64,000 nucleotides of DNA from Thermoflexus sp. (GTDB lineage: Bacteria > Chloroflexota > Anaerolineae > Aggregatilineales > Aggregatilineaceae), in the NCBI GenBank assembly GCA_020724465.1, contig DYGX01000014.1:1-64000 (forward strand), in the 5' to 3' direction. This document shows, piece by piece, positions 1 to 64,000 of the stretch. The notes beneath the pieces are model-generated. The model saw only the letters and a program-made list of their open reading frames with translations, searched no databases and had not been told where the DNA came from. A program made the position numbers and the translations under genes. The stretch's first letter is position 1, and each line of letters begins with the position of its first letter.

Positions 1-59
1 GGTTTGTTCAGGTGGTGGCTCATGTGCTCTAAAGTGCATAACAGCCTCTAGGGCGCGAG

Positions 60-518
60 ATGAAACGGAGCCTGCTGGGCGGCTTGATTCGCGTGCTCGA
101 TCAACAGGCGATGCATGACGCGTCGCGCGAGCTGCTGGAAACGCTCGATGTGCAGTTCCCTTCGCTGATGGCTCGCATTGACAACCTGTCGGGCGGGCAG
201 CGCCAGGCGGTAGCGATTTCGCGCGCGCTCTATTGGCGCGCCAAGCTGCTGATCATGGACGAGCCGACGAACAACCTCGGCGTGGTCGAGCAGCGCAAGG
301 TTCTTGACCTGATCCTGCGCCTGCGCGATCAGGGTATTCCGGTGATCCTGATCAGCCACACCATGCACGACGTGTTCGCTGTGACAAACAGAATTGTGGT
401 GATGCATCGCGGGCGTAAGGTGGCCGAAAAGAAGACCGCCGAAACCAATCACCAAGAGATCGTGCAGTATATGGTGGGCGCGCTGGACGACAGCCGGGTG
501 GCTGAGGGGCCAGCTTAG
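60..518 (+). pseudogene. 5'-truncated sugar ABC transporter ATPase (C-terminal half)
   Basis: This is the C-terminal half of an ATPase of the kind that powers monosaccharide ABC importers. The ABC signature LSGGQ (residues 43-47), Walker B LLIMDE (63-68) and the switch histidine H100 are present. The Walker A half is missing. The residues just before the ATG still read L-G-R-E, which suits an internal stretch of such ATPases, but an in-frame TAA lies at 39-41 and bases 1-50 encode nothing ABC-like in any frame. There is no ribosome-binding site before the ATG. It is either a decayed gene cut at about base 45 or a misjoined contig edge. It cannot hydrolyse ATP alone. The next gene starts 45 bases downstream, so it probably once belonged to the sugar cluster. 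Confidence 0.75.
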
Positions 519-1112
<594 letters not shown>

Positions 1113-1134
1113 CCGCGAGCGCCATAGTGCCAAG

Positions 1135-1165
1135 ACGCCGCGCGGGAAACCGGGCGGCGTTTTTT
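1135..1165 (+). terminator. Rho-independent terminator after the lyxose isomerase gene
   Basis: A GC-rich hairpin with arms ACGCCGC and GCGGCGT is followed directly by a run of six T. Confidence 0.85.
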
Positions 1166-1280
1166 GCGCCTGCGCGCGGGACATTTGGCAGGCAGATCCA
1201 GGACGGGCGGCGCTTGGCGGTGCCCGTCCCGTGCGCTAGGCTTAAGGCAGTTTGGCAGCCTATCGAGAGGGGCGAGTGAC

Positions 1281-2261
1281 GTGACAGGCGGTCAGGTTGC
1301 GATCGGTGTGGACATCGGCGGGACGAAGATCGCGCTAGCGTTGGTCGACCGGCGTGGAAACCGGATCGCGGAGCGAGTGTTGCCGACCCGTCCTGACGAC
1401 GGCCCGGACGCGGCGCTCGACCAGATCGCGCGGACAGTTGACGCGCTTCGCGCCGAGGCGCCAGGACCGGTGGCAGGGGTTGGGATCGGCTCACCGGGCC
1501 ATGTCGATCCGGCGAGCGGTATCGTGCACTACGCCGTCAATCTGGGCTGGACCGGTGTTCCTCTGCGCGATGGCGTCCGGCAGCGCCTGGGCGACGATCT
1601 GCCGGTCTGGGTTCACAAGGATACCAACGCGGCGGCACTGGGCGAGCTGTATTTTGGCGCGGCGCGAGGCTGCAAAGACTTCGTTTATCTGGCAATCGGG
1701 ACCGGGCTGGGGGGAGCTGCCGTCGCGGGCGGCCGCCTGGTGACCGGTCTGAACGCCTACGCTATGGAAGTGGGGCATCTGGCGCTGTATCCTGAGGGGC
1801 GGGTCTGCCGCTGCGGGTTGCATGGCTGCGCGGAAGCCTACGTCTCCGGCGTGGGACTGGTGGCCAGCGTGCGCGAGCTGGCCCCGGCATATCCGCACAG
1901 CGCGCTGGCGGCTCAGGGCGATGCGGTCACGACACACGCCATCCTGGCGGCATTTGAGACAGGCGATCCGTTGGCGGCGGCGGTGATGAATCAGGCCGCC
2001 GAAACGCTGGGCATGGTCATGGGCGCGTGCGCCAGCCTGCTCAACCCGGCGCGCTTCATCCTGGGGGGTGGGCTGGGGCACGCGGCGGCGCGCTTCTGGA
2101 TCGAGCGCGCAGGTGCGGAGTTTCGCCGGCGGGTGCTGCCTGCCGCGCGGGATGGCGTCACCGTCGTCGAGTCAACGGTCTCCAGCAGCGCTGCCGGAGC
2201 ATCGGCGCTGGTCTGGCACGCGCAGACGGAGAGCGAATCGCCTGCGCCGCTCCGTGAATGA
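1281..2261 (+). CDS. ROK family sugar kinase (glucokinase-like)
   Basis: A 326-residue ROK-family kinase that phosphorylates a hexose or related sugar with ATP in the cytoplasm. The N-terminal phosphate-binding loop D11-I-G-G-T-K16, the catalytic-region motif K-D-T-N-A-A-A-L-G and the ROK zinc-binding motif C-R-C-G-L-H-G-C-A-E are all present. The GTG at 1281 is chosen because the conserved DxGGTK loop starts ten residues later and GAGAGG lies upstream; a longer in-frame extension encodes arginine-rich sequence untypical of the family. The stop lies 26 bases before the next gene. ROK members also include transcriptional repressors, but no N-terminal helix-turn-helix is present, so a kinase is favoured. 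The sugar is unknown. Confidence 0.85.
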   Translation: MTGGQVAIGVDIGGTKIALALVDRRGNRIAERVLPTRPDDGPDAALDQIARTVDALRAEAPGPVAGVGIGSPGHVDPASGIVHYAVNLGWTGVPLRDGVRQRLGDDLPVWVHKDTNAAALGELYFGAARGCKDFVYLAIGTGLGGAAVAGGRLVTGLNAYAMEVGHLALYPEGRVCRCGLHGCAEAYVSGVGLVASVRELAPAYPHSALAAQGDAVTTHAILAAFETGDPLAAAVMNQAAETLGMVMGACASLLNPARFILGGGLGHAAARFWIERAGAEFRRRVLPAARDGVTVVESTVSSSAAGASALVWHAQTESESPAPLRE

Positions 2262-2287
2262 GCATCTCAGTACGAAAGGATAGACCG

Positions 2288-3283
2288 ATGTTACGAGTGG
2301 GTCTGGTTGGCGCCGGATTCATGGGCGCGCATCACGCCGCCGGATGGGCCGCCACGCCTGCCACGCTGGCGGGCGTGCTGTCGCTGGATCCCGCGGCGGT
2401 CCGGTCGCTGGTCGAGCGCTATGGCGGGCGGGCGTACGCCAGCCTCGACGAGCTGATCAACGATGTGGACGTGGTCGACATCTGCACGCCGACGCATCTC
2501 CATTACGAGATGGTGCTTAAGGCGGCGGCGGCTGGCAAGCATGTCGTGTGCGAAAAACCGCTGGCGCGCACCATCGCGCAGGCCGAGGAGATGATCGCTG
2601 CCTGCGAGCGGGCCGGAGTCAAGTTGCTGGTGGCTCATGTGGTGCGCTACTTCCCGCAGTACGCGCAGGCCAAGGCTCTCGTCGAGCGCGGTGAGATCGG
2701 CAAGGTGGCGGTGGTGCGGCTGACGCGCGCCAGCTTCCGGCCCAGGCGGGCGCTCGATAACTGGTTTCTGGACGGCGAGAAATCCGGCGGGATGCTGCTC
2801 GATCTGATGCTGCACGATTTCGACTACGCGCGCTGGATCGCCGGCGAGGTGGAGACGGTTTTCGCCAAAAGCGTCAGCGCAGCCCGGCCCGACGCGCCCG
2901 GTGATTACGCCCTGGCGATCCTGCGCCACCGGGGCGGGGCGATCTCGAACCTGGAAAGCGCCTGGGCATACCCGCCGCCGCTGTTCCGCACCAGCCTGCA
3001 GATCGCGGGCAGTCACGGGTTGATCGACCACCCGGCAGACAGCGCTGTCCCGGTCAAGGTGCACTTGATGGCCGACGCCGCAGAAACGCCCGATATTGCC
3101 GTGCCGGCCAGCCCGCTGACCGACACACCCTATACGACGGAGATCAAGGAGTTCTATCAGGCGCTGGTGCATGATGTGCCGCCGCGCGTGACGGCGCACG
3201 ACGGGTTGATGGCGCTGCGCCTGGCGTTTGCCGCCATTGAATCCGCCCGGACGGGGCGGCCTGTTTCCCCGCAGGAGGTCTGA
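2288..3283 (+). CDS. Gfo/Idh/MocA family NAD(P)-dependent oxidoreductase 1
   Basis: A 331-residue oxidoreductase of the glucose-fructose oxidoreductase/inositol dehydrogenase family. The N-terminal Rossmann motif V-G-A-G-F-M-G (residues 7-13) binds NAD(P). The family's C-E-K-P-L motif supplies the catalytic-region lysine, and the C-terminal half is the mixed alpha/beta substrate domain. The ATG at 2288 follows AAAGGA at a good distance and begins immediately at the Rossmann strand. It is co-directional with the ROK kinase and two bases ahead of a second family member, so the three probably share a transcript for oxidising a sugar or polyol. The substrate cannot be assigned. Confidence 0.85.
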   Translation: MLRVGLVGAGFMGAHHAAGWAATPATLAGVLSLDPAAVRSLVERYGGRAYASLDELINDVDVVDICTPTHLHYEMVLKAAAAGKHVVCEKPLARTIAQAEEMIAACERAGVKLLVAHVVRYFPQYAQAKALVERGEIGKVAVVRLTRASFRPRRALDNWFLDGEKSGGMLLDLMLHDFDYARWIAGEVETVFAKSVSAARPDAPGDYALAILRHRGGAISNLESAWAYPPPLFRTSLQIAGSHGLIDHPADSAVPVKVHLMADAAETPDIAVPASPLTDTPYTTEIKEFYQALVHDVPPRVTAHDGLMALRLAFAAIESARTGRPVSPQEV

Positions 3284-3285
3284 CG

Positions 3286-4296
3286 ATGCGACTGGGAATC
3301 GTGAGCTTCGCGCATCTGCACGCGGAAGGCTATATCAACAACCTGCGGGCCAACCCGGAAGTGGATGTGATCGGCTTTGCGGACGACAACCCAGAGCGCG
3401 GCGCACATTTTGCGCGGCGGTACGGGATCCGCCAGTTCGACTCGTATGAAGCGCTGATCGCCGCGCAGCCGGACGGCGTGGTGATCTGCACGGAGAACGC
3501 GCGTCACCGCCCCGTCGTGGAGCTGGCGGCGCAGGCGGGGGTGCACGTGCTGTGCGAGAAGCCGCTGGCGACCACGCTCGAAGATGCCCGCGCGATGATC
3601 GAGGCGTGCGAGCGTGGCGGGGTTCACCTGATGACCGCGTTCCCGATGCGCTTCAACGCGCCAGTGATCGAAGCCAAACGCGTGATGGAGTCCGGCGCGT
3701 TGGGCCGGATCTACGGCGCCAATACCACCAATCAGGGCAAGCTGCCGCGCTACCACTCGGACTATGTGCGGGCGTGGTTTGAGCAAAAGGACCTGGCCGG
3801 GGGCGGCGCGGCGATGGATCACACGGTCCATCTGGTGGACTTGCTGCGCTGGTTCCTGGGCTGCGAGGTGGTCGAAGTCTACGCGCAGTTGAACGACATC
3901 CTCTACCGCGAGGCGGGCGTGGATGTCGAGACGGGCGGGCTGGTCATGCTCACCTTCGAGGATGGGACGTTCGCCAGCGTGGACTGCAGTTGGAGCAAGC
4001 CGCCGAGTTACCCGACCTGGGGCGGTCTGACGATGGAGATTGTGGGCGAGACCGGCCTGCTTACGGTTGACGCCTTCAAGCAGGTGACGGCCGTATACGG
4101 ACGGGAAGAGCGCGCTCGCTGGCCGTACTGGGGATCGGACTCGAACCAGGCCATGATTGACGAATTCGTGGCTGCTATCCGCGACAACCGCCCGCCAGCC
4201 ATCACCGGCTACGATGGATACAGGGCGCTCGAAGTCGCGCTGGCTGCCTACACATCTGCCGCGTGCGGCGAGCCAGTCCGGCTGCCGCTGATTTGA
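3286..4296 (+). CDS. Gfo/Idh/MocA family NAD(P)-dependent oxidoreductase 2
   Basis: A 336-residue paralogue of the upstream oxidoreductase with the same architecture: an N-terminal NAD(P)-binding fold, the C-E-K-P-L-A-T motif near residue 90 and a C-terminal substrate domain. The two proteins clearly differ in sequence, so this is not a recent duplication. AGGAGG lies directly upstream and the two-base spacing implies translational coupling. A strong terminator follows. Paired family members often oxidise and then reduce, or epimerise, the same sugar; that reading is an inference from the pairing. Confidence 0.84.
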   Translation: MRLGIVSFAHLHAEGYINNLRANPEVDVIGFADDNPERGAHFARRYGIRQFDSYEALIAAQPDGVVICTENARHRPVVELAAQAGVHVLCEKPLATTLEDARAMIEACERGGVHLMTAFPMRFNAPVIEAKRVMESGALGRIYGANTTNQGKLPRYHSDYVRAWFEQKDLAGGGAAMDHTVHLVDLLRWFLGCEVVEVYAQLNDILYREAGVDVETGGLVMLTFEDGTFASVDCSWSKPPSYPTWGGLTMEIVGETGLLTVDAFKQVTAVYGREERARWPYWGSDSNQAMIDEFVAAIRDNRPPAITGYDGYRALEVALAAYTSAACGEPVRLPLI

Positions 4297-4315
4297 GCAG
4301 GCACAGGACACAATG

Positions 4316-4349
4316 CGGCCCGGCTCAGATCAGCCGGGCCGCCGTTTTT
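4316..4349 (+). terminator. Rho-independent terminator of the ROK/oxidoreductase operon
   Basis: A perfect inverted repeat with arms GCGGCCCGGCT and AGCCGGGCCGC is followed, after CG, by five T. It lies between convergent genes; the opposite strand lacks a good T run. Confidence 0.85.
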
Positions 4350-4364
4350 GCGCCGTGTGCCGGC

Positions 4365-5531
4365 TTAGCGCGCGCCGAGCAACAGCTCGATGGTGAGCTG
4401 ATCGAGCCGCTCGTAGCGCAGTTCGCGCCCGCCGAGCGCGGTGCGGTCAAAGGTTTCGGCTTTCAGGCGGTTCGCTTTCTCGCGGTTGTAGCCACCGGCC
4501 AGCCAGGCAAACGACCCGTCGTCGGCGTGGATCTCGTGCAGCAGGGCCTGGATTTCCGCGTCCTGATTGAACTGCGCCGCCTTCTCTTTGAGGATCAGAT
4601 AGGTGCGCATACAGCCGCGGGCGAAGTCCTTGACCCCCTCGGGGCCTTCTGTGCGGTAGGCGTGCGCGTCGAAGTGCCGCGAGCCATCGTACCCGACGTC
4701 TTCGAGGAACTTGACCAGATAGAACGCCTGCTTGATCATCTCCGCGCCAAAGCGGAAGTCCTGGTCATAGCGCCCGAAAAGCTGATCGTTGAGGTCGATG
4801 TGGAACAGCTTGCCCGCGTCCCAGGCCTGCGCGACAGCGTGCATGAAGTTCAGCCCGGCCATATGCTCGTGGGCCACTTCCGGGTTGACGCCGACCATCT
4901 CCGGGTGGTCAAGCGTCTCGATAAAGCCAAGCATGGCGCCGGTGGTGGGCAGGTAGATGTTGCTGCGCGGCTCGTTCGGCTTGGCCTCGAGCGCGAATTT
5001 CAGATCGTAGCCCTGGTCGAGCACGTATTCGCACAGGAAGTTGATCGCCTCGCGAAAGCGTTTGAGCGCGTCGGCTGCGTTCTTGCTGGAATCAGTTTCG
5101 GTGCCCTCGCGGCCACCCCAGAAGACGTAGACCTTCGCCCCCAGCTCGACCCCCAGGTCAATGGCGCGCAGGGTCTTGTGCAGGGCGTAGGCGCGCACCT
5201 TCGGGTCGTTTGCCGTGAACGCGCCGTCCTTGAAGGCCGGGTCGGTGAAGAGATTGGTCGTTGCCATAGGCACGACCAGCCCGGTCTCCTCCAGCGCCCG
5301 CTTGAAGTCCGCCACGATGCGATCGCGCTCCGCAGGCGTGGCGTCGATGGGGATCAGATCGTTGTCGTGCAGGTTGACGCCGTAAGCGCCCACCTCGGCC
5401 AGCAGATGCACGATCTCGACCGGCGTCAGGGGGGCGCGCACCTCGACGCCGAAGGGGTCTCGCCCGACGTTTCCAACCGTCCACAGGCCAAACGTGAAGC
5501 GGTGCTCGGGTTTGGGATCATAGCTGCCCAT
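4365..5531 (-). CDS. xylA: Xylose isomerase
   Basis: A 388-residue xylose isomerase of the shorter (class I, actinobacterial-type) form. It interconverts D-xylose and D-xylulose, and D-glucose and D-fructose, using two divalent metals. Family hallmarks are visible in order: the catalytic-histidine region N-L-H-D-N-D, W-G-G-R-E-G, the metal-ligand motif [21 protein letters not shown] and H-F-D-A-H. Two adjacent ATGs exist. AAGGAG sits seven bases before the second one (5531), which is chosen. The gene is divergent from the zinc alcohol dehydrogenase and convergent with the oxidoreductase operon, and fits the cluster's pentose theme. Confidence 0.92.
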
Positions 5532-5656
5532 CATAAAACTCCTTACCAGCCGCGCAAAGGAATCCGATTTCTCCCTATTGTAGCCTGCTTTTGGATTTGG
5601 AGCGGGTGGTTTACAATCGGCGCCGGGCATCGGCACTGTACCAAGCGAGGGACACG

Positions 5657-6712
5657 ATGAAGGCTGCGAAACTGTTTGGGCCGCGCGATATGCGGATTGT
5701 GGACGTGCCGGAGCCACGTGCTCCGGGGGTGGGCGAAGCGCTCATCCTGGTCGGAGCGGTGGGGGTGTGTGGGTCGGACCTGCACACCTACGAAGACGGC
5801 CGGATTGGCGATACGGTCGTGCGCGATCCGCTGGTGTTGGGGCACGAGTTCGCGGGAACGGTGGTCGCGGTTGGAGACAGGGATGCCCGGAACGGGTTGG
5901 GCGAGCCGCTGCTGCCCGGCCAGCGTGTCGCGGTCGAGCCGGGGCTGCCGTGCTGGCATTGTGACCGGTGCGAGCAAGGCCACCCGAATCTGTGCCGCCA
6001 CCTGGGGTTCATGGGGCTGTGGCCGGACGACGGCGCGCTGCAAGAGCGGCTGGTCGTCCCGGCGCGCAACTGTTTCCCGCTGCCCGATACGCTGTCGATG
6101 GACGCAGGCGCGCTGCTGGAGCCGTTGGGCGTGGCGCTGCACGCGATCGATCTGGCGAAGCTGCGGCTGGCGCAGCCGGTGGCCGTGCTGGGCTGTGGCC
6201 CGATCGGGCTGCTGATCATGCGGCTGGCCAAGCTGGCAGGCGCGGGGACGCTCTTTGCCCTCGATCAGTTCGGCTGGCGGCTGGACGCGGCGCGGCGTTG
6301 GGGCGCCGACGAGACCATCGACATCACCGCCGGGGACCCGGTCGAACAGCTCCGCGAGCGCACCGGCGGGCGTGGCGTGCCGACGGTGATCGAGGCGGCC
6401 TGGGCCGGCGATGCCGTTCGCCAGGCGGTCGAGATGGCCGATCTCGGCGGGCGGGTGGTGCTGGTGGGCATCCCCGGCGATGACTCGGCCTATTTCAAGC
6501 ACTCGTCGGCGCGGCGCAAAGGGTTGTCGCTGATCATGAGCCGCCGCATGAAGCACACCTACCCACGCGCAACCCGGCTGGCGACGAGCGGCGCCTTCGA
6601 CCTCGATCAGCTCGTGACGCACCGTTTTCCGCTCGAGCAGGCAGGCGCCGCGCACGCGCTCAACGCCGCCTATGAGGACGGCGTGATCAAGGTGATGGTG
6701 ACGGTCAGCTGA
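5657..6712 (+). CDS. Zinc-dependent alcohol/polyol dehydrogenase
   Basis: A 351-residue medium-chain dehydrogenase of the sorbitol/threonine dehydrogenase type. Catalytic-zinc ligands appear in G-V-C-G-S-D and G-H-E-F-A-G. The structural-zinc cysteines lie in C-W-H-C-D-R-C followed by N-L-C. The Rossmann motif G-C-G-P-I-G binds NAD(P). The ATG at 5657 begins with the family's typical M-K-A-A-K-L; GAGGGA is just upstream. A TACAAT hexamer at 5612-5617 could be its minus-10 element. It is divergent from xylA, consistent with xylitol, sorbitol or another polyol as substrate, but the substrate is not determined by sequence. Confidence 0.86.
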
Positions 6713-6757
6713 TCGTCCCCTGCCGCTCTCTGGCGCCCTCTCATTCCATTCTCCCAG

Positions 6758-6784
6758 ACCGCGCCCGTAGCAGGCGGGCGCGGT
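6758..6784 (+). terminator. Hairpin after the dehydrogenase gene, weak terminator
   Basis: A perfect ten-base inverted repeat (ACCGCGCCCG with its complement) has a seven-base loop. Only TTCTG follows, so termination may be incomplete or rho-assisted. Confidence 0.45.
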
Positions 6785-6888
6785 TCTGCGCGCGTGGTGT
6801 CGCTCGAACTATGGTGCTATTGTGAATTCTTTTGATAGTTGCTACCATAAATCAATCTGAGAGCATAGGAACGCCATAGAGTGCATGC

Positions 6889-7572
6889 ATGAAGCTTTCC
6901 GGTCTCTCGAATGATGACCTGGCTCGGCAGTGCGCTGAAGATACTGCTCGCTTCCACCGCCACCAACTCCACGACACGGTTTACTGCCTCGAGCTACTGC
7001 GCCGCGCTCTGGCCGATGGCGATCACGAGGCGTTCGCCCGCGTCTACCAGATCTACGAGCCGCAGGTGCTGCGCTGGGTGTATCAGCATCCTCGCTTTGC
7101 AGACACGAGCGAAAGCGCCGAGTACTTCGCCAACCAGGCCCTGACGAGCTTTTACTTCGCGCTGCGCGGGGAAAAGCTGGCGCGTTTCGAGACGCTGCCC
7201 CAGGTGCTGACGTACCTCAAGCTGTGCGTGCACTCGGCCATCGCGCAGTACGTGCGCAAGGAACAGGCCGTGTTCCTGACGGAGCTGGATGCCGACACAG
7301 TCTGGGACGACAGCAAAGCCATCGGGGATGACCTGCAGGCGGCTGAGCTGTGGAAGCACATCTGCGAGTTGCTGCCTCACGACGACGACCGGCTGCTGGC
7401 GCGCTGTGTGTTTGTGCAGGCGCTCAAACCGGCGCAGATCGCGCGCGGCTATCCCGACCGATGGACGACGGCGCGCGAGGTGTCGGTTGCACTCCAGCGC
7501 ATCCGCCGCCACCTGCGCAAAGACCCACTGCTGCGCCGCTACGCAGGCATTACGACGGCGGATCCCTCATAG
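6889..7572 (+). CDS. Sigma-70-like factor of a CHAT/subtilase cassette
   Basis: A 227-residue protein that reads as a divergent sigma factor. Residues about 35-120 match the helical region 2 pattern (A-L-A-D-G-D-H-E-A-F-A-R-V-Y and a later N-Q-A-L-T-S-F-Y-F-A-L). Residues about 165-215 form a region-4-like basic helical segment ending Q-R-I-R-R-H-L-R-K-D. It should direct RNA polymerase to a small promoter set. It starts a same-strand series with a zinc-finger protein, a TPR-CHAT protease and a subtilase, so it is likely the output of that system. The upstream 100 bases are AT-rich with an imperfect inverted repeat (TATGGT at 6810, ACCATA at 6844) and a possible TTGTGA-17-TACCAT promoter. Sigma assignment is by pattern only. 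Confidence 0.68.
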   Translation: MKLSGLSNDDLARQCAEDTARFHRHQLHDTVYCLELLRRALADGDHEAFARVYQIYEPQVLRWVYQHPRFADTSESAEYFANQALTSFYFALRGEKLARFETLPQVLTYLKLCVHSAIAQYVRKEQAVFLTELDADTVWDDSKAIGDDLQAAELWKHICELLPHDDDRLLARCVFVQALKPAQIARGYPDRWTTAREVSVALQRIRRHLRKDPLLRRYAGITTADPS

Positions 7573-7647
7573 ATACTGTGATAAACTTCACCTGCTCACA
7601 TTTAGTCATTCAGATGCACAACAACAAAACGGATTAGAAGGCTTGCC

Positions 7648-8379
7648 ATGACCTGCCAATTGCCTCCCCCGCTGTCGGATGACGAAATCAGCGCGGCTCT
7701 GGCCGGGACCGCCGAGGATGAGGTCTTCCGCCACATTGCCGCGTGCCCCAGCTGTGCCCGCCGGTTCGAGGCGGCGCGCCGGTTCGAGGCGGCGCTCTCG
7801 GGCCGGCTCTTCCGCTGGGAGTGCCCGGACGCGCAGACGTTGAGCGAGTATCACCTCAGCCTGCTCAGTGAGGATGACGCACGGTGGGTTGGCGAACACG
7901 TGTCCGCGTGTGCGAGCTGCCAGGCGGAGCTGGCAGACCTGGTCGCTTTCCTTGAGCGCACGGAGTCGGAGCCGGTGCCTCAGGCGACGAATAACACGGC
8001 CAAAGTGCGCAGTCTCGCCCAGCTATTGGCATCCCACGCGATTCTGGGGCGGGTACTACCCTCCCCGGCGCAATCGGCCCTGCGCGGCGGCTCGGAGAAC
8101 CCGATCGTCGTCGACGCAGGGGACATCACGCTGTTTCTGAAAGTCGAACCCGGCGCGGGGCGTCCGGCTTTGCTGGGGCAGCTTGCCGGCAGCGATCTCG
8201 CCGCCTGGCACGGAGCGTTGATCCAGCTCTGGCAGGATGGCGCACTGCGTGCCACCGCCGAGGTGAGCGACCTCGGTACATTTCGCTGCGAGGGGTTCTC
8301 GCTCCAGCCTTTCGAGTTGCATATCGCCGCCCCCGGGGGGCCGTCCATCGTGGTCCCAGAGATACGCCTGGACGAGTGA
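7648..8379 (+). CDS. Soluble zinc-finger (anti-sigma-like) protein
   Basis: A 243-residue protein with two anti-sigma-type zinc-finger signatures, H29-x3-C33-x2-C36 and H84-x3-C88-x2-C91, followed by a beta-rich C-terminal domain (about 150-243). Unlike most zf-HC2 anti-sigma factors it has no membrane segment, so it should be cytosolic. Placed directly after the sigma factor gene, it is the natural candidate to sequester that factor and the natural candidate substrate for the downstream CHAT and subtilase proteases; both roles are inference. An AGAAGG ribosome-binding site precedes the ATG. An 18-base perfect tandem duplication at 7759-7794 doubles the residues R-R-F-E-A-A between the two fingers. 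Confidence 0.72.
   Translation: MTCQLPPPLSDDEISAALAGTAEDEVFRHIAACPSCARRFEAARRFEAALSGRLFRWECPDAQTLSEYHLSLLSEDDARWVGEHVSACASCQAELADLVAFLERTESEPVPQATNNTAKVRSLAQLLASHAILGRVLPSPAQSALRGGSENPIVVDAGDITLFLKVEPGAGRPALLGQLAGSDLAAWHGALIQLWQDGALRATAEVSDLGTFRCEGFSLQPFELHIAAPGGPSIVVPEIRLDE
7759..7794 (+). repeat. 18-bp perfect tandem duplication inside the zinc-finger gene
   Basis: The unit CGCCGGTTCGAGGCGGCG occurs twice with no gap and adds six residues in frame between the zinc-finger motifs. Confidence 0.85.
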
Positions 8380-8419
8380 TGCCGGCGGACGCCCGGCAGC
8401 AGAGGGGCGAAAATGAACC

Positions 8420-11275
8420 ATGACTGATGACCTGCTGAGCCGTCTCGTGGCCGATCCGGACGCACTGCTTAGTCTGGACGAGCCGCTCCGGGATGAAGTC
8501 GCGCAGCCTCTTGTCGCGCATCTCAAAAGCGAAGCCGACCGGCACTGGTGGGTCGATGCCAGGCGCTCGCTGGACCTGGCGAATCTGATCGTGCTGGTCG
8601 GGGAACGGCGTGGCGACCGTAGCCAGATCGCGCTTGGCCTGATGGCGCGCGGCGACGCGCTCAAGTTCCTGGGCGAGATCGAGCGTGCCTGGGACGTGTT
8701 GGACGAAGCTGGCGCCATGTTCCGCGCCGCCGGCGATGAGGTCGGCTGGGGGCGAACCCGGATCGGGCGCCTGTTGATCAGCGTGGACGTCGGCCGGGTG
8801 GGCGACGCCCTGCGCGAAGCGGAAGAGGCACGCGCAATCTTCACGGCGCATGGCGCGCGCGAGGTCCTGCTGCGGCTCGATCTCAACACGGGAATCGTCT
8901 TCGATCTGCTCGGCGATTACCGCCGGGCGCTGACGCATTACGAGGCGGCTCTGGCGCTTGCCGAGACGCTTGGTGCGGCGGGTGAGCCGTACCTCGGCGC
9001 GCTCTATACCAATATGGGCTATGCCTACACCTATCTGGGCGAGCTGCAGCGTGCGCTGGCCGACCACCAACGCGCCTATGCCGTGTGTGCGGCGCGGGGT
9101 GAGATGCACGGGGCCGCTGTCGCCCAGATGAATATCGCCTATATTGAGCAGGCGCAGGGACATTACCGGCGCGCGCTGGCCCTGCTGCATCAAATCGTCG
9201 CGCAGGTGGGCGAGCATCTGCTGCTCGAATCCAGCGCCCGGCGGGACATGATCGCGGCCTACCTGGAACTGAACCGCTATCCCGAAGCGCGTGAGCTGGC
9301 GCTGGCGGTCAGCGAAGCGTATCGCGAGGCGGGCGCGGCTTACGAGATGGCGCGCACGCTCTTGCTGCTGGCGTCCGCCGAGGGCACGCTGGGGCATTTC
9401 GACGCGGCGCAGGCCGCCCTGGACACCGCTGAGGATATCTTCGCGTCGCTTGGCTCCGGCGCGTGGCTGGCAACCAGCCGGCTCTGGCGGGCGCGGATCG
9501 CGCTGCTGCGGGGCGACCTGACGAGCGCCCAGGCAGATGCCCAGGCTGCGCTCACATTTTTTGCAGACAGCGGACAGCAGGGGGAGTATGCCGCGGCACA
9601 GTTGGTGCACGCGCAGGCTCAACTGCTGGCGGGTGAGCCTGCTGGCGCCGAGCGGGCCGCTTTGACCGCACTCAGCCTGTCGCGTGCCTTGGGCCTGGCC
9701 GGGCTGCGCTATAGCGCGCATCTGGTTCTGGGCCGGGTGCGCGAAACAGACGGGCAGCTCAGCCGGGCGATCCGCCACTTTCAGGCGGCGGCGTGTGCGG
9801 TGGAACGCGTCCAGCGCGGGCTGACGATCACGCTCCGGCCCGGTTTTCTTGAGGACAAGCAAGACGCTCTGCGCTCGCTGGTCCGGCTTCATCTGATGCA
9901 GGACAGGGTACGACACGCGGTTGAGGCGCTGGAACGCGCCAAAGCGCAGGTCTCGCTGAGCTATGTTGCCAACCGTGAAACGCTGCGCTGGCCGGTAGAC
10001 GATGCGGAAACCCGTGCTCTGGTCGACGAACTCAATCGCCTGCGCGCGGAACACCACTGGTACTATCGGGCAGCCCACGCCGGGCCGGATCCGGACCGGC
10101 CTGAGGCGCGGGTGGACCGTGCCCAGGCACAGCGCGAGCTGGCGCAGCGCGAGCGGCGGATGCGTGCCCTGACGGAGCAGCTCTATCTGGCAGCGAGTGA
10201 GGACGCGCGCGCCGTCGACGTCCCCAGCTTCGAGATGATCCAGGCCGCGCTTGAGGATGATACGTTGCTGGTCGAATACTACATCGATGGCGCGCAGGTC
10301 TACGCATTTGCCATTGGGCAGCAGATCGTGTCGGTGGCGCGGCTGCCTGCGACTCTGGGCGAAATCGAGCGGCTGGCTGAGCAGTTCAGGTTCAACGTAC
10401 AGTGCGCGCTGCGGGCAGAGCCAGGCTCGCCAGCCGTGCGCAGCCTGGCTGTGATCGGCCGCCAATTGCTGCGACGGCTCTACGACGCGCTCCTCGCGCC
10501 GCTGATAGAACGCTTTGCCAGCCCGGCGCGGGTGGTTGTGGTGCCTTTTGGCATCCTGCATTACGTCCCGTTTCATCTGCTAATCGACGCCACCGGGTGC
10601 TGCGTAATCGAGCGGGCCGAGGTGGTCACGCTGCCAGCTGCCAGCCTGCTGTGCCGCCCCCCACTGCAGAGAGCGCCGGGGGCGCTGGTGTTGACCTGGT
10701 CGCACGAGGGGGCACTGCCACATACCGTGCGCGAAGGGGAGACGGTGTGGCGTATGATGGGCGGCGACCTGTTTCAGGACGCAGCGGCACGGCGCGAACA
10801 ACTCACGCGCGCGCCGCGCCAGGTGCTCCATATCGCGGCGCATGGCGAACACCGCATCGACCAGCCGGATCTTTCGTTTATCGAGCTGGCGGACGGTCAG
10901 ATGTTTACCGATGACCTGCTCCAACACGATCTCAGTTACGAGCTGGTCACTCTCAGCGCCTGCGAGACCGGCCAGGCTCATGTGGCAGCCGGCGATGAGC
11001 TGATCGGGCTGGGGCGGGGGTTTTTGTATGCCGGCGCAGGGGCGCTGCTCACCAGCCTGTGGCACGTGGACGACGCTCTCACCTCAGCCTGGATGACGGC
11101 TTTCTATCAGGAATTGAGGGCGGGCGCGTCCAAGGCGGCGGCGATGCGGGCCGCGCAGCGGGCGCTGCTGGCGCAGGATGGCGAGGCGCACCCGGCCTGT
11201 TGGGGTGCGTTTCAGTTGGTGGGCGATCCCCGGCCGCTGTCGGCCAGTGCGGGTGATCGTGGCGCGAAGGAGTAG
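8420..11275 (+). CDS. TPR-CHAT caspase-like protease
   Basis: A 951-residue protein with an N-terminal cap, a long array of tetratricopeptide repeats (about 70-450, for example the Y-T-N-M-G-Y-A-Y-T-Y-L-G-E repeat), a helical linker and a C-terminal CHAT peptidase domain (about 620-950). The catalytic dyad of this caspase/separase relative is intact: H808 in H-I-A-A-H-G and C848 in L-S-A-C-E-T-G. The family is known for regulated self- and partner cleavage; in type III-E CRISPR systems a TPR-CHAT protein cuts a partner and releases a sigma factor. Here the neighbours are a sigma factor, a zinc-finger protein and a subtilase six bases downstream. A role as trigger protease of this cassette is inference. 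Cytoplasmic, with no signal peptide. Confidence 0.9.
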   Translation: MTDDLLSRLVADPDALLSLDEPLRDEVAQPLVAHLKSEADRHWWVDARRSLDLANLIVLVGERRGDRSQIALGLMARGDALKFLGEIERAWDVLDEAGAMFRAAGDEVGWGRTRIGRLLISVDVGRVGDALREAEEARAIFTAHGAREVLLRLDLNTGIVFDLLGDYRRALTHYEAALALAETLGAAGEPYLGALYTNMGYAYTYLGELQRALADHQRAYAVCAARGEMHGAAVAQMNIAYIEQAQGHYRRALALLHQIVAQVGEHLLLESSARRDMIAAYLELNRYPEARELALAVSEAYREAGAAYEMARTLLLLASAEGTLGHFDAAQAALDTAEDIFASLGSGAWLATSRLWRARIALLRGDLTSAQADAQAALTFFADSGQQGEYAAAQLVHAQAQLLAGEPAGAERAALTALSLSRALGLAGLRYSAHLVLGRVRETDGQLSRAIRHFQAAACAVERVQRGLTITLRPGFLEDKQDALRSLVRLHLMQDRVRHAVEALERAKAQVSLSYVANRETLRWPVDDAETRALVDELNRLRAEHHWYYRAAHAGPDPDRPEARVDRAQAQRELAQRERRMRALTEQLYLAASEDARAVDVPSFEMIQAALEDDTLLVEYYIDGAQVYAFAIGQQIVSVARLPATLGEIERLAEQFRFNVQCALRAEPGSPAVRSLAVIGRQLLRRLYDALLAPLIERFASPARVVVVPFGILHYVPFHLLIDATGCCVIERAEVVTLPAASLLCRPPLQRAPGALVLTWSHEGALPHTVREGETVWRMMGGDLFQDAAARREQLTRAPRQVLHIAAHGEHRIDQPDLSFIELADGQMFTDDLLQHDLSYELVTLSACETGQAHVAAGDELIGLGRGFLYAGAGALLTSLWHVDDALTSAWMTAFYQELRAGASKAAAMRAAQRALLAQDGEAHPACWGAFQLVGDPRPLSASAGDRGAKE

Positions 11276-11281
11276 AAGCGC

Positions 11282-12889
11282 ATGAGACCGACCGGATCGT
11301 TCGATTATGAGCAAGACCTCGTTTATTTTGCGCCGGGCCAGCTCTTGTTTCTGGTGGAGCACGACGAGCCGCTCGGGCCGGCTGCCCTGGTCGAGGCAGT
11401 GCAGGCGCACCCCCTGGTGCGCGGCGATGACCGCCTTGCCAGGGTTCGTTTCGACACGCAGCGCGTCTGGACGTTTGCGCCACGCGCAGACACAGGCGAC
11501 CGCAAGCAGGTGCAGCTTTCCCGGCGCCTGAGCCAGGCGCTGCTGGGCGGGAGACCGCTGGCTGCACTGCCCGGCGAGAAGAGTGACCGGCGCGGTCGAG
11601 CCTATTCCACGCTGTTCGCCGATCTCGATGTGGACAATGTGCGGCTGTTGGAGCTGGTCGAGGAACTGGATCGGCGGCTGCAGGAAAGCGATGATCGCGG
11701 TGTGGCAGGGGTTATGCTGCGCACAGTCTCGCCGAACTGGCTGGCGAGCGGCGCGCCGTACCACATTGGGACGGGCGGGCCAGGGGCACAGCCAGTGCCC
11801 GCCAGGCTGCCGTCTCCGGCGTGGTGGAGTACGGCGGTGGCGGACGCGCCAGGAACGCCCTTTTCTTTCACGCTACCCGGCCGGTTGGGCAGGACGTCCG
11901 CCGGCGATGGGGTTGAGGTCGCGATCCTGGACACAGCGCCCACGCCTGAGGAACTCAAGAAGGCGTTCGACCGCTGGCAAGCGGAGCATCCCATCCTGCG
12001 CGGCCTTCTGGCGCCGGATGGCACGCTGCCATCGTCGCGCCTGCGGCTCAGCCCTGGGGACAGCGCACTGTTCGCACGGCTCAATTCAGAGGATGGCGGC
12101 TTTCAGCTTGGCGGGCACCGCTATCGCATGGCCGATCATGGGCTGTTCGTGGCGGGGATCATTCACTCGATTGCGCCCCGGGCCGATCTCCATCTGGTGC
12201 GCGTGCTCAACGACTTTGGGGTAGGGACGCTGGAAACGATCGTGCAGGGGCTTCATACCGTTTATCAGCAGCGCGATCCGGCGCGGCCCTTGCTGGTGAA
12301 TCTGAGCCTGACGCTAAGCTTGCCGCTGCGCGGGCACAAGCTGCCCCGGCTGGGGCCCGCCCGGCTGTTTGCGGACTCCGCCTTCATCGAGCGGATGGGC
12401 TGGCCGGTGGCCTGGGCCTGCGAGGTGCTGGAAAGCGAAGACGTCCTGATTGTAGCCGCCGCGGGAAACGATGCCCAGCCGGGGAACCGCCCTCATGCCC
12501 GCCAGCCTGCTGCATTTGACAGCGTGATCGGGGTGGGGGCGCTGCGCTCGGACGGATCGCCGGCAGACTATTCCAATCTGGCGGACCGGCCCTCGCGCAT
12601 TGGAATCGCGACGTTTGGCGGCGATGCTCCGCCGGGTGGACCGGCCGATCCTGACCGGGGGGTGCTGGGGGTTTATATCGGTGCGTTTCCGGGTGGCGAG
12701 CGCAACGAGAACGGCTGGGCGCGCTGGGCAGGGACGTCGTTTGCAGCGCCTGCCATCACAGGTGTGCTTGCCCGGCTGCGAAGCACGATCTATTCGCCTG
12801 AAGATGCGCTGCGCAAGGTGTACGATGCGCAGCTTGAGGTTACACCCTCACCTGCTGAAGAAGAGGTACTGACTATTCGCCAGGGATAA
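11282..12889 (+). CDS. S8 subtilisin-like serine protease
   Basis: A 535-residue subtilase with the full catalytic triad: D217 (V-A-I-L-D-T-A), H286 (M-A-D-H-G-L-F-V-A-G) and S486 (G-T-S-F-A-A-P-A). The oxyanion asparagine lies in A-A-A-G-N-D-A-Q. Residues 1-200 form an extension without signal-peptide character, which may be a propeptide or a docking region, so the enzyme is probably cytoplasmic, unusual for the family. Six bases separate it from the CHAT gene, with GAAGGAG upstream, so co-translation is expected. It may be a second protease in a cascade or an effector activated by cleavage; both ideas are inference. A strong terminator follows. Confidence 0.9.
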   Translation: MRPTGSFDYEQDLVYFAPGQLLFLVEHDEPLGPAALVEAVQAHPLVRGDDRLARVRFDTQRVWTFAPRADTGDRKQVQLSRRLSQALLGGRPLAALPGEKSDRRGRAYSTLFADLDVDNVRLLELVEELDRRLQESDDRGVAGVMLRTVSPNWLASGAPYHIGTGGPGAQPVPARLPSPAWWSTAVADAPGTPFSFTLPGRLGRTSAGDGVEVAILDTAPTPEELKKAFDRWQAEHPILRGLLAPDGTLPSSRLRLSPGDSALFARLNSEDGGFQLGGHRYRMADHGLFVAGIIHSIAPRADLHLVRVLNDFGVGTLETIVQGLHTVYQQRDPARPLLVNLSLTLSLPLRGHKLPRLGPARLFADSAFIERMGWPVAWACEVLESEDVLIVAAAGNDAQPGNRPHARQPAAFDSVIGVGALRSDGSPADYSNLADRPSRIGIATFGGDAPPGGPADPDRGVLGVYIGAFPGGERNENGWARWAGTSFAAPAITGVLARLRSTIYSPEDALRKVYDAQLEVTPSPAEEEVLTIRQG

Positions 12890-12911
12890 ACCGCCTCTTT
12901 GCAGCAGGGTC

Positions 12912-12947
12912 AGGACGACCGCCCAAATACGGACGGTCGTCCTTTTT
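12912..12947 (+). terminator. Rho-independent terminator closing the CHAT/subtilase cassette
   Basis: Arms AGGACGACCG and CGGTCGTCCT form a ten-base-pair stem followed by TTTTG. Confidence 0.9.
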
Positions 12948-13288
12948 GTACTGGCTCACGAGGGCCGCGCCGACTGCTTTGCGCTGATCCGGGCCTGGTG
13001 CTAGACTGGCTAATAATAGATGGGCATCATAGCGAGCGATGCTGGCAGTAACAGATTGTCGGGCGGAGTTGGAACTGTCTATGTAACAATTACGACGCCT
13101 GCGCATGATAGGTACAAGCTTGGACGCCCTGCACGCTGTGCGGCTAGACAGGCGGGGTCAGGGAAGGCGCTGAGTTGGCGACTTGGGCAACTTGTGCTCT
13201 AATGGTTCGCACTGGCTGAACGCTGTTCCCATCCAGAATGATGAGGCTCTGTGAAGCATCAGCCAATGAAGTCAGCCTGGGCCTGATC
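12948..13288. other. Intergenic region upstream of the large regulator
   Basis: No gene is supported here. Two promoter-like sites with a TGC-extended minus-10 are visible on the + strand: TTGCGC-17-TAGACT (12979-13007) and TTGGCG-17-TCTAAT (13175-13203). No terminator or stable hairpin stands out between them. Confidence 0.5.
13175..13203 (+). promoter_or_regulatory. Candidate sigma-70 promoter of the large regulator gene
   Basis: TTGGCG, a 17-base spacer ending in TGC, then TCTAAT. Transcription would start near 13210, upstream of both possible start codons of the regulator. Confidence 0.5.
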
Positions 13289-16200
13289 ATGTCATCTACA
13301 ACGTTCCAAGACAACACACAGATGCCGTATGCGTCAGGCATCATCAACCGGCCCCGCCTGATCGAGAAGCTCCAGGCGGCGCTTGAATATAAGCTGACGC
13401 TGATCAGCGCCCCGCCCGGCTACGGCAAGACCACTCTGGCCGCGCAGTTTGTCCGCCAGGCACGCTGCCCGGTTGTGTGGCAGACGATCGAAGACCGGGA
13501 CCGCGACCTGCCGAATCTCTACAACCGCTGCCTGGTGGCACTGGAGCCGATCGCACCCGGTATCCGGCGTCTGCCGTCCCCGCATGGCTATCCGCCCGGC
13601 GAGCTGGCTGCCCTGATCACCGATTTTCTGCGCGACAACGTGACAGAAGACATCATCTACCTGCTCGATGACGTGCAGAAGATCGCAGGGTCATCGACCG
13701 CTGAAGTGTGGCTCCGGGAGATGGTTGCGCTGCTGCCGCGTCAGGTGCACCTGATCATCATCAGCCGAATGCTCCCGGACCTGCCGCTGGCCGAGATGAT
13801 CGCCCGCCGTGAGGTGCAGGCCATCGGCCAGGAGCAACTCCGTCTAACACCGCACGAAGTGTACTTTCTGGCGCACGAGGCTCAGGCCTCGGCGCCTTCC
13901 GTTGCCGAAGTGCACAAGCTGGTGACACGGCTTGAAGGATGGCCTGCCGGGATTGCACTCGCGCTTCAGCCGCTTCCCGCCGAGCTTGAGCGCGCGATGC
14001 TGGACGGCGGCGAAGGCCCCGAGGCGCTCTTCGATGCGCTCGCCAGCTCGATGCTCGAAGCGCAGCCACCCCGCCTGCGCGACTTCCTGCTGGCGTCATC
14101 GACTCTTCGGCGCCTCACGCCGGAGCTGTGCGCGAACGCGCTCGGCCTGACGGATGCGTCGGAATGGCTGGTGGAGACGCAAATCCGCAACCTGTTCCTC
14201 TCCAAAGCGCCGGACGGGTTGTTCTACCACACACTATTCCGCAATTTCCTGCAGAACCGGCTAAAGAAAGTGTCGCCGGAGCAGTATTACAGTCTGCATG
14301 TGAAAGCGGCGCGCTGGTTTGAAGAAACCGGCGATCTGGAAGAAGCGTTCGAGCATTATCTGGACGCGGAGTTGTACGAACGGGCGGCTGCGCTCGGCGA
14401 CCGGGTGGCGGCGTCGTTTTTTGCCCAGGGGAAAACAGAGTCGCTGATTCGGTGGAGCAGCGAGCTTGAGAGTGTCTCAGTTGCAGCGCCACGCCTTTCA
14501 TACGTATGTGCCGTCATCCATACCGATCGGTATGAGTATGCAGAAGCGGAAGCTAAGCTGGACTTAGCCGAACAGGGTTTCGAAGAGCGACAGGATGCTG
14601 ATGGGCTTGCTGACGTTAGGCTACAGCGCGCTCAACTCAACCTGCAACGCGGGCAATATCGGAAAGCTGTCGAGCAGGCCATGGTAGTGCTAGAGCAGAT
14701 ACCTGGCGAAACGAGTCAAAGGGGCCGCGCGCTGAAAGTGCTTGGTATGGCGCGCTTGCGTCTAGGGGATGCCGATACCGCGGTTCGACATCTACAGGAG
14801 GCGGTTCCCCTCCATCGGGCGGATGGAGATGCTTATACGCTTGCCAACGTCCTGCAGGACCTTGGTCTGGCATACGAGCGTCTCGGGCGCTTGGAAGAAG
14901 CCAGTGCCTGCTTGCAGGAAGTGGTCGCGCTGCGACGCTCATTGGGAAGTGCGGGGGCACTTGCGCTCGCGCTGAACAATCTGGGCTATTCATATCACTA
15001 TGCCAGCGACTACCGCCAGGCTCGTGCCACCTATCGTGAAGGTCTGAGTGTGCTGGCGAGTGTGCCATACCAGCGCGCTGAAAGCTACTTGTTGGGTGGC
15101 CTAGCCGACCTAGAGCGAGATATGGGAGTCTTTGACGAGGCCTCCCGGCTCTACCATCAGGCACTTGACCTTTCCGGTACCAGTGAACCGACGCTTCGTT
15201 GCACAGTGTTAATTGGCTTGGCGACACTACGTCGGTGGGAGGCAAAATACGACGAAGCAGAGGCACTGAGTCAGGAAGCGGTCACCATTTCGGAGTCGTT
15301 TTCTGCTGCCGTCGAGAGTTTACTGGCGCAGGCCTCATTCTGGGTCGCCCGTGCAAACCGCCGCGATGCTTCTGAAGCTCTGATCCACCTCGACACAATT
15401 AGCCGCCAATTGCAGCAGCAAGGTGCGCGGATCGAGTTGCTTCAAGTTGCGGGTATGGCAGCAGGCACGGCGCTGCTCTGTGGAGAACGGGCGCTCGCCT
15501 CCTCCTACCTGCGGAACGCGGTCCAGATCGGGCAGCAAATCGGCAGCGCTCAACCTCTGGCCGCCGAGGTTGAACATACACCGAATCTGCTGGCTTTTGT
15601 CAGTTCAGATCTGGACTCCTATGGACTGTTAGCCCGTGACCTGAAGCGTCTGCAAGAAGTCCGGTCGAAGGTGACCGTGAGCGTCCGGCCCAGCGGACTG
15701 GCGCTTGAACAGCAAACGTATAGTCTACGGGTGCGCACACTCGGGGTCGAGATTATCGAGCGCGATGGCGTGCGCATCCCTACATCGGAGTGGCGGGCAA
15801 CCGCTGCGCGCGAGATGTTCTTGTACCTGCTGTTCTTCGGCCCGGAAACGCGCGAGCGTATCAGCCTGGCTTTCTGGCCGGACAGCTCCCTCAAGCGTGT
15901 GCGATCGAATTTTCACACCACGCTGTATCGCGCGCGCCAGGCCCTGGGCGAGAACGTGATTATGTTCGTGGACGAGCTGTACCAGATCAATCCAGATATC
16001 GATCTGTGGTGCGATGCCCACGAGCTGCAAACCCTGACTCGCCAGGCACGCTTGCTGCCAGCGCGCGACGCGCGGACCGAAGACCTGTGGCGGCGAGCGG
16101 TCGATCTGTACCGTGGGGATTTTCTGCCGTCGCTCGATCCGAACTGGGTGATTCCGCTGCGCGAGTCGTTGCGCGAAGCGTACCTTGAGGCATTAATCGG

Positions 16201-16444
16201 GTTGGGTGAGTGTGCCAGGGCGCGCAATGACCTGCCCAGCGCGGTTCATGCGTACAAACGCGCGCTGGAAGAGGAACCCTATCGCGAGGACATCCACCGC
16301 GCCATCATGATGTGCTACGCTCAGATGGGCGAGCGCAAGCTGGTGCTCGGTCATCTTCAGAGCCTGGAAGAGCTGTTGCAGGAAGAGCTTGGCGTAGAAC
16401 CCTCGGACGAGACCATCGCTTTGGCTCAGCGTCTCCTCAAATAG
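13289..16444 (+). CDS. Large NTPase-TPR regulator with C-terminal BTAD-like activator domain
   Basis: A 1051-residue MalT/SARP-like regulator. Walker A (P-P-G-Y-G-K-T-T, residues 42-49) and a Walker B L-L-D-D near 130 define an N-terminal STAND-type NTPase. Tetratricopeptide repeats fill about 360-780. The C-terminal 240 residues combine a winged-helix-like segment (F-W-P-D-S-S then R-S-N-F-H-T-T-L-Y-R-A-R) with a bacterial transcriptional activation domain ending in E-E-L-G-V-E-P-S. Such proteins sense a ligand or partner through the repeats and activate nearby genes. The start is uncertain: ATG 13238 is in frame and neither has a clear ribosome-binding site. Codons in the middle (about 14.5-15.4 kb) look less GC-biased than in neighbouring genes. 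A terminator separates it from the micropeptide gene, a plausible target. Confidence 0.85.
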   Translation: MSSTTFQDNTQMPYASGIINRPRLIEKLQAALEYKLTLISAPPGYGKTTLAAQFVRQARCPVVWQTIEDRDRDLPNLYNRCLVALEPIAPGIRRLPSPHGYPPGELAALITDFLRDNVTEDIIYLLDDVQKIAGSSTAEVWLREMVALLPRQVHLIIISRMLPDLPLAEMIARREVQAIGQEQLRLTPHEVYFLAHEAQASAPSVAEVHKLVTRLEGWPAGIALALQPLPAELERAMLDGGEGPEALFDALASSMLEAQPPRLRDFLLASSTLRRLTPELCANALGLTDASEWLVETQIRNLFLSKAPDGLFYHTLFRNFLQNRLKKVSPEQYYSLHVKAARWFEETGDLEEAFEHYLDAELYERAAALGDRVAASFFAQGKTESLIRWSSELESVSVAAPRLSYVCAVIHTDRYEYAEAEAKLDLAEQGFEERQDADGLADVRLQRAQLNLQRGQYRKAVEQAMVVLEQIPGETSQRGRALKVLGMARLRLGDADTAVRHLQEAVPLHRADGDAYTLANVLQDLGLAYERLGRLEEASACLQEVVALRRSLGSAGALALALNNLGYSYHYASDYRQARATYREGLSVLASVPYQRAESYLLGGLADLERDMGVFDEASRLYHQALDLSGTSEPTLRCTVLIGLATLRRWEAKYDEAEALSQEAVTISESFSAAVESLLAQASFWVARANRRDASEALIHLDTISRQLQQQGARIELLQVAGMAAGTALLCGERALASSYLRNAVQIGQQIGSAQPLAAEVEHTPNLLAFVSSDLDSYGLLARDLKRLQEVRSKVTVSVRPSGLALEQQTYSLRVRTLGVEIIERDGVRIPTSEWRATAAREMFLYLLFFGPETRERISLAFWPDSSLKRVRSNFHTTLYRARQALGENVIMFVDELYQINPDIDLWCDAHELQTLTRQARLLPARDARTEDLWRRAVDLYRGDFLPSLDPNWVIPLRESLREAYLEALIGLGECARARNDLPSAVHAYKRALEEEPYREDIHRAIMMCYAQMGERKLVLGHLQSLEELLQEELGVEPSDETIALAQRLLK

Positions 16445-16479
16445 CCGATCATCACTAAAATTGTATGACTTTTGTCATG

Positions 16480-16504
16480 AACCGCCCGATTCGGCGGTTT
16501 TTTT
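16480..16504 (+). terminator. Rho-independent terminator after the large regulator
   Basis: Arms AACCGCC and GGCGGTT are followed by seven T in total. Confidence 0.9.
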
Positions 16505-16602
16505 ACGTTCTTCAGAATTTTGGTAAGCACTTTGTTGCGCACCCCAGGTTATTTTGGGATTGTCTTTGGCACAGACAAAACTGAAACGAGGAGAGATACA
16601 CC

Positions 16603-16776
16603 ATGTTGAGCAACGCTAAGAACGTTCTGTTAGCCGTGGTGCTGTGGCTGGTTGAGAAGCCGGCGCGCACCGTCGCCCTGGTGGTCCTGTTCGGCCTGGT
16701 CACCATGCTCGCGCTGTCCGTGGTGCTGGCACCTGAAGCTGTTGTCGCGATCAGCGCCTCATCTGGTGGTCCGTAA
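16603..16776 (+). CDS. 57-residue single-span membrane micropeptide
   Basis: A short gene with a good ribosome-binding site (GAGGAG ten bases before ATG). The peptide has a slightly basic N-terminal half (K6, K19, R22) containing a hydrophobic patch, a strong hydrophobic segment at about 24-48, and a small polar tail ending S-A-S-S-G-G-P. I do not recognise the family. It could be a signal-peptide-bearing pheromone or RiPP-like precursor, or a small membrane regulator. It lies between a large NTPase/BTAD regulator and an Os1348/NHLP-like protein gene, separated from the regulator by a terminator, so it should have its own promoter within 16505-16590. That it is translated is inferred from the ribosome-binding site and coding pattern. 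Confidence 0.7.
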   Translation: MLSNAKNVLLAVVLWLVEKPARTVALVVLFGLVTMLALSVVLAPEAVVAISASSGGP

Positions 16777-16856
16777 GCCGCAAGGTTACGTCGCTACCAC
16801 TTTCGTCTAGCACACTTTCAACGACGTACACTTCGATGAAGCAGGAGAACTCCGAG

Positions 16857-17171
16857 ATGGCTCTCAACGATCAAGGACCCGTGATGGATGTGACGCCCTG
16901 GCCGAAGGGGCACGGCTTTGCTGGCTCGGACGCCTGGTGGCAGTACATGCTCAGCAAAGATGAGCGCCGGCGCCTCGACAACCTGATGGGGGTCGCTCTG
17001 CTGGACGAGGAGATCCGGGATCGGCTGGTCGACCAGCGCGACAACACCCTGATGGATGCGTTCGGCCTCTCGACCGAGACCCAGGGATGGCTCCGCACGA
17101 TCCAGGCGAACTCGCTCGTCGAACTGGCCCAGGCGATTGTGTCGGCGCCGCAGGCGGAGTACTCGCGGTAG
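16857..17171 (+). CDS. Os1348/NHLP-leader-like small protein
   Basis: A 104-residue protein whose central part (about 38-97) has the pattern of nitrile-hydratase-like leader peptides, L-x3-M-G-V-A-L-L-D-E-E-I-R-D-R-L, followed by a second helix after F-G-L-S. This resembles the Os1348 family described from Chloroflexota. NHLP-type leaders guide RiPP modification enzymes, but no modification enzyme or ABC exporter is visible here, and no Gly-Gly cleavage site is clear. The N-terminal 35 residues are rich in Trp and Gly. ATG 16857 is preferred over an in-frame ATG at 16836 because AGGAG sits nine bases before it. Family assignment rests on pattern recognition. Confidence 0.6.
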   Translation: MALNDQGPVMDVTPWPKGHGFAGSDAWWQYMLSKDERRRLDNLMGVALLDEEIRDRLVDQRDNTLMDAFGLSTETQGWLRTIQANSLVELAQAIVSAPQAEYSR

Positions 17172-17231
17172 GGGATATCCACCTGCCGGCCATCAATCGG
17201 GTGTTCGAGTGCCAAATTCAATACGCTACAT

Positions 17232-17249
17232 GGCGCGCGATTGCGCGCC
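17232..17249 (+). other. Short GC hairpin before the response regulator
   Basis: GGCGCGC and GCGCGCC arms with a four-base ATTG-type loop lie 31 bases upstream of the ATG. No T run follows, so it is not a terminator; it may be an operator or an mRNA structure. Confidence 0.35.
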
Positions 17250-17280
17250 CTGGCGTTTGGGATGAACGGAGGAATCCGGA

Positions 17281-17682
17281 ATGAAGAAGCTCATTATGCT
17301 GGTGGACGACGAAAGCGGGATGCTGGACCTGGTCGGACTGATCTTGCAGCGGCAGGGATACAGCGTCCTTAAGGCCAGGGATGGATTGACGGCGCTGGCG
17401 CTTCTGGAATCGTCCACTCCGGATTTGTTCATCCTGGACGTGATGATGCCGGACATGAACGGAATTGATCTGTGCCGGCACATCCGCTCGCGCCCACAAA
17501 CCGCCGAAACCCCTATTGTGATGCTCTCGGCCCGCACGGATCTCGAAACAAAGCGCCAGAGCTTCGAAGCGGGTGCGAATCTGTACCTCTCTAAGCTAGC
17601 GGTTCACCGCGAATTGGCTGTTGTTGTGCGTGATATGCTGGCCCCACAGCCGGACTATACCACGTCTTCTGGCCCTGCGTGA
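17281..17682 (+). CDS. Single-domain response regulator (receiver only)
   Basis: A 133-residue CheY-like receiver with no output domain. The acidic pocket D9-D10, the phospho-acceptor D53 (F-I-L-D-V-M-M-P-D-M-N-G), the switch serine in V-M-L-S-A-R-T and the conserved lysine in Y-L-S-K are present. It would pass phosphate or act by protein contact; the histidine kinase is not in the window. GGAGG precedes the ATG. It follows the Os1348-like gene by 109 bases on the same strand, so the two may be co-transcribed. Confidence 0.9.
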   Translation: MKKLIMLVDDESGMLDLVGLILQRQGYSVLKARDGLTALALLESSTPDLFILDVMMPDMNGIDLCRHIRSRPQTAETPIVMLSARTDLETKRQSFEAGANLYLSKLAVHRELAVVVRDMLAPQPDYTTSSGPA

Positions 17683-17709
17683 GCGCCGGAGAACAAAGCC
17701 AATCACTAG

Positions 17710-17750
17710 AAAGGGGCCATGTCCATCGAGGGAGCAGGCCCTTTTTCTTT
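17710..17750. terminator. Probable bidirectional terminator between response regulator and metX
   Basis: AAAGGGG-CC and GGCCCTTT arms flank an 18-base loop. The + strand continues with TTTTTCTTTT and the - strand with TTTCTAG, serving convergent genes. Confidence 0.6.
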
Positions 17751-17777
17751 TCCCCGGCGCCGGATCAGGCGCCCGCG

Positions 17778-18974
17778 CTAGACGCGCGCCTCGCTTTGCT
17801 CCTTGAGGAATGTACCGACAACGGACGCCACCCGGTCGACTTCGACCAGGAACGAGTCGTGGCCGAACGGCGCGTCGATGAGGTGAAACTGCACCGGACG
17901 TCCCACGGCTTCGAGCGCCCGCACCAGCTCAAGGCCTTGTTCTGCCGGGTAGAGCCAGTCGCTCGTGAAACTGGCGACCAGGAAGGTGGCTTGAGTTCGC
18001 TGCACCGCCTTGCGCAGCGAACCGTAGTCGGCGCCGATATCGAAGTAGTCGATCGCTTTGGTGATGTACAGATAGCTGTTCGCATCGAAACGCCGGATGA
18101 ACTGCTCCCCCTGGTAGGCCAGATAGCTCTCAACCGCAAACTCCGGGCGGTCGAAGGTGTAGGGCAGCGTATCTGCATTCTGGAGCGCGCGCCCGAATTT
18201 CGCTTCCATCGAACCGTCGCTCATGTAGGTGATGTGCGCCAGCATCCGGGCGACGGCTAACCCACGTGTCGGCGCCGGTCCGCCATAGTAGTTGCCATTC
18301 TTCCAGTTTGGATCGGCGTAGATGGCCTGGCGGCCCGTTTCGTTGAAAGCGATCTGCTGGGCCGACGAGCGCGGCGTGCTCGCCAGGAAGATGACATTGG
18401 CGACGCGCTCGGGCAGAGCAACTGCCCATTGCAGCGCCTGCATGGCGCCCATGCTCCCGCCTGCGATCGCGAACAGCCGCTCAATCCCCAGCGCGTCGAT
18501 TAGATGCACCTGAGCCTGGACCATATCGGCGATCGTCACGACCGGAAAGCGCAGGCCGTAGGGTTTGCCGTCTGGCGCGAGGGATGATGGGCCGGTGCTG
18601 CCCTGGCATCCGCCGATCACGTTCGAGCAGATCACGAAATAGCGATCGGTGTCGAACATCTTGCCCGGACCCACGGCATCATCCCACCAGCCGGGCTTTT
18701 CGTCCGGTGACGTGGTGTGGTAGCCGGCCACGTGCCCATCTCCGGACAGGGCGTGGCAGATCAGGATCGCGTTGGTGCGGCTCTCGTTGAGCGTGCCGTA
18801 GGTTTCATACGCAATGGTAAAGGGCCGCAAGGTGGCGCCGCTGCGAAGATGGAGAGGCCGGTCGAACAGGATCGACTGGCGCCGGACGAGGCCGACCGAG
18901 CCGTGGCTCGGCCGGCCTTCCGTGGATGGTTCTTGAGGACGCGAGGTGCGCACAGCTTCTTGCTCAAGCAGCAT
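17778..18974 (-). CDS. metX: Homoserine O-acetyltransferase
   Basis: A 398-residue alpha/beta-hydrolase-fold enzyme that acetylates homoserine with acetyl-CoA, the first committed step of methionine synthesis. The nucleophile elbow G-G-S-M-G-A-M-Q (near residue 175), the aspartate of S-D-W-L-Y-P (near 341) and the histidine of G-H-D-S-F-L (near 373) form the triad. The early motif S-G-D-G-H-V-A-G is typical of MetX. It starts 12 bases after metY and shares its riboswitch-controlled transcript. A succinyl-CoA-using variant cannot be excluded by sequence alone. Confidence 0.92.
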   Translation of the reverse strand: MLLEQEAVRTSRPQEPSTEGRPSHGSVGLVRRQSILFDRPLHLRSGATLRPFTIAYETYGTLNESRTNAILICHALSGDGHVAGYHTTSPDEKPGWWDDAVGPGKMFDTDRYFVICSNVIGGCQGSTGPSSLAPDGKPYGLRFPVVTIADMVQAQVHLIDALGIERLFAIAGGSMGAMQALQWAVALPERVANVIFLASTPRSSAQQIAFNETGRQAIYADPNWKNGNYYGGPAPTRGLAVARMLAHITYMSDGSMEAKFGRALQNADTLPYTFDRPEFAVESYLAYQGEQFIRRFDANSYLYITKAIDYFDIGADYGSLRKAVQRTQATFLVASFTSDWLYPAEQGLELVRALEAVGRPVQFHLIDAPFGHDSFLVEVDRVASVVGTFLKEQSEARV

Positions 18975-18986
18975 CGGCCCACCTCG

Positions 18987-20348
<1,362 letters not shown>

Positions 20349-20388
20349 TCACATTGGCAGTCTCCCCTTCTCGCTCCCGAGCGAGAAA

Positions 20389-20417
20389 ATAAAAAATCCC
20401 TCTCGGAGTGAGAAGGA
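20389..20417 (-). terminator. Expression-platform terminator of the SAM riboswitch
   Basis: On the - strand CCTTCTC and GAGAGGG pair across a five-base loop, then ATTTTTTATTTT follows. The 5' arm repeats the CCTTCT of the aptamer P1 5' strand, so an alternative pairing between aptamer and terminator is possible. A second hairpin (TTCTCGCTC and its complement, 20368-20387) follows immediately. Confidence 0.85.
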
Positions 20418-20446
20418 TTTGATATTGACTCAGCGTATACCAAATG

Positions 20447-20570
<124 letters not shown>

Positions 20571-20603
20571 CAGTACTGCTATTCGGTTGTTAAGCTGGAT
20601 ACA

Positions 20604-20632
20604 AGTTAAGCAGACGGTCTGGATTTTGTCAA
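20604..20632 (-). promoter_or_regulatory. Promoter of the SAM riboswitch/metYX transcript
   Basis: On the - strand a perfect TTGACA, a 17-base spacer ending in TGC, then TTAACT. Transcription would start about 30 bases before the aptamer. Confidence 0.75.
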
Positions 20633-20670
20633 TCGGTTTTGTGGAAAATGTCAAATGCTGCCGGCGCGCC

Positions 20671-21864
20671 TTACGTCCGGTAGTGCCCGTTGATGGTCAC
20701 ATACTCGTGACTGAGGTCGCAGGTCCAGATCCAGGTGTGAGTTTTGCCCAAACCCAAATCGAGACGGACGCCCCATTCCGGCCCCTGCATCAGTGCGATG
20801 GCTGCCGGCTCGTCGTAGTCCAGCGGCTCGCCGCGCTCGACGAGCTGGATGGCCGGCTGCTGCGCCGCGTCGAGCAGCCACAGGCTCAGGCGTTCCGGCT
20901 GAATCGCCACGCCAGAGTAGCCCGCCGCGCACACGATCCGCCCCCAGTTTGGATCGGCGCCGTAGAACGCGGTCTTGACCAGGGCGGACGTGGCGATAGC
21001 GCGCGCTACCTGCATCGCGCTGGCCTCGTCGGGCGCGCCGCTCACATGAACGGTGACGAACTTAGTCGCGCCTTCTCCATCGCGGACGATGCTCTGCGCC
21101 AGCGGCACACAGACTGCCTGCAGTGCCTCGACCAGCCGGTCTTCATCCGTCACGGCGACGCCAGACGCGCCGTTTGCCAGCGCGATCACGCTGTCGTTGG
21201 TGCTCATATCTCCGTCCACCACGATGCGGTTGAAGCTGGCTTCGGCTGCCCGGAACAGCGCCCGCTGGAGCAGCGCGCGCTCGACCTGGGCGTCTGTGGC
21301 GATGACGGACAGCATGGTCGCCATATTCGGCGCGATCATCCCGGCGCCTTTGGCGATGCCAGCGACCGTGAACCCGTCCGGGTGGCGCACGCTGGCGCTT
21401 TTGGGGCGCGTGTCGGTGGTCATGATCGCTTCGGCGGCGGCGGGCCAGCCATCGGGAGCAAGCCGCGCGCTCAGGGCCGCGATTCCGCGCTGGACCGGCT
21501 CCAGCGCCAGGGGCAGGCCGATCACACCCGTGGACAGCGCCAGCACGGACTCAGGCTCGCATCCCAGCGCCTGGGCAACCCACGCGGCAGTCTGCCGGGT
21601 GCGTGCCAGTCCGTCCGTGCCGGTGCACGCGTTCGCGCTGCCGGTGTTGATGATCACGGCGCGGATCTGCGGGTCGGGCGCGGCCAGGATCGCCTGATCA
21701 TACAGCACGGGCGCGGCCTTGACCCGGTTGGTTGTGAACAGCCCGGCTGCCGCGCAGACCCGGTCGCTGGCGATCAGGGCGATGTCCAGGCGGCCATCAG
21801 GCTTGAGGCCGCAGGCTGCCCCGGCGACCCGAAAGCCGTCAGGATAGTTGATAGGTAGGGACAT
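20671..21864 (-). CDS. argJ: Bifunctional glutamate N-acetyltransferase / ornithine acetyltransferase
   Basis: A 397-residue ArgJ. It transfers acetyl from N-acetylornithine to glutamate, recycling the acetyl group in arginine synthesis. The autoproteolytic site is visible at K-G-A-G-M-I-A-P-N-M-A-T-M-L, where the threonine near residue 183 becomes the N-terminal nucleophile of the beta chain. The motif N-T-G-S-A-N-A-C-T-G is also typical. The ATG lies 26 bases inside the end of the acetyltransferase gene, with AAGGA upstream, so the genes are translationally coupled. It is the last gene of the argC-B-D-NAGS-J operon and ends just before the metY promoter. Confidence 0.94.
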   Translation of the reverse strand: MSLPINYPDGFRVAGAACGLKPDGRLDIALIASDRVCAAAGLFTTNRVKAAPVLYDQAILAAPDPQIRAVIINTGSANACTGTDGLARTRQTAAWVAQALGCEPESVLALSTGVIGLPLALEPVQRGIAALSARLAPDGWPAAAEAIMTTDTRPKSASVRHPDGFTVAGIAKGAGMIAPNMATMLSVIATDAQVERALLQRALFRAAEASFNRIVVDGDMSTNDSVIALANGASGVAVTDEDRLVEALQAVCVPLAQSIVRDGEGATKFVTVHVSGAPDEASAMQVARAIATSALVKTAFYGADPNWGRIVCAAGYSGVAIQPERLSLWLLDAAQQPAIQLVERGEPLDYDEPAAIALMQGPEWGVRLDLGLGKTHTWIWTCDLSHEYVTINGHYRT

Positions 21865-22342
21865 CAGCCAGTTCCTTCAGGTAGTGTTCGTGCAACGGAT
21901 AAATCAGCGCGACTTCGTCGCAGGCGTGGCGGAAGGGGCAGGGCGCGCAGTCGCGCCAGACTTTCTCCGGGAAGTTGGCGACGAAATCCCGGCGGAAGCC
22001 AAGCCGCTCGAACAGCTTAGCGGCGCGTGTCAGGACCAACACGCGCGGAAGCCCGCGCTGCCGCGCCAGCGCCAGAGCCTCGCGCACCAGGGCGCTGGCG
22101 ATCCCCTGGCCGCGATAGGCAGGGTGCACCGCCAGCGAGCGAATCTCGCACAGCGTGCCGTTGAAGCGGACCAGCGACACACAGCCGATGACGGCTCCGC
22201 CTGCCTCGGCGACCAGCCAGTCGTCCAGATGCGCGCGGATCTCATCCACAGTGCGGGGGAGCATCCGCCCGGCTGCGACCTCGTCCGCGAACAGCGCCCG
22301 GATGGCGTCGATCTCATCAGGATTGGCGGGGCGGATGTTCAT
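21839..22342 (-). CDS. Short-type N-acetylglutamate synthase (GNAT)
   Basis: A 167-residue GNAT acetyltransferase resembling the short ArgA-like N-acetylglutamate synthases found in arg operons. The acetyl-CoA-binding signature is present as Y-R-G-Q-G-I-A-S-A-L-V. Towards the C terminus F-E-R-L-G-F is followed by W-R-D-C-A-P-C-P and a third cysteine before D-E-V-A-L-I-Y, the pattern of this subgroup. Its start overlaps the argD stop by four bases (ATGA), and its end overlaps argJ. With a bifunctional ArgJ present it would only need to prime the acetyl cycle. The name rests on context and the cysteine motif; another N-acetyltransferase role is less likely. Confidence 0.82.
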   Translation of the reverse strand: MNIRPANPDEIDAIRALFADEVAAGRMLPRTVDEIRAHLDDWLVAEAGGAVIGCVSLVRFNGTLCEIRSLAVHPAYRGQGIASALVREALALARQRGLPRVLVLTRAAKLFERLGFRRDFVANFPEKVWRDCAPCPFRHACDEVALIYPLHEHYLKELADVPTYQLS

Positions 22343-23526
22343 GCGGCGTCCAGCTCCGCCAGGGCTTCGGCAAAGATGGCGGTGAATTGCTCGATGTGCT
22401 CCGGCTGCACGATCAGCGGCGGCAGCAGGCGCAGGATGTGCGTTCCTGCGTTGAGCATCAGCACGCCGCGCCGATGCCCGGCGCTGATGACCGGCGCGGC
22501 ATCGCAATCGAGTTCCACACCCACCATCAGCCCGCGGCCCCGGATCTCGCGGATGTGCGGCGACTGCACGCCGTGCAGACAGTTCGTCAGCAGCTCGCCC
22601 ATCGACCGGACGTGCTCCAGAAAGGCGGGGTCGTTGACGCGCGCCAGCACCGCCAGCGCCGCCTGACAGACGACCGGGCCGCCCGCGAAGGTGCTGCCAT
22701 GGTCGCCCGGTTCGAGCGCGGCGGCGACGCGATCGGTCAGCAGCGTTGCCCCGATCGGCAGGCCGCCGCCCAGCGCCTTGGCCGTGGTAAGCATGTCCGG
22801 GACGACGCCGGTCTGTTCGTAGGCCCACAGCGTCCCGGTGCGCCCCATGCCGCACTGGATCTCGTCGAAGACCAGCAGCGCCCCGAAGCGATCGCAGGCA
22901 TCGCGTAGTGCCTGCAAGAAAGCCGGGTCGGCCGGATGGATCCCACCCTCGCCCTGAACCGGCTCGACAAACACGGCACACGTTTCTGGCCCGATGACTT
23001 TCAACGCCGCTGCCGGGTCGTTGAACGGGGCAAAGGTAACGCCGGGCATCAAGGGGCGAAAGGGCGCCTGGTAGCGTTCTTTGGGTGTCAGGGCGAGCGC
23101 CCCGGCCGTCCGCCCGTGGAAGGCGCCGTAAAACGCCACGATCCCGGTTTTGCCGGGACCGTGGGTGACGCGCGCGTACTTGCGGGCGAATTTGATAGCC
23201 GCTTCAATCGCTTCGGTGCCCGAATTGGCGAAGTACACCTTGTCGGCGAAGCTGCTTTCGCACAGCGCCTCGGCCAGATCGGCCTGGGGGGTGCTGTGAA
23301 ACAGGTTGCAGACGTGCGATAGACGCGCAATCTGCCCGGTCACTGCGGCGACCACATCCGGATCGCAGTGGCCCAGGTTGTTGACGCTGATCCCCGCCCC
23401 AAAGTCCAGGTAGGCGCGGCCCTCGGTATCATAAACGTGCATGCCCTCGGCGCGTTCCAGGACGAACGGCGCCCGCACATAGGTGCCCAGGACGTAGCGG
23501 GCGGTTTTGTCGACAGTTGGATGCAC
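22339..23526 (-). CDS. argD: Acetylornithine aminotransferase
   Basis: A class III PLP aminotransferase that converts N-acetylglutamate semialdehyde to N-acetylornithine. The PLP lysine is in T-T-A-K-A-L-G-G-G-L-P-I-G (near residue 247). F-D-E-I-Q-C-G-M-G-R-T-G and N-S-G-T-E-A-I-E-A-A-I-K are standard. The start is uncertain. GTG 23526 is chosen because GGAGAGG lies just upstream and the resulting 395 residues begin V-H-P-T-V-D as in relatives. ATG 23541 and TTG 23559 are also in frame but lack a ribosome-binding site; the latter overlaps argB. Fourth step of arginine synthesis. Confidence 0.92.
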   Translation of the reverse strand: MHPTVDKTARYVLGTYVRAPFVLERAEGMHVYDTEGRAYLDFGAGISVNNLGHCDPDVVAAVTGQIARLSHVCNLFHSTPQADLAEALCESSFADKVYFANSGTEAIEAAIKFARKYARVTHGPGKTGIVAFYGAFHGRTAGALALTPKERYQAPFRPLMPGVTFAPFNDPAAALKVIGPETCAVFVEPVQGEGGIHPADPAFLQALRDACDRFGALLVFDEIQCGMGRTGTLWAYEQTGVVPDMLTTAKALGGGLPIGATLLTDRVAAALEPGDHGSTFAGGPVVCQAALAVLARVNDPAFLEHVRSMGELLTNCLHGVQSPHIREIRGRGLMVGVELDCDAAPVISAGHRRGVLMLNAGTHILRLLPPLIVQPEHIEQFTAIFAEALAELDAA

Positions 23527-23551
23527 GAGTCCTCTCCCCATCTGTTGTTGA

Positions 23552-24313
23552 TCAGGCAACGAACACGGTTCCGGTGCCGGCGGCGAGACCGGGTAGATCG
23601 GTGATTACAGCCTGACGGACGCCGTGCGCGACTGCCGCCAGCGCCGCCTGGACCTTGGGGATCATGCCGCCGCTGATGATCCCGCGCGCGATCAGATCCT
23701 CTGCTTCCGCGACGGACAGCGCCGGTGCGATCTGCTGGCCGACCCATACACCGGGCACGTTGGTGACAAAGGCAGCGTGGGCGGCTTGCAGCGCCGCGGC
23801 AATCGCGCCGGCGGCGTGATCGGCGTTGACGTTGTACGTGCCGCCCGGCCCGGCGGAGATCGGCGAGATGACCGGCACGACCCCTTGCGTGCACAGCTCG
23901 AACAGCGGCTCAGTGCGCACGTGCACGATCCGGCCCACGCGCCCCAGCTCAGGCGCCCACGGCTCGACGGTAAGCAGCGCGCGGTCGACCCCGCTCAGCC
24001 CGATGGCATCCACGCCCGCGCTCAGCAGGGCCAGCACGATCTGTTTGTTGACCAGCCCGGAAAGCACCATTTCCGCCACTTCGAGCGCGGCGTCGTCCGT
24101 GACGCGCTGGCCGTCGTGGTAAACGGGCTGGAGTCCGAGCCGCTCCTGCAAGCGGTTGATGGCGCGCCCGCCGCCGTGTACCAGAATGCACGGCGTGTGC
24201 TGCTGGACGCTGGCAACCGCCTGGGCAAGCTGTTGATAAAACCCCGGCTGGTCCATATCGTTGCCACCGATCTTCACCACGACGGGCAGCGCGGACGAGG
24301 ACGAACGAGTCAT
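23552..24313 (-). CDS. argB: Acetylglutamate kinase
   Basis: A 253-residue amino-acid kinase that phosphorylates N-acetylglutamate with ATP. The phosphate-binding K-I-G-G (residues 14-17), the substrate loop H-G-G-G-R-A-I-N and the N-V-N-A-D-H motif are present. It is of the short type, without the N-terminal helix associated with strong arginine feedback inhibition, so control may rest mainly on the transcriptional attenuator upstream of argC. AAAGGAG lies eight bases before the ATG. It starts 18 bases after argC ends. Confidence 0.94.
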   Translation of the reverse strand: MTRSSSSALPVVVKIGGNDMDQPGFYQQLAQAVASVQQHTPCILVHGGGRAINRLQERLGLQPVYHDGQRVTDDAALEVAEMVLSGLVNKQIVLALLSAGVDAIGLSGVDRALLTVEPWAPELGRVGRIVHVRTEPLFELCTQGVVPVISPISAGPGGTYNVNADHAAGAIAAALQAAHAAFVTNVPGVWVGQQIAPALSVAEAEDLIARGIISGGMIPKVQAALAAVAHGVRQAVITDLPGLAAGTGTVFVA

Positions 24314-24331
24314 GGTGGGCGCTCCTTTCGC

Positions 24332-25345
24332 TCAGTTGGGCAGCAGTCCGGCCGTCTCGGGAAGGCTGAACATCAGGTTGAAGTTCTGAACCGCCTGGGA
24401 CGCAGCGCCTTTGAGCAAATTGTCCAGAGCGGACATCACGATCAGCACGTTGGCGTCGGGCACGGGGGTCAGCGACAGCACGGCGCGCGGAGTGCGCACC
24501 ACGTGTGCCAGTGTCGCCAGCTCGCCCGGCGGCAGCACGCACACCAGAGGCTCGTCCACATAGGCACTGCGTAGCGCGTCTTGCGCGGCGTCGAGATCGG
24601 TCACGTGGGCGTACACCGCCGCCAGGATGCCCCGGTCGGTGGGGAGCAGGTGCGGCGCAAAGATCAGCGGGCCGCCATCGTATCCGGCGCGTGCCAGCTC
24701 CTGCTCGACTTCGCCCAGGTGACGGTGCGCATGTCCGATGTTGTAGGGTGAGAAATTGCCGTGCACCTCGCCGAAGAGGATGTTCTGCTTGGGCGCACGC
24801 CCTGCACCTGTCACGCCGGATTTGGCGTCGATGATCAGGGGGACAGCCGGCGCGAGCAGGTCAGCGCGGGCCAGCGGCACGACGGCCAGCAGAATCGCGG
24901 TGGCGTAGCAGCCGGGGTTCGCCACGCACGGGGCACCCAACAGGCGCAGCCGGCCCAATTCCGGCAGGCCGTAAGGCACCGGCAGAAGATCGGGGGCCGG
25001 GTGTGCTACCTTGTACCAGCGCGCGTACACATCCGGGTCGTCGATCCGCAGGTCGGCGGAGAGATCGACCACGCGCACATCCCGCGCCAGCGCCTGGGCC
25101 GCGATCGGCGCTGATTGCGTGTGAGGCAGGCACAGGAAGACGCAGTCCACCTCGTCGAGCGGCGCGTCTGCGGCGGAAACGAGCGTCAGATCGGGCGCGA
25201 GCGGGCTGCTGGCCCGCAGGCTGGTTCCTGCCGCGCTCTCGGACGTGACAAAGCGAATCCGGGTTTCGGGGTGGGTGTCGAGCAGGCGGACCAGCTCCAG
25301 GCCGGTGTAGCCTGTGGCTCCATAGACGCCGACGCGAATCGTCAT
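24332..25345 (-). CDS. argC: N-acetyl-gamma-glutamyl-phosphate reductase
   Basis: A 337-residue NADPH-dependent reductase making N-acetylglutamate semialdehyde. The Rossmann motif Y-G-A-T-G-Y-T-G opens the protein, the catalytic cysteine is in N-P-G-C-Y-A-T-A (near residue 145) and the H-R-H-L-G-E-V-E-Q-E motif follows. The ATG at 25345 is chosen because the Rossmann fold begins there and GAAAGG lies ten bases upstream; a longer in-frame extension runs back through the attenuator. It is the first structural gene of the arg operon. Confidence 0.95.
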   Translation of the reverse strand: MTIRVGVYGATGYTGLELVRLLDTHPETRIRFVTSESAAGTSLRASSPLAPDLTLVSAADAPLDEVDCVFLCLPHTQSAPIAAQALARDVRVVDLSADLRIDDPDVYARWYKVAHPAPDLLPVPYGLPELGRLRLLGAPCVANPGCYATAILLAVVPLARADLLAPAVPLIIDAKSGVTGAGRAPKQNILFGEVHGNFSPYNIGHAHRHLGEVEQELARAGYDGGPLIFAPHLLPTDRGILAAVYAHVTDLDAAQDALRSAYVDEPLVCVLPPGELATLAHVVRTPRAVLSLTPVPDANVLIVMSALDNLLKGAASQAVQNFNLMFSLPETAGLLPN

Positions 25346-25387
25346 AGATGGCTGCCTTTCGCTTCGTTGTATGTGCCGCCCGAACTC

Positions 25388-25423
25388 AAAACGAAAATCG
25401 CCCCCGGGGGTCCGAGGGCGATT
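25388..25423 (-). terminator. Attenuator terminator of the arg operon
   Basis: On the - strand AATCGCCC and GGGCGATT arms enclose a GC-rich loop and are followed by TTTTCGTTTT. The loop segment CGGACCCCC (25406-25414) is perfectly complementary to GGGGGTCCG inside the leader-peptide gene (25472-25480), giving a nine-base-pair antiterminator alternative. Confidence 0.88.
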
Positions 25424-25465
25424 GTGTGCGCTGTAGTGATTGTCGTTCGCTTCGCGCCAGCACAA

Positions 25466-25534
25466 TTAGGCCGGACCCCCTGGGGGGAGAACCGGACGGC
25501 GGCGAGGCGAACGGCGAAGGCTAAGCTGGCGCAT
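25466..25534 (-). CDS. Arginine leader peptide (attenuator peptide, 22 residues)
   Basis: A 22-residue open frame whose codons 2, 7, 8, 11, 12 and 13 are arginine, ending P-G-G-P-A and TAA. A weak AGGTG ribosome-binding site lies six bases before the ATG. A ribosome short of Arg-tRNA would stall at codons 7-13, leaving GGGGGTCCG (codons 18-21) free to pair with the terminator loop and allow read-through into argC. A ribosome that reaches the stop codon would cover that segment and let the terminator form. The mechanism is inferred from the pairing; this class is well known for other amino-acid operons. Confidence 0.85.
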   Translation of the reverse strand: MRQLSLRRSPRRRPVLPPGGPA

Positions 25535-25579
25535 GAATCACCTGCTGCAACAGCCTGGTAGCGCTGATACTAGCCCCGA

Positions 25580-25608
25580 AGATTAGCATACTCGCCGGCA
25601 GCCGACAA
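25580..25608 (-). promoter_or_regulatory. Promoter of the arg operon
   Basis: On the - strand TTGTCG, a 17-base spacer ending in TGC, then TAATCT (extended minus-10). It lies about 45 bases before the leader-peptide start. Confidence 0.6.
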
Positions 25609-25638
25609 GCCTTTTGTCTGAAATGCACAAGGCTCCTT

Positions 25639-28600
25639 TCACTGGCGGACCGGCACGATCTTGACGAAACGCTGCTGCAGCACCCACGCCCGCGAGAGCG
25701 CGTGAATCCGGTCGGCCGCTTCGAGCTGGTCCGTCTGTTCCAGCGCAGCGGCGTATGCGCCGAGCAGTTGCTGAAGCTGCGGGATGTCGGACTCTTCCAG
25801 CGGCTGGATGGCGACCTTCGCCCCGCGCCCCAGACGCCGGCGCAGTGCACGCTCGTCCAGGCCCATTTCCGGGGTGAGCTGCTGGTAGACCACTCCGCCG
25901 GTCATGCCGGCGAAGGCATAGGGACCGGGATCGCCCAGAATGACGACGCGGCCCGAAGTCATGTATTCGCACGCGAAACCCTTGAGGTTGGCGTGCGTGC
26001 CCAGCACGCCCTCGCTGTCGTCAATGGGCTGCGTCAGTTCGCCGCCGAAGATGACATCCGCGCCGGAGAGCCGGACACAGGCGCGCGAGTCGGCGTCGCC
26101 CTGAACGATCAACGTGCCGCGCTGCGCCCCATAGGCGAAGCTCTTGCCCACGCTGCCGTCCAGCCGTAGACCGTTGTGGTTCAGACCCTTCATGATCGCT
26201 ACCCGGCCGCCGTTTGCGCCTTTGGCGGCACCGTCCTGCGCGCCGCCTTCGATCAGAATATCGAGCTTGTCGGTGGTCCACGCGGCGAACCCGTTGCCGG
26301 CCAGCGACGACGGCCCGAAGTTCAAATGCACGACATCAACCTGCGCGGCCAGATCCGGATTGCGGACCAGCTCACCCGCCAGGTGCGAGCCAAGCGCGCG
26401 GTCGTAGGCCATCGCCTCGTCCTGGTAGGTGACCTCGCGCTCACCGTCGCCCAACACGGACAGGGTGAGGTCCGTGATCATCTTGGTCAGGGTATTGCGC
26501 GGGCGTGTCAGGCGCCGGCCCACGCCCGGCTCAGCTTCCGGGCGCTCTTTCATCGGATAGTGGACGCACATCGCCGAGAGGTCGACCATCTCGGTGCATT
26601 CGACCTGCTCAAGCAGATCGGCGCGGCCAACGAGGTCTTGCAGGCGGGTCGCGCCAAGCTGCGCCGTGAGCCGCCGCATTTCCTCTCCGATGGTCTGAAA
26701 GACGCGCACGATCCCGTCCACGGCCTGCATGGGATCGCGCGGGACGAAGCTTTTCAGCCCCAGCGACTCGGCTTCCTCGACCGTCTTGATGTGCGTGGTG
26801 ATGCCGACGTGACAGGTCCCTTCGTTGCACTTGCGGCAGATGGTGCAGCCCATCGCCACCATCGCCATCGTCGCGAACCCGACCCGGTTGGCGCCCAGCA
26901 GGATCATCTTGACGGCGTCCGAGCCGGTCTTCATCCCGCCGTCGCACCACAGTTCCACGCGGTGGCGCAGCCCTGCGTCGATCAGCGCGCGGTGGGCCTG
27001 GATGACGCCGATTTCCGTCGGCAAACCAACGTATTGCAGGGCGTGTTTGCGGGCGGCGCCCGTCGCCCCGTCGTAGCCGGTCAGGTTGATGATGTCGGCG
27101 CCGGCTTTTGCCACGCCGACCGCGATGATCCCCACGCCGGGCACAACCGGGATCTTGACCGACACCTTCGCCAGCGGGTTAATGGTTTTCAACTCTTCGA
27201 TCAGTTGGGCCAGGTCTTCGATGGAGTAAATGTCATGGTTGTTTGAGGGCGAAATGAGCGTGACGAACGGGGTGGTATGGCGCGCTTCGGCCACCTGAGG
27301 CGTCACTTTATGGCCGGGCAGCATCCCGCCTTCGCCGGGCTTGGCACCCTGGCCGATCTTGATCTCCAGCACGCAGGCGGAGTTCAAGAACTGCGCGTTG
27401 ACGCCGAAGCGGCCCGAAGCGACCTGCTGGCCGCGGTTGAGCTTGTAGCGCCCATCCATCATATCCGGCAGCTCGCCACCCTCGCCGTTCATACACAGGA
27501 TGTTGAGCCGCCGGGCAGCTTCGGCATAGGCGCGGTAGGCCAGCTCGCCCTGCGAGCCAAACGACATCGCGCTAATCAGCACCGGCAGCTCATGATGGCC
27601 GATGCTGAGGTCGACCGTCTCGGGATCGACGTTGCTGCGCACGTCCGCGAACCCGACCGCATGCCGCAGCGCAACGGGAACCTCGACGGTGAGGTTGCGG
27701 TAGAACTCGATGAACTCATCGAGCGTCATCTCGCCATGCGCCACCGCCTCGGCCTTCTTCCAGAACTTCGGATACAGGCGGTCGACCCGCGCCAGTTGAG
27801 CTTTGGCCTCGCCGCGCAGTTCGGCCCGGCGCTCGGCAGCTTCGCGGTTGAGACGCTCCCAGGTGAGGCCGACGTGCTCGCTGCCAAAGTAGTTCGGTGT
27901 GTCCAGCAGTTCCGCGATGCTCGGAGCCAGGCCAATCGCGCTGCACACACGCCCGTAACCGCGCAGCTCGTGACAGCCGATCGTCGAGATGACCTTTTCC
28001 AGCCCGTGCGTGAGCGTCTCCAGCAGGCTGCGCTGCCGTTCGACAATCTCCTGCTCATCCTGGACGGCGGTGTTGGCTTTATTGGCTCCCACTGCCGCCA
28101 GCAGCATCGCGTAAGGGTTGAGCGCGTCGGCGCCGAAGCCGCACAGCAGGGCGATGTCGTGCAGCGTCCGGATGCTGGCACTGCGGACCACCAGCCCGGC
28201 GCGACGCCGCAAGCTGACATCAGCCTCGGCTTCGCGCAATGCCCGGTCGACCGCTCCCGTCGCCAGGTGAGGGTCGAGCCAGCCAAGCCCATGCTCGAGC
28301 ATCTCAGAGTCGTCCAGCACGACGCACTGTGCGCCCTCGCGCACCGCTGCGATCGCGTCCCCGGCCAGCCGGTCGAGTGCCTGGGCGACGTCTTCGCCAT
28401 CTCGAATGGCGAGGGTCAGGTATGCGGCGCGGTGACCGAACTGGCTGACCAGTTCGTCGAGCGTCAGCGTGCCGAGCGCGGCAGCGACCTCGTGCGCCAG
28501 TGTTTCGTCGCCCAGATCGGGATGGCCGCCGGGGAGCAGGGGCGTCTCCAGCACGATCAGCAGATCGTCGGGATCGGGCACTCCGTTAATCGCCGGGCGC

Positions 28601-30300
28601 GCGCCGACGAGGGCTTTGGTCGCGAAGGCTTCGGTTTCGCGCTCGCGATCGATGGACGGATTGGTCACCACCGCGACGGTTTCTTTGTAGAAATCGGCCA
28701 GGTTGACGCGATTGCGGCTGAGGACGGCCAGCGGCCCGTCGTGCCCCAGCGAACCAACCAGGTCCTTCCCTTCCGCCGCGAGCGACTCGATCTCTTGCAG
28801 ATGCTCGCGATTCCAGCCGGTCGCAGCCAGCACCGTTGTGTTGATCGTCGGGACGCGCGCCGGTTCGTGCCACGGCAGGCGAAGCGGTGCGGGCATCTCC
28901 GCCACTTTGAGCAGCGCGTGCTCAACCGCGCGCAGGGTGTGCGTCACCGCCTGAACACCGCCGGACGGGCCGGGGATGAACCTGCCGCCGGCTCCGTTGC
29001 CGTTCTCCGGCGCTTCCCAGGCATACCAGGGCGTGTCTGCGGGCGCGGCTTGCTGGCGCTGGTGGGCCAGCGACGCGACGTGCCGCCGGATCGCCGCGTG
29101 CTCCAGCACCTCGACGCCGCGCCCCCGGTTGACGACCAGGGCGATCTTTTCGCCGGGCGCCAGGGGCCGCGCGTCGCGGACCATTGTCTCCAGGTGCAGG
29201 ACACCGCGCTCGGAACTGAGCACATATTCCTTTTCGGTCTCAATGAACCACAGCGGGCGCAGCCCAAGCGCATCGACGCTGCCGACGGCGATATCGCCGG
29301 TCCGCGCCACGACCGCCGCCGGCCCCTGCGCGTACGGTCCAAAAGCGTGGCGCATCTGGGTGTAGGTCTCGCGCAGGGCGGGGGGCATCATCTCCAGCTC
29401 GTGCGGGACGGGCGGGAAGAGCAGCTCCATGGCCTCGATCGGATCAAGCCCGTACTGCACGCACAGTGTGTGCAGCGCGCGGTCAACGTCCTGCGAATCT
29501 GAATTGCCGGGGTCGAGCGCTACGCCGAGCTGGGCGGCTTCCTGGCGGAAGCGACTGATGGTGTTGATCTCGCCGTTGTGCCCCAGCAGCGCGAACGGCT
29601 GAACACGCTCGAAGCTGGAGATCGTATTCGTCGAATAGCGCGCGTGGCACAGGGCCATCGCGGTGTGATAGCTGCGGTCTTGCAGATCCGGATAGTAGCG
29701 CATGAGCATCTCGACCGACCCGCGCGCCTTGTAGGCGACCGTGCTGGTGCTGAGCGACGCGAAATGAAGCTGAAGCGCCCGCTCAAGCTCGACCTGGACG
29801 CGCAAGAGACGGGCATTCAGATCGTCCGCGTCCGAGTATCCGGCAATTTGCCAGAAACGCGGCGCATCGATCGCGGCCTGGCGGCCGAGCGCCTCGGGGC
29901 GGACTCGTCCGGGCTGGTCGTATAGAATGTGCAGGCCCGCTGCCGCGAAGCCTTCATGCAGGCGATCGCGAACGCCCTGCAAATCCAGGGCACGCGGGAT
30001 AAACAGATGCCCGACCCAGAAGCGCGGGTCGGTCGCCAGAGACGCGCGCAGTCCGGTACGGCTCAGGCGGCGCGCCCACAGCTCGCGCGGGATATCGGTC
30101 TGCACACCTGCGCCGTCGCCTTCGCCATCGACGAAGCCGGTGCGGTGTCCCATGTTCGCCAGCGCCCCCAGCGCGCGCTTGAGTGTGCCGTACGTGCTCT
30201 CGCCGCGTTTGCGCACGCTCAGGATGAGCGCGCAGGCGTCGTGTTCTGCGCCGTAAGGTTGGTCCGGTGAGGTGTCCGTCCGAATGTGTGCGGTGCGCAT
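25639..30300 (-). CDS. gltB: Glutamate synthase large subunit
   Basis: A 1553-residue GltB. It makes glutamate from glutamine and 2-oxoglutarate. The class II glutaminase nucleophile is C23, exposed after removal of a short propeptide (D-A-C-A-L-I). The central and FMN-binding synthase domains follow. A cysteine cluster G-C-T-I-C-R-K-C with a following C-H-V-G-I (about 1150-1165) binds the iron-sulfur cluster. The C-terminal beta-helix domain is present. ATG 30300 is chosen because AAGGAG lies 12 bases upstream; an in-frame upstream extension is not family-like. No gltD (NADPH subunit) is adjacent, so the partner is elsewhere or the enzyme uses ferredoxin. The arg operon promoter lies just after its stop. 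Confidence 0.94.
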   Translation of the reverse strand: MRTAHIRTDTSPDQPYGAEHDACALILSVRKRGESTYGTLKRALGALANMGHRTGFVDGEGDGAGVQTDIPRELWARRLSRTGLRASLATDPRFWVGHLFIPRALDLQGVRDRLHEGFAAAGLHILYDQPGRVRPEALGRQAAIDAPRFWQIAGYSDADDLNARLLRVQVELERALQLHFASLSTSTVAYKARGSVEMLMRYYPDLQDRSYHTAMALCHARYSTNTISSFERVQPFALLGHNGEINTISRFRQEAAQLGVALDPGNSDSQDVDRALHTLCVQYGLDPIEAMELLFPPVPHELEMMPPALRETYTQMRHAFGPYAQGPAAVVARTGDIAVGSVDALGLRPLWFIETEKEYVLSSERGVLHLETMVRDARPLAPGEKIALVVNRGRGVEVLEHAAIRRHVASLAHQRQQAAPADTPWYAWEAPENGNGAGGRFIPGPSGGVQAVTHTLRAVEHALLKVAEMPAPLRLPWHEPARVPTINTTVLAATGWNREHLQEIESLAAEGKDLVGSLGHDGPLAVLSRNRVNLADFYKETVAVVTNPSIDRERETEAFATKALVGARPAINGVPDPDDLLIVLETPLLPGGHPDLGDETLAHEVAAALGTLTLDELVSQFGHRAAYLTLAIRDGEDVAQALDRLAGDAIAAVREGAQCVVLDDSEMLEHGLGWLDPHLATGAVDRALREAEADVSLRRRAGLVVRSASIRTLHDIALLCGFGADALNPYAMLLAAVGANKANTAVQDEQEIVERQRSLLETLTHGLEKVISTIGCHELRGYGRVCSAIGLAPSIAELLDTPNYFGSEHVGLTWERLNREAAERRAELRGEAKAQLARVDRLYPKFWKKAEAVAHGEMTLDEFIEFYRNLTVEVPVALRHAVGFADVRSNVDPETVDLSIGHHELPVLISAMSFGSQGELAYRAYAEAARRLNILCMNGEGGELPDMMDGRYKLNRGQQVASGRFGVNAQFLNSACVLEIKIGQGAKPGEGGMLPGHKVTPQVAEARHTTPFVTLISPSNNHDIYSIEDLAQLIEELKTINPLAKVSVKIPVVPGVGIIAVGVAKAGADIINLTGYDGATGAARKHALQYVGLPTEIGVIQAHRALIDAGLRHRVELWCDGGMKTGSDAVKMILLGANRVGFATMAMVAMGCTICRKCNEGTCHVGITTHIKTVEEAESLGLKSFVPRDPMQAVDGIVRVFQTIGEEMRRLTAQLGATRLQDLVGRADLLEQVECTEMVDLSAMCVHYPMKERPEAEPGVGRRLTRPRNTLTKMITDLTLSVLGDGEREVTYQDEAMAYDRALGSHLAGELVRNPDLAAQVDVVHLNFGPSSLAGNGFAAWTTDKLDILIEGGAQDGAAKGANGGRVAIMKGLNHNGLRLDGSVGKSFAYGAQRGTLIVQGDADSRACVRLSGADVIFGGELTQPIDDSEGVLGTHANLKGFACEYMTSGRVVILGDPGPYAFAGMTGGVVYQQLTPEMGLDERALRRRLGRGAKVAIQPLEESDIPQLQQLLGAYAAALEQTDQLEAADRIHALSRAWVLQQRFVKIVPVRQ

Positions 30301-30327
30301 ACGATCTTCCCTCTCCTTATGCTGCGG

Positions 30328-30365
30328 CTGCGCAAGCCCGAATCGTGTCCGATCGGTTTGCGCAG
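30328..30365 (-). repeat. Inverted repeat in the gltB 5' untranslated region
   Basis: CTGCGCAA and TTGCGCAG arms pair perfectly, with an inner CCGA/TCGG stem, 27 bases before the gltB start. It could be an mRNA structure or a repressor site. Confidence 0.6.
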
Positions 30366-30646
30366 GCTGGCAGCTATGGTGCGAACTCAGACGGTAACGC
30401 GGGAGATAGACTTCTTCTGACGAATTGTGCTCATTAGGGTAAAGGAGAATGGAGAGATGATAAATTAGCAAATCGGCACAAAGCCCGCCGGAACGCGAGC
30501 GCCGCGCAACCCGCCCGGCTGAATCGTTATGCAGATCGCCAAATAAGCGCCGGGATGTTGTTAGGCAGAGTGTCCGGAAAAGCTGACGGTGACCGTGCCG
30601 GCGAGCGCATCTGCGACCGAATGGGCGCGACGCGGCGGCCCGGCTG

Positions 30647-30655
30647 TGCTATAGT
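30647..30655 (+). promoter_or_regulatory. Extended minus-10 promoter of the ECF sigma gene
   Basis: TGC followed directly by TATAGT. No good minus-35 is visible 17 bases upstream. Initiation near 30662 excludes the in-frame ATG at 30656 as start. Confidence 0.5.
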
Positions 30656-30703
30656 ATGGAAGGCAGACACCGTGGCACAGACAAATCAGGTCGCTGCTTG
30701 CCT

Positions 30704-31270
30704 ATGACTCCAACAGATCTCCAGCTTCTGCAACGTATCGACGCAGCCGACGAGGCGGCGCTGCTCGAGTTGCACGCGCGCTATGCGTCGCTGGTGTACT
30801 CGGTGGCCTATCGGGTGCTGGACGACAGGATGGCGGCGGAAGAGGTGACGCAGGATACATTTTTGCGGCTGTGGGACAAGGCGCATACCTACGACAGCGC
30901 CAAAGGATCATTTGTGCCGTGGCTGCTGACGATTGCGCGCCGTTTGGCGATCGATGCCTTTCGCAAGCAGCGGCGCGATCCACTGATGCACACGGTGCTG
31001 ACGGACGGCGACCGGGAGCAATGGGAGCGGGCGTTTGCCGGCGAGCACAGCGATCTCCGCTCGACGCTGCTCGCCGTCCTCTACGAACTGCCCGAGGACC
31101 AGCGCCAAGCGATTGAGCTGGCGTATTTCTACGGCATGAGTCACAGCCAGATCGCGGAATACCTGCAAACGCCGCTGGGAACGGTGAAGTCGCGCATCCG
31201 CAGCGGGATGGAGCGGTTGCGCGAAGCATGGCTGACGGAGACGGCGGGCAATCCAAAAACCGAGAATTGA
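30704..31270 (+). CDS. ECF-type RNA polymerase sigma factor
   Basis: A 188-residue extracytoplasmic-function sigma factor. Region 2 (about 20-85) shows Y-R-V-L-D-D-R-M-A-A-E-E-V-T-Q-D-T-F-L-R-L-W and P-W-L-L-T-I-A-R-R. Region 4 (about 125-178) shows L-P-E-D-Q-R-Q-A-I-E-L-A-Y-F-Y-G and the recognition helix G-T-V-K-S-R-I-R. The ATG at 30704 is preferred because the likely transcription start lies downstream of the longer in-frame start. It is paired with an RskA-type anti-sigma gene 85 bases downstream, the usual arrangement of the SigK/RskA group. Target promoters are unknown. Confidence 0.92.
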   Translation: MTPTDLQLLQRIDAADEAALLELHARYASLVYSVAYRVLDDRMAAEEVTQDTFLRLWDKAHTYDSAKGSFVPWLLTIARRLAIDAFRKQRRDPLMHTVLTDGDREQWERAFAGEHSDLRSTLLAVLYELPEDQRQAIELAYFYGMSHSQIAEYLQTPLGTVKSRIRSGMERLREAWLTETAGNPKTEN

Positions 31271-31355
31271 TCGTAGATCAGAACAGGGCAGTCTGTGAAA
31301 GCTGTCACGGACAGCGATTGACGATGAACGCGTTGGAGCGCTGTACATAGCCAGC

Positions 31356-32105
31356 ATGAACCGTGAGGAACTTATCGACCTGATCCCGGCCTATGCCCTG
31401 GGCGCCCTTGAGCCGGAGCTGTCCAGCGAGATCGAGCGCCTGCTCGAAGCAGACCCTGAGGCGCGGGCGCTGCTGACCGAGTATGAATCGGTCGCGGCTC
31501 ACCTGGTGGCGCTGGCTCCGGTGCGTCCGGCCCCTGAGCAGTTGCAACTCGATCTCAGGGAACGCCTCGCAGCCCGGCGGCAGGCTCGCCCGGCGCGGGC
31601 GCTGCTGCCCCGGCGGCTCCCGCGCGGCTGGCTGGCGGCGGCTGCGATTCTGGCGGTGGTGCTGGGGGCGCTCGCGATTCTGTGGCTGCGAGATGCCGGC
31701 GAGCCGGCCAGTCCGGATGGCGCACGGGCGCTGTATACTGAATTGATCGCTCTCGATGGCGCGCGGCGCTTCGCGGTGGTGCCCGGCGAGGTCGATCCGG
31801 ACGTCACGGGCGAGCTGGTTGTGTCGCCGGCGGGCGACCGCGCCGTGATCCGCGTCGAGGCCCTGCCGGCGTTGCCGGATGAAAACGTCTTTCAGCTCTG
31901 GCTGATTGACACCGAGGGGGCGCGGACCAGCGGCGGGCTTTTCGGGCGCGCAGCCGATCAGGCGGCGGTGTATATCGAAGTGCCGCTCGCGGCGCCGCTT
32001 GAGGCGTATCAGGCATTCGGTGTGTCGCTGGAGCCGGCCGGGGGTAGCCCGTATCCTGACCGGCCGACCGGGCCGCGCGTGTTCAGCGTGCCGGTCAATT
32101 CCTGA
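31356..32105 (+). CDS. RskA-type membrane anti-sigma factor
   Basis: A 249-residue anti-sigma factor. The N-terminal sigma-binding part begins with the family-typical L-I-P-A-Y-A-L-G-A-L-E-P-E. A single membrane span lies at about 91-111, after a basic stretch. The extracytoplasmic RskA domain (about 130-245) includes V-F-Q-L-W-L-I-D. It should hold the adjacent ECF sigma factor at the membrane until a signal triggers proteolysis. It follows the sigma gene on the same strand and is probably co-transcribed. No strong ribosome-binding site is visible. Confidence 0.88.
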   Translation: MNREELIDLIPAYALGALEPELSSEIERLLEADPEARALLTEYESVAAHLVALAPVRPAPEQLQLDLRERLAARRQARPARALLPRRLPRGWLAAAAILAVVLGALAILWLRDAGEPASPDGARALYTELIALDGARRFAVVPGEVDPDVTGELVVSPAGDRAVIRVEALPALPDENVFQLWLIDTEGARTSGGLFGRAADQAAVYIEVPLAAPLEAYQAFGVSLEPAGGSPYPDRPTGPRVFSVPVNS

Positions 32106-32136
32106 ACGCAGCCGGTGCAGAGGGCGGACGAACAAA

Positions 32137-32166
32137 CAGGGCGCCATCCTGAGGGGTGGCGCCCTG
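32137..32166 (+). terminator. Hairpin after the anti-sigma gene
   Basis: CAGGGCGCCA and TGGCGCCCTG form a perfect ten-pair stem, but only CTGTTATG follows. It lies between convergent genes. Confidence 0.5.
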
Positions 32167-32208
32167 CTGTTATGCCGGGCAGGGCATTAGGTGAAGGCGG
32201 GCAGGCTG

Positions 32209-34077
32209 CTAGCGGCTGCTGAGATAGTCGAGCACCGCCTGGCGCTCTTCGGGCGAGAGCCGGGCGCCGTAGCCGATCATGCGGTCGACGGTGGCGGCCC
32301 ATTGTTCGGGCGTTTTCTGCGCCTGGTCGATGCGATCGCGCGTGTGGCAGACGGTGCACCGCTCGTTGATCAGCGCGTTGCCGTCCAGCGCCGCGCCCAT
32401 ATCCTCGGCGGGTGGCGCCGCGCCCTGGCTGGTCAGGTAGTCGAGCACCGCCTGGCGCTCTTCGGGCGAGAGCCGGGCGCCGTAGCCGATCATGCGGTCG
32501 ACGGTGGCGGCCCATTGTTCGGGCGTTTTCTGCGCCTGGTCGATGCGATCGCGCGTGTGGCAGACGGTGCACCGCTCGTTGATCAGCGCGTTGCCGTCCA
32601 GCGCGACGCCCATCTCATGCTCGGGTGGCGCTTCGCCTTCGGTCATCGGTTCCCCTTCGGCGCCGGTCAGGTTGACCGGCCCGACAACCACGTTGCCCCC
32701 GACGCGCACCGGACCATCGGCACCCTCGACCGTGCCGAACTCGTAGACACCCGCCTCGCCGGTGTCGTAGTGCAGCATCGGGAAGACCTGCTGCCCCGCC
32801 TGCGCGGGGTCAAGCGCGATCTGGATATTGCGGCTCAGGCCGGCGGTCAGCGGATAGGTGGCGATCACCGGCCCCGGCGAGCCGTCCTGGCTGCTGTGCA
32901 CCGCGATCCAGCCGTGCGCGTCGATCAGCGCCGCGTCGATGCGCAGCATGCCCTCTTCGAGCGTCTGATCCTGCATCGTCAGCGACGGCGCGGCCTGGAT
33001 CGGGAAGGTCACCACGCTATCGTTAACGCGCACCGGGACGTCCGCGCCTTCAACCGTGCCGAACTCGTAAGTGCCGACCTCGCCGGTATCGACGTGCAGC
33101 ATCGGCCACAAGACCGGTGTTACCCCGCCCGGATCCAGTGTCACGACCACGTCACGATTCAGACCGGGCGCGAGCGCCGTCTGGCCGAGCACCTGGCCGG
33201 GCGAGCCGCCGCCGTCCGCGTGCACCACCAGCCAGCCGGGTCCTTCAGACAGCACCGATGCCGCGACCAGGCTCGGCTCCATGACGGCTTCCATGCTGTC
33301 GCCGCCCAGCACCAACTGGTCGCTGACGCGCATGTGAGGCACCGTCCAGAACGGCGTCACGGCGACGCGGCCATTAACCCGCACCGGGCCATCGGCACCC
33401 TCGACCGTCCCGAACTCGTAGACGCCAGCCTCGCCCGTGTCCACGTGCAACATCGGCCATAGCACGCCGGTTGCCTCGCCCGAAAGCTCAACGACGACAT
33501 TCGCCGTCGTGCCCGCAGGAACCTGCGTCTGGCCGAGCACCGGGCCGGGCGAGCCGTTATTGTCCGAGTGGATGACCAGCCAGCCCGCCTGCTGAGCCGT
33601 CACCGAGGCGATGGTCACCTGGTTGTTCTCGACGAACTGGTCTTCGGCGTGGATGACGTTGACCGCGAACGCAGGCGTAACCACGTTGCCGTCAACGCTC
33701 ACGGGGCCGTCTGCACCCTCGACCGCCCCAAACTCGTACACGCCGACTTCGCCGGTATCCGTGTGCAGCATGGCGAACAGCGTCGGGGTGGCCTGCGCGG
33801 CGTCGATCGACACCTGCACTGCGCGGCTTTCGCCTGCGTTGATCGACCGGTAGCCGATGACCGGGCCGGGCGTGCCCCCGCCGCCGTCCGCGTGGATGAC
33901 GATGAAACCGGGGCCATCGCTAAAGGCGCGCGCGATCGTCACCGTACCGTCGAGCACGAGTTGATCGGCGACCTCGATTGACGGAGTGCCCGGTTCATCC
34001 TGCGCACCTGCCGGCAGGCTGATCGCCAGCGCGGCAACCAGGACGAGGAACAGCAAGACTCTCTTGTTATGCCACAT
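32209..34077 (-). CDS. Secreted repeat protein with two C-terminal c-type haem domains
   Basis: A 622-residue exported protein. A signal peptide (about 1-24, ending P-A-G-A-Q) is followed by four beta-rich repeats of about 110 residues, each opening like A-D-Q-L-V-L and ending M-L-H-x-D-T-G-E-x-G-x-Y-E-F-G, similar to DUF7282 domains. The C terminus has two nearly identical cytochrome-c-like modules with haem motifs C503-T-V-C-H507 and C574-T-V-C-H578. It may carry electrons on the outer face of the membrane or sense redox state; the function is not established. GGAGGG sits seven bases before the second of two ATGs, which is chosen. Confidence 0.8.
   Translation of the reverse strand: MWHNKRVLLFLVLVAALAISLPAGAQDEPGTPSIEVADQLVLDGTVTIARAFSDGPGFIVIHADGGGGTPGPVIGYRSINAGESRAVQVSIDAAQATPTLFAMLHTDTGEVGVYEFGAVEGADGPVSVDGNVVTPAFAVNVIHAEDQFVENNQVTIASVTAQQAGWLVIHSDNNGSPGPVLGQTQVPAGTTANVVVELSGEATGVLWPMLHVDTGEAGVYEFGTVEGADGPVRVNGRVAVTPFWTVPHMRVSDQLVLGGDSMEAVMEPSLVAASVLSEGPGWLVVHADGGGSPGQVLGQTALAPGLNRDVVVTLDPGGVTPVLWPMLHVDTGEVGTYEFGTVEGADVPVRVNDSVVTFPIQAAPSLTMQDQTLEEGMLRIDAALIDAHGWIAVHSSQDGSPGPVIATYPLTAGLSRNIQIALDPAQAGQQVFPMLHYDTGEAGVYEFGTVEGADGPVRVGGNVVVGPVNLTGAEGEPMTEGEAPPEHEMGVALDGNALINERCTVCHTRDRIDQAQKTPEQWAATVDRMIGYGARLSPEERQAVLDYLTSQGAAPPAEDMGAALDGNALINERCTVCHTRDRIDQAQKTPEQWAATVDRMIGYGARLSPEERQAVLDYLSSR
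32225..32391. repeat. 167-bp direct repeat, copy 1 (haem module)
   Basis: By eye this is base-for-base identical to copy 2, 213 bases away (71 codons). It encodes one haem-binding module. Perfect identity, including third codon positions, points to recent duplication or gene conversion. Confidence 0.93.
32438..32604. repeat. 167-bp direct repeat, copy 2 (haem module)
   Basis: Second copy of the haem-module repeat; the two are separated by 46 bases encoding a short linker. Confidence 0.93.
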
Positions 34078-34210
34078 CATGTTTCCCTCCGGTGCATCGT
34101 CGCAATCCTTTCTTAAAAAGGCAGTCATACTTTCACTACGCACAAAATGCCGCGCTTGGATTGCCTGCAGCCCGATGCGGGTTCATCGACGGAGAGCAGC
34201 GGGGGGGAAT

Positions 34211-34238
34211 CAAAACGCGCCACATGCCCGTGGCGCGT
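34211..34238 (-). terminator. Terminator after the DUF3105 gene
   Basis: On the - strand ACGCGCCAC and GTGGCGCGT pair perfectly and are followed by TTTGATT. Confidence 0.75.
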
Positions 34239-34258
34239 CCGGCTCGTTGAGGGCGAGG

Positions 34259-34795
34259 CTAGTGATGATCGATCCCGCGATACGCCTGAATGAAGCGTAC
34301 GATCGCGTCACGGTCCAGCTCGTCCAGCAGCAAGCGTCGCGTCCAGGCTGTTACCGCGAAGCGCGCGTCCATGTTCTCGTAGGGATGCAGGATGAGCTGA
34401 TTGGTCCCCATTTCGTTGAGAATGTCGCGCAAAATCTCAACGCTCTCAGGGCAGCCTTCCGGGCAGTTGTAGTGCATGATCACCCCGCCGTCTTCCAGGT
34501 TATGAACCTGGAACCACTCCGGAACCGTTTCGCTGTGTTCGCCCCAGCGCGCGATTTGAGGGGCGTGAGGGCCAGATGTCGGCGGTCTTGTTCGCCAGAT
34601 GTACGTGGTCGGCTCAACCGCCAGATGGCTGTTTCCTTCCGAGGCAAACGCTTCACCTGGCTCGTCCCGCAAGAAATACAAGATCGCCAGGGCAATCACA
34701 CCCAGCACCAACGCCGCCAGCACGCCTGCGGTCCACAGTCGCTGGCGCCGGGCCTGTTCGCGACGCCGGTTGGCCAGGGATTTCCGTCGTGCCAT
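34259..34795 (-). CDS. DUF3105 family membrane-anchored protein
   Basis: A 178-residue protein with a basic N-terminal tail (residues 1-20), one membrane span at about 21-42 and an outward domain. That domain has the DUF3105 signature: N-S-H-L, then P-P-T-S-G-P-H, then M-H-Y-N-C-P and a second cysteine in E-G-C-P-E-S. The family has no established function; the histidines and cysteines suggest metal or thiol chemistry. ATG 34795 begins M-A-R-R-K. An in-frame TTG at 34801 lies closer to the AAGGAG and cannot be excluded. A - strand promoter TTGTTA-16-TATTAG lies just upstream. Confidence 0.82.
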   Translation of the reverse strand: MARRKSLANRRREQARRQRLWTAGVLAALVLGVIALAILYFLRDEPGEAFASEGNSHLAVEPTTYIWRTRPPTSGPHAPQIARWGEHSETVPEWFQVHNLEDGGVIMHYNCPEGCPESVEILRDILNEMGTNQLILHPYENMDARFAVTAWTRRLLLDELDRDAIVRFIQAYRGIDHH

Positions 34796-34822
34796 AATCA
34801 ACCTGTCTCCTTGTCGCTGGTC

Positions 34823-34850
34823 CTAATAAAGATGGTGCTTATTGTAACAA
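34823..34850 (-). promoter_or_regulatory. Candidate promoter of the DUF3105 gene
   Basis: On the - strand TTGTTA, 16 bases, then TATTAG, about 20 bases before the ribosome-binding site. The region is AT-rich compared with its surroundings. Confidence 0.5.
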
Positions 34851-34910
34851 ATACGCCCTCGAAGTCCTATCTGGATGAATGGCGCGCCGGGCACAGGCGG
34901 GGGAACAGGG

Positions 34911-35465
34911 ATGGACCATCGTGACCATGTGCGGTTGCTGCGTGACGGAATCGGCTCCGGCCAGGGGATCTGGGCGGATATTGGAGCGGGGTGGGGCGCG
35001 TTTACGCTGGCACTGGCCGATCTGCTCGATGCGGATGCCCGGATCATCGCGGTCGATCGAGATGCAGGCGCGCTCGAAGGGTTACGTCGGGCGATGTACG
35101 CGCGCTTCCCGCAGCGCGCGCTTGAGGTGATGCGCGCCGATTTCACTCAGCCGATGGCGCTGCCCCCGCTCGACGGGATTGTGATGGCGAACGCGCTCCA
35201 CTTCGTGCGCGACAAGCTCCCCGTGCTGGCGCGCCTGCGTGCCTACCTGCGCCCCGGCGGCAGGCTGATCGTCGTCGAATACGATACGGATCGCGGCAAC
35301 CGCTGGGTGCCATACCCGCTGACGTATCCGGCCTGGGCTGCGCTTGCCGAGCGCGCCGGGTTTGCTGAGACGCGCCTGCTGGCCCGCGCTCCGAGCAGCT
35401 TCTTGGGCGGGTTTTACGCCGCGCTCGCGTTGTGCCCCGCCGAGCCGCCGGCGCTAATGCGTTGA
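34911..35465 (+). CDS. Class I SAM-dependent methyltransferase
   Basis: A 184-residue methyltransferase with motif I W-A-D-I-G-A-G-W-G-A-F-T, the acidic strand-2 residue in I-A-V-D-R-D, a motif IV-like D-G-I-V-M-A-N-A and the post-motif L-R-P-G-G-R-L-I-V-V-E. The substrate is unknown. ATG 34911 is preferred because a GGGGGAACAGGG tract precedes it; ATG 34875 is also in frame. It is divergent from the DUF3105 gene and convergent with the GH31 gene, so it stands alone. Confidence 0.85.
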   Translation: MDHRDHVRLLRDGIGSGQGIWADIGAGWGAFTLALADLLDADARIIAVDRDAGALEGLRRAMYARFPQRALEVMRADFTQPMALPPLDGIVMANALHFVRDKLPVLARLRAYLRPGGRLIVVEYDTDRGNRWVPYPLTYPAWAALAERAGFAETRLLARAPSSFLGGFYAALALCPAEPPALMR

Positions 35466-35487
35466 CGGCGCAGGTCTGTGCAGGCGG

Positions 35488-37914
35488 CTACTCGGAGACC
35501 GGCAGGCGGATCCGACGCCAGCCGTCCGCGTCGATCCAGCTCTCGGCTTCCGGCTGGCGCAGGGGGCGGGTTTCCGTGGGCGGGAGCGCGAACTCGATGG
35601 CGTCGTAGGGCAGCGGGTAGCCCCGATGCACTGCCTCGACCGCCAGCGACAGCGCATCTGGCGCGGCCCGGACAGAGAGACGAAGCTCCGCGTATTCGCC
35701 GCGCCGGTAGCCGAGCGACAGCCCATCATCTTCGACCAGCGTGAAATGCCCTTCACCCGCTCCGATCGGTGGATAGACGCGCACCTCGCGCCAATCGTCC
35801 GGTTCTGTTCCGGCGTGTCGCATCGGCTTGCCGAGCGGGATCAGCCCGCCGGCGCGCGCCAGCAGCGGAATCCGCTCCAGCGGGGCGTCAAACGTGACAG
35901 TCTGGCCGCCGGTGAAACGCTCGCCGGTGGTGTAGTCATACCAGTCTGCGCCCTGCGGCAGGTAAACCTGGCGCCAGGTGGCGCCCGGCTCGAGCACCGA
36001 CGCGACAAGCAGCGACGCCCCGAGCAGAAAATCGAACGATTCGGTCCGGCAGCGCGGGTCGTCCGGAAAATGGTAGACCGGCGGGCGGATGATCGGGTGG
36101 CCGGTGCGCGCTGCCTCGACCGCAAGGCTATACAGATAGGGGATCAGCCGGTAACGGAAGCGGATGGCCTCGCGCACAAGCGGCAGCGCTTCCGGGTACA
36201 TCCACGGCTCGTTGGCCGAGCCGTCCGTGTTCCAGGAATGGATCGTGAAGCGCGGCTGGAAGATGCCGTTCTGCACCCAACGCACGAACAGCTCGGCGTC
36301 CGGCTTGGGCCCCGCGAACCCGCCGACATCGTGCCCCACGTGCGCCAACCCTGACAGCCCCATCCCCAGCCCCATCGGGATGTTCCAGCGCAGCGTGTCC
36401 CACGACGTGGTGTTGTCACCCGTCCAGGTCAGCGCGTAGCGCTGGATGCCGGGGCAGCCCGCGCGCGACAGGACGAAGGGGCGTTCGTCCGGTTTGCGCT
36501 GCGCCAGCGCCTCAAACGATGCGCGACCCATGAGCAGGGTTTGCAACGGGCGCGCCATCCCCATCGGGATGGGCCGGCCGAACCCATCCGCCTGAGCTTG
36601 GTCGTCCCACACCTCGAACTCGTTGTTGTCGTTCCACAACGCGTCTATCCCCACATCGAGCAGGGCCTCTGCGATGCGCGCCTGCCACCAGGCGTACCCC
36701 GCCCGGCTGGTGAAGTCGACGTAGCTGCCGGGCGCCGTCTCACCGATGCCGCCGCTCCAGAACAGGCTGGTCTCGGGGCGGCTGCCGGACGCGTTGCGGA
36801 TCAGGCCACCCTGTGCCGCCAGATCGTGGTAGAGCGGATGGACCGTCAGCAAATATGGCTTGATGTTGGGGGCCACGTGCATCCCGGCGGCGCGAAAGGT
36901 GGCGATCATCGCCGCGGGATCCGGGATGCGGCGGCGGTTCCAGGTGAACACGCAGCGCCGCCCGGCGTCGTCGGTCGTGTAGCCGGACGAAAGGTGGAAC
37001 ATATCGCAAGGGATGTCGTGCCGGGCACACAGCGCGACGAATTGCTTGAGTTGCTCCTGGGCGTCCGGCGCCTCGGTGTAGTGCATGGTCGAGCCGAGAT
37101 AGCCGAAGGCCCAGCGCGGCGGCAGGACTGGCCGGCCTGTAAGCGCGGTGTAGTTCTCGATCACGGCTTCGAGAGTCGGACCGAAGATCAGGTAATAATC
37201 CAGGTCACCGTCGGCGGCCTCGTATGTGCGGTAGCGCCCGCCGCGCAGGGCATTGACCTCTTTGCCCAGGTCGAACACGGTGGTCGACAGGTTGTCGTAG
37301 AACAGGCCATAGGCGAGGTGAAGGCGGGGCACCAAGGTGATGTAAAAGGGGATGTGCTTATAGAGCGGATCGGTGCGCTCGGCATCGTAGCCGTAGGCGT
37401 CCATATTCTCCATGCGCAGCCGCAGCCCGGCTTTATCCAGCGGGCCGGCCTTTTCGCCAAAGCCGTAGTAGTGCTCGCCATCCTGACACGCTAGGCGGTG
37501 AACGATCGCGCGCCCGGCGCGGTCGTAGGTGTAGGCGCGCGACGCCACATCCGCCGCGAAAACCTCGCCCGACGGCAGCCGCCACTCCAGGCGCAGGTCG
37601 CCCAGGCGAATACGAAGCTCAAGCTTGCCGGTACAGACCCGCAAGCCGCCGGACTCCTCAGCAAGCTGAAGCTCCGGCAGCGTGAAGGGCGACAGATCGT
37701 CACGCGGGCGCCCTTCCAGCGGGACATCACCGGACCGGTCCACAACCGACCAGGTGCGATCGAGCCGGGGCACGCCGTCCGGATAGTGCCGCACGCGCAC
37801 AAGATCGTCGGCGAGCGGGGTGATGTGGAAACGCTCGCCGTCGCGCCCGGCCAGCGTAAGCGTGTGCGCGTCATGCGCGAGCAGCGAGACTGCTTCGGGA
37901 GCTATCAGATGCAT
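35488..37914 (-). CDS. GH31 family alpha-glucosidase
   Basis: An 808-residue glycoside hydrolase of family 31. The nucleophile aspartate is in A-L-W-N-D-N-N-E (near residue 425) and the acid/base aspartate in W-T-G-D-N-T-T-S-W (near 500). An N-terminal beta-sandwich and a C-terminal beta domain flank the barrel. There is no signal peptide, so it acts on imported oligosaccharides in the cytoplasm. It lies downstream of a sugar-binding protein and two permeases on the same strand, which suggests the importer delivers its substrate, probably an alpha-linked gluco- or xylo-oligosaccharide. The linkage cannot be read from sequence. Confidence 0.93.
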   Translation of the reverse strand: MHLIAPEAVSLLAHDAHTLTLAGRDGERFHITPLADDLVRVRHYPDGVPRLDRTWSVVDRSGDVPLEGRPRDDLSPFTLPELQLAEESGGLRVCTGKLELRIRLGDLRLEWRLPSGEVFAADVASRAYTYDRAGRAIVHRLACQDGEHYYGFGEKAGPLDKAGLRLRMENMDAYGYDAERTDPLYKHIPFYITLVPRLHLAYGLFYDNLSTTVFDLGKEVNALRGGRYRTYEAADGDLDYYLIFGPTLEAVIENYTALTGRPVLPPRWAFGYLGSTMHYTEAPDAQEQLKQFVALCARHDIPCDMFHLSSGYTTDDAGRRCVFTWNRRRIPDPAAMIATFRAAGMHVAPNIKPYLLTVHPLYHDLAAQGGLIRNASGSRPETSLFWSGGIGETAPGSYVDFTSRAGYAWWQARIAEALLDVGIDALWNDNNEFEVWDDQAQADGFGRPIPMGMARPLQTLLMGRASFEALAQRKPDERPFVLSRAGCPGIQRYALTWTGDNTTSWDTLRWNIPMGLGMGLSGLAHVGHDVGGFAGPKPDAELFVRWVQNGIFQPRFTIHSWNTDGSANEPWMYPEALPLVREAIRFRYRLIPYLYSLAVEAARTGHPIIRPPVYHFPDDPRCRTESFDFLLGASLLVASVLEPGATWRQVYLPQGADWYDYTTGERFTGGQTVTFDAPLERIPLLARAGGLIPLGKPMRHAGTEPDDWREVRVYPPIGAGEGHFTLVEDDGLSLGYRRGEYAELRLSVRAAPDALSLAVEAVHRGYPLPYDAIEFALPPTETRPLRQPEAESWIDADGWRRIRLPVSE

Positions 37915-37973
37915 CGTTCAGATTGTTCCTTGTGCCGAAAGCGATGTGCAGTTTCCGTTCAGATACGGCGCGC

Positions 37974-39053
37974 TCAGCCCTTCAGACCGGTGGTTGCGAT
38001 TCCGGTCGTGATGAAACGCTGCAAAAAGGCAAAGACCGCGGTGATGGGCAGCAGCGTGAGCACCGTCATCGCCAGGACATAATGCCACTGAATCTGTAGC
38101 TCGCCCTGGAAGGCGTTCAGCCCCACCTGGAGCGTGAACAGCTCGCTGCGGCTGAGCACGATCAGCGGCCAGAGAAAATCGTTCCAGCGCCACATCACGG
38201 AGAAGATCGCCAGCACAGCCAGCGCGGGGCGAGCCAGAGGCAGCACGATTTGCCAGTAGATGCGCCACTCCGACGCGCCGTCGATACGGGCGGATTCGAG
38301 CAACTCATCCGGGATGGTCAGCATGTACTGGCGCAGCAAGAACACCCCCGTGGGAGTTGCCGCGCCGGGGATGATTACACCCCACAGCGTATTGTTCATG
38401 TTAAGCTGCGTGATGACCAGGAAGACCGGGACCAGGATTACAGAGATTGGGATCATCAGGGTGGCGATGATCAGCACGAACACGGCATCGCGCCCCGCAA
38501 ACCGGTACTTGCTGAGCGCGAATGCGGCCATGCTGTTGATCACCAGCGTGATGATGGTGGCGACGGTCGTCACGATCACGCTGTTTTTCAGATAGGTCGC
38601 GAAGCGGAACTTTTCGAGCGGCTCGGTATAGTTCTCCAGCGCCAGACTCAGGCGCTCGATCGGCTCGCGGTCGTTGATGTTGACCCGGATGCGCTCCGCG
38701 TCGGTGGGGCGTGCGGGGTCGGCGGGCGGGTTCTCCGGGTCGATCATATGCGCCTCGATACCCACGCGCCGGATTTGCGCCAGCACGCGCTCCTCGCCGT
38801 CGACGACCACACGGTAGAGCGGCAACGGCTCGTCGTATCCGTCGACGACGATCGTTTCCTGCGCGTAGGGCAGCAGGCGCGGCGGAAACTCGACCAGTTG
38901 CGCCTGGGTCTTGAACGACGAGAGTACCACCCACAGCACCGGCCCGAACATCACCAGCGTGCCCACTGCCAGATACAGGTAGGTCAGCGCGTCTGTGATG
39001 TCTATCCGGCTGCCCCCACGCTTACGGATCAGGAAATTGCGCAGTGTAGACAT
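37974..39053 (-). CDS. Sugar ABC transporter permease (MalG type) with extracytoplasmic insertion
   Basis: A 359-residue inner-membrane permease of the carbohydrate CUT1 class. The EAA loop lies near 250-270 in the cytoplasmic region before I-Y-W-Q-I-V-L-P-L-A-R-P-A. A hydrophilic stretch at about 62-135, between the first and second spans, is about 70 residues longer than in typical MalG-type proteins and should be extracytoplasmic. ATG 39053 is chosen for the normal start of a short N-terminal tail; GGAGAGG lies upstream. It starts 16 bases after the partner permease gene. The ATPase subunit is not encoded nearby. Confidence 0.9.
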   Translation of the reverse strand: MSTLRNFLIRKRGGSRIDITDALTYLYLAVGTLVMFGPVLWVVLSSFKTQAQLVEFPPRLLPYAQETIVVDGYDEPLPLYRVVVDGEERVLAQIRRVGIEAHMIDPENPPADPARPTDAERIRVNINDREPIERLSLALENYTEPLEKFRFATYLKNSVIVTTVATIITLVINSMAAFALSKYRFAGRDAVFVLIIATLMIPISVILVPVFLVITQLNMNNTLWGVIIPGAATPTGVFLLRQYMLTIPDELLESARIDGASEWRIYWQIVLPLARPALAVLAIFSVMWRWNDFLWPLIVLSRSELFTLQVGLNAFQGELQIQWHYVLAMTVLTLLPITAVFAFLQRFITTGIATTGLKG

Positions 39054-39069
39054 GGCCGCATCCTCTCCG

Positions 39070-40122
<1,053 letters not shown>

Positions 40123-40192
40123 TGGCATCCCCCTTTATCGTCAGACACCGGCGGCGCCCTGGCTCTGCAGGAGCAGCGCAGGATGTATGGAG

Positions 40193-40244
40193 GTAAAGAG
40201 CGACTACTGGCAGTTCTCTGCCGGAGAGTCCGCCAGTAGTCGCT
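40193..40244 (-). terminator. Intercistronic hairpin between sugar-binding protein and permease genes
   Basis: On the - strand AGCGACTACTGGC and GCCAGTAGTCGCT form a 13-pair stem followed by CTTTACC. The weak U-tract suits partial termination or 3'-end protection, giving more binding protein than permease. Confidence 0.65.
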
Positions 40245-40265
40245 GTTCCGCTCGGCCGGGCCGCG

Positions 40266-41555
40266 TTATCCTTCGAGTTCGGCCAGCCGCTGGTCGATGT
40301 CTTCCTGCGTGCGCTGGATCGCTTCGTCCAGCGTCAGCTCACCGACGATGACCTGCGCCAGCCGGTCGCGCGAGGCGTCGAAGACGATGCGGTTGTACGG
40401 ATAGCCCTGGAGCCGGACGGCCAGCGGCATGATCTGCGGGACCATCGAACTCCACTGCTCCAACGCCGCGCGGGCCAGGTCGAGATCCGTCTCGAACGGC
40501 ACGCCGCTCATCGCCACGCCTGCGTGCGCCGGGATGAACAGCGTGCGGGCGTGGAATTCGCGCAGCACGTCTTCCTGAGCCAGATATTCCATCACGCGCA
40601 CCACTTCTTCAGGGTGCTGTGTATCCTTGATCGCGACAACCGCCGCGCCACCCGGCAGCCCGGTGCAGCCGGCCGGCCCGCAGGGGAACGGAACCACTTC
40701 CCAGTCGAACGCGTCGCCGATGGTGTTGGTGAACTGCTGGACCTGCCAGCTTCCGGACATGTAGCACGCGAGCCGCCCGTTGGCGTAGTCCTCGTTAGCG
40801 CCCACGTAGCCCGGCGTCGCGGCCCAGACGTCCACCAGTGCCGTGCCGTCCTGATGCCACCTAACGAACAGCTCGGCCATGGCGCGGTAGCCCTCGTCGG
40901 TCACCATGGGATGGCCGTTCTCGTCGAAGTACTGCGCACCCATGCTGATGGCTGGCCCGGCGAAGCGGTGCCCGCTGCGGTCCATAGCGAAGCCGAACAC
41001 GTCCGGCCCGAGCGCGTCCGCAACGGCCTTGCAGGCTTCGCCCCAGGTCTCCCACGACACCTGCTCTTGCGTGTCGCTGGGCACATCAACCCCGGCCTGC
41101 TCAAAGAGTGTCCGGTTGATGTACATGCCGGTGACGGTAAGCTGGTTCTGGAGCCCGTAGATTCCTTCGTCGTCGCCCGGCAGGCGCAACCAGGTCAGAT
41201 AGGGGCCGAGATTCTCTTCCCAGTAGTCGGGGTCCGACAGGTACGGGCGCATGTCGAGATAGTACCGTGCCAACCCGCCCAGGTCGGTGACGCGCGCGAT
41301 ATCCGGGCCTTCGCCCGCTTCAAGCTGCAGGGGCAGGTTTTCGAGAATGGCGGTGTAGGGGACGACATCAATGACAATGCGGATGTCGGGGTTTTCGGCT
41401 TCGAAGCGGTCGAGCAGATCGCGTAGCACAACGCTTTCGTTGCCGTCGTCGTACCACGTGATGCGCAGTTCAACCGGTTCTTGCGCCGTGCTTGGCGTTG
41501 CAGGCACCAGCAGCGCAGCCGCCAGAATGAGCAGTAACACCGTGCGGAATTTCAT
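40266..41555 (-). CDS. Extracellular sugar-binding protein of an ABC importer
   Basis: A 429-residue family 1 solute-binding protein. A signal peptide (about 1-25, ending P-S-T-A-Q) lacks a lipobox cysteine, so anchoring is not by lipidation at that site. The mature protein shows the typical opening V-E-L-R-I-T-W-Y and the A-E-N-P-D-I-R stretch after helix 1. It should capture an oligosaccharide and hand it to the two permeases downstream. GGAGG eight bases before the ATG supports the start. First gene of the operon that ends in the GH31 glucosidase. Confidence 0.92.
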   Translation of the reverse strand: MKFRTVLLLILAAALLVPATPSTAQEPVELRITWYDDGNESVVLRDLLDRFEAENPDIRIVIDVVPYTAILENLPLQLEAGEGPDIARVTDLGGLARYYLDMRPYLSDPDYWEENLGPYLTWLRLPGDDEGIYGLQNQLTVTGMYINRTLFEQAGVDVPSDTQEQVSWETWGEACKAVADALGPDVFGFAMDRSGHRFAGPAISMGAQYFDENGHPMVTDEGYRAMAELFVRWHQDGTALVDVWAATPGYVGANEDYANGRLACYMSGSWQVQQFTNTIGDAFDWEVVPFPCGPAGCTGLPGGAAVVAIKDTQHPEEVVRVMEYLAQEDVLREFHARTLFIPAHAGVAMSGVPFETDLDLARAALEQWSSMVPQIMPLAVRLQGYPYNRIVFDASRDRLAQVIVGELTLDEAIQRTQEDIDQRLAELEG

Positions 41556-41855
41556 CACAGACCTCCAAGAAAGATGTTGACAAGCGCACATACGCCGAAC
41601 AAGAAACTCTTGGAAGTAAACAGACGACCTCCTTTCACCGTCCCTTTCCCACCCTGTCCCAGGCCGGTAAATGGCCGGTAAATATATAGTACCAGAATGC
41701 GGATGTTTCCGGTTACTGACAATCGCAGCCGCATTCCCACTTGAGCAGCAGCGACTGCCCCCTGCCGCGATCGTCAATCGGTGGCGTTGTGCGGGATGTA
41801 TCCCCAAGTTCCAGGTTGCCGCTGCCCGCGCGCGTCTATTGCCGGGGCCGCGCCG
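41556..41855 (-). other. Upstream region of the sugar importer operon
   Basis: It holds a TATATA-type minus-10 candidate (about 41682-41688, - strand), the tandem 11-bp repeat just downstream of it, and an isolated strong ribosome-binding-site sequence AAAGGAGGT (41627-41635, - strand) with no suitable start codon behind it. Confidence 0.45.
41662..41683. repeat. Tandem 11-bp repeat, candidate operator
   Basis: GGCCGGTAAAT occurs twice head to tail with no gap, next to the likely minus-10 of the sugar importer operon. Its position suits a repressor site. Confidence 0.6.
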
Positions 41856-43367
41856 TCAGGATCGCTGCCGGTTGTCGGGATACTGGGCTATCATTCGCTC
41901 GATGCGCGCAAACGTGGTCTCGGCGTCGGTCACCTGTTGCTCGAGCCGGGCGCGCAGCCGGCCCCGGCGGGTGGGCGTGCAATTGCCCCACGCGCCGGCG
42001 GTTTCCAGGGCTTTGTGCCAGTTGCGCCGCTTGGCAGCGGGCGTCTCCCAATGCCGTAGCACTTCCAGAAACGGGCGCAGACAGGCGGCGTAGCGCACAT
42101 GAGTCGAGAGCAACAGCGCTTTGAGCACGAATGTATCCCGATCCGGAGTCAGCGGGTTTAACCGGGGGATACCATAGCGGTCGTTATGAATGAGATCCAG
42201 GGCCGGGTCGAGCCACCAGGCCGATGTTTCCAGCACCAGTTCCTGGACGTGTGGCCAGGCGATGGCGTTGCGGAAGTGCAGGGTCAGCGCTTCGCGGAAG
42301 GCCGTCTTGATGTCATCGAAGCCGGTTTGACCCGGCACGCCCGACTGAAAGTAGCCGGCATTGGTGGTCGTGTCTTCATCACGCCCATGCAGAATAACCT
42401 CGCCCGGCAGCCCTTCGGCCAGCACCAGATCGGGATGGGTGCCGTCCGGGCGCATGGTCCAGTCCAGCGGGCGCGTGAACTCGCGCTCGAACAGGGCGCG
42501 ATCGTGCTTCCACAGCATCCACAGGAAGCGAATCAGCGCCCCACCGTGTGCGTTGAACTGGATCGGCCCCAGGCTGATCCCCGCGCCGAGATCGTAGGCG
42601 TTGATGGCCTCCAGGCGGCCTTCCGCCCCGGCGATGACCGGCAGGTAGCAGTCCGGCTCGACCAGCGGATAGCGCGGGATCGGCATCGTGACGGCGTCGC
42701 GAAAACTGACTGCCGCGCCGCGAAAGCCGCGGTCGGGCTGATCCACGCGCCAGACGGCGAAGACTGCGGCGGCGTGGTGCGCCATCAGCAGGCGCAGAGC
42801 GGGCATCGACAGGTCGCTCAGCCAGCTCGCCGTCAGCGGCGGGGTGAGGTTGGATAGACTTGACCCGGCGGCGGCCAGCCGCGCGATCCACTGCTGGCGC
42901 TGGTCATCCTGCTCGGCTTCGGCGAGCGCATAGAACTCGCGGGCGCGCGGGAGCTGCACCCAGCGCGCGGTGGGTTGATACGCGTCGGCGGGCATGTAGA
43001 CCGTGCCGCCGATCACCAGCAGGCAGACCTCGCGCGCGGCGTCGAAGGTCAGCACCAGCGGCGTGCCGAGCGCCACAGGCCGGCGCCACGAGAAAACCGT
43101 GAACGTGTTTCCCGCCAGCAGGTGCCCGGTGATCACGCTGCTGCCCGTGCGGCTCAAAGCCCAGCGCAGGGCATCGTCGGCGCTGGCCGTCATGTGAACC
43201 GGCGCGTCCTGTTCGGGCTGCACGGTGAATTCGCGCCCTTCGTAGAGGATCGTTCCAAAAGGGTGCACCAGACGGGCGGAAGCAGGGTGCTGTTCTATAT
43301 TGTCCGGCGCGTCAGCGGGCTGTGGCTCGTCCGGCTCAAAGCTGAAATCGAAAGAAGACTCGTCCAT
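41856..43367 (-). CDS. Uncharacterised 503-residue protein
   Basis: I do not recognise the family. The first 45 residues are acidic and low-complexity. Residues about 46-145 look beta-rich. A central stretch contains Y-D-L-G-A-G-I-S-L-G-P-I-Q-F-N-A-H-G-G, which resembles the G-I-S-x-G-x-x-Q motif of lysozyme-like or muramidase folds. The C-terminal third is helical with many Trp and Arg. There is no signal peptide or membrane span. It is divergent from the aldolase operon and stands alone. A cell-wall hydrolase relative is possible but not supported beyond that motif. Confidence 0.7.
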   Translation of the reverse strand: MDESSFDFSFEPDEPQPADAPDNIEQHPASARLVHPFGTILYEGREFTVQPEQDAPVHMTASADDALRWALSRTGSSVITGHLLAGNTFTVFSWRRPVALGTPLVLTFDAAREVCLLVIGGTVYMPADAYQPTARWVQLPRAREFYALAEAEQDDQRQQWIARLAAAGSSLSNLTPPLTASWLSDLSMPALRLLMAHHAAAVFAVWRVDQPDRGFRGAAVSFRDAVTMPIPRYPLVEPDCYLPVIAGAEGRLEAINAYDLGAGISLGPIQFNAHGGALIRFLWMLWKHDRALFEREFTRPLDWTMRPDGTHPDLVLAEGLPGEVILHGRDEDTTTNAGYFQSGVPGQTGFDDIKTAFREALTLHFRNAIAWPHVQELVLETSAWWLDPALDLIHNDRYGIPRLNPLTPDRDTFVLKALLLSTHVRYAACLRPFLEVLRHWETPAAKRRNWHKALETAGAWGNCTPTRRGRLRARLEQQVTDAETTFARIERMIAQYPDNRQRS

Positions 43368-43716
43368 ACAAAACGCTATCCCTTACATGCGGTCGGGCGG
43401 CTTGGCACTGTGCCGCCAAGGATACCACACTTCCCCGAACGCCGCGCCCGGCGCGAAGGTGCGCAGTTGCACGGCGCAATAGTGCCGAATGCGGGTTATG
43501 CCGCCTGGCCCGGCGGGATATAATCGGGCGCAGCAGACTGCGGATAGCGCGATGCCGCGTGCGCGCTCTGGACCCCCGCACGCCGGGGCAGGCGGCGATC
43601 TGGCGGCGAACAAGACTCCAGCCGCCCGCAATTCCGACGGCTCCGGCAGTCCGGACGCGCGTCCGCTGCTGCGCGGTACGTTTCCTGGTGATTCGGCCAT
43701 CTGTGAGGATAGGTAC
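43368..43716. other. Divergent region before the aldolase operon
   Basis: A perfect TATAAT at 43519-43524 on the + strand is the only clear signal; no convincing minus-35 is seen (TTATGC at 17 bases). The leader of the aldolase gene would be about 185 bases. No hairpin with a T run was found. Confidence 0.4.
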
Positions 43717-44571
43717 ATGTCCGATTCGGCCTTTTCGTTTCCTGCCACAGGGAAGACGATTCGTCTGGGGCGCATTCTCGACCCGCGCACCCACCGCGCC
43801 GCCGTCGTCGCGTTCGATCACGGGTTGCATCTGGGCGTCATTCCGGGAGTCGATGACCCTGGCGCCATGCTCGAGCAGCTTGCCGGGGCAGGCGCGGACG
43901 CATTTCTCGTCGCGCCAGGCACCGCGCGGCGCTTCGCGAGCGTGTTCACGGGGCGGGGCGCACCAGGGCTGATCCTGCGCGTAGACTGGACCAACCGCTG
44001 GCGCAGCGCGGAGATGCTCGGTTCGGACGAAGGGCGGGGGCGCATGATCGCGTCGGTGGAAGGGGCCGCGCGCCTGGGGGCCGATGCGGTCTTGACCTAT
44101 CTGTTCCTCGGCTACGGCGATCCCGATGCCGAAGCACGCCAGGTTGAGGATGTGGCGCGGATGGCCGAGGCGTGCGAGGCGCTGGGGATCGGTTGCATCA
44201 TCGAGCCGATGGCGCGCGGCGCCCGCGCCGACCACGACATCTACCGGCCGGAGTTCATCGCGATGGGCGCGCGCATCGCCTGCGAGATCGGGGCGGATGT
44301 GCTGAAGACCGACTACAGCGGCAGCGCGGAGACCTTCCGGACGGTGACGGCGGCGTCGTTCCGGCCCGTCTTGATCGCGGGCGGTCCCAAGACCGAGACG
44401 CTGCGCGCGGCGCTGGAGATGGTGCGTGATGCGCTGAGCGCGGGCGCCTGCGGGATGTTCATCGGGCGCAATGTGTTTCAGGCGCCCGATCCGCGTCGCA
44501 TGATGAGCGCGCTGCGCGGGATCATTCACGAGGGGTGGACGGTCGAGCAGGCGCTCGGCGCGCTGGAGTAG
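43717..44571 (+). CDS. DhnA/LacD-type class I aldolase
   Basis: A 284-residue TIM-barrel aldolase of the DhnA/DeoC-like class. The Schiff-base lysine is in A-D-V-L-K-T-D-Y. Phosphate-binding glycine loops appear in I-A-G-G-P-K and G-M-F-I-G-R-N, and A-V-V-A-F-D-H-G opens the barrel as in DhnA. It likely cleaves a phosphorylated keto-sugar. The ATG at 43717 follows AGGAT; upstream codons are not family-like. It is followed six bases later by a PfkB kinase, so the kinase may make its substrate. Confidence 0.87.
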   Translation: MSDSAFSFPATGKTIRLGRILDPRTHRAAVVAFDHGLHLGVIPGVDDPGAMLEQLAGAGADAFLVAPGTARRFASVFTGRGAPGLILRVDWTNRWRSAEMLGSDEGRGRMIASVEGAARLGADAVLTYLFLGYGDPDAEARQVEDVARMAEACEALGIGCIIEPMARGARADHDIYRPEFIAMGARIACEIGADVLKTDYSGSAETFRTVTAASFRPVLIAGGPKTETLRAALEMVRDALSAGACGMFIGRNVFQAPDPRRMMSALRGIIHEGWTVEQALGALE

Positions 44572-44577
44572 CAGGTT

Positions 44578-45711
44578 ATGAGCCGGGTTGACGCTGTGGT
44601 CGCCGGGCATGTATGCCTGGATATCATCCCTCAGCTTGCACCGGGCGACCTGTCCGAGCTGGTCACACCGGGCAAAGTGGCGGAAATCGGACCGGTGACG
44701 CTGGAAACGGGCGGCGTGGTGTCGAACACAGGGCGCGCGTTGCACCGGCTGGGGATCAGTACCCGGCTGATGGGCAAGGTCGGTGACGACGCATTTGGGC
44801 GGATCATCCTGGACCTCTTTCGCGCGGACGATCCGGCTCTGGCCGAGGATATGATCATCGCGCCGGGCGAGGCCAGTTCATATACGATTGTGCTCAGTCC
44901 GCCGGGGACGGATCGTTTCTTTATGCACTGCGGCGGCGCCAATCACAGCTTCTCCGCCGATGATGTGCCCTATGACCGCCTGAAGAACGCGCGCCTGTTC
45001 CATTTCGGTTATCCCCCCTACATGCGGCGGATGTACGAACAGGGCGGTGAGCAGCTTGTTCGCATGTACCGGGACGCCAAGCGGGCCGGAGTCGTGACGT
45101 CGCTCGATCTGGCGCTGCCAGACCCGCAGGGTCCGAGCGGGCAGGTCGATTGGGCGGACGTGCTGGCGCGGACGCTGCCCTACGTCGATCTGTTCCTGCC
45201 CAGCCTCGACGAGCTGGCGTTCATGCTACGGCCCGGACAGCCCCCGGACACGCTCGATGATGTGGCGCTGGCTGGGCTGGCGGACGACGTGCTGGCGCTG
45301 GGCGCGGGTGTGGTGGTGTTCAAGCTAGGCGAGCGCGGGCTGTACGTCCGGACGGGCGAGCGCCTGCCCGTTGCACCGGATCCGGACTGGGTCGGGCGCG
45401 AGCTGTGGGCGCCGATCTTTCAGGCGGAGCCGATGGTCGGCACGACCGGCGCGGGCGATACGACCATCGCCGGGTTCCTGGCGGGCTTTCTGCGCGGGCA
45501 GCCGCTGGCAGCGGCGCTGACGAGCGCGGTGGCGGTGGGCGCGTGCAATGTCGAGGCGGCGGATGCCCTCGGCGGGGTGCGCACGTGGGACGCGACCCAG
45601 GCGCGGATCGCGGCGGGCTGGGCGCGTGGCCCGCTGACCATCAACGCGCCCGGCTGGCAATGGGATGAGCAGCAAGGCGTCTGGCGCGGCCCCCGCGACC
45701 GGGCCGGATAA
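44578..45711 (+). CDS. PfkB family carbohydrate kinase
   Basis: A 377-residue ribokinase-fold sugar kinase. Signature 2, G-T-T-G-A-G-D-T-T-I-A-G-F, contains the catalytic aspartate, and the N-terminal G-H-V-C-L-D-I with the later T-G-G-V-V-S-N-T-G binds the sugar. It is somewhat longer than average (about 310), with extra residues in the C-terminal part. It is coupled to the aldolase gene, with GGAG nine bases before the ATG. Together they could phosphorylate and cleave a sugar such as a deoxy- or inositol-derived intermediate; the substrate is unknown. Confidence 0.88.
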   Translation: MSRVDAVVAGHVCLDIIPQLAPGDLSELVTPGKVAEIGPVTLETGGVVSNTGRALHRLGISTRLMGKVGDDAFGRIILDLFRADDPALAEDMIIAPGEASSYTIVLSPPGTDRFFMHCGGANHSFSADDVPYDRLKNARLFHFGYPPYMRRMYEQGGEQLVRMYRDAKRAGVVTSLDLALPDPQGPSGQVDWADVLARTLPYVDLFLPSLDELAFMLRPGQPPDTLDDVALAGLADDVLALGAGVVVFKLGERGLYVRTGERLPVAPDPDWVGRELWAPIFQAEPMVGTTGAGDTTIAGFLAGFLRGQPLAAALTSAVAVGACNVEAADALGGVRTWDATQARIAAGWARGPLTINAPGWQWDEQQGVWRGPRDRAG

Positions 45712-45746
45712 CAGGGCGGGACGTCGCAAACAGGGAGCAAGCAAGG

Positions 45747-46766
45747 ATGGCGATGACATCGACCCAGCGGTTAGCAGCGCGTCTGGATGGTCAGCCCGTC
45801 GACCGCATCCCGAATATGACCCTCGTGATGCAGTTCGCGGCGGACCAGATCGGGGCGCCGCTAGCGCAGTATTATCAGGACTATCATGTGCTCTGCGAGG
45901 CGAACTTCGAGACCGTCGCGAAGTATGGGCTGGATCTGGTGGACGCGATCAGCGATCCATACCGCGAGACGGCAGACTTCGGCGCGCAGATCGTGTTTCC
46001 GGACGATAACCTGCCGGTTTGCCGGGAGCCGCTGATCAAAGACCCCTCGGATGTGGCGGCGCTGCCGTTTCCGGACCCGCTGCGGCCGGGCAGCCGCATG
46101 CGCGACCGGGTTGACGCGATCCGGCTCTTTCACGAGCGGGTCGGCGGGCAGATCCCGGTGCAGGGCTGGGTCGAAGGGGCGCTGGCCGAAGCGGCCGATT
46201 TGCGCGGTGTTTCGGCGCTGATGTACGACCTCTACGACCGGCCCGAGTGGGTCGAGACGTTGCTTGAGAAGGTGACGGAGGTCGCCATCGCGTTCGCCGT
46301 GGCGCAGGTCGAGGCGGGCGCGACGATCATCGGCCTGGGCGACGCGATTGCCTCGCAGGTCGGCCCGGCGGCTTACCGGCGCTTCGCGCTGCCCTACGAG
46401 CAGCGCATCTTCGAGGCGGTCAGACGGGCGGGGGCCATAGCGCGTCTGCACATTTGCGGAAACACGACCAGGCTGGTGCAGGATATGGCTCGCAGCGGCG
46501 CGCAGATCATCGATCTGGACTGGCAGGTCGACCTCGGCGCGGCACGGGCCGTGGTGGACGAGGTTGATCCGGCGATCGCGCTGTGCGGCAATTTCGACCC
46601 GGTGGCCGTGCTGTACGAAGGCACGCCGGATGACGTGCGCCGGGCGGTCGAGCAGTGCCGCGCGGCGGGCGGTCCAAACTGGCTGGCGGCGCCGGGCTGC
46701 GAAGTGCCGCGCCGGACGCCGCACGACAACATGATCGCGCTGCGGGATGCGCTGGTCGTGGCGTAG
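45747..46766 (+). CDS. Uroporphyrinogen decarboxylase-family protein
   Basis: A 339-residue UroD-fold protein. It resembles the MtaA/CmuA-like methyltransferase branch more than haem-pathway HemE: zinc-ligand candidates are the His and Cys of L-H-I-C-G-N and the Cys of A-P-G-C-E-V-P. Such proteins transfer methyl groups between corrinoids and thiols, but many members in sugar operons are uncharacterised. It lies 35 bases after the PfkB kinase and ends the operon at a strong bidirectional terminator. No corrinoid protein is encoded nearby, so a corrinoid role is uncertain. Confidence 0.82.
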   Translation: MAMTSTQRLAARLDGQPVDRIPNMTLVMQFAADQIGAPLAQYYQDYHVLCEANFETVAKYGLDLVDAISDPYRETADFGAQIVFPDDNLPVCREPLIKDPSDVAALPFPDPLRPGSRMRDRVDAIRLFHERVGGQIPVQGWVEGALAEAADLRGVSALMYDLYDRPEWVETLLEKVTEVAIAFAVAQVEAGATIIGLGDAIASQVGPAAYRRFALPYEQRIFEAVRRAGAIARLHICGNTTRLVQDMARSGAQIIDLDWQVDLGAARAVVDEVDPAIALCGNFDPVAVLYEGTPDDVRRAVEQCRAAGGPNWLAAPGCEVPRRTPHDNMIALRDALVVA

Positions 46767-46795
46767 CGCAGCGCGAGCGAGACCGGGCCAAAAGC

Positions 46796-46826
46796 AACGG
46801 CTCCCAGCCAAGCCGGGAGCCGTTTT
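46796..46826. terminator. Bidirectional terminator between the UroD-like gene and the secreted repeat protein
   Basis: AACGGCTCCC and GGGAGCCGTT pair perfectly. The + strand continues TT and GG, and the - strand continues GCTTTT. Confidence 0.85.
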
Positions 46827-46851
46827 GGTGGTCAGGTTGTCGAAGCGGGCG

Positions 46852-49065
46852 CTACTGAATCTGCCACGTCTCGCCCAGCAGCACGACGCTGCCATCGGGC
46901 AGGTTTAGGCCCAGCGCCGGGAAGTTGCCGTCGGCCAGATATTCCTCGATGGTCAGGTTATACGCCTGCTCTGTGCCCAGGCCCCACCCCAGGCGGTCGC
47001 TCAGGCTTTCGTTCACCCACACCTTGCCAAACCCGCGCACCGGGGCAGCGCGGCCTTGGGGCGGTTCGCCGGTGTCGACTTGATCACCTTCGACCCAGGT
47101 GTCCGGATAAGTGGCCCAGGTGCTGTCGTCGCCGAACAGGACGTAGATGGTGCGCGTGTCGCCACGCCACACCATGTAGCCGCCTTCGAACGGCTGGAAC
47201 GCGCCCGTCACCGTGACCTGGCTGGACGGGCAACGGTCGGTGAGCGTGTTCTCGAATTCGCAGCCGCCGATGGACGCGGTAGCTTCTTCTGTGACCTGAT
47301 TCCCGGCCTCGTCGGATGCTACGAGCGAGAAGGTGATGGAGCCTTCGGCATCGGCAGGAACCGGGTAGGCCATCGTGCCGGTGAGCGGCATCTGGCCCGG
47401 CGAGACGATGGGCTGCACCACCTGGCCACCCGGACCATCGAGCAGGTTCAGGGCCACAGCGCTGGCTCCGCTTGTCGCCCAGGTGATGGTGAGATAGCTG
47501 TTCGGCAAGACGGGATCGGGTGCGAGGGTCAGCGTGTCGATGCTGAGCGTCCCTTCCCCGCCTCCGCCTTCCTCAGCCGGCGGGAACACGCCGGACAGGT
47601 AGGATGTGACACTGCCCTGCGCGCGGACATATTCGAGCGCCCAGCCCGCCACCGATGGCTGCGCGTGGCCGCGCACCCGCCACAGCCGGAACTCGGACTG
47701 CATAGCCGTCTCGATGTTGAGGCGATAGCAGAACGGACCTTCCAGCACGTCGATCGTCGTATTGGTCGGCAGATAGCCCAGCGGCAGGCCACCGTAGGGG
47801 CTGCCGAAGACGCGCACGCCTTCTGCCGGCACGTTCGCCGTCACGCGAGCCGTCCTGCCGATCTGCAGGCCATTGGATGCCATGAACGGCTCGGTGTAGC
47901 ACCACGCCGGATCGACGACATAGCTCGGCACCGAGCTGGTGCTGCCGGCAATCGGGATGGTCAGCTCGCGCTGCGTGATGGTCGTATTGGTGTTCAGGTT
48001 GACCAGCCGGACGCGCAGCTTGACACTGGTTGCGCCCAGTTCGAGCACCGGCGACGCGACGCCGTTGCCGCTGGACGGCACCCAGGGGTTCGGGCGTGGC
48101 AGTTCAACGTTCACCGTGCGCCCATCCGCGAAGACTTGCTCGAAGACCAGATTCGAGTTTTCCGGCCGGTTCTCCACGCTCCAACTGACGGGGATGAGTG
48201 CCGTCCGGTTGGCGAGCTGGAACACATCCACACTCGTCGCGCCGGCGGTGAACGAGGTGATCGTCGGCGGGAGTGTGTCCCCTTCGATGATCGGCAGCTC
48301 GATGACGCGCTGGTCGTAGATCCGGCCGTCGAGCAGATCGATCAGCCGCACCCGCAGCAGCACCGACGTGGCCGCCCCGCCGGGCAGTCTAGGCGCTGCG
48401 ACGCCCACCCCCGACGAGTTGACCCAGGGGTTCTCGCGCGGCAGCTCGACGTTGATCGCGCTGCCATCCGGCATCACCTGCTCGAAGTACAGGTTCGAGG
48501 TCGGGGGCCGGTTGGCAACCGACCACGACACCGGCACGCGCGCCGTCTGAGCTTGAAGCTGGGCGCGCGGGACTGCGTTCGCTGTCGTCGCGAAGCTGGT
48601 GATGGTGGCACGATCGCCGATGTCGGGCGCAATCCCGCTGCCGGTCCCAATGGGCAGCGTGATCGTCTTCTCGGCATAGACTTCGCGCGTCAGCATGTTG
48701 ATCATCCGCATCCGCAGCACGATGTTGGTCGCCTGCCCATCAGGCAGGATAGGGGCGGCCATGCCCTGGCCGGTCGACGCGACCCAGGGCAGCGGGCGAG
48801 GGAGCTCTACATTGATCGCCGAGCCATCCGGCAGCACCTGATCGAAGACCAGGTTGGCAATGAAGGGCCGGTTGGCCGTATCCCACGAGACAGGCACGCG
48901 CGCGGTGCGCTGCGCCAGCGCGTTGCGATCCACACTGGTGAGCGGTGTCGAGAATGACAGAATCGCGGGCGCACTTCCGGCTTGAGAGGGCGGCGCTGCT
49001 CCGGCAGTCGGGAGCGAGAGAAGCAAAAGACTAAGGACGAGCGTAAGTATTGCAAGTTTTCGCAT
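46852..49065 (-). CDS. Large secreted protein with three beta repeats and an SH3-like domain
   Basis: A 737-residue exported protein. After a signal peptide (about 1-28) come three repeats of about 125 residues, each with I-x-S-F near the start, then R-V-P-V-S-W (I-P-V-S-W in the third), G-x-x-x-N-V-E-L-P-R and a closing I-x-L-P-I. A cysteine-bearing SH3-like region follows (about 395-510), then a short Ig-like segment and a C-terminal domain with Y-M-V-W-R-G-D-T-R-T-I-Y-V-L-F. The layout suggests a cell-surface binding protein. GGAGG lies before the ATG. I cannot assign a ligand. Confidence 0.78.
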   Translation of the reverse strand: MRKLAILTLVLSLLLLSLPTAGAAPPSQAGSAPAILSFSTPLTSVDRNALAQRTARVPVSWDTANRPFIANLVFDQVLPDGSAINVELPRPLPWVASTGQGMAAPILPDGQATNIVLRMRMINMLTREVYAEKTITLPIGTGSGIAPDIGDRATITSFATTANAVPRAQLQAQTARVPVSWSVANRPPTSNLYFEQVMPDGSAINVELPRENPWVNSSGVGVAAPRLPGGAATSVLLRVRLIDLLDGRIYDQRVIELPIIEGDTLPPTITSFTAGATSVDVFQLANRTALIPVSWSVENRPENSNLVFEQVFADGRTVNVELPRPNPWVPSSGNGVASPVLELGATSVKLRVRLVNLNTNTTITQRELTIPIAGSTSSVPSYVVDPAWCYTEPFMASNGLQIGRTARVTANVPAEGVRVFGSPYGGLPLGYLPTNTTIDVLEGPFCYRLNIETAMQSEFRLWRVRGHAQPSVAGWALEYVRAQGSVTSYLSGVFPPAEEGGGGEGTLSIDTLTLAPDPVLPNSYLTITWATSGASAVALNLLDGPGGQVVQPIVSPGQMPLTGTMAYPVPADAEGSITFSLVASDEAGNQVTEEATASIGGCEFENTLTDRCPSSQVTVTGAFQPFEGGYMVWRGDTRTIYVLFGDDSTWATYPDTWVEGDQVDTGEPPQGRAAPVRGFGKVWVNESLSDRLGWGLGTEQAYNLTIEEYLADGNFPALGLNLPDGSVVLLGETWQIQ

Positions 49066-49224
49066 GGACCTGCCTCCTGTGCGAAGACCGGAGCCCCCCT
49101 GCGCGGACCCTGGCTTCCTATGGCCCCTGGGGAGGGGCGCGCGTCGGATCACCCGGTTGTCAAGCTGTGATTTGCGTGTCGACCAGTCCATGAAGCGCGC
49201 CGCTGAACGGCGTCTACGCTCAAA

Positions 49225-49253
49225 ATTATCGCACGCTCTTGAGCTTGGCACAA
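49225..49253 (-). promoter_or_regulatory. Candidate promoter of the large secreted repeat protein
   Basis: On the - strand TTGTGC, a 17-base spacer ending in TGC, then GATAAT. Confidence 0.5.
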
Positions 49254-49354
49254 CACGGCTGGTGAACGACCTGCTAACGCATCGCCTTCGTTAGCATGAT
49301 GCTCAGAGGACAGACAGCACCTTGCGCGTAGAAATATAGTGCGCTGGTCCTAAT

Positions 49355-49385
49355 TTGAAGAATTTCAGCAAAAACAGGTTATAAT
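49355..49385 (+). promoter_or_regulatory. Candidate promoter of the small orphan gene
   Basis: TTGAAG, a 19-base AT-rich spacer, then a perfect TATAAT. Confidence 0.5.
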
Positions 49386-49537
49386 AATGGCGTGCAAAGC
49401 TAAATTCTTAATCCGGCACACCTCACCCCGCGCCACACAGCGGGCGTTTCGTTTCCGTTCGGCATGGCGAGCGAGTCTCTCACGTGAGTGAGACGTAATC
49501 GACTGTGATGGCATCGTGAGTGGATGGAGGCGCCGTG

Positions 49538-49930
49538 ATGATGGAACAGCATGAATCACCCAAAGATTTCGCCCGAACGCTCACCTTCCGCCGGCTGACG
49601 CCGGCGCAGTGGCGGATGTGGAAGGCAGCGATGCGCAACAAGCCGCAGTGGTTTGTTTTGCGCAGACCCAACACGCGGGGCGCGCGCTGGCAGGCCGTCG
49701 CGGGACCATACTGCACGCCGGAAGCCGCCTACAGCGATCTGTTTCGGCTGAGCAAGCCAGGCCGAGACGCTGCGGCTCAATCGCTGTACCGCTGGCAGGT
49801 CGCGTCCCTGACGGAGACGATGCGCATTTATCACAACAATGTGCCGCAACTGGTTGAAGATCTGGTTGAGGCCGAGGGCCTTGTGCCGGGGCCAGACCTG
49901 ACCCGCGATGAACAGGCACGTGCCTCGTGA
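49538..49930 (+). CDS. Uncharacterised 130-residue protein
   Basis: I do not recognise the family. It is a soluble, mixed alpha/beta protein rich in Arg and Trp, with a central Q-W-F-V-L-R-R-P stretch followed by A-V-A-G-P-Y-C-T-P-E-A-A-Y. No catalytic motif stands out. ATG 49538 is chosen because GGAGG lies seven bases upstream; ATG 49541 and an upstream ATG at 49520 are in frame. It has its own promoter candidate and a terminator after it, so it is a single-gene unit next to hsp20. Confidence 0.7.
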   Translation: MMEQHESPKDFARTLTFRRLTPAQWRMWKAAMRNKPQWFVLRRPNTRGARWQAVAGPYCTPEAAYSDLFRLSKPGRDAAAQSLYRWQVASLTETMRIYHNNVPQLVEDLVEAEGLVPGPDLTRDEQARAS

Positions 49931-49978
49931 GGGAGCGTGTCCCGCGCTACGGCGGCTGATTGTGGGGGTAAAAGAATG

Positions 49979-50012
49979 AAATCGCCGGGCTGGTGTGTTG
50001 CCCGGCGATTTT
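49979..50012. terminator. Bidirectional terminator between the small orphan and hsp20
   Basis: AAATCGCCGGGC and GCCCGGCGATTT form a 12-pair stem. The + strand ends TTTTG, and the - strand continues CATTCTTTT. Confidence 0.85.
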
Positions 50013-50031
50013 GCTCAATCGGCGTCTGCGA

Positions 50032-50496
50032 TTATTTCTTTGACGCCTTGATGGTAATCTGCTTCGGCTGGGCCTGCGGCAGCTTTTCGAAGGTGATGCT
50101 CAGCACGCCGTTCTCGAAATTGGCCTCGGCCTTCTCCGGATCGACGGTGTTGGGCAGACGGACGCTGCGCTCGAACTGGCCCGTGCGGCGCTCACGATAG
50201 TGATACCGCTCGCCTTCCCGCTCGATCGTGTCGCCAAACCGGCCGCTGATCGTCAGCGTGTGATCCTCAATCGACACATTGACATCTTCCGGCTTCAGGC
50301 CCGGCAGATCCACGCGCAGGATCAGCTCCTTGTCGCTCTCAATCACGTCCATCGCAGGCCGCAGGAACGCGCCGGTCTCGCGAATGGTGCGGAAGGGCCA
50401 CGAACGCCACATCTCGTCGATCATCTGCTCGATCGTGTTGAACGGATCCATCACTTCAACTTCATTACGCGGATTCCAACGAATCAGGCTAGGCAT
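50032..50496 (-). CDS. Hsp20 small heat-shock protein
   Basis: A 154-residue alpha-crystallin-type chaperone that binds unfolding proteins without ATP. The crystallin domain (about 50-140) shows A-M-D-V-I-E-S, D-L-P-G-L-K-P-E-D-V-N-V and the closing F-E-N-G-V-L-S-I-T-F. The C-terminal tail carries an I-T-I-K motif. The ATG at 50496 follows GGAGGT at the right distance. A perfect inverted repeat lies about 30 bases upstream, in the position of a heat-shock repressor site. Confidence 0.94.
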   Translation of the reverse strand: MPSLIRWNPRNEVEVMDPFNTIEQMIDEMWRSWPFRTIRETGAFLRPAMDVIESDKELILRVDLPGLKPEDVNVSIEDHTLTISGRFGDTIEREGERYHYRERRTGQFERSVRLPNTVDPEKAEANFENGVLSITFEKLPQAQPKQITIKASKK

Positions 50497-50525
50497 ATTT
50501 CCACCTCCCACTTGCTCCGTAATCC

Positions 50526-50544
50526 GGTGTGGTGTGACCACACC
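50526..50544. promoter_or_regulatory. Inverted repeat upstream of hsp20, candidate operator
   Basis: GGTGTGGT and ACCACACC are separated by three bases. It does not match the CIRCE consensus (long TTAGCACTC arms), so a different regulator would be involved. Confidence 0.5.
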
Positions 50545-50738
50545 GCACCGTTGGCGTACTGACCGTATCTGCCCATAATGATCGGACAATTGCGTAAGAA
50601 TAACATCAACGCAAGCTCAGAAGTCGATCAACAATGCATAAGAAATCCGTCAAAACCACGCGGGCGCGGTGGGGGGCGTTGCGGCGCGCTGCAGGATCAG
50701 GCATACTTGCTCCGGCTTGCCAAGAGGTTCGGTGTGCG

Positions 50739-51797
50739 ATGACACGTGACGAGATTATCCGGCTGACCGCGCTATCCGCCTGCGCCGGCTGAGCGTCGAA
50801 GCTGGCCCCGGCGGCCCTGGCGCAGGTCCTGCGCCCCATCCAGGCAGTCTTTGACCAGGCCGACGACCCGGATCTGCTGGTTGGCCTTGGCGCGCCTGAT
50901 GACGCCGCCGTTTACCGGCTGGATTCCGAGCGGGTGCTGGTCGTCACGACGGATTTCTTCACTCCGATTGTAGACGATGCGTACAGCTACGGGGCCATCG
51001 CGGCGGCAAATTCGCTGAGCGACGTGTACGCCATGGGCGCGCGGCCGGTTCTGGCGTTGAACATCGTGGCGCTGCCGCCCAAGCTGCCACTCGCCCTGTC
51101 GTCGGAGATCATGCGCGGGATGGCGGAGAAAGTGCGCGAGGCTGGGGCCGTGATCGCCGGTGGACACACCATCCAGGATCAGGAGCCGAAGGTTGGCCTG
51201 GCAGTGGTCGGTTTTACGCATCCCGATCACCTGATGACGAAGGCAGGCGCTATGCCCGGTGACGTGTTGGTGCTGACCAAGCCCCTGGGCACGGGTTGCA
51301 TCACAACGGCGGCCAAGAACGACAAAGCGCGGCCTGGTGACGTCAGCGGGGCGATCGACTGGATGGCACGGCTCAATCGCGATGCTGCTGAGGCCGCCGT
51401 CGAGGCGGGGGCCCGTGCCGCCACCGACATCACCGGCTTCGGTTTTCTGGGCCATGCCAGCGAGCTGGCGCGGGCCAGCGGCGTGACTCTCCACATCGAT
51501 TTTGAGCGCGTCCCGCTGCTTGAGGGTGCGCGCGACTATGCCCGACAGTGGATCTTCCCCGGCGGCTCCACGGCGAACGTCGAAGCGTTTGCCGAGGGCG
51601 TGCGCTTCGACACGGCGATCGGAGACGCTGAACGGATGCTGCTCTTCGACGCGCAAACCAGCGGGGGCCTGTTGGTGGCGCTGGCCCCGGATCGGGTGGC
51701 GATCTTCGAGCGGGCGATGCGGGCGCGCGGGGCAACCTGGTGGACGGTTGGCCGTGTCGAGCAGCGTGAGGACGCTCTGATCGTCGTCAGCCGCTGA
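50739..51797 (+). CDS. selD: Selenide, water dikinase (SelD) with selenocysteine at an in-frame TGA
   Basis: A 352-residue selenophosphate synthetase when the TGA at 50790-50792 is read as selenocysteine (residue 18). The context C-A-G-U-A-S-K-L places U18 and K21 with the same spacing as the catalytic Cys17 and Lys20 of E. coli SelD. Downstream, V-G-L-G-A-P-D-D-A-A-V, V-T-T-D-F-F-T-P and G-G-H-T-I-Q-D-Q-E-P-K are standard. It makes selenophosphate from selenide and ATP. ATG 50739 follows AAGAGG. Calling the start at 50934 would miss the active site. A SECIS-like hairpin lies 26 bases after the TGA. Being its own selenoprotein implies a selA/selB/selC set elsewhere in the genome. Confidence 0.92.
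50819..50835 (+). promoter_or_regulatory. SECIS-like hairpin in selD mRNA
   Basis: GGCGCA and TGCGCC pair around an apical loop that contains GGTC, the loop motif of the E. coli fdhF SECIS element. It lies 26 bases after the TGA codon, within the usual bacterial range. Confidence 0.72.
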
Positions 51798-51839
51798 ATG
51801 GCTTTCTTCGCGTCTGGTCTCTGCGTGCCATAGGCGTTA

Positions 51840-51851
51840 GGTCACGTGACC
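51840..51851. promoter_or_regulatory. Perfect 12-bp palindrome upstream of the PRC-barrel gene
   Basis: GGTCACGTGACC is its own reverse complement and lies in the 171-base gap between selD and the next gene. It could be an operator; no partner site was seen. Confidence 0.35.
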
Positions 51852-51968
51852 CAGCCCGCCGATCTCCATCTGACCTATGCCGGATTCCCCTAGCTACCTC
51901 ATGTTTCCCCACACGAAATCCGCTATGCTGGCTTTAGTGTGCGCTGATATGGCGCCAAGGAGGTCAGG

Positions 51969-52634
51969 ATGGAATTTCGTGAGGGAACGGACGTCGTAAC
52001 GGCTGATGGTGAGAAAGTCGGCGAGATCGAGCGGGTGGTCATCGACCCGAAGACGCGTGAAGTCACGCATATCGTCGTGGAGAAAGGTTTCCTGTTCACC
52101 GAGAGCCGCGTTCTGCCGATCCAGGTAGTGCAAAGCGCGGACGGCGAGCATGTCGTGCTTGACCCGCGCGTTGAAGAGGATCTGGAGAGCTGGCCGATCT
52201 TCGAGGAACGGTACACGATTCCCATCGAAGAGGCTCGCGCGGCGGACCTGGAGCGCGACCCCGCCGCGCCGCGACCGGCCCGCCCGCTGTATTGGTACCC
52301 GCCGCTGGTGGCCGGGGACGCGGGCTATCTGGGAATGCCGTATTATCCGGGAACGGTCGTTGAAGTGGAGCGGAATGTCCCGGAAGGTACGGCGGCGCTC
52401 AAGCCGGGCGCCAAAATCTACAGCGCCGACGACGAGCATGTTGGCAACGTGGAGCGCGTTTTCACCGACTCGCGGACCGACGCGATCACGCACTTTCTGA
52501 TTTCGCGCGGCCTGCTGTTTAAGAACTACAAGCTGATTCCCGCCAACTGGGTTGTCGACGCGACCGACGACGCAGTGTATCTGAGCGTCACAAAAACGCT
52601 GCTGGAGCGCCTGCCAGACTACACGGGCGATTAG
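51969..52634 (+). CDS. Protein with two PRC-barrel domains
   Basis: A 221-residue soluble protein with two PRC-barrel-like halves, about 1-75 and 145-221. Each carries the G-x-x-V-G-x-V/I-E-R-V pattern and a hydrophobic R/K-G-L/F-L-F segment. A proline-rich linker with P-L-Y-W-Y-P-P joins them. PRC barrels occur in photosynthetic reaction-centre H subunits and in RNA-processing proteins such as RimM; stand-alone paired forms are of unknown function, often linked to stress. AAGGAGG precedes the ATG. Confidence 0.82.
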   Translation: MEFREGTDVVTADGEKVGEIERVVIDPKTREVTHIVVEKGFLFTESRVLPIQVVQSADGEHVVLDPRVEEDLESWPIFEERYTIPIEEARAADLERDPAAPRPARPLYWYPPLVAGDAGYLGMPYYPGTVVEVERNVPEGTAALKPGAKIYSADDEHVGNVERVFTDSRTDAITHFLISRGLLFKNYKLIPANWVVDATDDAVYLSVTKTLLERLPDYTGD

Positions 52635-52666
52635 GCAGCACACCCAGGTTACTCGTCGCACCCGTC

Positions 52667-52710
52667 AACGCGGTCTGAGGAAATTCCTGGGCCGCGTTGT
52701 AGTTCCTTTT
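52667..52710 (+). terminator. Weak terminator-like hairpin after the PRC-barrel gene
   Basis: AACGCGG and CCGCGTT arms with an 18-base loop, followed by GTAGTTCCTTTT. Confidence 0.4.
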
Positions 52711-52743
52711 GGGGCTATGTTGAGATGTTTCGGAGAGGAAAAG

Positions 52744-53874
52744 ATGAACGTCGCGAGGTGGTTGTTGATGCTTGTGCTTGTCGCCGCTCTGGTCCTGGGC
52801 GCGCGCGCCGTCTCCGCCCAGGCGCCCCCTTCGCAGATCGAGATCGCGCTGCAGGATCTGAGCCAGCGCGTGGGCAGAACCGTTGCGCTGAACGACCTGA
52901 CCGGCTGGCAATGGACCCAGACACTGTATCCGAACACAAGCCTGGGCTGTCCGCAGCCTGACCAGGTGTACAGCCAGGTAATGACATCCGGTTACCAGTT
53001 CCTGCTGGTGTACCAGGGCCAGACATACGATTACCGCGTGTCCGAAGACGGCAACATTATCATTCTCTGCACCTCTGTGGCAACCGGTACCCCGATCCCG
53101 ACGGTGCCCACGCCCACCGCCCCAACGCCGGTCGAGCCACCTGCAGAGCCGCCACTGGCTGCATGCCCTGAAGGGCTTGAATTGCGGCTGACGTCCGGCG
53201 AGCTGGCACGCGTGACTGTGGGCCTGCCGAGCAACATTCGCGCCGGGGCAGACATCAACGCGTCTGAGGTCGGGCAGCTCCAGCCAGGCGAGACGTTCAC
53301 CGTGATCGGCGGCCCGACATGCGGCCCGGATGGCCTGTACTGGTGGCAGATCCAGGCGGGTGATCTGACCGGCTGGATCGCGCAGGGGGAGCAGGGCCTG
53401 TACTATATCGAGCCGATTCCGCAGCCGCTGCCGGCGCGCGCCGGGCTGGCGCAGCTCATCGCGGAGAACATCACCCGCCTGGTGCAGGTCTCGCGCATCG
53501 AGAGCAATCTGCAGGGTGCGGTTGCCTGGTCGCCGGACGGCGCAATGCTGGCCGTTGGCAACTCGAACACGGTGCTGGGCGGCGTCTGGCTGTATGACGT
53601 GGCGCAGCTTCAGAACCCGCCCCGACTGCTCGAAACGGGCACGGTGGTGACAGCCGTGACCTATACGCCGGACGGCGCGCTGCTGATCGTGGGCAACGAC
53701 GGGGGGGCGATTGAGTTCTGGGACCTGGCGACCGAGACTCAAGTGTTTAGCATCGACGCGCATGACGTGGCGATCCAGGCGCTGAGCCTCAGCCCCGACG
53801 GACTGATCCTGGCGGCAGTGGGCGCCGACAACCGGGTGACGTTGTGGGCCATCCCGGAAGTGACCGCAGGGTAG
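52744..53874 (+). CDS. Secreted SH3b/WD40-like repeat protein
   Basis: A 376-residue exported protein. A signal peptide (about 1-27, ending A-V-S-A-Q) is followed by a domain with one Cys pair, a Pro/Thr-rich linker (about 118-135), a bacterial SH3 region (about 150-225, with V-G-L-P-S-N-I-R-A-G-A and G-Q-L-Q-P-G-E-T-F) and WD40-like repeats to the end (V-A-W-S-P-D-G-A-M-L-A-V-G-N, V-T-Y-T-P-D-G-A-L-L, L-S-P-D-G-L-I-L-A-A). Only about three blades are present, too few for a closed propeller alone. GGAGAGG precedes the ATG. A surface binding role is likely, ligand unknown. Confidence 0.82.
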   Translation: MNVARWLLMLVLVAALVLGARAVSAQAPPSQIEIALQDLSQRVGRTVALNDLTGWQWTQTLYPNTSLGCPQPDQVYSQVMTSGYQFLLVYQGQTYDYRVSEDGNIIILCTSVATGTPIPTVPTPTAPTPVEPPAEPPLAACPEGLELRLTSGELARVTVGLPSNIRAGADINASEVGQLQPGETFTVIGGPTCGPDGLYWWQIQAGDLTGWIAQGEQGLYYIEPIPQPLPARAGLAQLIAENITRLVQVSRIESNLQGAVAWSPDGAMLAVGNSNTVLGGVWLYDVAQLQNPPRLLETGTVVTAVTYTPDGALLIVGNDGGAIEFWDLATETQVFSIDAHDVAIQALSLSPDGLILAAVGADNRVTLWAIPEVTAG

Positions 53875-53903
53875 CCGCGCGCGCCCCGGCGTGTAACAAC
53901 GAG

Positions 53904-53946
53904 CAGCGCCTCGCCGGATCGCATTTCCGCGAGGCGCTGTGTTTTC
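53904..53946. terminator. Terminator between the SH3/WD40 gene and the peptide importer operon
   Basis: CAGCGCCTCG and CGAGGCGCTG form a ten-pair stem followed by TGTTTTCC on the + strand. The - strand tail CTCGTTGTT is weaker. Confidence 0.75.
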
Positions 53947-53973
53947 CTGGGGATTAGGCCGTCTTCCAGGCGG

Positions 53974-54957
53974 CTATTTTTTCAGGCGAGGGTCGAGAAC
54001 GTCGCGCAGGCCGTCGCCCAACAGGTTGAAGCCAAGCACGATCATGATGATCGTCGCGCCGGGGAACACCATCACCCACCATTTGCCCGAAGCCAGGGAT
54101 TGCTGGCTTTCGGCGAGCATCTTGCCCAGCTCGGGGAAGGGGGGCTGCTGGCCCAGACCGAGAAAACCGAGCGCTGCCGTCTCGACGACGGCTGTGCCCA
54201 GGCCCAGCGTTGTCTGGACGATCAGCGGGGCGAGGCTGTTCGGCAGCACATGCCGCCACAGGATGCCGCCATGCCCGGCGCCGACGCTCTGCGCCGCCAT
54301 GACGTACTCGGTATTGCGAATCGAGATCGCCATCGAGCGCGCCAGGCGCGCAAAGACAGGTATTTGCGTAATGGCAACCGCGATCATGCCGTTGCGCAGG
54401 CTTGGCCCCGCGACGGTCACAATCGCGACGGCCAGCAGCAGCGACGGGAATGCCAGGATGACATCCATCGTTCGCATGAGGACGCTGTCGACCCACCCGC
54501 TCATATAGCCACCGACCAGCCCGACAACGGTGCCCACCGAGAGCGACAGCGCCACAGCGATCAGACCCGCCCGCAGCGAGACGGACATCCCATGCCCGAC
54601 CCGGCGCATGATATCGCGCCCGATCTTGTCGGCGCCGAAGGGGTGCTTGCATGTCATCTCGCTGAAGGGAATGGCCGCCTCGGAGCCGCTGAGCCAGGCA
54701 CGCACATAGCCGATCACGCAGTCTGGCTCGGCGTAGCGGTCCGGCAGGCTGCTGTCGCGGGTCGCGTCGTAGTTATCGAAGGCCGTGACGCCGAGCGCGA
54801 TCCCCAGTGTGAGCAGCACGATAACCCCGCCGACTCGCGCGCTGGGGCTGGCCCAGAGCCGTTTCAGGAAATCATAGAGAATGTCCTGTCGCACGAACAA
54901 CACCGCGCGAGGCGATGCAGGTGCTTCGGTGAGGGTAAGCGGTTTGGTTTCTTCCAT
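53974..54957 (-). CDS. Peptide ABC transporter permease (DppC/OppC type)
   Basis: A 327-residue permease of the peptide/nickel class. An N-terminal tail and first span (about 40-60) precede an extracytoplasmic segment (about 62-115) with two cysteines, longer than usual. The EAA loop is in A-A-Q-S-V-G-A-G-H-G-G-I-L-W-R-H-V-L-P-N. It pairs with the DppB-type permease whose gene ends two bases upstream. The ATPase genes of the importer are not in the window. Confidence 0.92.
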   Translation of the reverse strand: MEETKPLTLTEAPASPRAVLFVRQDILYDFLKRLWASPSARVGGVIVLLTLGIALGVTAFDNYDATRDSSLPDRYAEPDCVIGYVRAWLSGSEAAIPFSEMTCKHPFGADKIGRDIMRRVGHGMSVSLRAGLIAVALSLSVGTVVGLVGGYMSGWVDSVLMRTMDVILAFPSLLLAVAIVTVAGPSLRNGMIAVAITQIPVFARLARSMAISIRNTEYVMAAQSVGAGHGGILWRHVLPNSLAPLIVQTTLGLGTAVVETAALGFLGLGQQPPFPELGKMLAESQQSLASGKWWVMVFPGATIIMIVLGFNLLGDGLRDVLDPRLKK

Positions 54958-54959
54958 GG

Positions 54960-55961
54960 TCAGTACCTTATGCGCGGGTCGATCACAGCGTACAGCAGGT
55001 CGACGGCCAGGTTAATCACAATAAACACGAGCGCGATCAAGAGAGTCATGGACTGTACAATCGGATAATCGCGCGCGATGATCGAGTCGAACAGCCATTT
55101 CCCCACGCCGGGCCAGGCGAAGATCGTCTCGGTGAGCACCGCCCCCGACAGCAGCCGACCGAGCGATAACCCGATAATGGTCACGACCGGCAGCAGGGCG
55201 TTGCGGAAGGCATGGGTCATGATCACCTGCCGCCCCTTCAGCCCTTTGGCACGGGCGGTCCGGATGTAGTCCTGGTTCAGCACTTCGAGCATGGCCGAGC
55301 GGGTGATGCGGGCGATGATCGCTAGCGACACGGTCGCCAGGGTGATGGTCGGCAGGACGAGGTGCTCCAGGGCATCTTTGAAACCGCGCGGGTTGCCGCT
55401 CAGAATCGCATCGATCAGGTGCAGGCCGGTCCGGCGTTCGATGCTGACGCCCGAGGTCAGCCGGCCAACAAAGGGTAACCAGCCTAGCTCGACGCCGAAA
55501 AGGAAGATCAGCAGCAAGCCCAGGACGAAGACCGGGATAGAAACCCCGAACAGCGCCCCAAACATCGTGAGAGTATCAATGAATGAGTTGCGCTTGATCC
55601 CGGAGATGATCCCCAGCGGAACGCCCACAATGGTCGACAGGAAGAGCGCGGCGAGAGAGAGCTCCACGGTTGCCGGGAAGCGTGCCGCGATTTCGTTGGC
55701 GACCGGGATATTGCCGCGCACCGTGTTCCCCAGATCGCCCTGCAGGATGTTGCCAACCCAAATGAAATACTGTTCATAGAGCGGCTTGTTGAGGCCGAGA
55801 CGCTCGCGCATGGCCTCGACATTCTCTGGGGTTGCGCGCTCGCCCAGGATGGCGGTCACCGGGTCGCCTGGGATCAGGTGCAACAGCATAAAGACAAGTA
55901 CGGACACCCCGAAGATAACGGGAATTGCCTCGATGATGCGACGCGCTATGTATTTTGCCAT
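54960..55961 (-). CDS. Peptide ABC transporter permease (DppB/OppB type)
   Basis: A 333-residue permease that begins with the family's M-A-K-Y-I-A-R-R-I-I-E-A-I-P-V and contains H-L-I-P-G-D-P. The EAA-like loop is in R-T-A-R-A-K-G-L-K-G-R-Q-V-I-M-T-H-A-F-R-N. It forms the membrane channel with the DppC-type partner. It is separated from the binding-protein gene by 169 bases that hold a hairpin. Confidence 0.93.
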   Translation of the reverse strand: MAKYIARRIIEAIPVIFGVSVLVFMLLHLIPGDPVTAILGERATPENVEAMRERLGLNKPLYEQYFIWVGNILQGDLGNTVRGNIPVANEIAARFPATVELSLAALFLSTIVGVPLGIISGIKRNSFIDTLTMFGALFGVSIPVFVLGLLLIFLFGVELGWLPFVGRLTSGVSIERRTGLHLIDAILSGNPRGFKDALEHLVLPTITLATVSLAIIARITRSAMLEVLNQDYIRTARAKGLKGRQVIMTHAFRNALLPVVTIIGLSLGRLLSGAVLTETIFAWPGVGKWLFDSIIARDYPIVQSMTLLIALVFIVINLAVDLLYAVIDPRIRY

Positions 55962-56051
55962 TGATCCATCCGTTACTGCGCAAACAGCTTGGTGTCGTCG
56001 CGCGGCTTATCCTGGCAGCCTCACGCTGTGGCATCGCGGCCGCAGCGGATA

Positions 56052-56091
56052 AGAAACCGGGATGGAACCGTCTGCCGGCGGCCCCATCCCG
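56052..56091 (-). terminator. Intercistronic hairpin between peptide-binding protein and permease genes
   Basis: On the - strand CGGGATGG and CCATCCCG pair, with an 18-base loop, followed by GTTTCTT. A leaky terminator here would give more binding protein than permease. Confidence 0.6.
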
Positions 56092-56130
56092 ATGTGATGC
56101 CAGAAGGCAGCCTAGCGACGCAGGTCCTGC

Positions 56131-57798
56131 TTAGTTCACCGACACGAACTTGAAGTGTTCGGTGGCCAGCGGGTTCGTCACGTATCCGGAGACGCGGCTG
56201 CTGAAGGCCAGCGGCACACCGGAGTGGGCGATGTACAGGCGGGCCACTTCATCGTGCTGCATCTGCTCCACCAGCTGGTAGATCGGCTCGCGCTCCGCCT
56301 GATCGGTCATGGTGCGCGCCTGCCGCAGCAACTGGTCGACTTCAGGGTTGTAGTAGTACCCTTCGCTGGGCTTCGGCTGGTTGGTGTAGAAGTAGCCCAG
56401 GAAGTTGTCCGGGTCACCGTTGTCACCCGTCCACCCAAGCTGATACAGGCCGAGCAGCTCACCGCGCGAGCGCGCATCGAGGTAGGCCGACCAGTCGCCC
56501 ACCTGGTTCAGAGTTGCGTTCAGCCCGATCTGAGACAGGTAGCTCGCCATCGCCTCGCCGATGCCCAGGCCGTCCGGGTTGTACGGGCGCTGCACTGGCA
56601 TGTAGTAGAGGGTCAGCGGGATGACATCGACGACTTCGTCGGTGACCATGTTGTTCTCGTCCACGCCCAGAAGCGTTACTTCGCTGAAGCCGTTCGGATA
56701 ACCCGCTTCGGCCAGCAAGGCGCGCGCGCCTTCGGGATCATACTCGACGGCAGGCACGTCTGGGTTGTAGCCCCACAGCGAGGGCGGGACCATCGTCTTG
56801 GCCACGACGGCGCCGGGCGGGTAGAAGGCATCAACGATTTCCTGGCGGTTAATCGCCATCGAGATCGCCCGCCGCACCCGCACGTCGCGGAACTCCTGAA
56901 TGCGGTAGTTGAACGCGAGATAGAACACGTTCAGCGGGTCGCGCATCAGAATGTAGGTGTTTTCGCCCGCCTCGATCGCCGGCAGGTCTTCCACGTTGGG
57001 CTGCTCGAAAGCATCGATCTCGCCCGCCTGCAGGGCCGCAAAGCGCGCCGCGGCGTTCGGGATGACGCGGAAGATGATGGTGTCAACGTTGCCGGGGATC
57101 TCGCCCCAGTAGTCCTCGTTGCGGGTCAGGGTGATATGGTCATCGCTCACCCACTCGACGAACTTGTACGGGCCGGTGCAGGAATAGCCCACTGCCGGGG
57201 TGCCGTACGCGGGGCCGGCTGCCTCGATGGCCGCCGGGCTGGAGATCGCGAACATCGGCATGGCGAGGGTGTTCAGCATGGAGCCGTAGGGGCTGGACAG
57301 GGTAAAGGTGACCTCGTATTCGCCAGTGGCTTCGACGCTGGTGATGATCGAGTCATCGTCCAGGCCGCCCCACATATAGGCATAGTACTCGAAGATCTGC
57401 TCTGGGAAGTGCGTGGGGTGGTCCGTGAAGCGCCAGCGCTCGAAGTTGTACACTACCGCTTCGGCATTGAAGGGCGTGCCGTCGTGGAAGGTGACGCCTT
57501 CGCGCAGCTTGAAGGTCCAGACCGTACCGTCTTCGCTGGCCGTCCAGCTTTCCGCCAGGCCGGGGATCGGGTTGGTGGTCGAGCCGTCAAAGAAGAGCAG
57601 CGCCTCGCAGCCCTGGACGGTAACGCGGAACGAGATGCCGTCCGTCACAATGGCCGGGTCGAGGGCCACAGCGTTGCCGAATTCCCCAAACGTAAACGTA
57701 TTCCCTTGCGCGGAGACGCGACTTGAAACCGAGACATTTCCTGGCGCCAGCGGCACCAGCAGAGCCAATACAACAACGAGAGCAAACCACTTGCGCAT
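56131..57798 (-). CDS. Peptide/oligopeptide-binding protein of an ABC importer
   Basis: A 555-residue family 5 solute-binding protein. A signal peptide (about 1-32) lacks a lipobox cysteine. The mature part shows D-P-A-I-V-T-D-G near the start and the family signature region G-L-A-E-S-W-T-A-S-E-D-G, W-T-F-K-L-R-E-G-V-T-F-H-D-G-T-P-F-N-A. It captures peptides or another compound at the cell surface for the DppB/DppC permeases. AAGGAG lies upstream of ATG 57798. It follows a leader of about 300 bases from a strong promoter. Confidence 0.93.
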   Translation of the reverse strand: MRKWFALVVVLALLVPLAPGNVSVSSRVSAQGNTFTFGEFGNAVALDPAIVTDGISFRVTVQGCEALLFFDGSTTNPIPGLAESWTASEDGTVWTFKLREGVTFHDGTPFNAEAVVYNFERWRFTDHPTHFPEQIFEYYAYMWGGLDDDSIITSVEATGEYEVTFTLSSPYGSMLNTLAMPMFAISSPAAIEAAGPAYGTPAVGYSCTGPYKFVEWVSDDHITLTRNEDYWGEIPGNVDTIIFRVIPNAAARFAALQAGEIDAFEQPNVEDLPAIEAGENTYILMRDPLNVFYLAFNYRIQEFRDVRVRRAISMAINRQEIVDAFYPPGAVVAKTMVPPSLWGYNPDVPAVEYDPEGARALLAEAGYPNGFSEVTLLGVDENNMVTDEVVDVIPLTLYYMPVQRPYNPDGLGIGEAMASYLSQIGLNATLNQVGDWSAYLDARSRGELLGLYQLGWTGDNGDPDNFLGYFYTNQPKPSEGYYYNPEVDQLLRQARTMTDQAEREPIYQLVEQMQHDEVARLYIAHSGVPLAFSSRVSGYVTNPLATEHFKFVSVN

Positions 57799-57991
57799 GA
57801 GGTGTTTCTCTCCTTCATCCATAAGCGAAAATCCAGCCAATCGAGGTCGGATGTACTATAGACGGTTGCATTCGGGACACCAGGCTGCGAGTTGTGAATT
57901 CTGACCAAAGGGGTCCGAAATCAGTGTGACAGCTTCGGGATACACATTTATACGAGTATCTGGCTCCGCGTTGTCTCCTTTCGATCCGGCG

Positions 57992-58047
57992 GTGCAGGGC
58001 GGCGGGATATATGGGGTGGGGCACCTCAGCACACCCCGCCGCCGCAC
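57992..58047 (-). other. Long GC-rich hairpin in the peptide-importer leader
   Basis: GTGC and then GGCGGCGGG near one end pair with CCCGCCGCC and GCAC near the other. An inner GGGGTG/CACCCC alternative is possible. No T run follows, so it is not a simple terminator. Confidence 0.5.
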
Positions 58048-58110
58048 CTCATAATAACTATTCGTGGGTCTCTTAATGCTTTTCTATGAAAGCTTATAAA
58101 CGCTGAAAAA

Positions 58111-58139
58111 ACTATATCTTGAGACGTGGGCGTTGTCAA
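58111..58139 (-). promoter_or_regulatory. Strong sigma-70 promoter of the peptide importer operon
   Basis: On the - strand a perfect TTGACA, 17 bases, then TATAGT. The implied start near 58104 gives an untranslated leader of about 305 bases. Confidence 0.82.
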
Positions 58140-58217
58140 GTTAGGACAAACACCCCCCACGGCCCCGTGCCCGCGTGCCAAAGCCTGTTGCGGCTGTACG
58201 TGTACGGCGGCGCCGCC

Positions 58218-59606
58218 TCACTCCGGCACCCCAGCCCCGCGGCGTGCCAGCCATGCCTGGGCGCGTGCAAGCTGGCCGCCGGCCTCGCCCGTACCTCCGA
58301 ACGCTGCCCGGCGAGCGATCGCTGCACCGAAGTCGAAGACGCCGGTAACATCGGCATCCACCTGATCCGAAATGGTGGCGAGGTCTTCGGCGCTCAGTTC
58401 GGAAAGTGCTACCCCACGCGCTTCGGCCAGCTTCACCGCACGCCCGGCGAGCGTGTGAGCCTCTCGAAACGGGATGCCTCGAGCCACGAAGTAATCGGCA
58501 AGATCGGTCGCCAGCATCGCCGGATCGAGAGCTGCCCGCATCCGCTTGGGGACGAGAACCAGCGTGCTGACCAGCCCAATCACCGGCGGGAAGAGGGTGT
58601 CAAGCGTATCGGCAGCGTCGAAGAGCGGCTCCTTGTCTTCCTGAAGGTCCTTGTTATAGCCGCTCGGAAGCCCCTTGAGCGCGGTCAGGAATCCGCTCAG
58701 GTGGCCGATCAGACGGGCGCTTTTCCCGCGTGCCAGCTCCAGCGGATCAGGATTGCGCTTCTGAGGCATCAGGCTGCTGCCGGTGCTGTAGCGCTCATCC
58801 AGCCGGACGAAGCCAAAGCCGGGGTTGGCGAAGACGATCAAATCTTCCGCCAGCCGGCTGAGATGCACGCCGATCAGCGACAGGCAAAACAGGAACTCGG
58901 CCGCGTGGTCGCGGTCTGCCACGGCGTCCAGGCTGTTGTGGCTGGGCGCGGTGAACCCCAGGCGCCCGGCCAGCGCGTGGCGGTCGATGGGGTAGGGCGT
59001 GCCTGCCAGCGCGCCCGAACCCAACGGGCACTTGGCGCGCCAGGCAGCGGCGGCCTGCTCCAGCCGCTCGACATCGCGCGCCAGCGGCCAGAAGTGGCTC
59101 AGCCACCAGTGCGCGGCGGTGATCGGCTGCGCCGGCTGGAAGTGCGTATAGCCCGGCATGGGCGTGTCGATATGCCGCTCTGCCTGCCGCAGCAACGCTG
59201 CGCCCAGCGCGCACGCATGATCGACGATGCGGCGCTGGGCGCTCAGCAGCCACAGTAGCAGGTCGGTCGCCACCTGATCGTTGCGGCTGCGGCCGGTGTG
59301 CAGCTTGCCCGCCACCGGCCCGATCAGCTCAGCCAGACGGCGCTCGACCGCGGTGTGAATGTCCTCGTCGCCGGGCGCGGCGGCGAACGTGCCTTCCGCG
59401 AACTCCGCGCGGACGCGCTCCAGCCCGGCAGCGATCTGATCGCGCTCGGCAGCGGTCAGCACCCCGGCCTGCGACAGGGCATCCGCCCAGGCGATGCTGC
59501 CGGTAATGTCCGCATCGTATAGGCGCCAGTCGAAGCGCAGGCTGTCGTTGAGCCGGCGGACCGCGTCATCTGTTGGCTGAGAGAATGCGCCGCCCCACAG
59601 TGTCAC
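58218..59606 (-). CDS. argH: Argininosuccinate lyase
   Basis: A 462-residue fumarase/aspartase-superfamily lyase that splits argininosuccinate into arginine and fumarate, the last step of arginine synthesis. The superfamily signature G-S-S-L-M-P-Q-K-R-N-P-D lies near residue 278, and H-T-G-R-S-R-N-D-Q-V-A-T-D and the catalytic-histidine region G-Y-T-H-F-Q-P-A-Q-P are present. The GTG at 59606 begins with the typical T-L-W-G-G-A-F-S. It follows argG by 14 bases in the same operon. Confidence 0.95.
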   Translation of the reverse strand: MTLWGGAFSQPTDDAVRRLNDSLRFDWRLYDADITGSIAWADALSQAGVLTAAERDQIAAGLERVRAEFAEGTFAAAPGDEDIHTAVERRLAELIGPVAGKLHTGRSRNDQVATDLLLWLLSAQRRIVDHACALGAALLRQAERHIDTPMPGYTHFQPAQPITAAHWWLSHFWPLARDVERLEQAAAAWRAKCPLGSGALAGTPYPIDRHALAGRLGFTAPSHNSLDAVADRDHAAEFLFCLSLIGVHLSRLAEDLIVFANPGFGFVRLDERYSTGSSLMPQKRNPDPLELARGKSARLIGHLSGFLTALKGLPSGYNKDLQEDKEPLFDAADTLDTLFPPVIGLVSTLVLVPKRMRAALDPAMLATDLADYFVARGIPFREAHTLAGRAVKLAEARGVALSELSAEDLATISDQVDADVTGVFDFGAAIARRAAFGGTGEAGGQLARAQAWLARRGAGVPE

Positions 59607-59620
59607 AGGTGATCGGCCTC

Positions 59621-60877
<1,257 letters not shown>

Positions 60878-61104
60878 GGCGTTGTTGCTTCCTCTCTATG
60901 TAGATAACCAGCGCAGCATCGAAGCGCGCCTCGCCGGGGCGGCGCAGTGGGTAAATCGCTTGCGATGTGTGTGAGTCCAGGCAGGGCACCGCGCCGGAAA
61001 CCGGTTCGCGTGGCGGCCTGCACCGCTGTTCATTATCCCGCGCTCTTCGGGCTGTCTGCCGCTAATTTGTACATATTCGCCAAACCGGTTTTTGTTCCAA
61101 CCGC
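60878..61104. other. Divergent region between argG and the ilv leader
   Basis: Nothing certain is seen on the argG side. An open frame of 45 residues (60896-61033, - strand) with scattered Arg codons ends just before the argG ribosome-binding site, but no terminator follows it. Confidence 0.4.
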
Positions 61105-61133
61105 TTGACACGGCGCCGGGCTTGGCATACAGT
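61105..61133 (+). promoter_or_regulatory. Strong sigma-70 promoter of the ilv leader
   Basis: A perfect TTGACA, a 17-base spacer, then TACAGT. Transcription would start near 61140, leaving a leader of about 490 bases before ilvD. Confidence 0.85.
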
Positions 61134-61201
61134 CTAGAGCAAGCTCGACACGTTCCGCGCGGCGCTGGCTGCTGCGGTTGGATGGGAAAGCGATTCTGAA
61201 C

Positions 61202-61294
61202 GTGGCATCTCGGCTGGTCGTCCTCCTTATTGTTGTTCTCCTCGTCATTCTTGGCGGGGTTTTCGGCGTTGGGAGGACCGAGGCAGCGGTGTAG
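61202..61294 (+). CDS. Branched-chain leader peptide 1 (30 residues)
   Basis: Codons 5-17 are thirteen consecutive Leu, Val or Ile codons, followed by G-G-V-F-G-V and a short tail. The bases GTCCTCC (61220-61226) inside those codons pair with GGAGGAC (61272-61278) in the tail. The latter overlaps GGGAGG (61271-61276), which can instead pair with CCTCCC of the terminator. This is the classic 1:2, 2:3, 3:4 attenuator geometry. Start is GTG 61202; an in-frame TTG at 61178 is an alternative. No ribosome-binding site is strong. Confidence 0.85.
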   Translation: MASRLVVLLIVVLLVILGGVFGVGRTEAAV

Positions 61295-61318
61295 CAGCCG
61301 GGTCAATCAGAGGAAAAC

Positions 61319-61350
61319 AAGGGCCTCCCAACAAGCGGGAGGCCCTTTTC
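61319..61350 (+). terminator. Attenuator terminator 1 of the ilv operon
   Basis: AAGGGCCTCCC and GGGAGGCCCTT pair perfectly across seven bases and end in TTTT. Confidence 0.92.
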
Positions 61351-61404
61351 GTTCCAGGGACGTCAGACGCGCCATAGAGCGCCGCATTGCAAGAGGCCGT
61401 TACG

Positions 61405-61533
61405 ATGAACATCGCCATGCCTGACCTTCTGGTTCCGCTTATCGTCATCATTATCAGCCTCCTTCTCGTTCTTGAGAAGGAGGGGCAACAGGTTGGAGTG
61501 GCGGTGGTCCCCATGCGGCGCCAGAGGCGATAA
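61405..61533 (+). CDS. Branched-chain leader peptide 2 (42 residues)
   Basis: A second leader frame with a run of Leu, Val, Pro and Ile codons at 8-17 and L-L-L-V-L at 19-23. AAGAGG lies eight bases before the ATG. Inside it CCTCCTTCTC (61458-61467) and GAGAAGGAGG (61474-61483) form a perfect hairpin. GGTTGGAG (61491-61498) is complementary to CTCCAACC in terminator 2 (61570-61577), giving an antiterminator. Ribosome stalling on the Ile/Val run should favour read-through into ilvD. Confidence 0.82.
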   Translation: MNIAMPDLLVPLIVIIISLLLVLEKEGQQVGVAVVPMRRQRR

Positions 61534-61562
61534 AGGCGACGGCAAGGACAGCAGAACACCAG

Positions 61563-61596
61563 CGAGCCGCTCCAACCTGGGCGGCTCGGTTGTTTT
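61563..61596 (+). terminator. Attenuator terminator 2 of the ilv operon
   Basis: CGAGCCGC and GCGGCTCG pair, followed by GTTGTTTT. It lies 36 bases before the ilvD start. Confidence 0.87.
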
Positions 61597-61631
61597 CGCG
61601 GCAGATGTAGATTGACCCGGAAGGACCTGGA

Positions 61632-63299
61632 ATGCGCTCCGATCGAATTAAGAAAGGGTTTGAACGCGCTCCTCACCGCAGTCTGCTCAAAGCGACCGGC
61701 GTGCGAGACGAGGATATGCGCAAGCCGTTCATTGCCATCGTCAATTCCTACGTGGACATCATTCCGGGGCACGTTCACCTGCAAGAGTTTGGGCAGATCG
61801 TCAAGCAGGCCGTGCGCGAGGCAGGCGGCGTGCCGTTCGAGTTCAACACGATCGGCGTCGATGACGGGATTGCGATGGGGCACATGGGGATGAACTACTC
61901 CCTGCCCAGCCGCGAGCTGATCGCCGATTCGGTCGAGACAATGATCATGGCGCACGCTTTTGACGGCATGATCTGCATCCCCAACTGCGACAAGATCGTG
62001 CCAGGGATGTTGATGGGCGCGATGCGCGTGGACATCCCCACCATCTTTGTCAGCGGCGGTCCGATGCCGGCCGGCAAAACGCCCGATGGGCGCACGGTCG
62101 ATCTGATCAGTGTGTTCGAAGGCGTCGGTGCCTACAAAGCGGGCAAGATCGACGAGACGGAGCTCAAGACCCTGGAAGACTATGGCTGTCCGTCGTGCGG
62201 GTCGTGCTCGGGTATGTTCACGGCGAATTCGATGAACTGCCTGATGGAAGCGCTCGGTCTGGCCCTGCCGTACAACGGAACCGCCCTGGCCCAGACCCCT
62301 GAGCGCATCGCCCTCGCGCAGCAAGCGGCGCGCCAGATCATGGTCTTGATCGACATGGACCTGACGGCGCGCCGAATTGTTAGTGCAGAAGCCATCGACG
62401 ACGCCTTCGCGCTGGATATGGCAATGGGCGGCAGCACCAACACCGTGTTGCACACGCTGGCCCTCGCCTACGAAGCGGGGATCGAGTACCCGCTGGAGCG
62501 CCTGAACGACGTCGCGGCGCGCGTGCCGCACATCTGCAAGGTCAGTCCTGCCTCGCACTGGCACATGGAAGATGTGCATCGCGCCGGGGGCGTCCCGGCC
62601 ATCCTGCACGAGATCGCGCGCAGCGGCAACACGTTGCATCTGGACCGCCCCACGGTGACCGGGCGAACCCTGGGCGAGAACATCGCCGACGCCGCCATTC
62701 GCGACTACGAGGTCATCCGCCCGGTCGAAAATCCCCACAGCCCGCATGGCGGGCTGGCCGTGCTGTTCGGCTCGCTGGCACCGGACGGCGCCGTGATCAA
62801 GATCGGCGCGGTTCCCGAGGCGCTGCGCCGTCACACTGGCCCGGCGCGCGTGTACGAGAGCGAAGAGGCGGCCTCGTACGGCATTCTGAACGGCGAGGTC
62901 CGGCCGGGCGAGGTGGTCGTGATCCGCTACGAGGGCCCGCGCGGCGGACCGGGGATGCAGGAGATGCTGGGGCCGACCGCGCAGCTTCAGGGCATGGGCC
63001 TGGGTGACTCGGTAGCGTTGGTCACCGACGGGCGCTTTTCCGGTGGCAGCCGCGGCGTGTCGATCGGGCACGTCAGCCCCGAAGCCGCCGCGCGCGGGCC
63101 GATCGCCGCCGTGCAGAACGGCGACCCGATTGCGATCGATCTGGATCGCCGGACGCTGGATCTGCTGGTCGACCCGGCTGAAGTTGAGCGGCGGCTGGCG
63201 GCGCTGCCCCCGTTTGAGGTGATGATCGAAAGTCGCTGGCTGCGGCGTTATGCCCGTCTGGTGAGCAGTGCGAGCACCGGCGCGGTTTTTCTGGACTGA
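61632..63299 (+). CDS. ilvD: Dihydroxy-acid dehydratase
   Basis: A 555-residue iron-sulfur dehydratase that makes the keto acids leading to valine, isoleucine and leucine. Cluster-ligand cysteines appear in [12 protein letters not shown] (near residue 115) and in [14 protein letters not shown] (near 186-200). The C-terminal G-R-F-S-G-G-S-R-G motif is also typical. AAGGA precedes ATG 61632. It is the first structural gene after the tandem attenuators and is followed by ilvE 38 bases later. Confidence 0.96.
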
Positions 63300-63337
63300 G
63301 TCTGGATTTTGGCTACGCATCGAAGGAGTACATCGTC

Positions 63338-64000
63338 ATGGGGTTGAACGAACAGAAATCCGAATGGATGTGGCGCAACGGGGAATGGGTGCGCTGGGAA
63401 GACGCGACGGTTCACGTGACCGCGCACGCGCTGCACTATGGCTCAAGCGTTTTCGAAGGCATCCGCGCCTATGCCACGCCAGACGGGCCGGCGGTGTTCT
63501 GCCTGGATGCGCATGTGCGGCGTCTGTTCGACTCGTGCAAGATCGCCCGCATCCCGGTGCCCTATTCGCCGGCTGAGATCGCCAGCGCCATTGTGGAGAC
63601 GGTCGACCGCAACCGGCACACAAGCTGCTACATCCGCCCTATGGTCTTCCGGGGCAGCGAGGTGATCGGCCTGGACGGGCGGGCGTGCCCGACCGAAGTC
63701 GTCATCTTCACCATCGACTGGGGCCGCTACCTGGGCGCCGACGCGATCGAGCAGGGCATCGACGTGATGGTTAGCTCGTGGCGGCGCATGGCGCCCGACA
63801 CGCTCCCGGCGATGGCGAAGATCGGCGGGCAGTACATCGGCAGCCAGTTGATCACCATGGAAGCCAAAGAGAACGGCTTCCACGAAGGGATCGGGCTGGA
63901 CGTCAACGGCTACGTGGCCGAGGGTGCGGGCGAGAACATCTTCCTGGTGATGAACGATGTGCTCTACACCCCGCCGGTTGCCGCGTCGGTCCTGGCGGGC
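63338..64000 (+). CDS. ilvE: Branched-chain amino-acid aminotransferase (3' end beyond window)
   Basis: The first 221 residues of a fold-type IV PLP aminotransferase that performs the last step of Val, Ile and Leu synthesis. The PLP lysine is K161 in A-M-A-K-I-G-G-Q-Y. The N-terminal A-L-H-Y-G-S-S-V-F-E-G-I-R-A-Y motif and the Y-I-R-P-M-V-F-R-G segment are standard. GAAGGAG lies nine bases before the ATG. The frame is open to the last base, so the gene continues past the window. Confidence 0.94.
   Translation, partial: MGLNEQKSEWMWRNGEWVRWEDATVHVTAHALHYGSSVFEGIRAYATPDGPAVFCLDAHVRRLFDSCKIARIPVPYSPAEIASAIVETVDRNRHTSCYIRPMVFRGSEVIGLDGRACPTEVVIFTIDWGRYLGADAIEQGIDVMVSSWRRMAPDTLPAMAKIGGQYIGSQLITMEAKENGFHEGIGLDVNGYVAEGAGENIFLVMNDVLYTPPVAASVLAG

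Follow-up and report, generated by a model that had tools for sequence, protein, structure and literature searches.

How many attenuators stand in front of a branched-chain amino acid operon? Textbook examples have one module each: the E. coli ilvGMEDA, ilvB and leu leaders are single ribosome-mediated attenuators, and the best-documented cases of leader-peptide attenuation come from Proteobacteria and Actinobacteria. The locus studied here, from a 4.4 Mb genome of the Anaerolineae (Chloroflexota), raises the question of whether two such modules are arranged in series before a single pathway. The window, by which we mean the whole 64,000-nucleotide stretch analysed, lies at the beginning of a contig of 107 kb. 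The first structural gene, ilvD (61632-63299, plus strand), is followed by ilvE (63338-64000, plus strand), which runs beyond the window end, and the co-directional run continues with ilvB, ilvN, ilvC, leuA, leuC, leuD, cimA and leuB, then moaA; we take these gene names from the sequences and from general knowledge of the families. As ilvD to leuB form a single gene run, one leader lies ahead of the whole Leu/Val/Ile pathway. Upstream, argG and argH are on the opposite strand. At a separate site in the window (20449-20566, minus strand) there is a SAM riboswitch, scoring 89 bits.

An earlier note on this DNA had described two complete leader-peptide modules in series before the operon, and the leaders, terminators and pairings are indeed in place. 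Leader peptide 1, (V/M)ASRLVVLLIVVLLVILGGVFGVGRTEAAV, spans 61202-61294 on the plus strand, stop codon included. The mechanical ORF begins at TTG 61178, and alignment with the ATG of relatives (for example L008, MASRRLSLVL...) favours GTG 61202 as the probable start. The leader contains the 13 consecutive Leu/Val/Ile codons that had been counted previously (61214-61252), which form the predicted stalling zone. Strand A1, the protector (GTCCTCC, 61220-61226), pairs with strand B1, being exactly complementary to GGAGGAC at 61272-61278. A leader hairpin (CCTCGTC-ATTCTT-GGCGGGG, 61240-61259) has a 5′ arm made of Leu/Val codons; in the distant relatives L019 and L022-L024 this hairpin is re-formed from different sequence. 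Strand B1 (GTTGGGAGG, 61268-61276) is the 5′ strand of the antiterminator, and strand C1 (CCTCCCAAC, 61324-61332) provides both its 3′ strand and the 5′ arm and loop of the terminator. The exact complement of GGGAGG (61271-61276) is found in CCTCCC (61324-61329). Intrinsic terminator 1 (61319-61347, plus strand) has a T-rich tail to about 61351, and the RNA fold of the module is more stable than that of shuffled sequences (z -3.2).

Module 2 follows on the same strand. Its leader peptide, MNIAMPDLLVPLIVIIISLLLVLEKEGQQVGVAVVPMRRQRR, occupies 61405-61533 with the stop codon and probably starts at ATG 61405. Leader hairpin 2 (CCTCCTTCTC-GTTCTT-GAGAAGGAGG, 61458-61483) encodes LLLVLEKE; in the alignment 92% of cells are paired, and 4 of 10 pairs show change on both sides. 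The 3′ arm of this hairpin (61474-61483) carries a conserved AAGGAG, read as Lys-Glu codons, which is Shine-Dalgarno-like and internal to the leader. Strand B2 (AGGTTGGAGTGGC, 61490-61502) is the antiterminator 5′ strand, and strand C2 (GCCGCTCCAACCT, 61566-61578) forms the terminator 5′ arm and loop, with GGTTGGAG at 61491-61498 exactly complementary to CTCCAACC at 61570-61577. Intrinsic terminator 2 (61563-61588) has a T-rich tail to about 61596, and this fold too is more stable than shuffles (z -2.7). All three pairings quoted in the earlier note are therefore exact, and two extend beyond its figures: B1:C1 to 9 bp (61268-61276 with 61324-61332) and B2:C2 to 13 bp (61490-61502 with 61566-61578). 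The two leader hairpins were absent from that note.

Among short ORFs on both strands of the 64 kb (90 aa or fewer, with 10 or more Leu/Val/Ile residues in a stretch of 12), just leaders 1 and 2 were found, each with a terminator downstream. Dinucleotide shuffling of 61100-61631 did not yield even one such ORF in 1000 trials.

To place the arrangement in an evolutionary context, we compared regions upstream of ilvD genes whose products belong to the same IlvD type (at least 71% identity). The search for paired leader/terminator modules in relatives, which the earlier note had suggested, recovered a tandem leader before ilvD in 21 genomes from 17 genera and four families: 14 in the family of the window, the rest in families f3 and f6 and one f7 genome. 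A tandem also precedes ilvD at locus L060, and probably at L063. Two genomes of family f4 (L015, L017) have one module. Within the genus of the window itself, genome G002 (L141, G002:C113) keeps module 1 and lacks module 2, with ilvD 60 nt past terminator 1; module 2 may have been deleted naturally here, or its absence may stem from the assembly. This loss and the two single-module f4 genomes indicate that two modules are not indispensable. Further out in the Anaerolineales a single module before ilvD is the usual state, as in Ornatilinea apprima and Bellilinea caldifistulae, and no paired leader and terminator was seen at some 40 ilvD loci of Bacilli and others. In Ignavibacteria and related MAGs (L066, L093, L102, L109, also L064 and L087), ORFs upstream of ilvD end in Leu/Ile-rich stretches (..LLIISLLLVG) with no obvious terminator, and are perhaps another leader system.

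Both modules share the same order of elements, from Leu/Val/Ile codons to the 5′ arm of the leader hairpin, strand B and the terminator C:D. Strand B has a GTTGGG core, and the complementary CCCAAC core lies in the terminator 5′ arm and loop. In both modules and nearly all relatives an intrinsic terminator is present between the leader ORF and the first gene. When B and C strands were compared with partner-swapped pairs, native B:C pairing was stronger for both modules (0 of 20000 permutations, with phylogeny left in). B:C in module 2 shows two-sided, compensatory changes in 6 of 13 pairs, exemplified by GGTTTGGGGCGGT:GCCGTCCCAAACC in L007 and CCTGGGGCGGTTCT:AGAGCCGCCCCAGG in L010. B1:C1 covaries little because the pairing is so strongly conserved; covariation is present in terminator 1 and in the leader hairpins, while misaligned loops in alignment A3 distort the counts of paired positions for terminator 2. 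Mutually exclusive pairing of C, with B in the antiterminator or with D in the terminator, is found in both modules, and the evidence for it is strong in module 2.

Are the two modules on one transcript? The near-consensus promoter reported previously, TTGACA-17-TACAGT of the sigma-70 type, is present at 61105-61133 on the plus strand and is the sole promoter serving both modules. All 21 tandem loci have a counterpart of it upstream of leader 1, with 8-11 of 12 consensus matches. Alternative leaders with separate promoters are common among bacteria, and on that precedent the locus could be read as two separate units, each made of a promoter and one attenuator. We consider this very improbable: against the 8-11 matches before leader 1, the best promoter match in the inter-module stretch of the 21 loci is 0-7 of 12, the level of shuffled sequence. 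A promoter ahead of leader 1 and none between the modules, in all 21 loci, places both attenuators in series on one transcript. The locus accordingly has what defines a tandem attenuator, namely two leader ORFs on one transcript, each with an attenuator.

The codons of the leaders bear on what is sensed. Across 20 loci, leaders carry 38% Leu, 27% Val and 26% Ile in module 1, and 42% Leu, 23% Ile and 21% Val in module 2. Each is a short ORF with a run of codons for products of the pathway downstream, as expected for a leader-peptide attenuator. The pattern that the earlier note had named as evidence against attenuation, terminators kept and leader codons lost, does not apply, with Leu/Val/Ile content retained in 21/21 tandem loci. 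Of 507 codons in the runs, about 85% have T at position 2, position 1 is evenly C, G or A, and there are 2 Phe and no internal Met codons. T-second codons with a free first position and near-absent Phe and Met point to selection for Leu, Ile and Val, not mere hydrophobicity. This matters for a further reading, in which the hydrophobic ORFs encode small membrane proteins, or a T-box or ppGpp riboswitch, known to regulate ilv operons elsewhere, takes the place of leader peptides. Such a reading is extremely improbable: Phe and Met would not be expected to be so rare in a membrane segment, the SAM riboswitch at another site is the sole Rfam match in the window, and neither a T-box nor a ppGpp riboswitch covariance model matches there. 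In the leader region none of the Rfam leader families reaches its gathering threshold, the best sub-threshold match being Phe_leader (23.5 bits against a cut-off of 55). The leaders prefer CTT/CTC for Leu and ATT for Ile, where neighbouring genes use CTG (68%) and ATC (79%); this rare-codon preference could slow decoding, or could preserve a pyrimidine-rich run for pairing.

Tandem riboswitches may function as gates, and two leader peptides could in principle do the same if they sensed different amino acids. The tandem attenuators of Salmonella mgtCBR, which respond to different signals, provide a precedent (PMC3641672). Here the Leu/Val/Ile mix is identical in kind in both modules across 20 loci, and in the folding model described below the module 1 antiterminator stays on for almost every codon of the run, making a Boolean gate very improbable. 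The proposal that the pair divides labour to give AND-type control over more than one amino acid is thus not borne out: judged from the leader sequences, two different signals of the mgtCBR kind are not encoded. More probably, both modules gate in series on one shared signal, or on translation as such.

We next asked how the two modules are related to one another. When a covariance model is built from module 1 alone, its matches include the second modules of the tandem loci (E about 1e-3 to 1e-14) as well as single modules in Anaerolineales (to 5e-19). At E ≤ 0.001 the model matches 172 of 298 Anaerolineae genomes sampled. The 27 control genomes (25 Bacilli, 2 Ktedonobacteria) gave weak matches only, the best (3.6e-5) in a Ktedonobacteria genome. 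Strong matches away from ilvD lie before ilvE-ilvB-N-C or ilvB-N-C, and include a second tandem in genome G022; genome G157 has another tandem before ilvB. Two weak matches (E about 1e-4 to 1e-3) fall on a hisG leader and an uninformative site. On these matches, module 1 and module 2 are homologues of one another, as well as of the usually single Anaerolineae module. The second tandem copy in G022 (L135, G022:C333:19978-20316, minus strand) precedes leuB; G022 carries the tandem at ilvD as well, which gives the impression that the pair moves as a cassette. In a FastTree phylogeny most module 1 copies are set apart from most module 2 copies, which suggests, with moderate support, that the pair predates the families; deep nodes are poorly resolved, and the tree cannot date the duplication. 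We put the probability at about 85% that one promoter and two homologous ribosome-mediated attenuators in series precede this single ilv-leu operon.

For how such a leader would operate, we infer leader translation, termination, a stall signal and multiplicative output. A short Leu/Val/Ile-rich peptide would be translated in each module. When charged Leu-, Val- or Ile-tRNA is scarce, the ribosome would stall in the codon run, B would pair with C, the terminator C:D would be blocked and RNA polymerase would proceed. Brisk translation would instead mask B, allowing the terminator to stop transcription; in module 1 the masking would be due to a ribosome sitting at the stop codon adjoining B. As RNA polymerase must clear both terminators, the read-through fractions would multiply, which may reduce basal expression and make the operon respond more steeply to one and the same shortage.

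We modelled this switch by folding with a masked ribosome footprint. Folding full-length modules at equilibrium is uninformative, as the terminator wins every time; the modelled transcripts therefore stop just downstream of strand C. For module 1, the predicted antiterminator probability is 0.82-0.98 with the ribosomal A-site at 61214-61244, 0.11 once it has reached the stop codon and 0.00 without a ribosome, when A1:B1 forms instead. A ribosome at the stop codon abolishes B:C of module 1 in all relatives tested, while the state without a ribosome differs among them. The leader 1 stop codon lies -14 to +7 nt from B in nearly all relatives and at +15 in the genus of the window. In module 2, B:C is kept in every folding state but the one in which the ribosome covers 61486-61510, over B2. 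The stop codon of leader 2 comes about 28 nt after B2 in the window (12-48 nt past B in relatives), so a ribosome waiting there leaves B2 unmasked. The folding with masked leader segments that the earlier note had called for is consequently split: module 1 behaves in silico as a textbook switch, and module 2, in static folding, does not act as a simple copy of the E. coli switch. For module 2, either kinetics beyond static folding or a different default may apply.

The differing behaviour of the modules in these models raises the possibility that they do unlike jobs. Module 1 would report tRNA charging and be off if its leader is untranslated; module 2 would report translation or coupling and no particular amino acid, reading through by default and terminating only with a ribosome moving through B2. 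The predicted states fit, with module 1 off without a ribosome and on when one is stalled, and module 2 off solely with a ribosome over B2, as does the position of the stop codon: next to B for module 1 in nearly all relatives, but 12-48 nt beyond it for module 2. However, the folding behaviour of module 2 differs from relative to relative, equilibrium folding leaves out kinetics and RNA polymerase pausing, and the Leu/Ile/Val content of the leaders is as high in module 2 as in module 1. We regard this division as unlikely, though with a real chance of being correct. A broader version, also unlikely, is a two-stage filter in which module 1 opens on a branched-chain stall, module 2 is open unless translation crosses B2, and tandems formed on more than one occasion in the class. 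If that were true, the operon would be induced by amino-acid shortage and separately gated by translation and coupling.

Returning to two like attenuators in series, we looked at other operons of the lineage. A genome-wide histidine-codon pattern returned mostly coding noise, and hisG neighbourhoods were examined instead. In this genome and most of its family, a lone leader containing His codons (..HVHAHHH..), followed by one terminator, lies upstream of hisG, as at G000:C23:62922-63130 (L170; neighbourhoods L152-L168), with leader ..PHVHAHHHANRTPG... and terminator GACGCCTCTCGG-TCCG-CCGAGGGGCGTT. Aspartokinase genes of Anaerolineales have Thr/Met-rich leaders with a terminator (for example MFNILNSTKHGLGTMTMTTTSGEFREAFVLGQT, ending in a stop codon; L047:2423-2547, L052:206-330 and L046:1515-1631, all minus strand), those of L047 and L046 being immediately upstream of the aspartokinase gene. 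With His and Thr/Met leaders besides the branched-chain ones, leader-peptide attenuation seems general in the class Anaerolineae. Doubled attenuators occur only on branched-chain operons among the operons examined; given the single histidine attenuator in the same lineage, doubling is within that set specific to the branched-chain operon.

Several known systems resemble parts of this arrangement. The Corynebacterium ilvBNC uORF (ilvB-II motif) is a branched-chain uORF attenuator, described as a single element (PMC10272879). Like the E. coli attenuators, it has a Leu/Val/Ile-rich leader peptide, an antiterminator and an intrinsic terminator before branched-chain genes; unlike these one-module systems, the present locus has two homologous serial modules of another sequence family in another phylum. 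Salmonella mgtCBR, a Mg2+/virulence operon termed a singular example of tandem leader-ORF attenuators, senses ATP and proline and is without two intrinsic terminators (PMC3641672). Its leader mRNA, too, contains a pair of short ORFs that each govern an attenuator, whereas here there are two terminators, the same amino acids, a biosynthetic operon and mutually homologous modules. The tandem SAM and B12 riboswitches of B. clausii metE, as cited in PMC3641672, likewise place two regulators and two intrinsic terminators serially in one leader, but RNA aptamers there sense two different ligands, both metabolites. Conserved RNAs also precede ilv genes as the ilvB-OMG, Leptospira ilvB and Veillonella ilvD motifs, the first two proposed to be uORF attenuators (PMC8632094, PMC10272879). 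These are single elements in other taxa, and the passages on them in these two sources do not describe the Anaerolineae element. A search of the open-licence literature for attenuation in Chloroflexi or Anaerolineae returned no relevant paper, which is weak evidence of absence.

Leader-peptide attenuation as such is known; what appears new, against that literature, is a conserved serial pair for one pathway, in Chloroflexota. A distinct homologous attenuator module is present in over half of the sampled Anaerolineae and is doubled in one lineage, in 17 genera. One-module relatives, two-module relatives and a loss within the same genus together provide a clean natural test of the benefit of a second attenuator.
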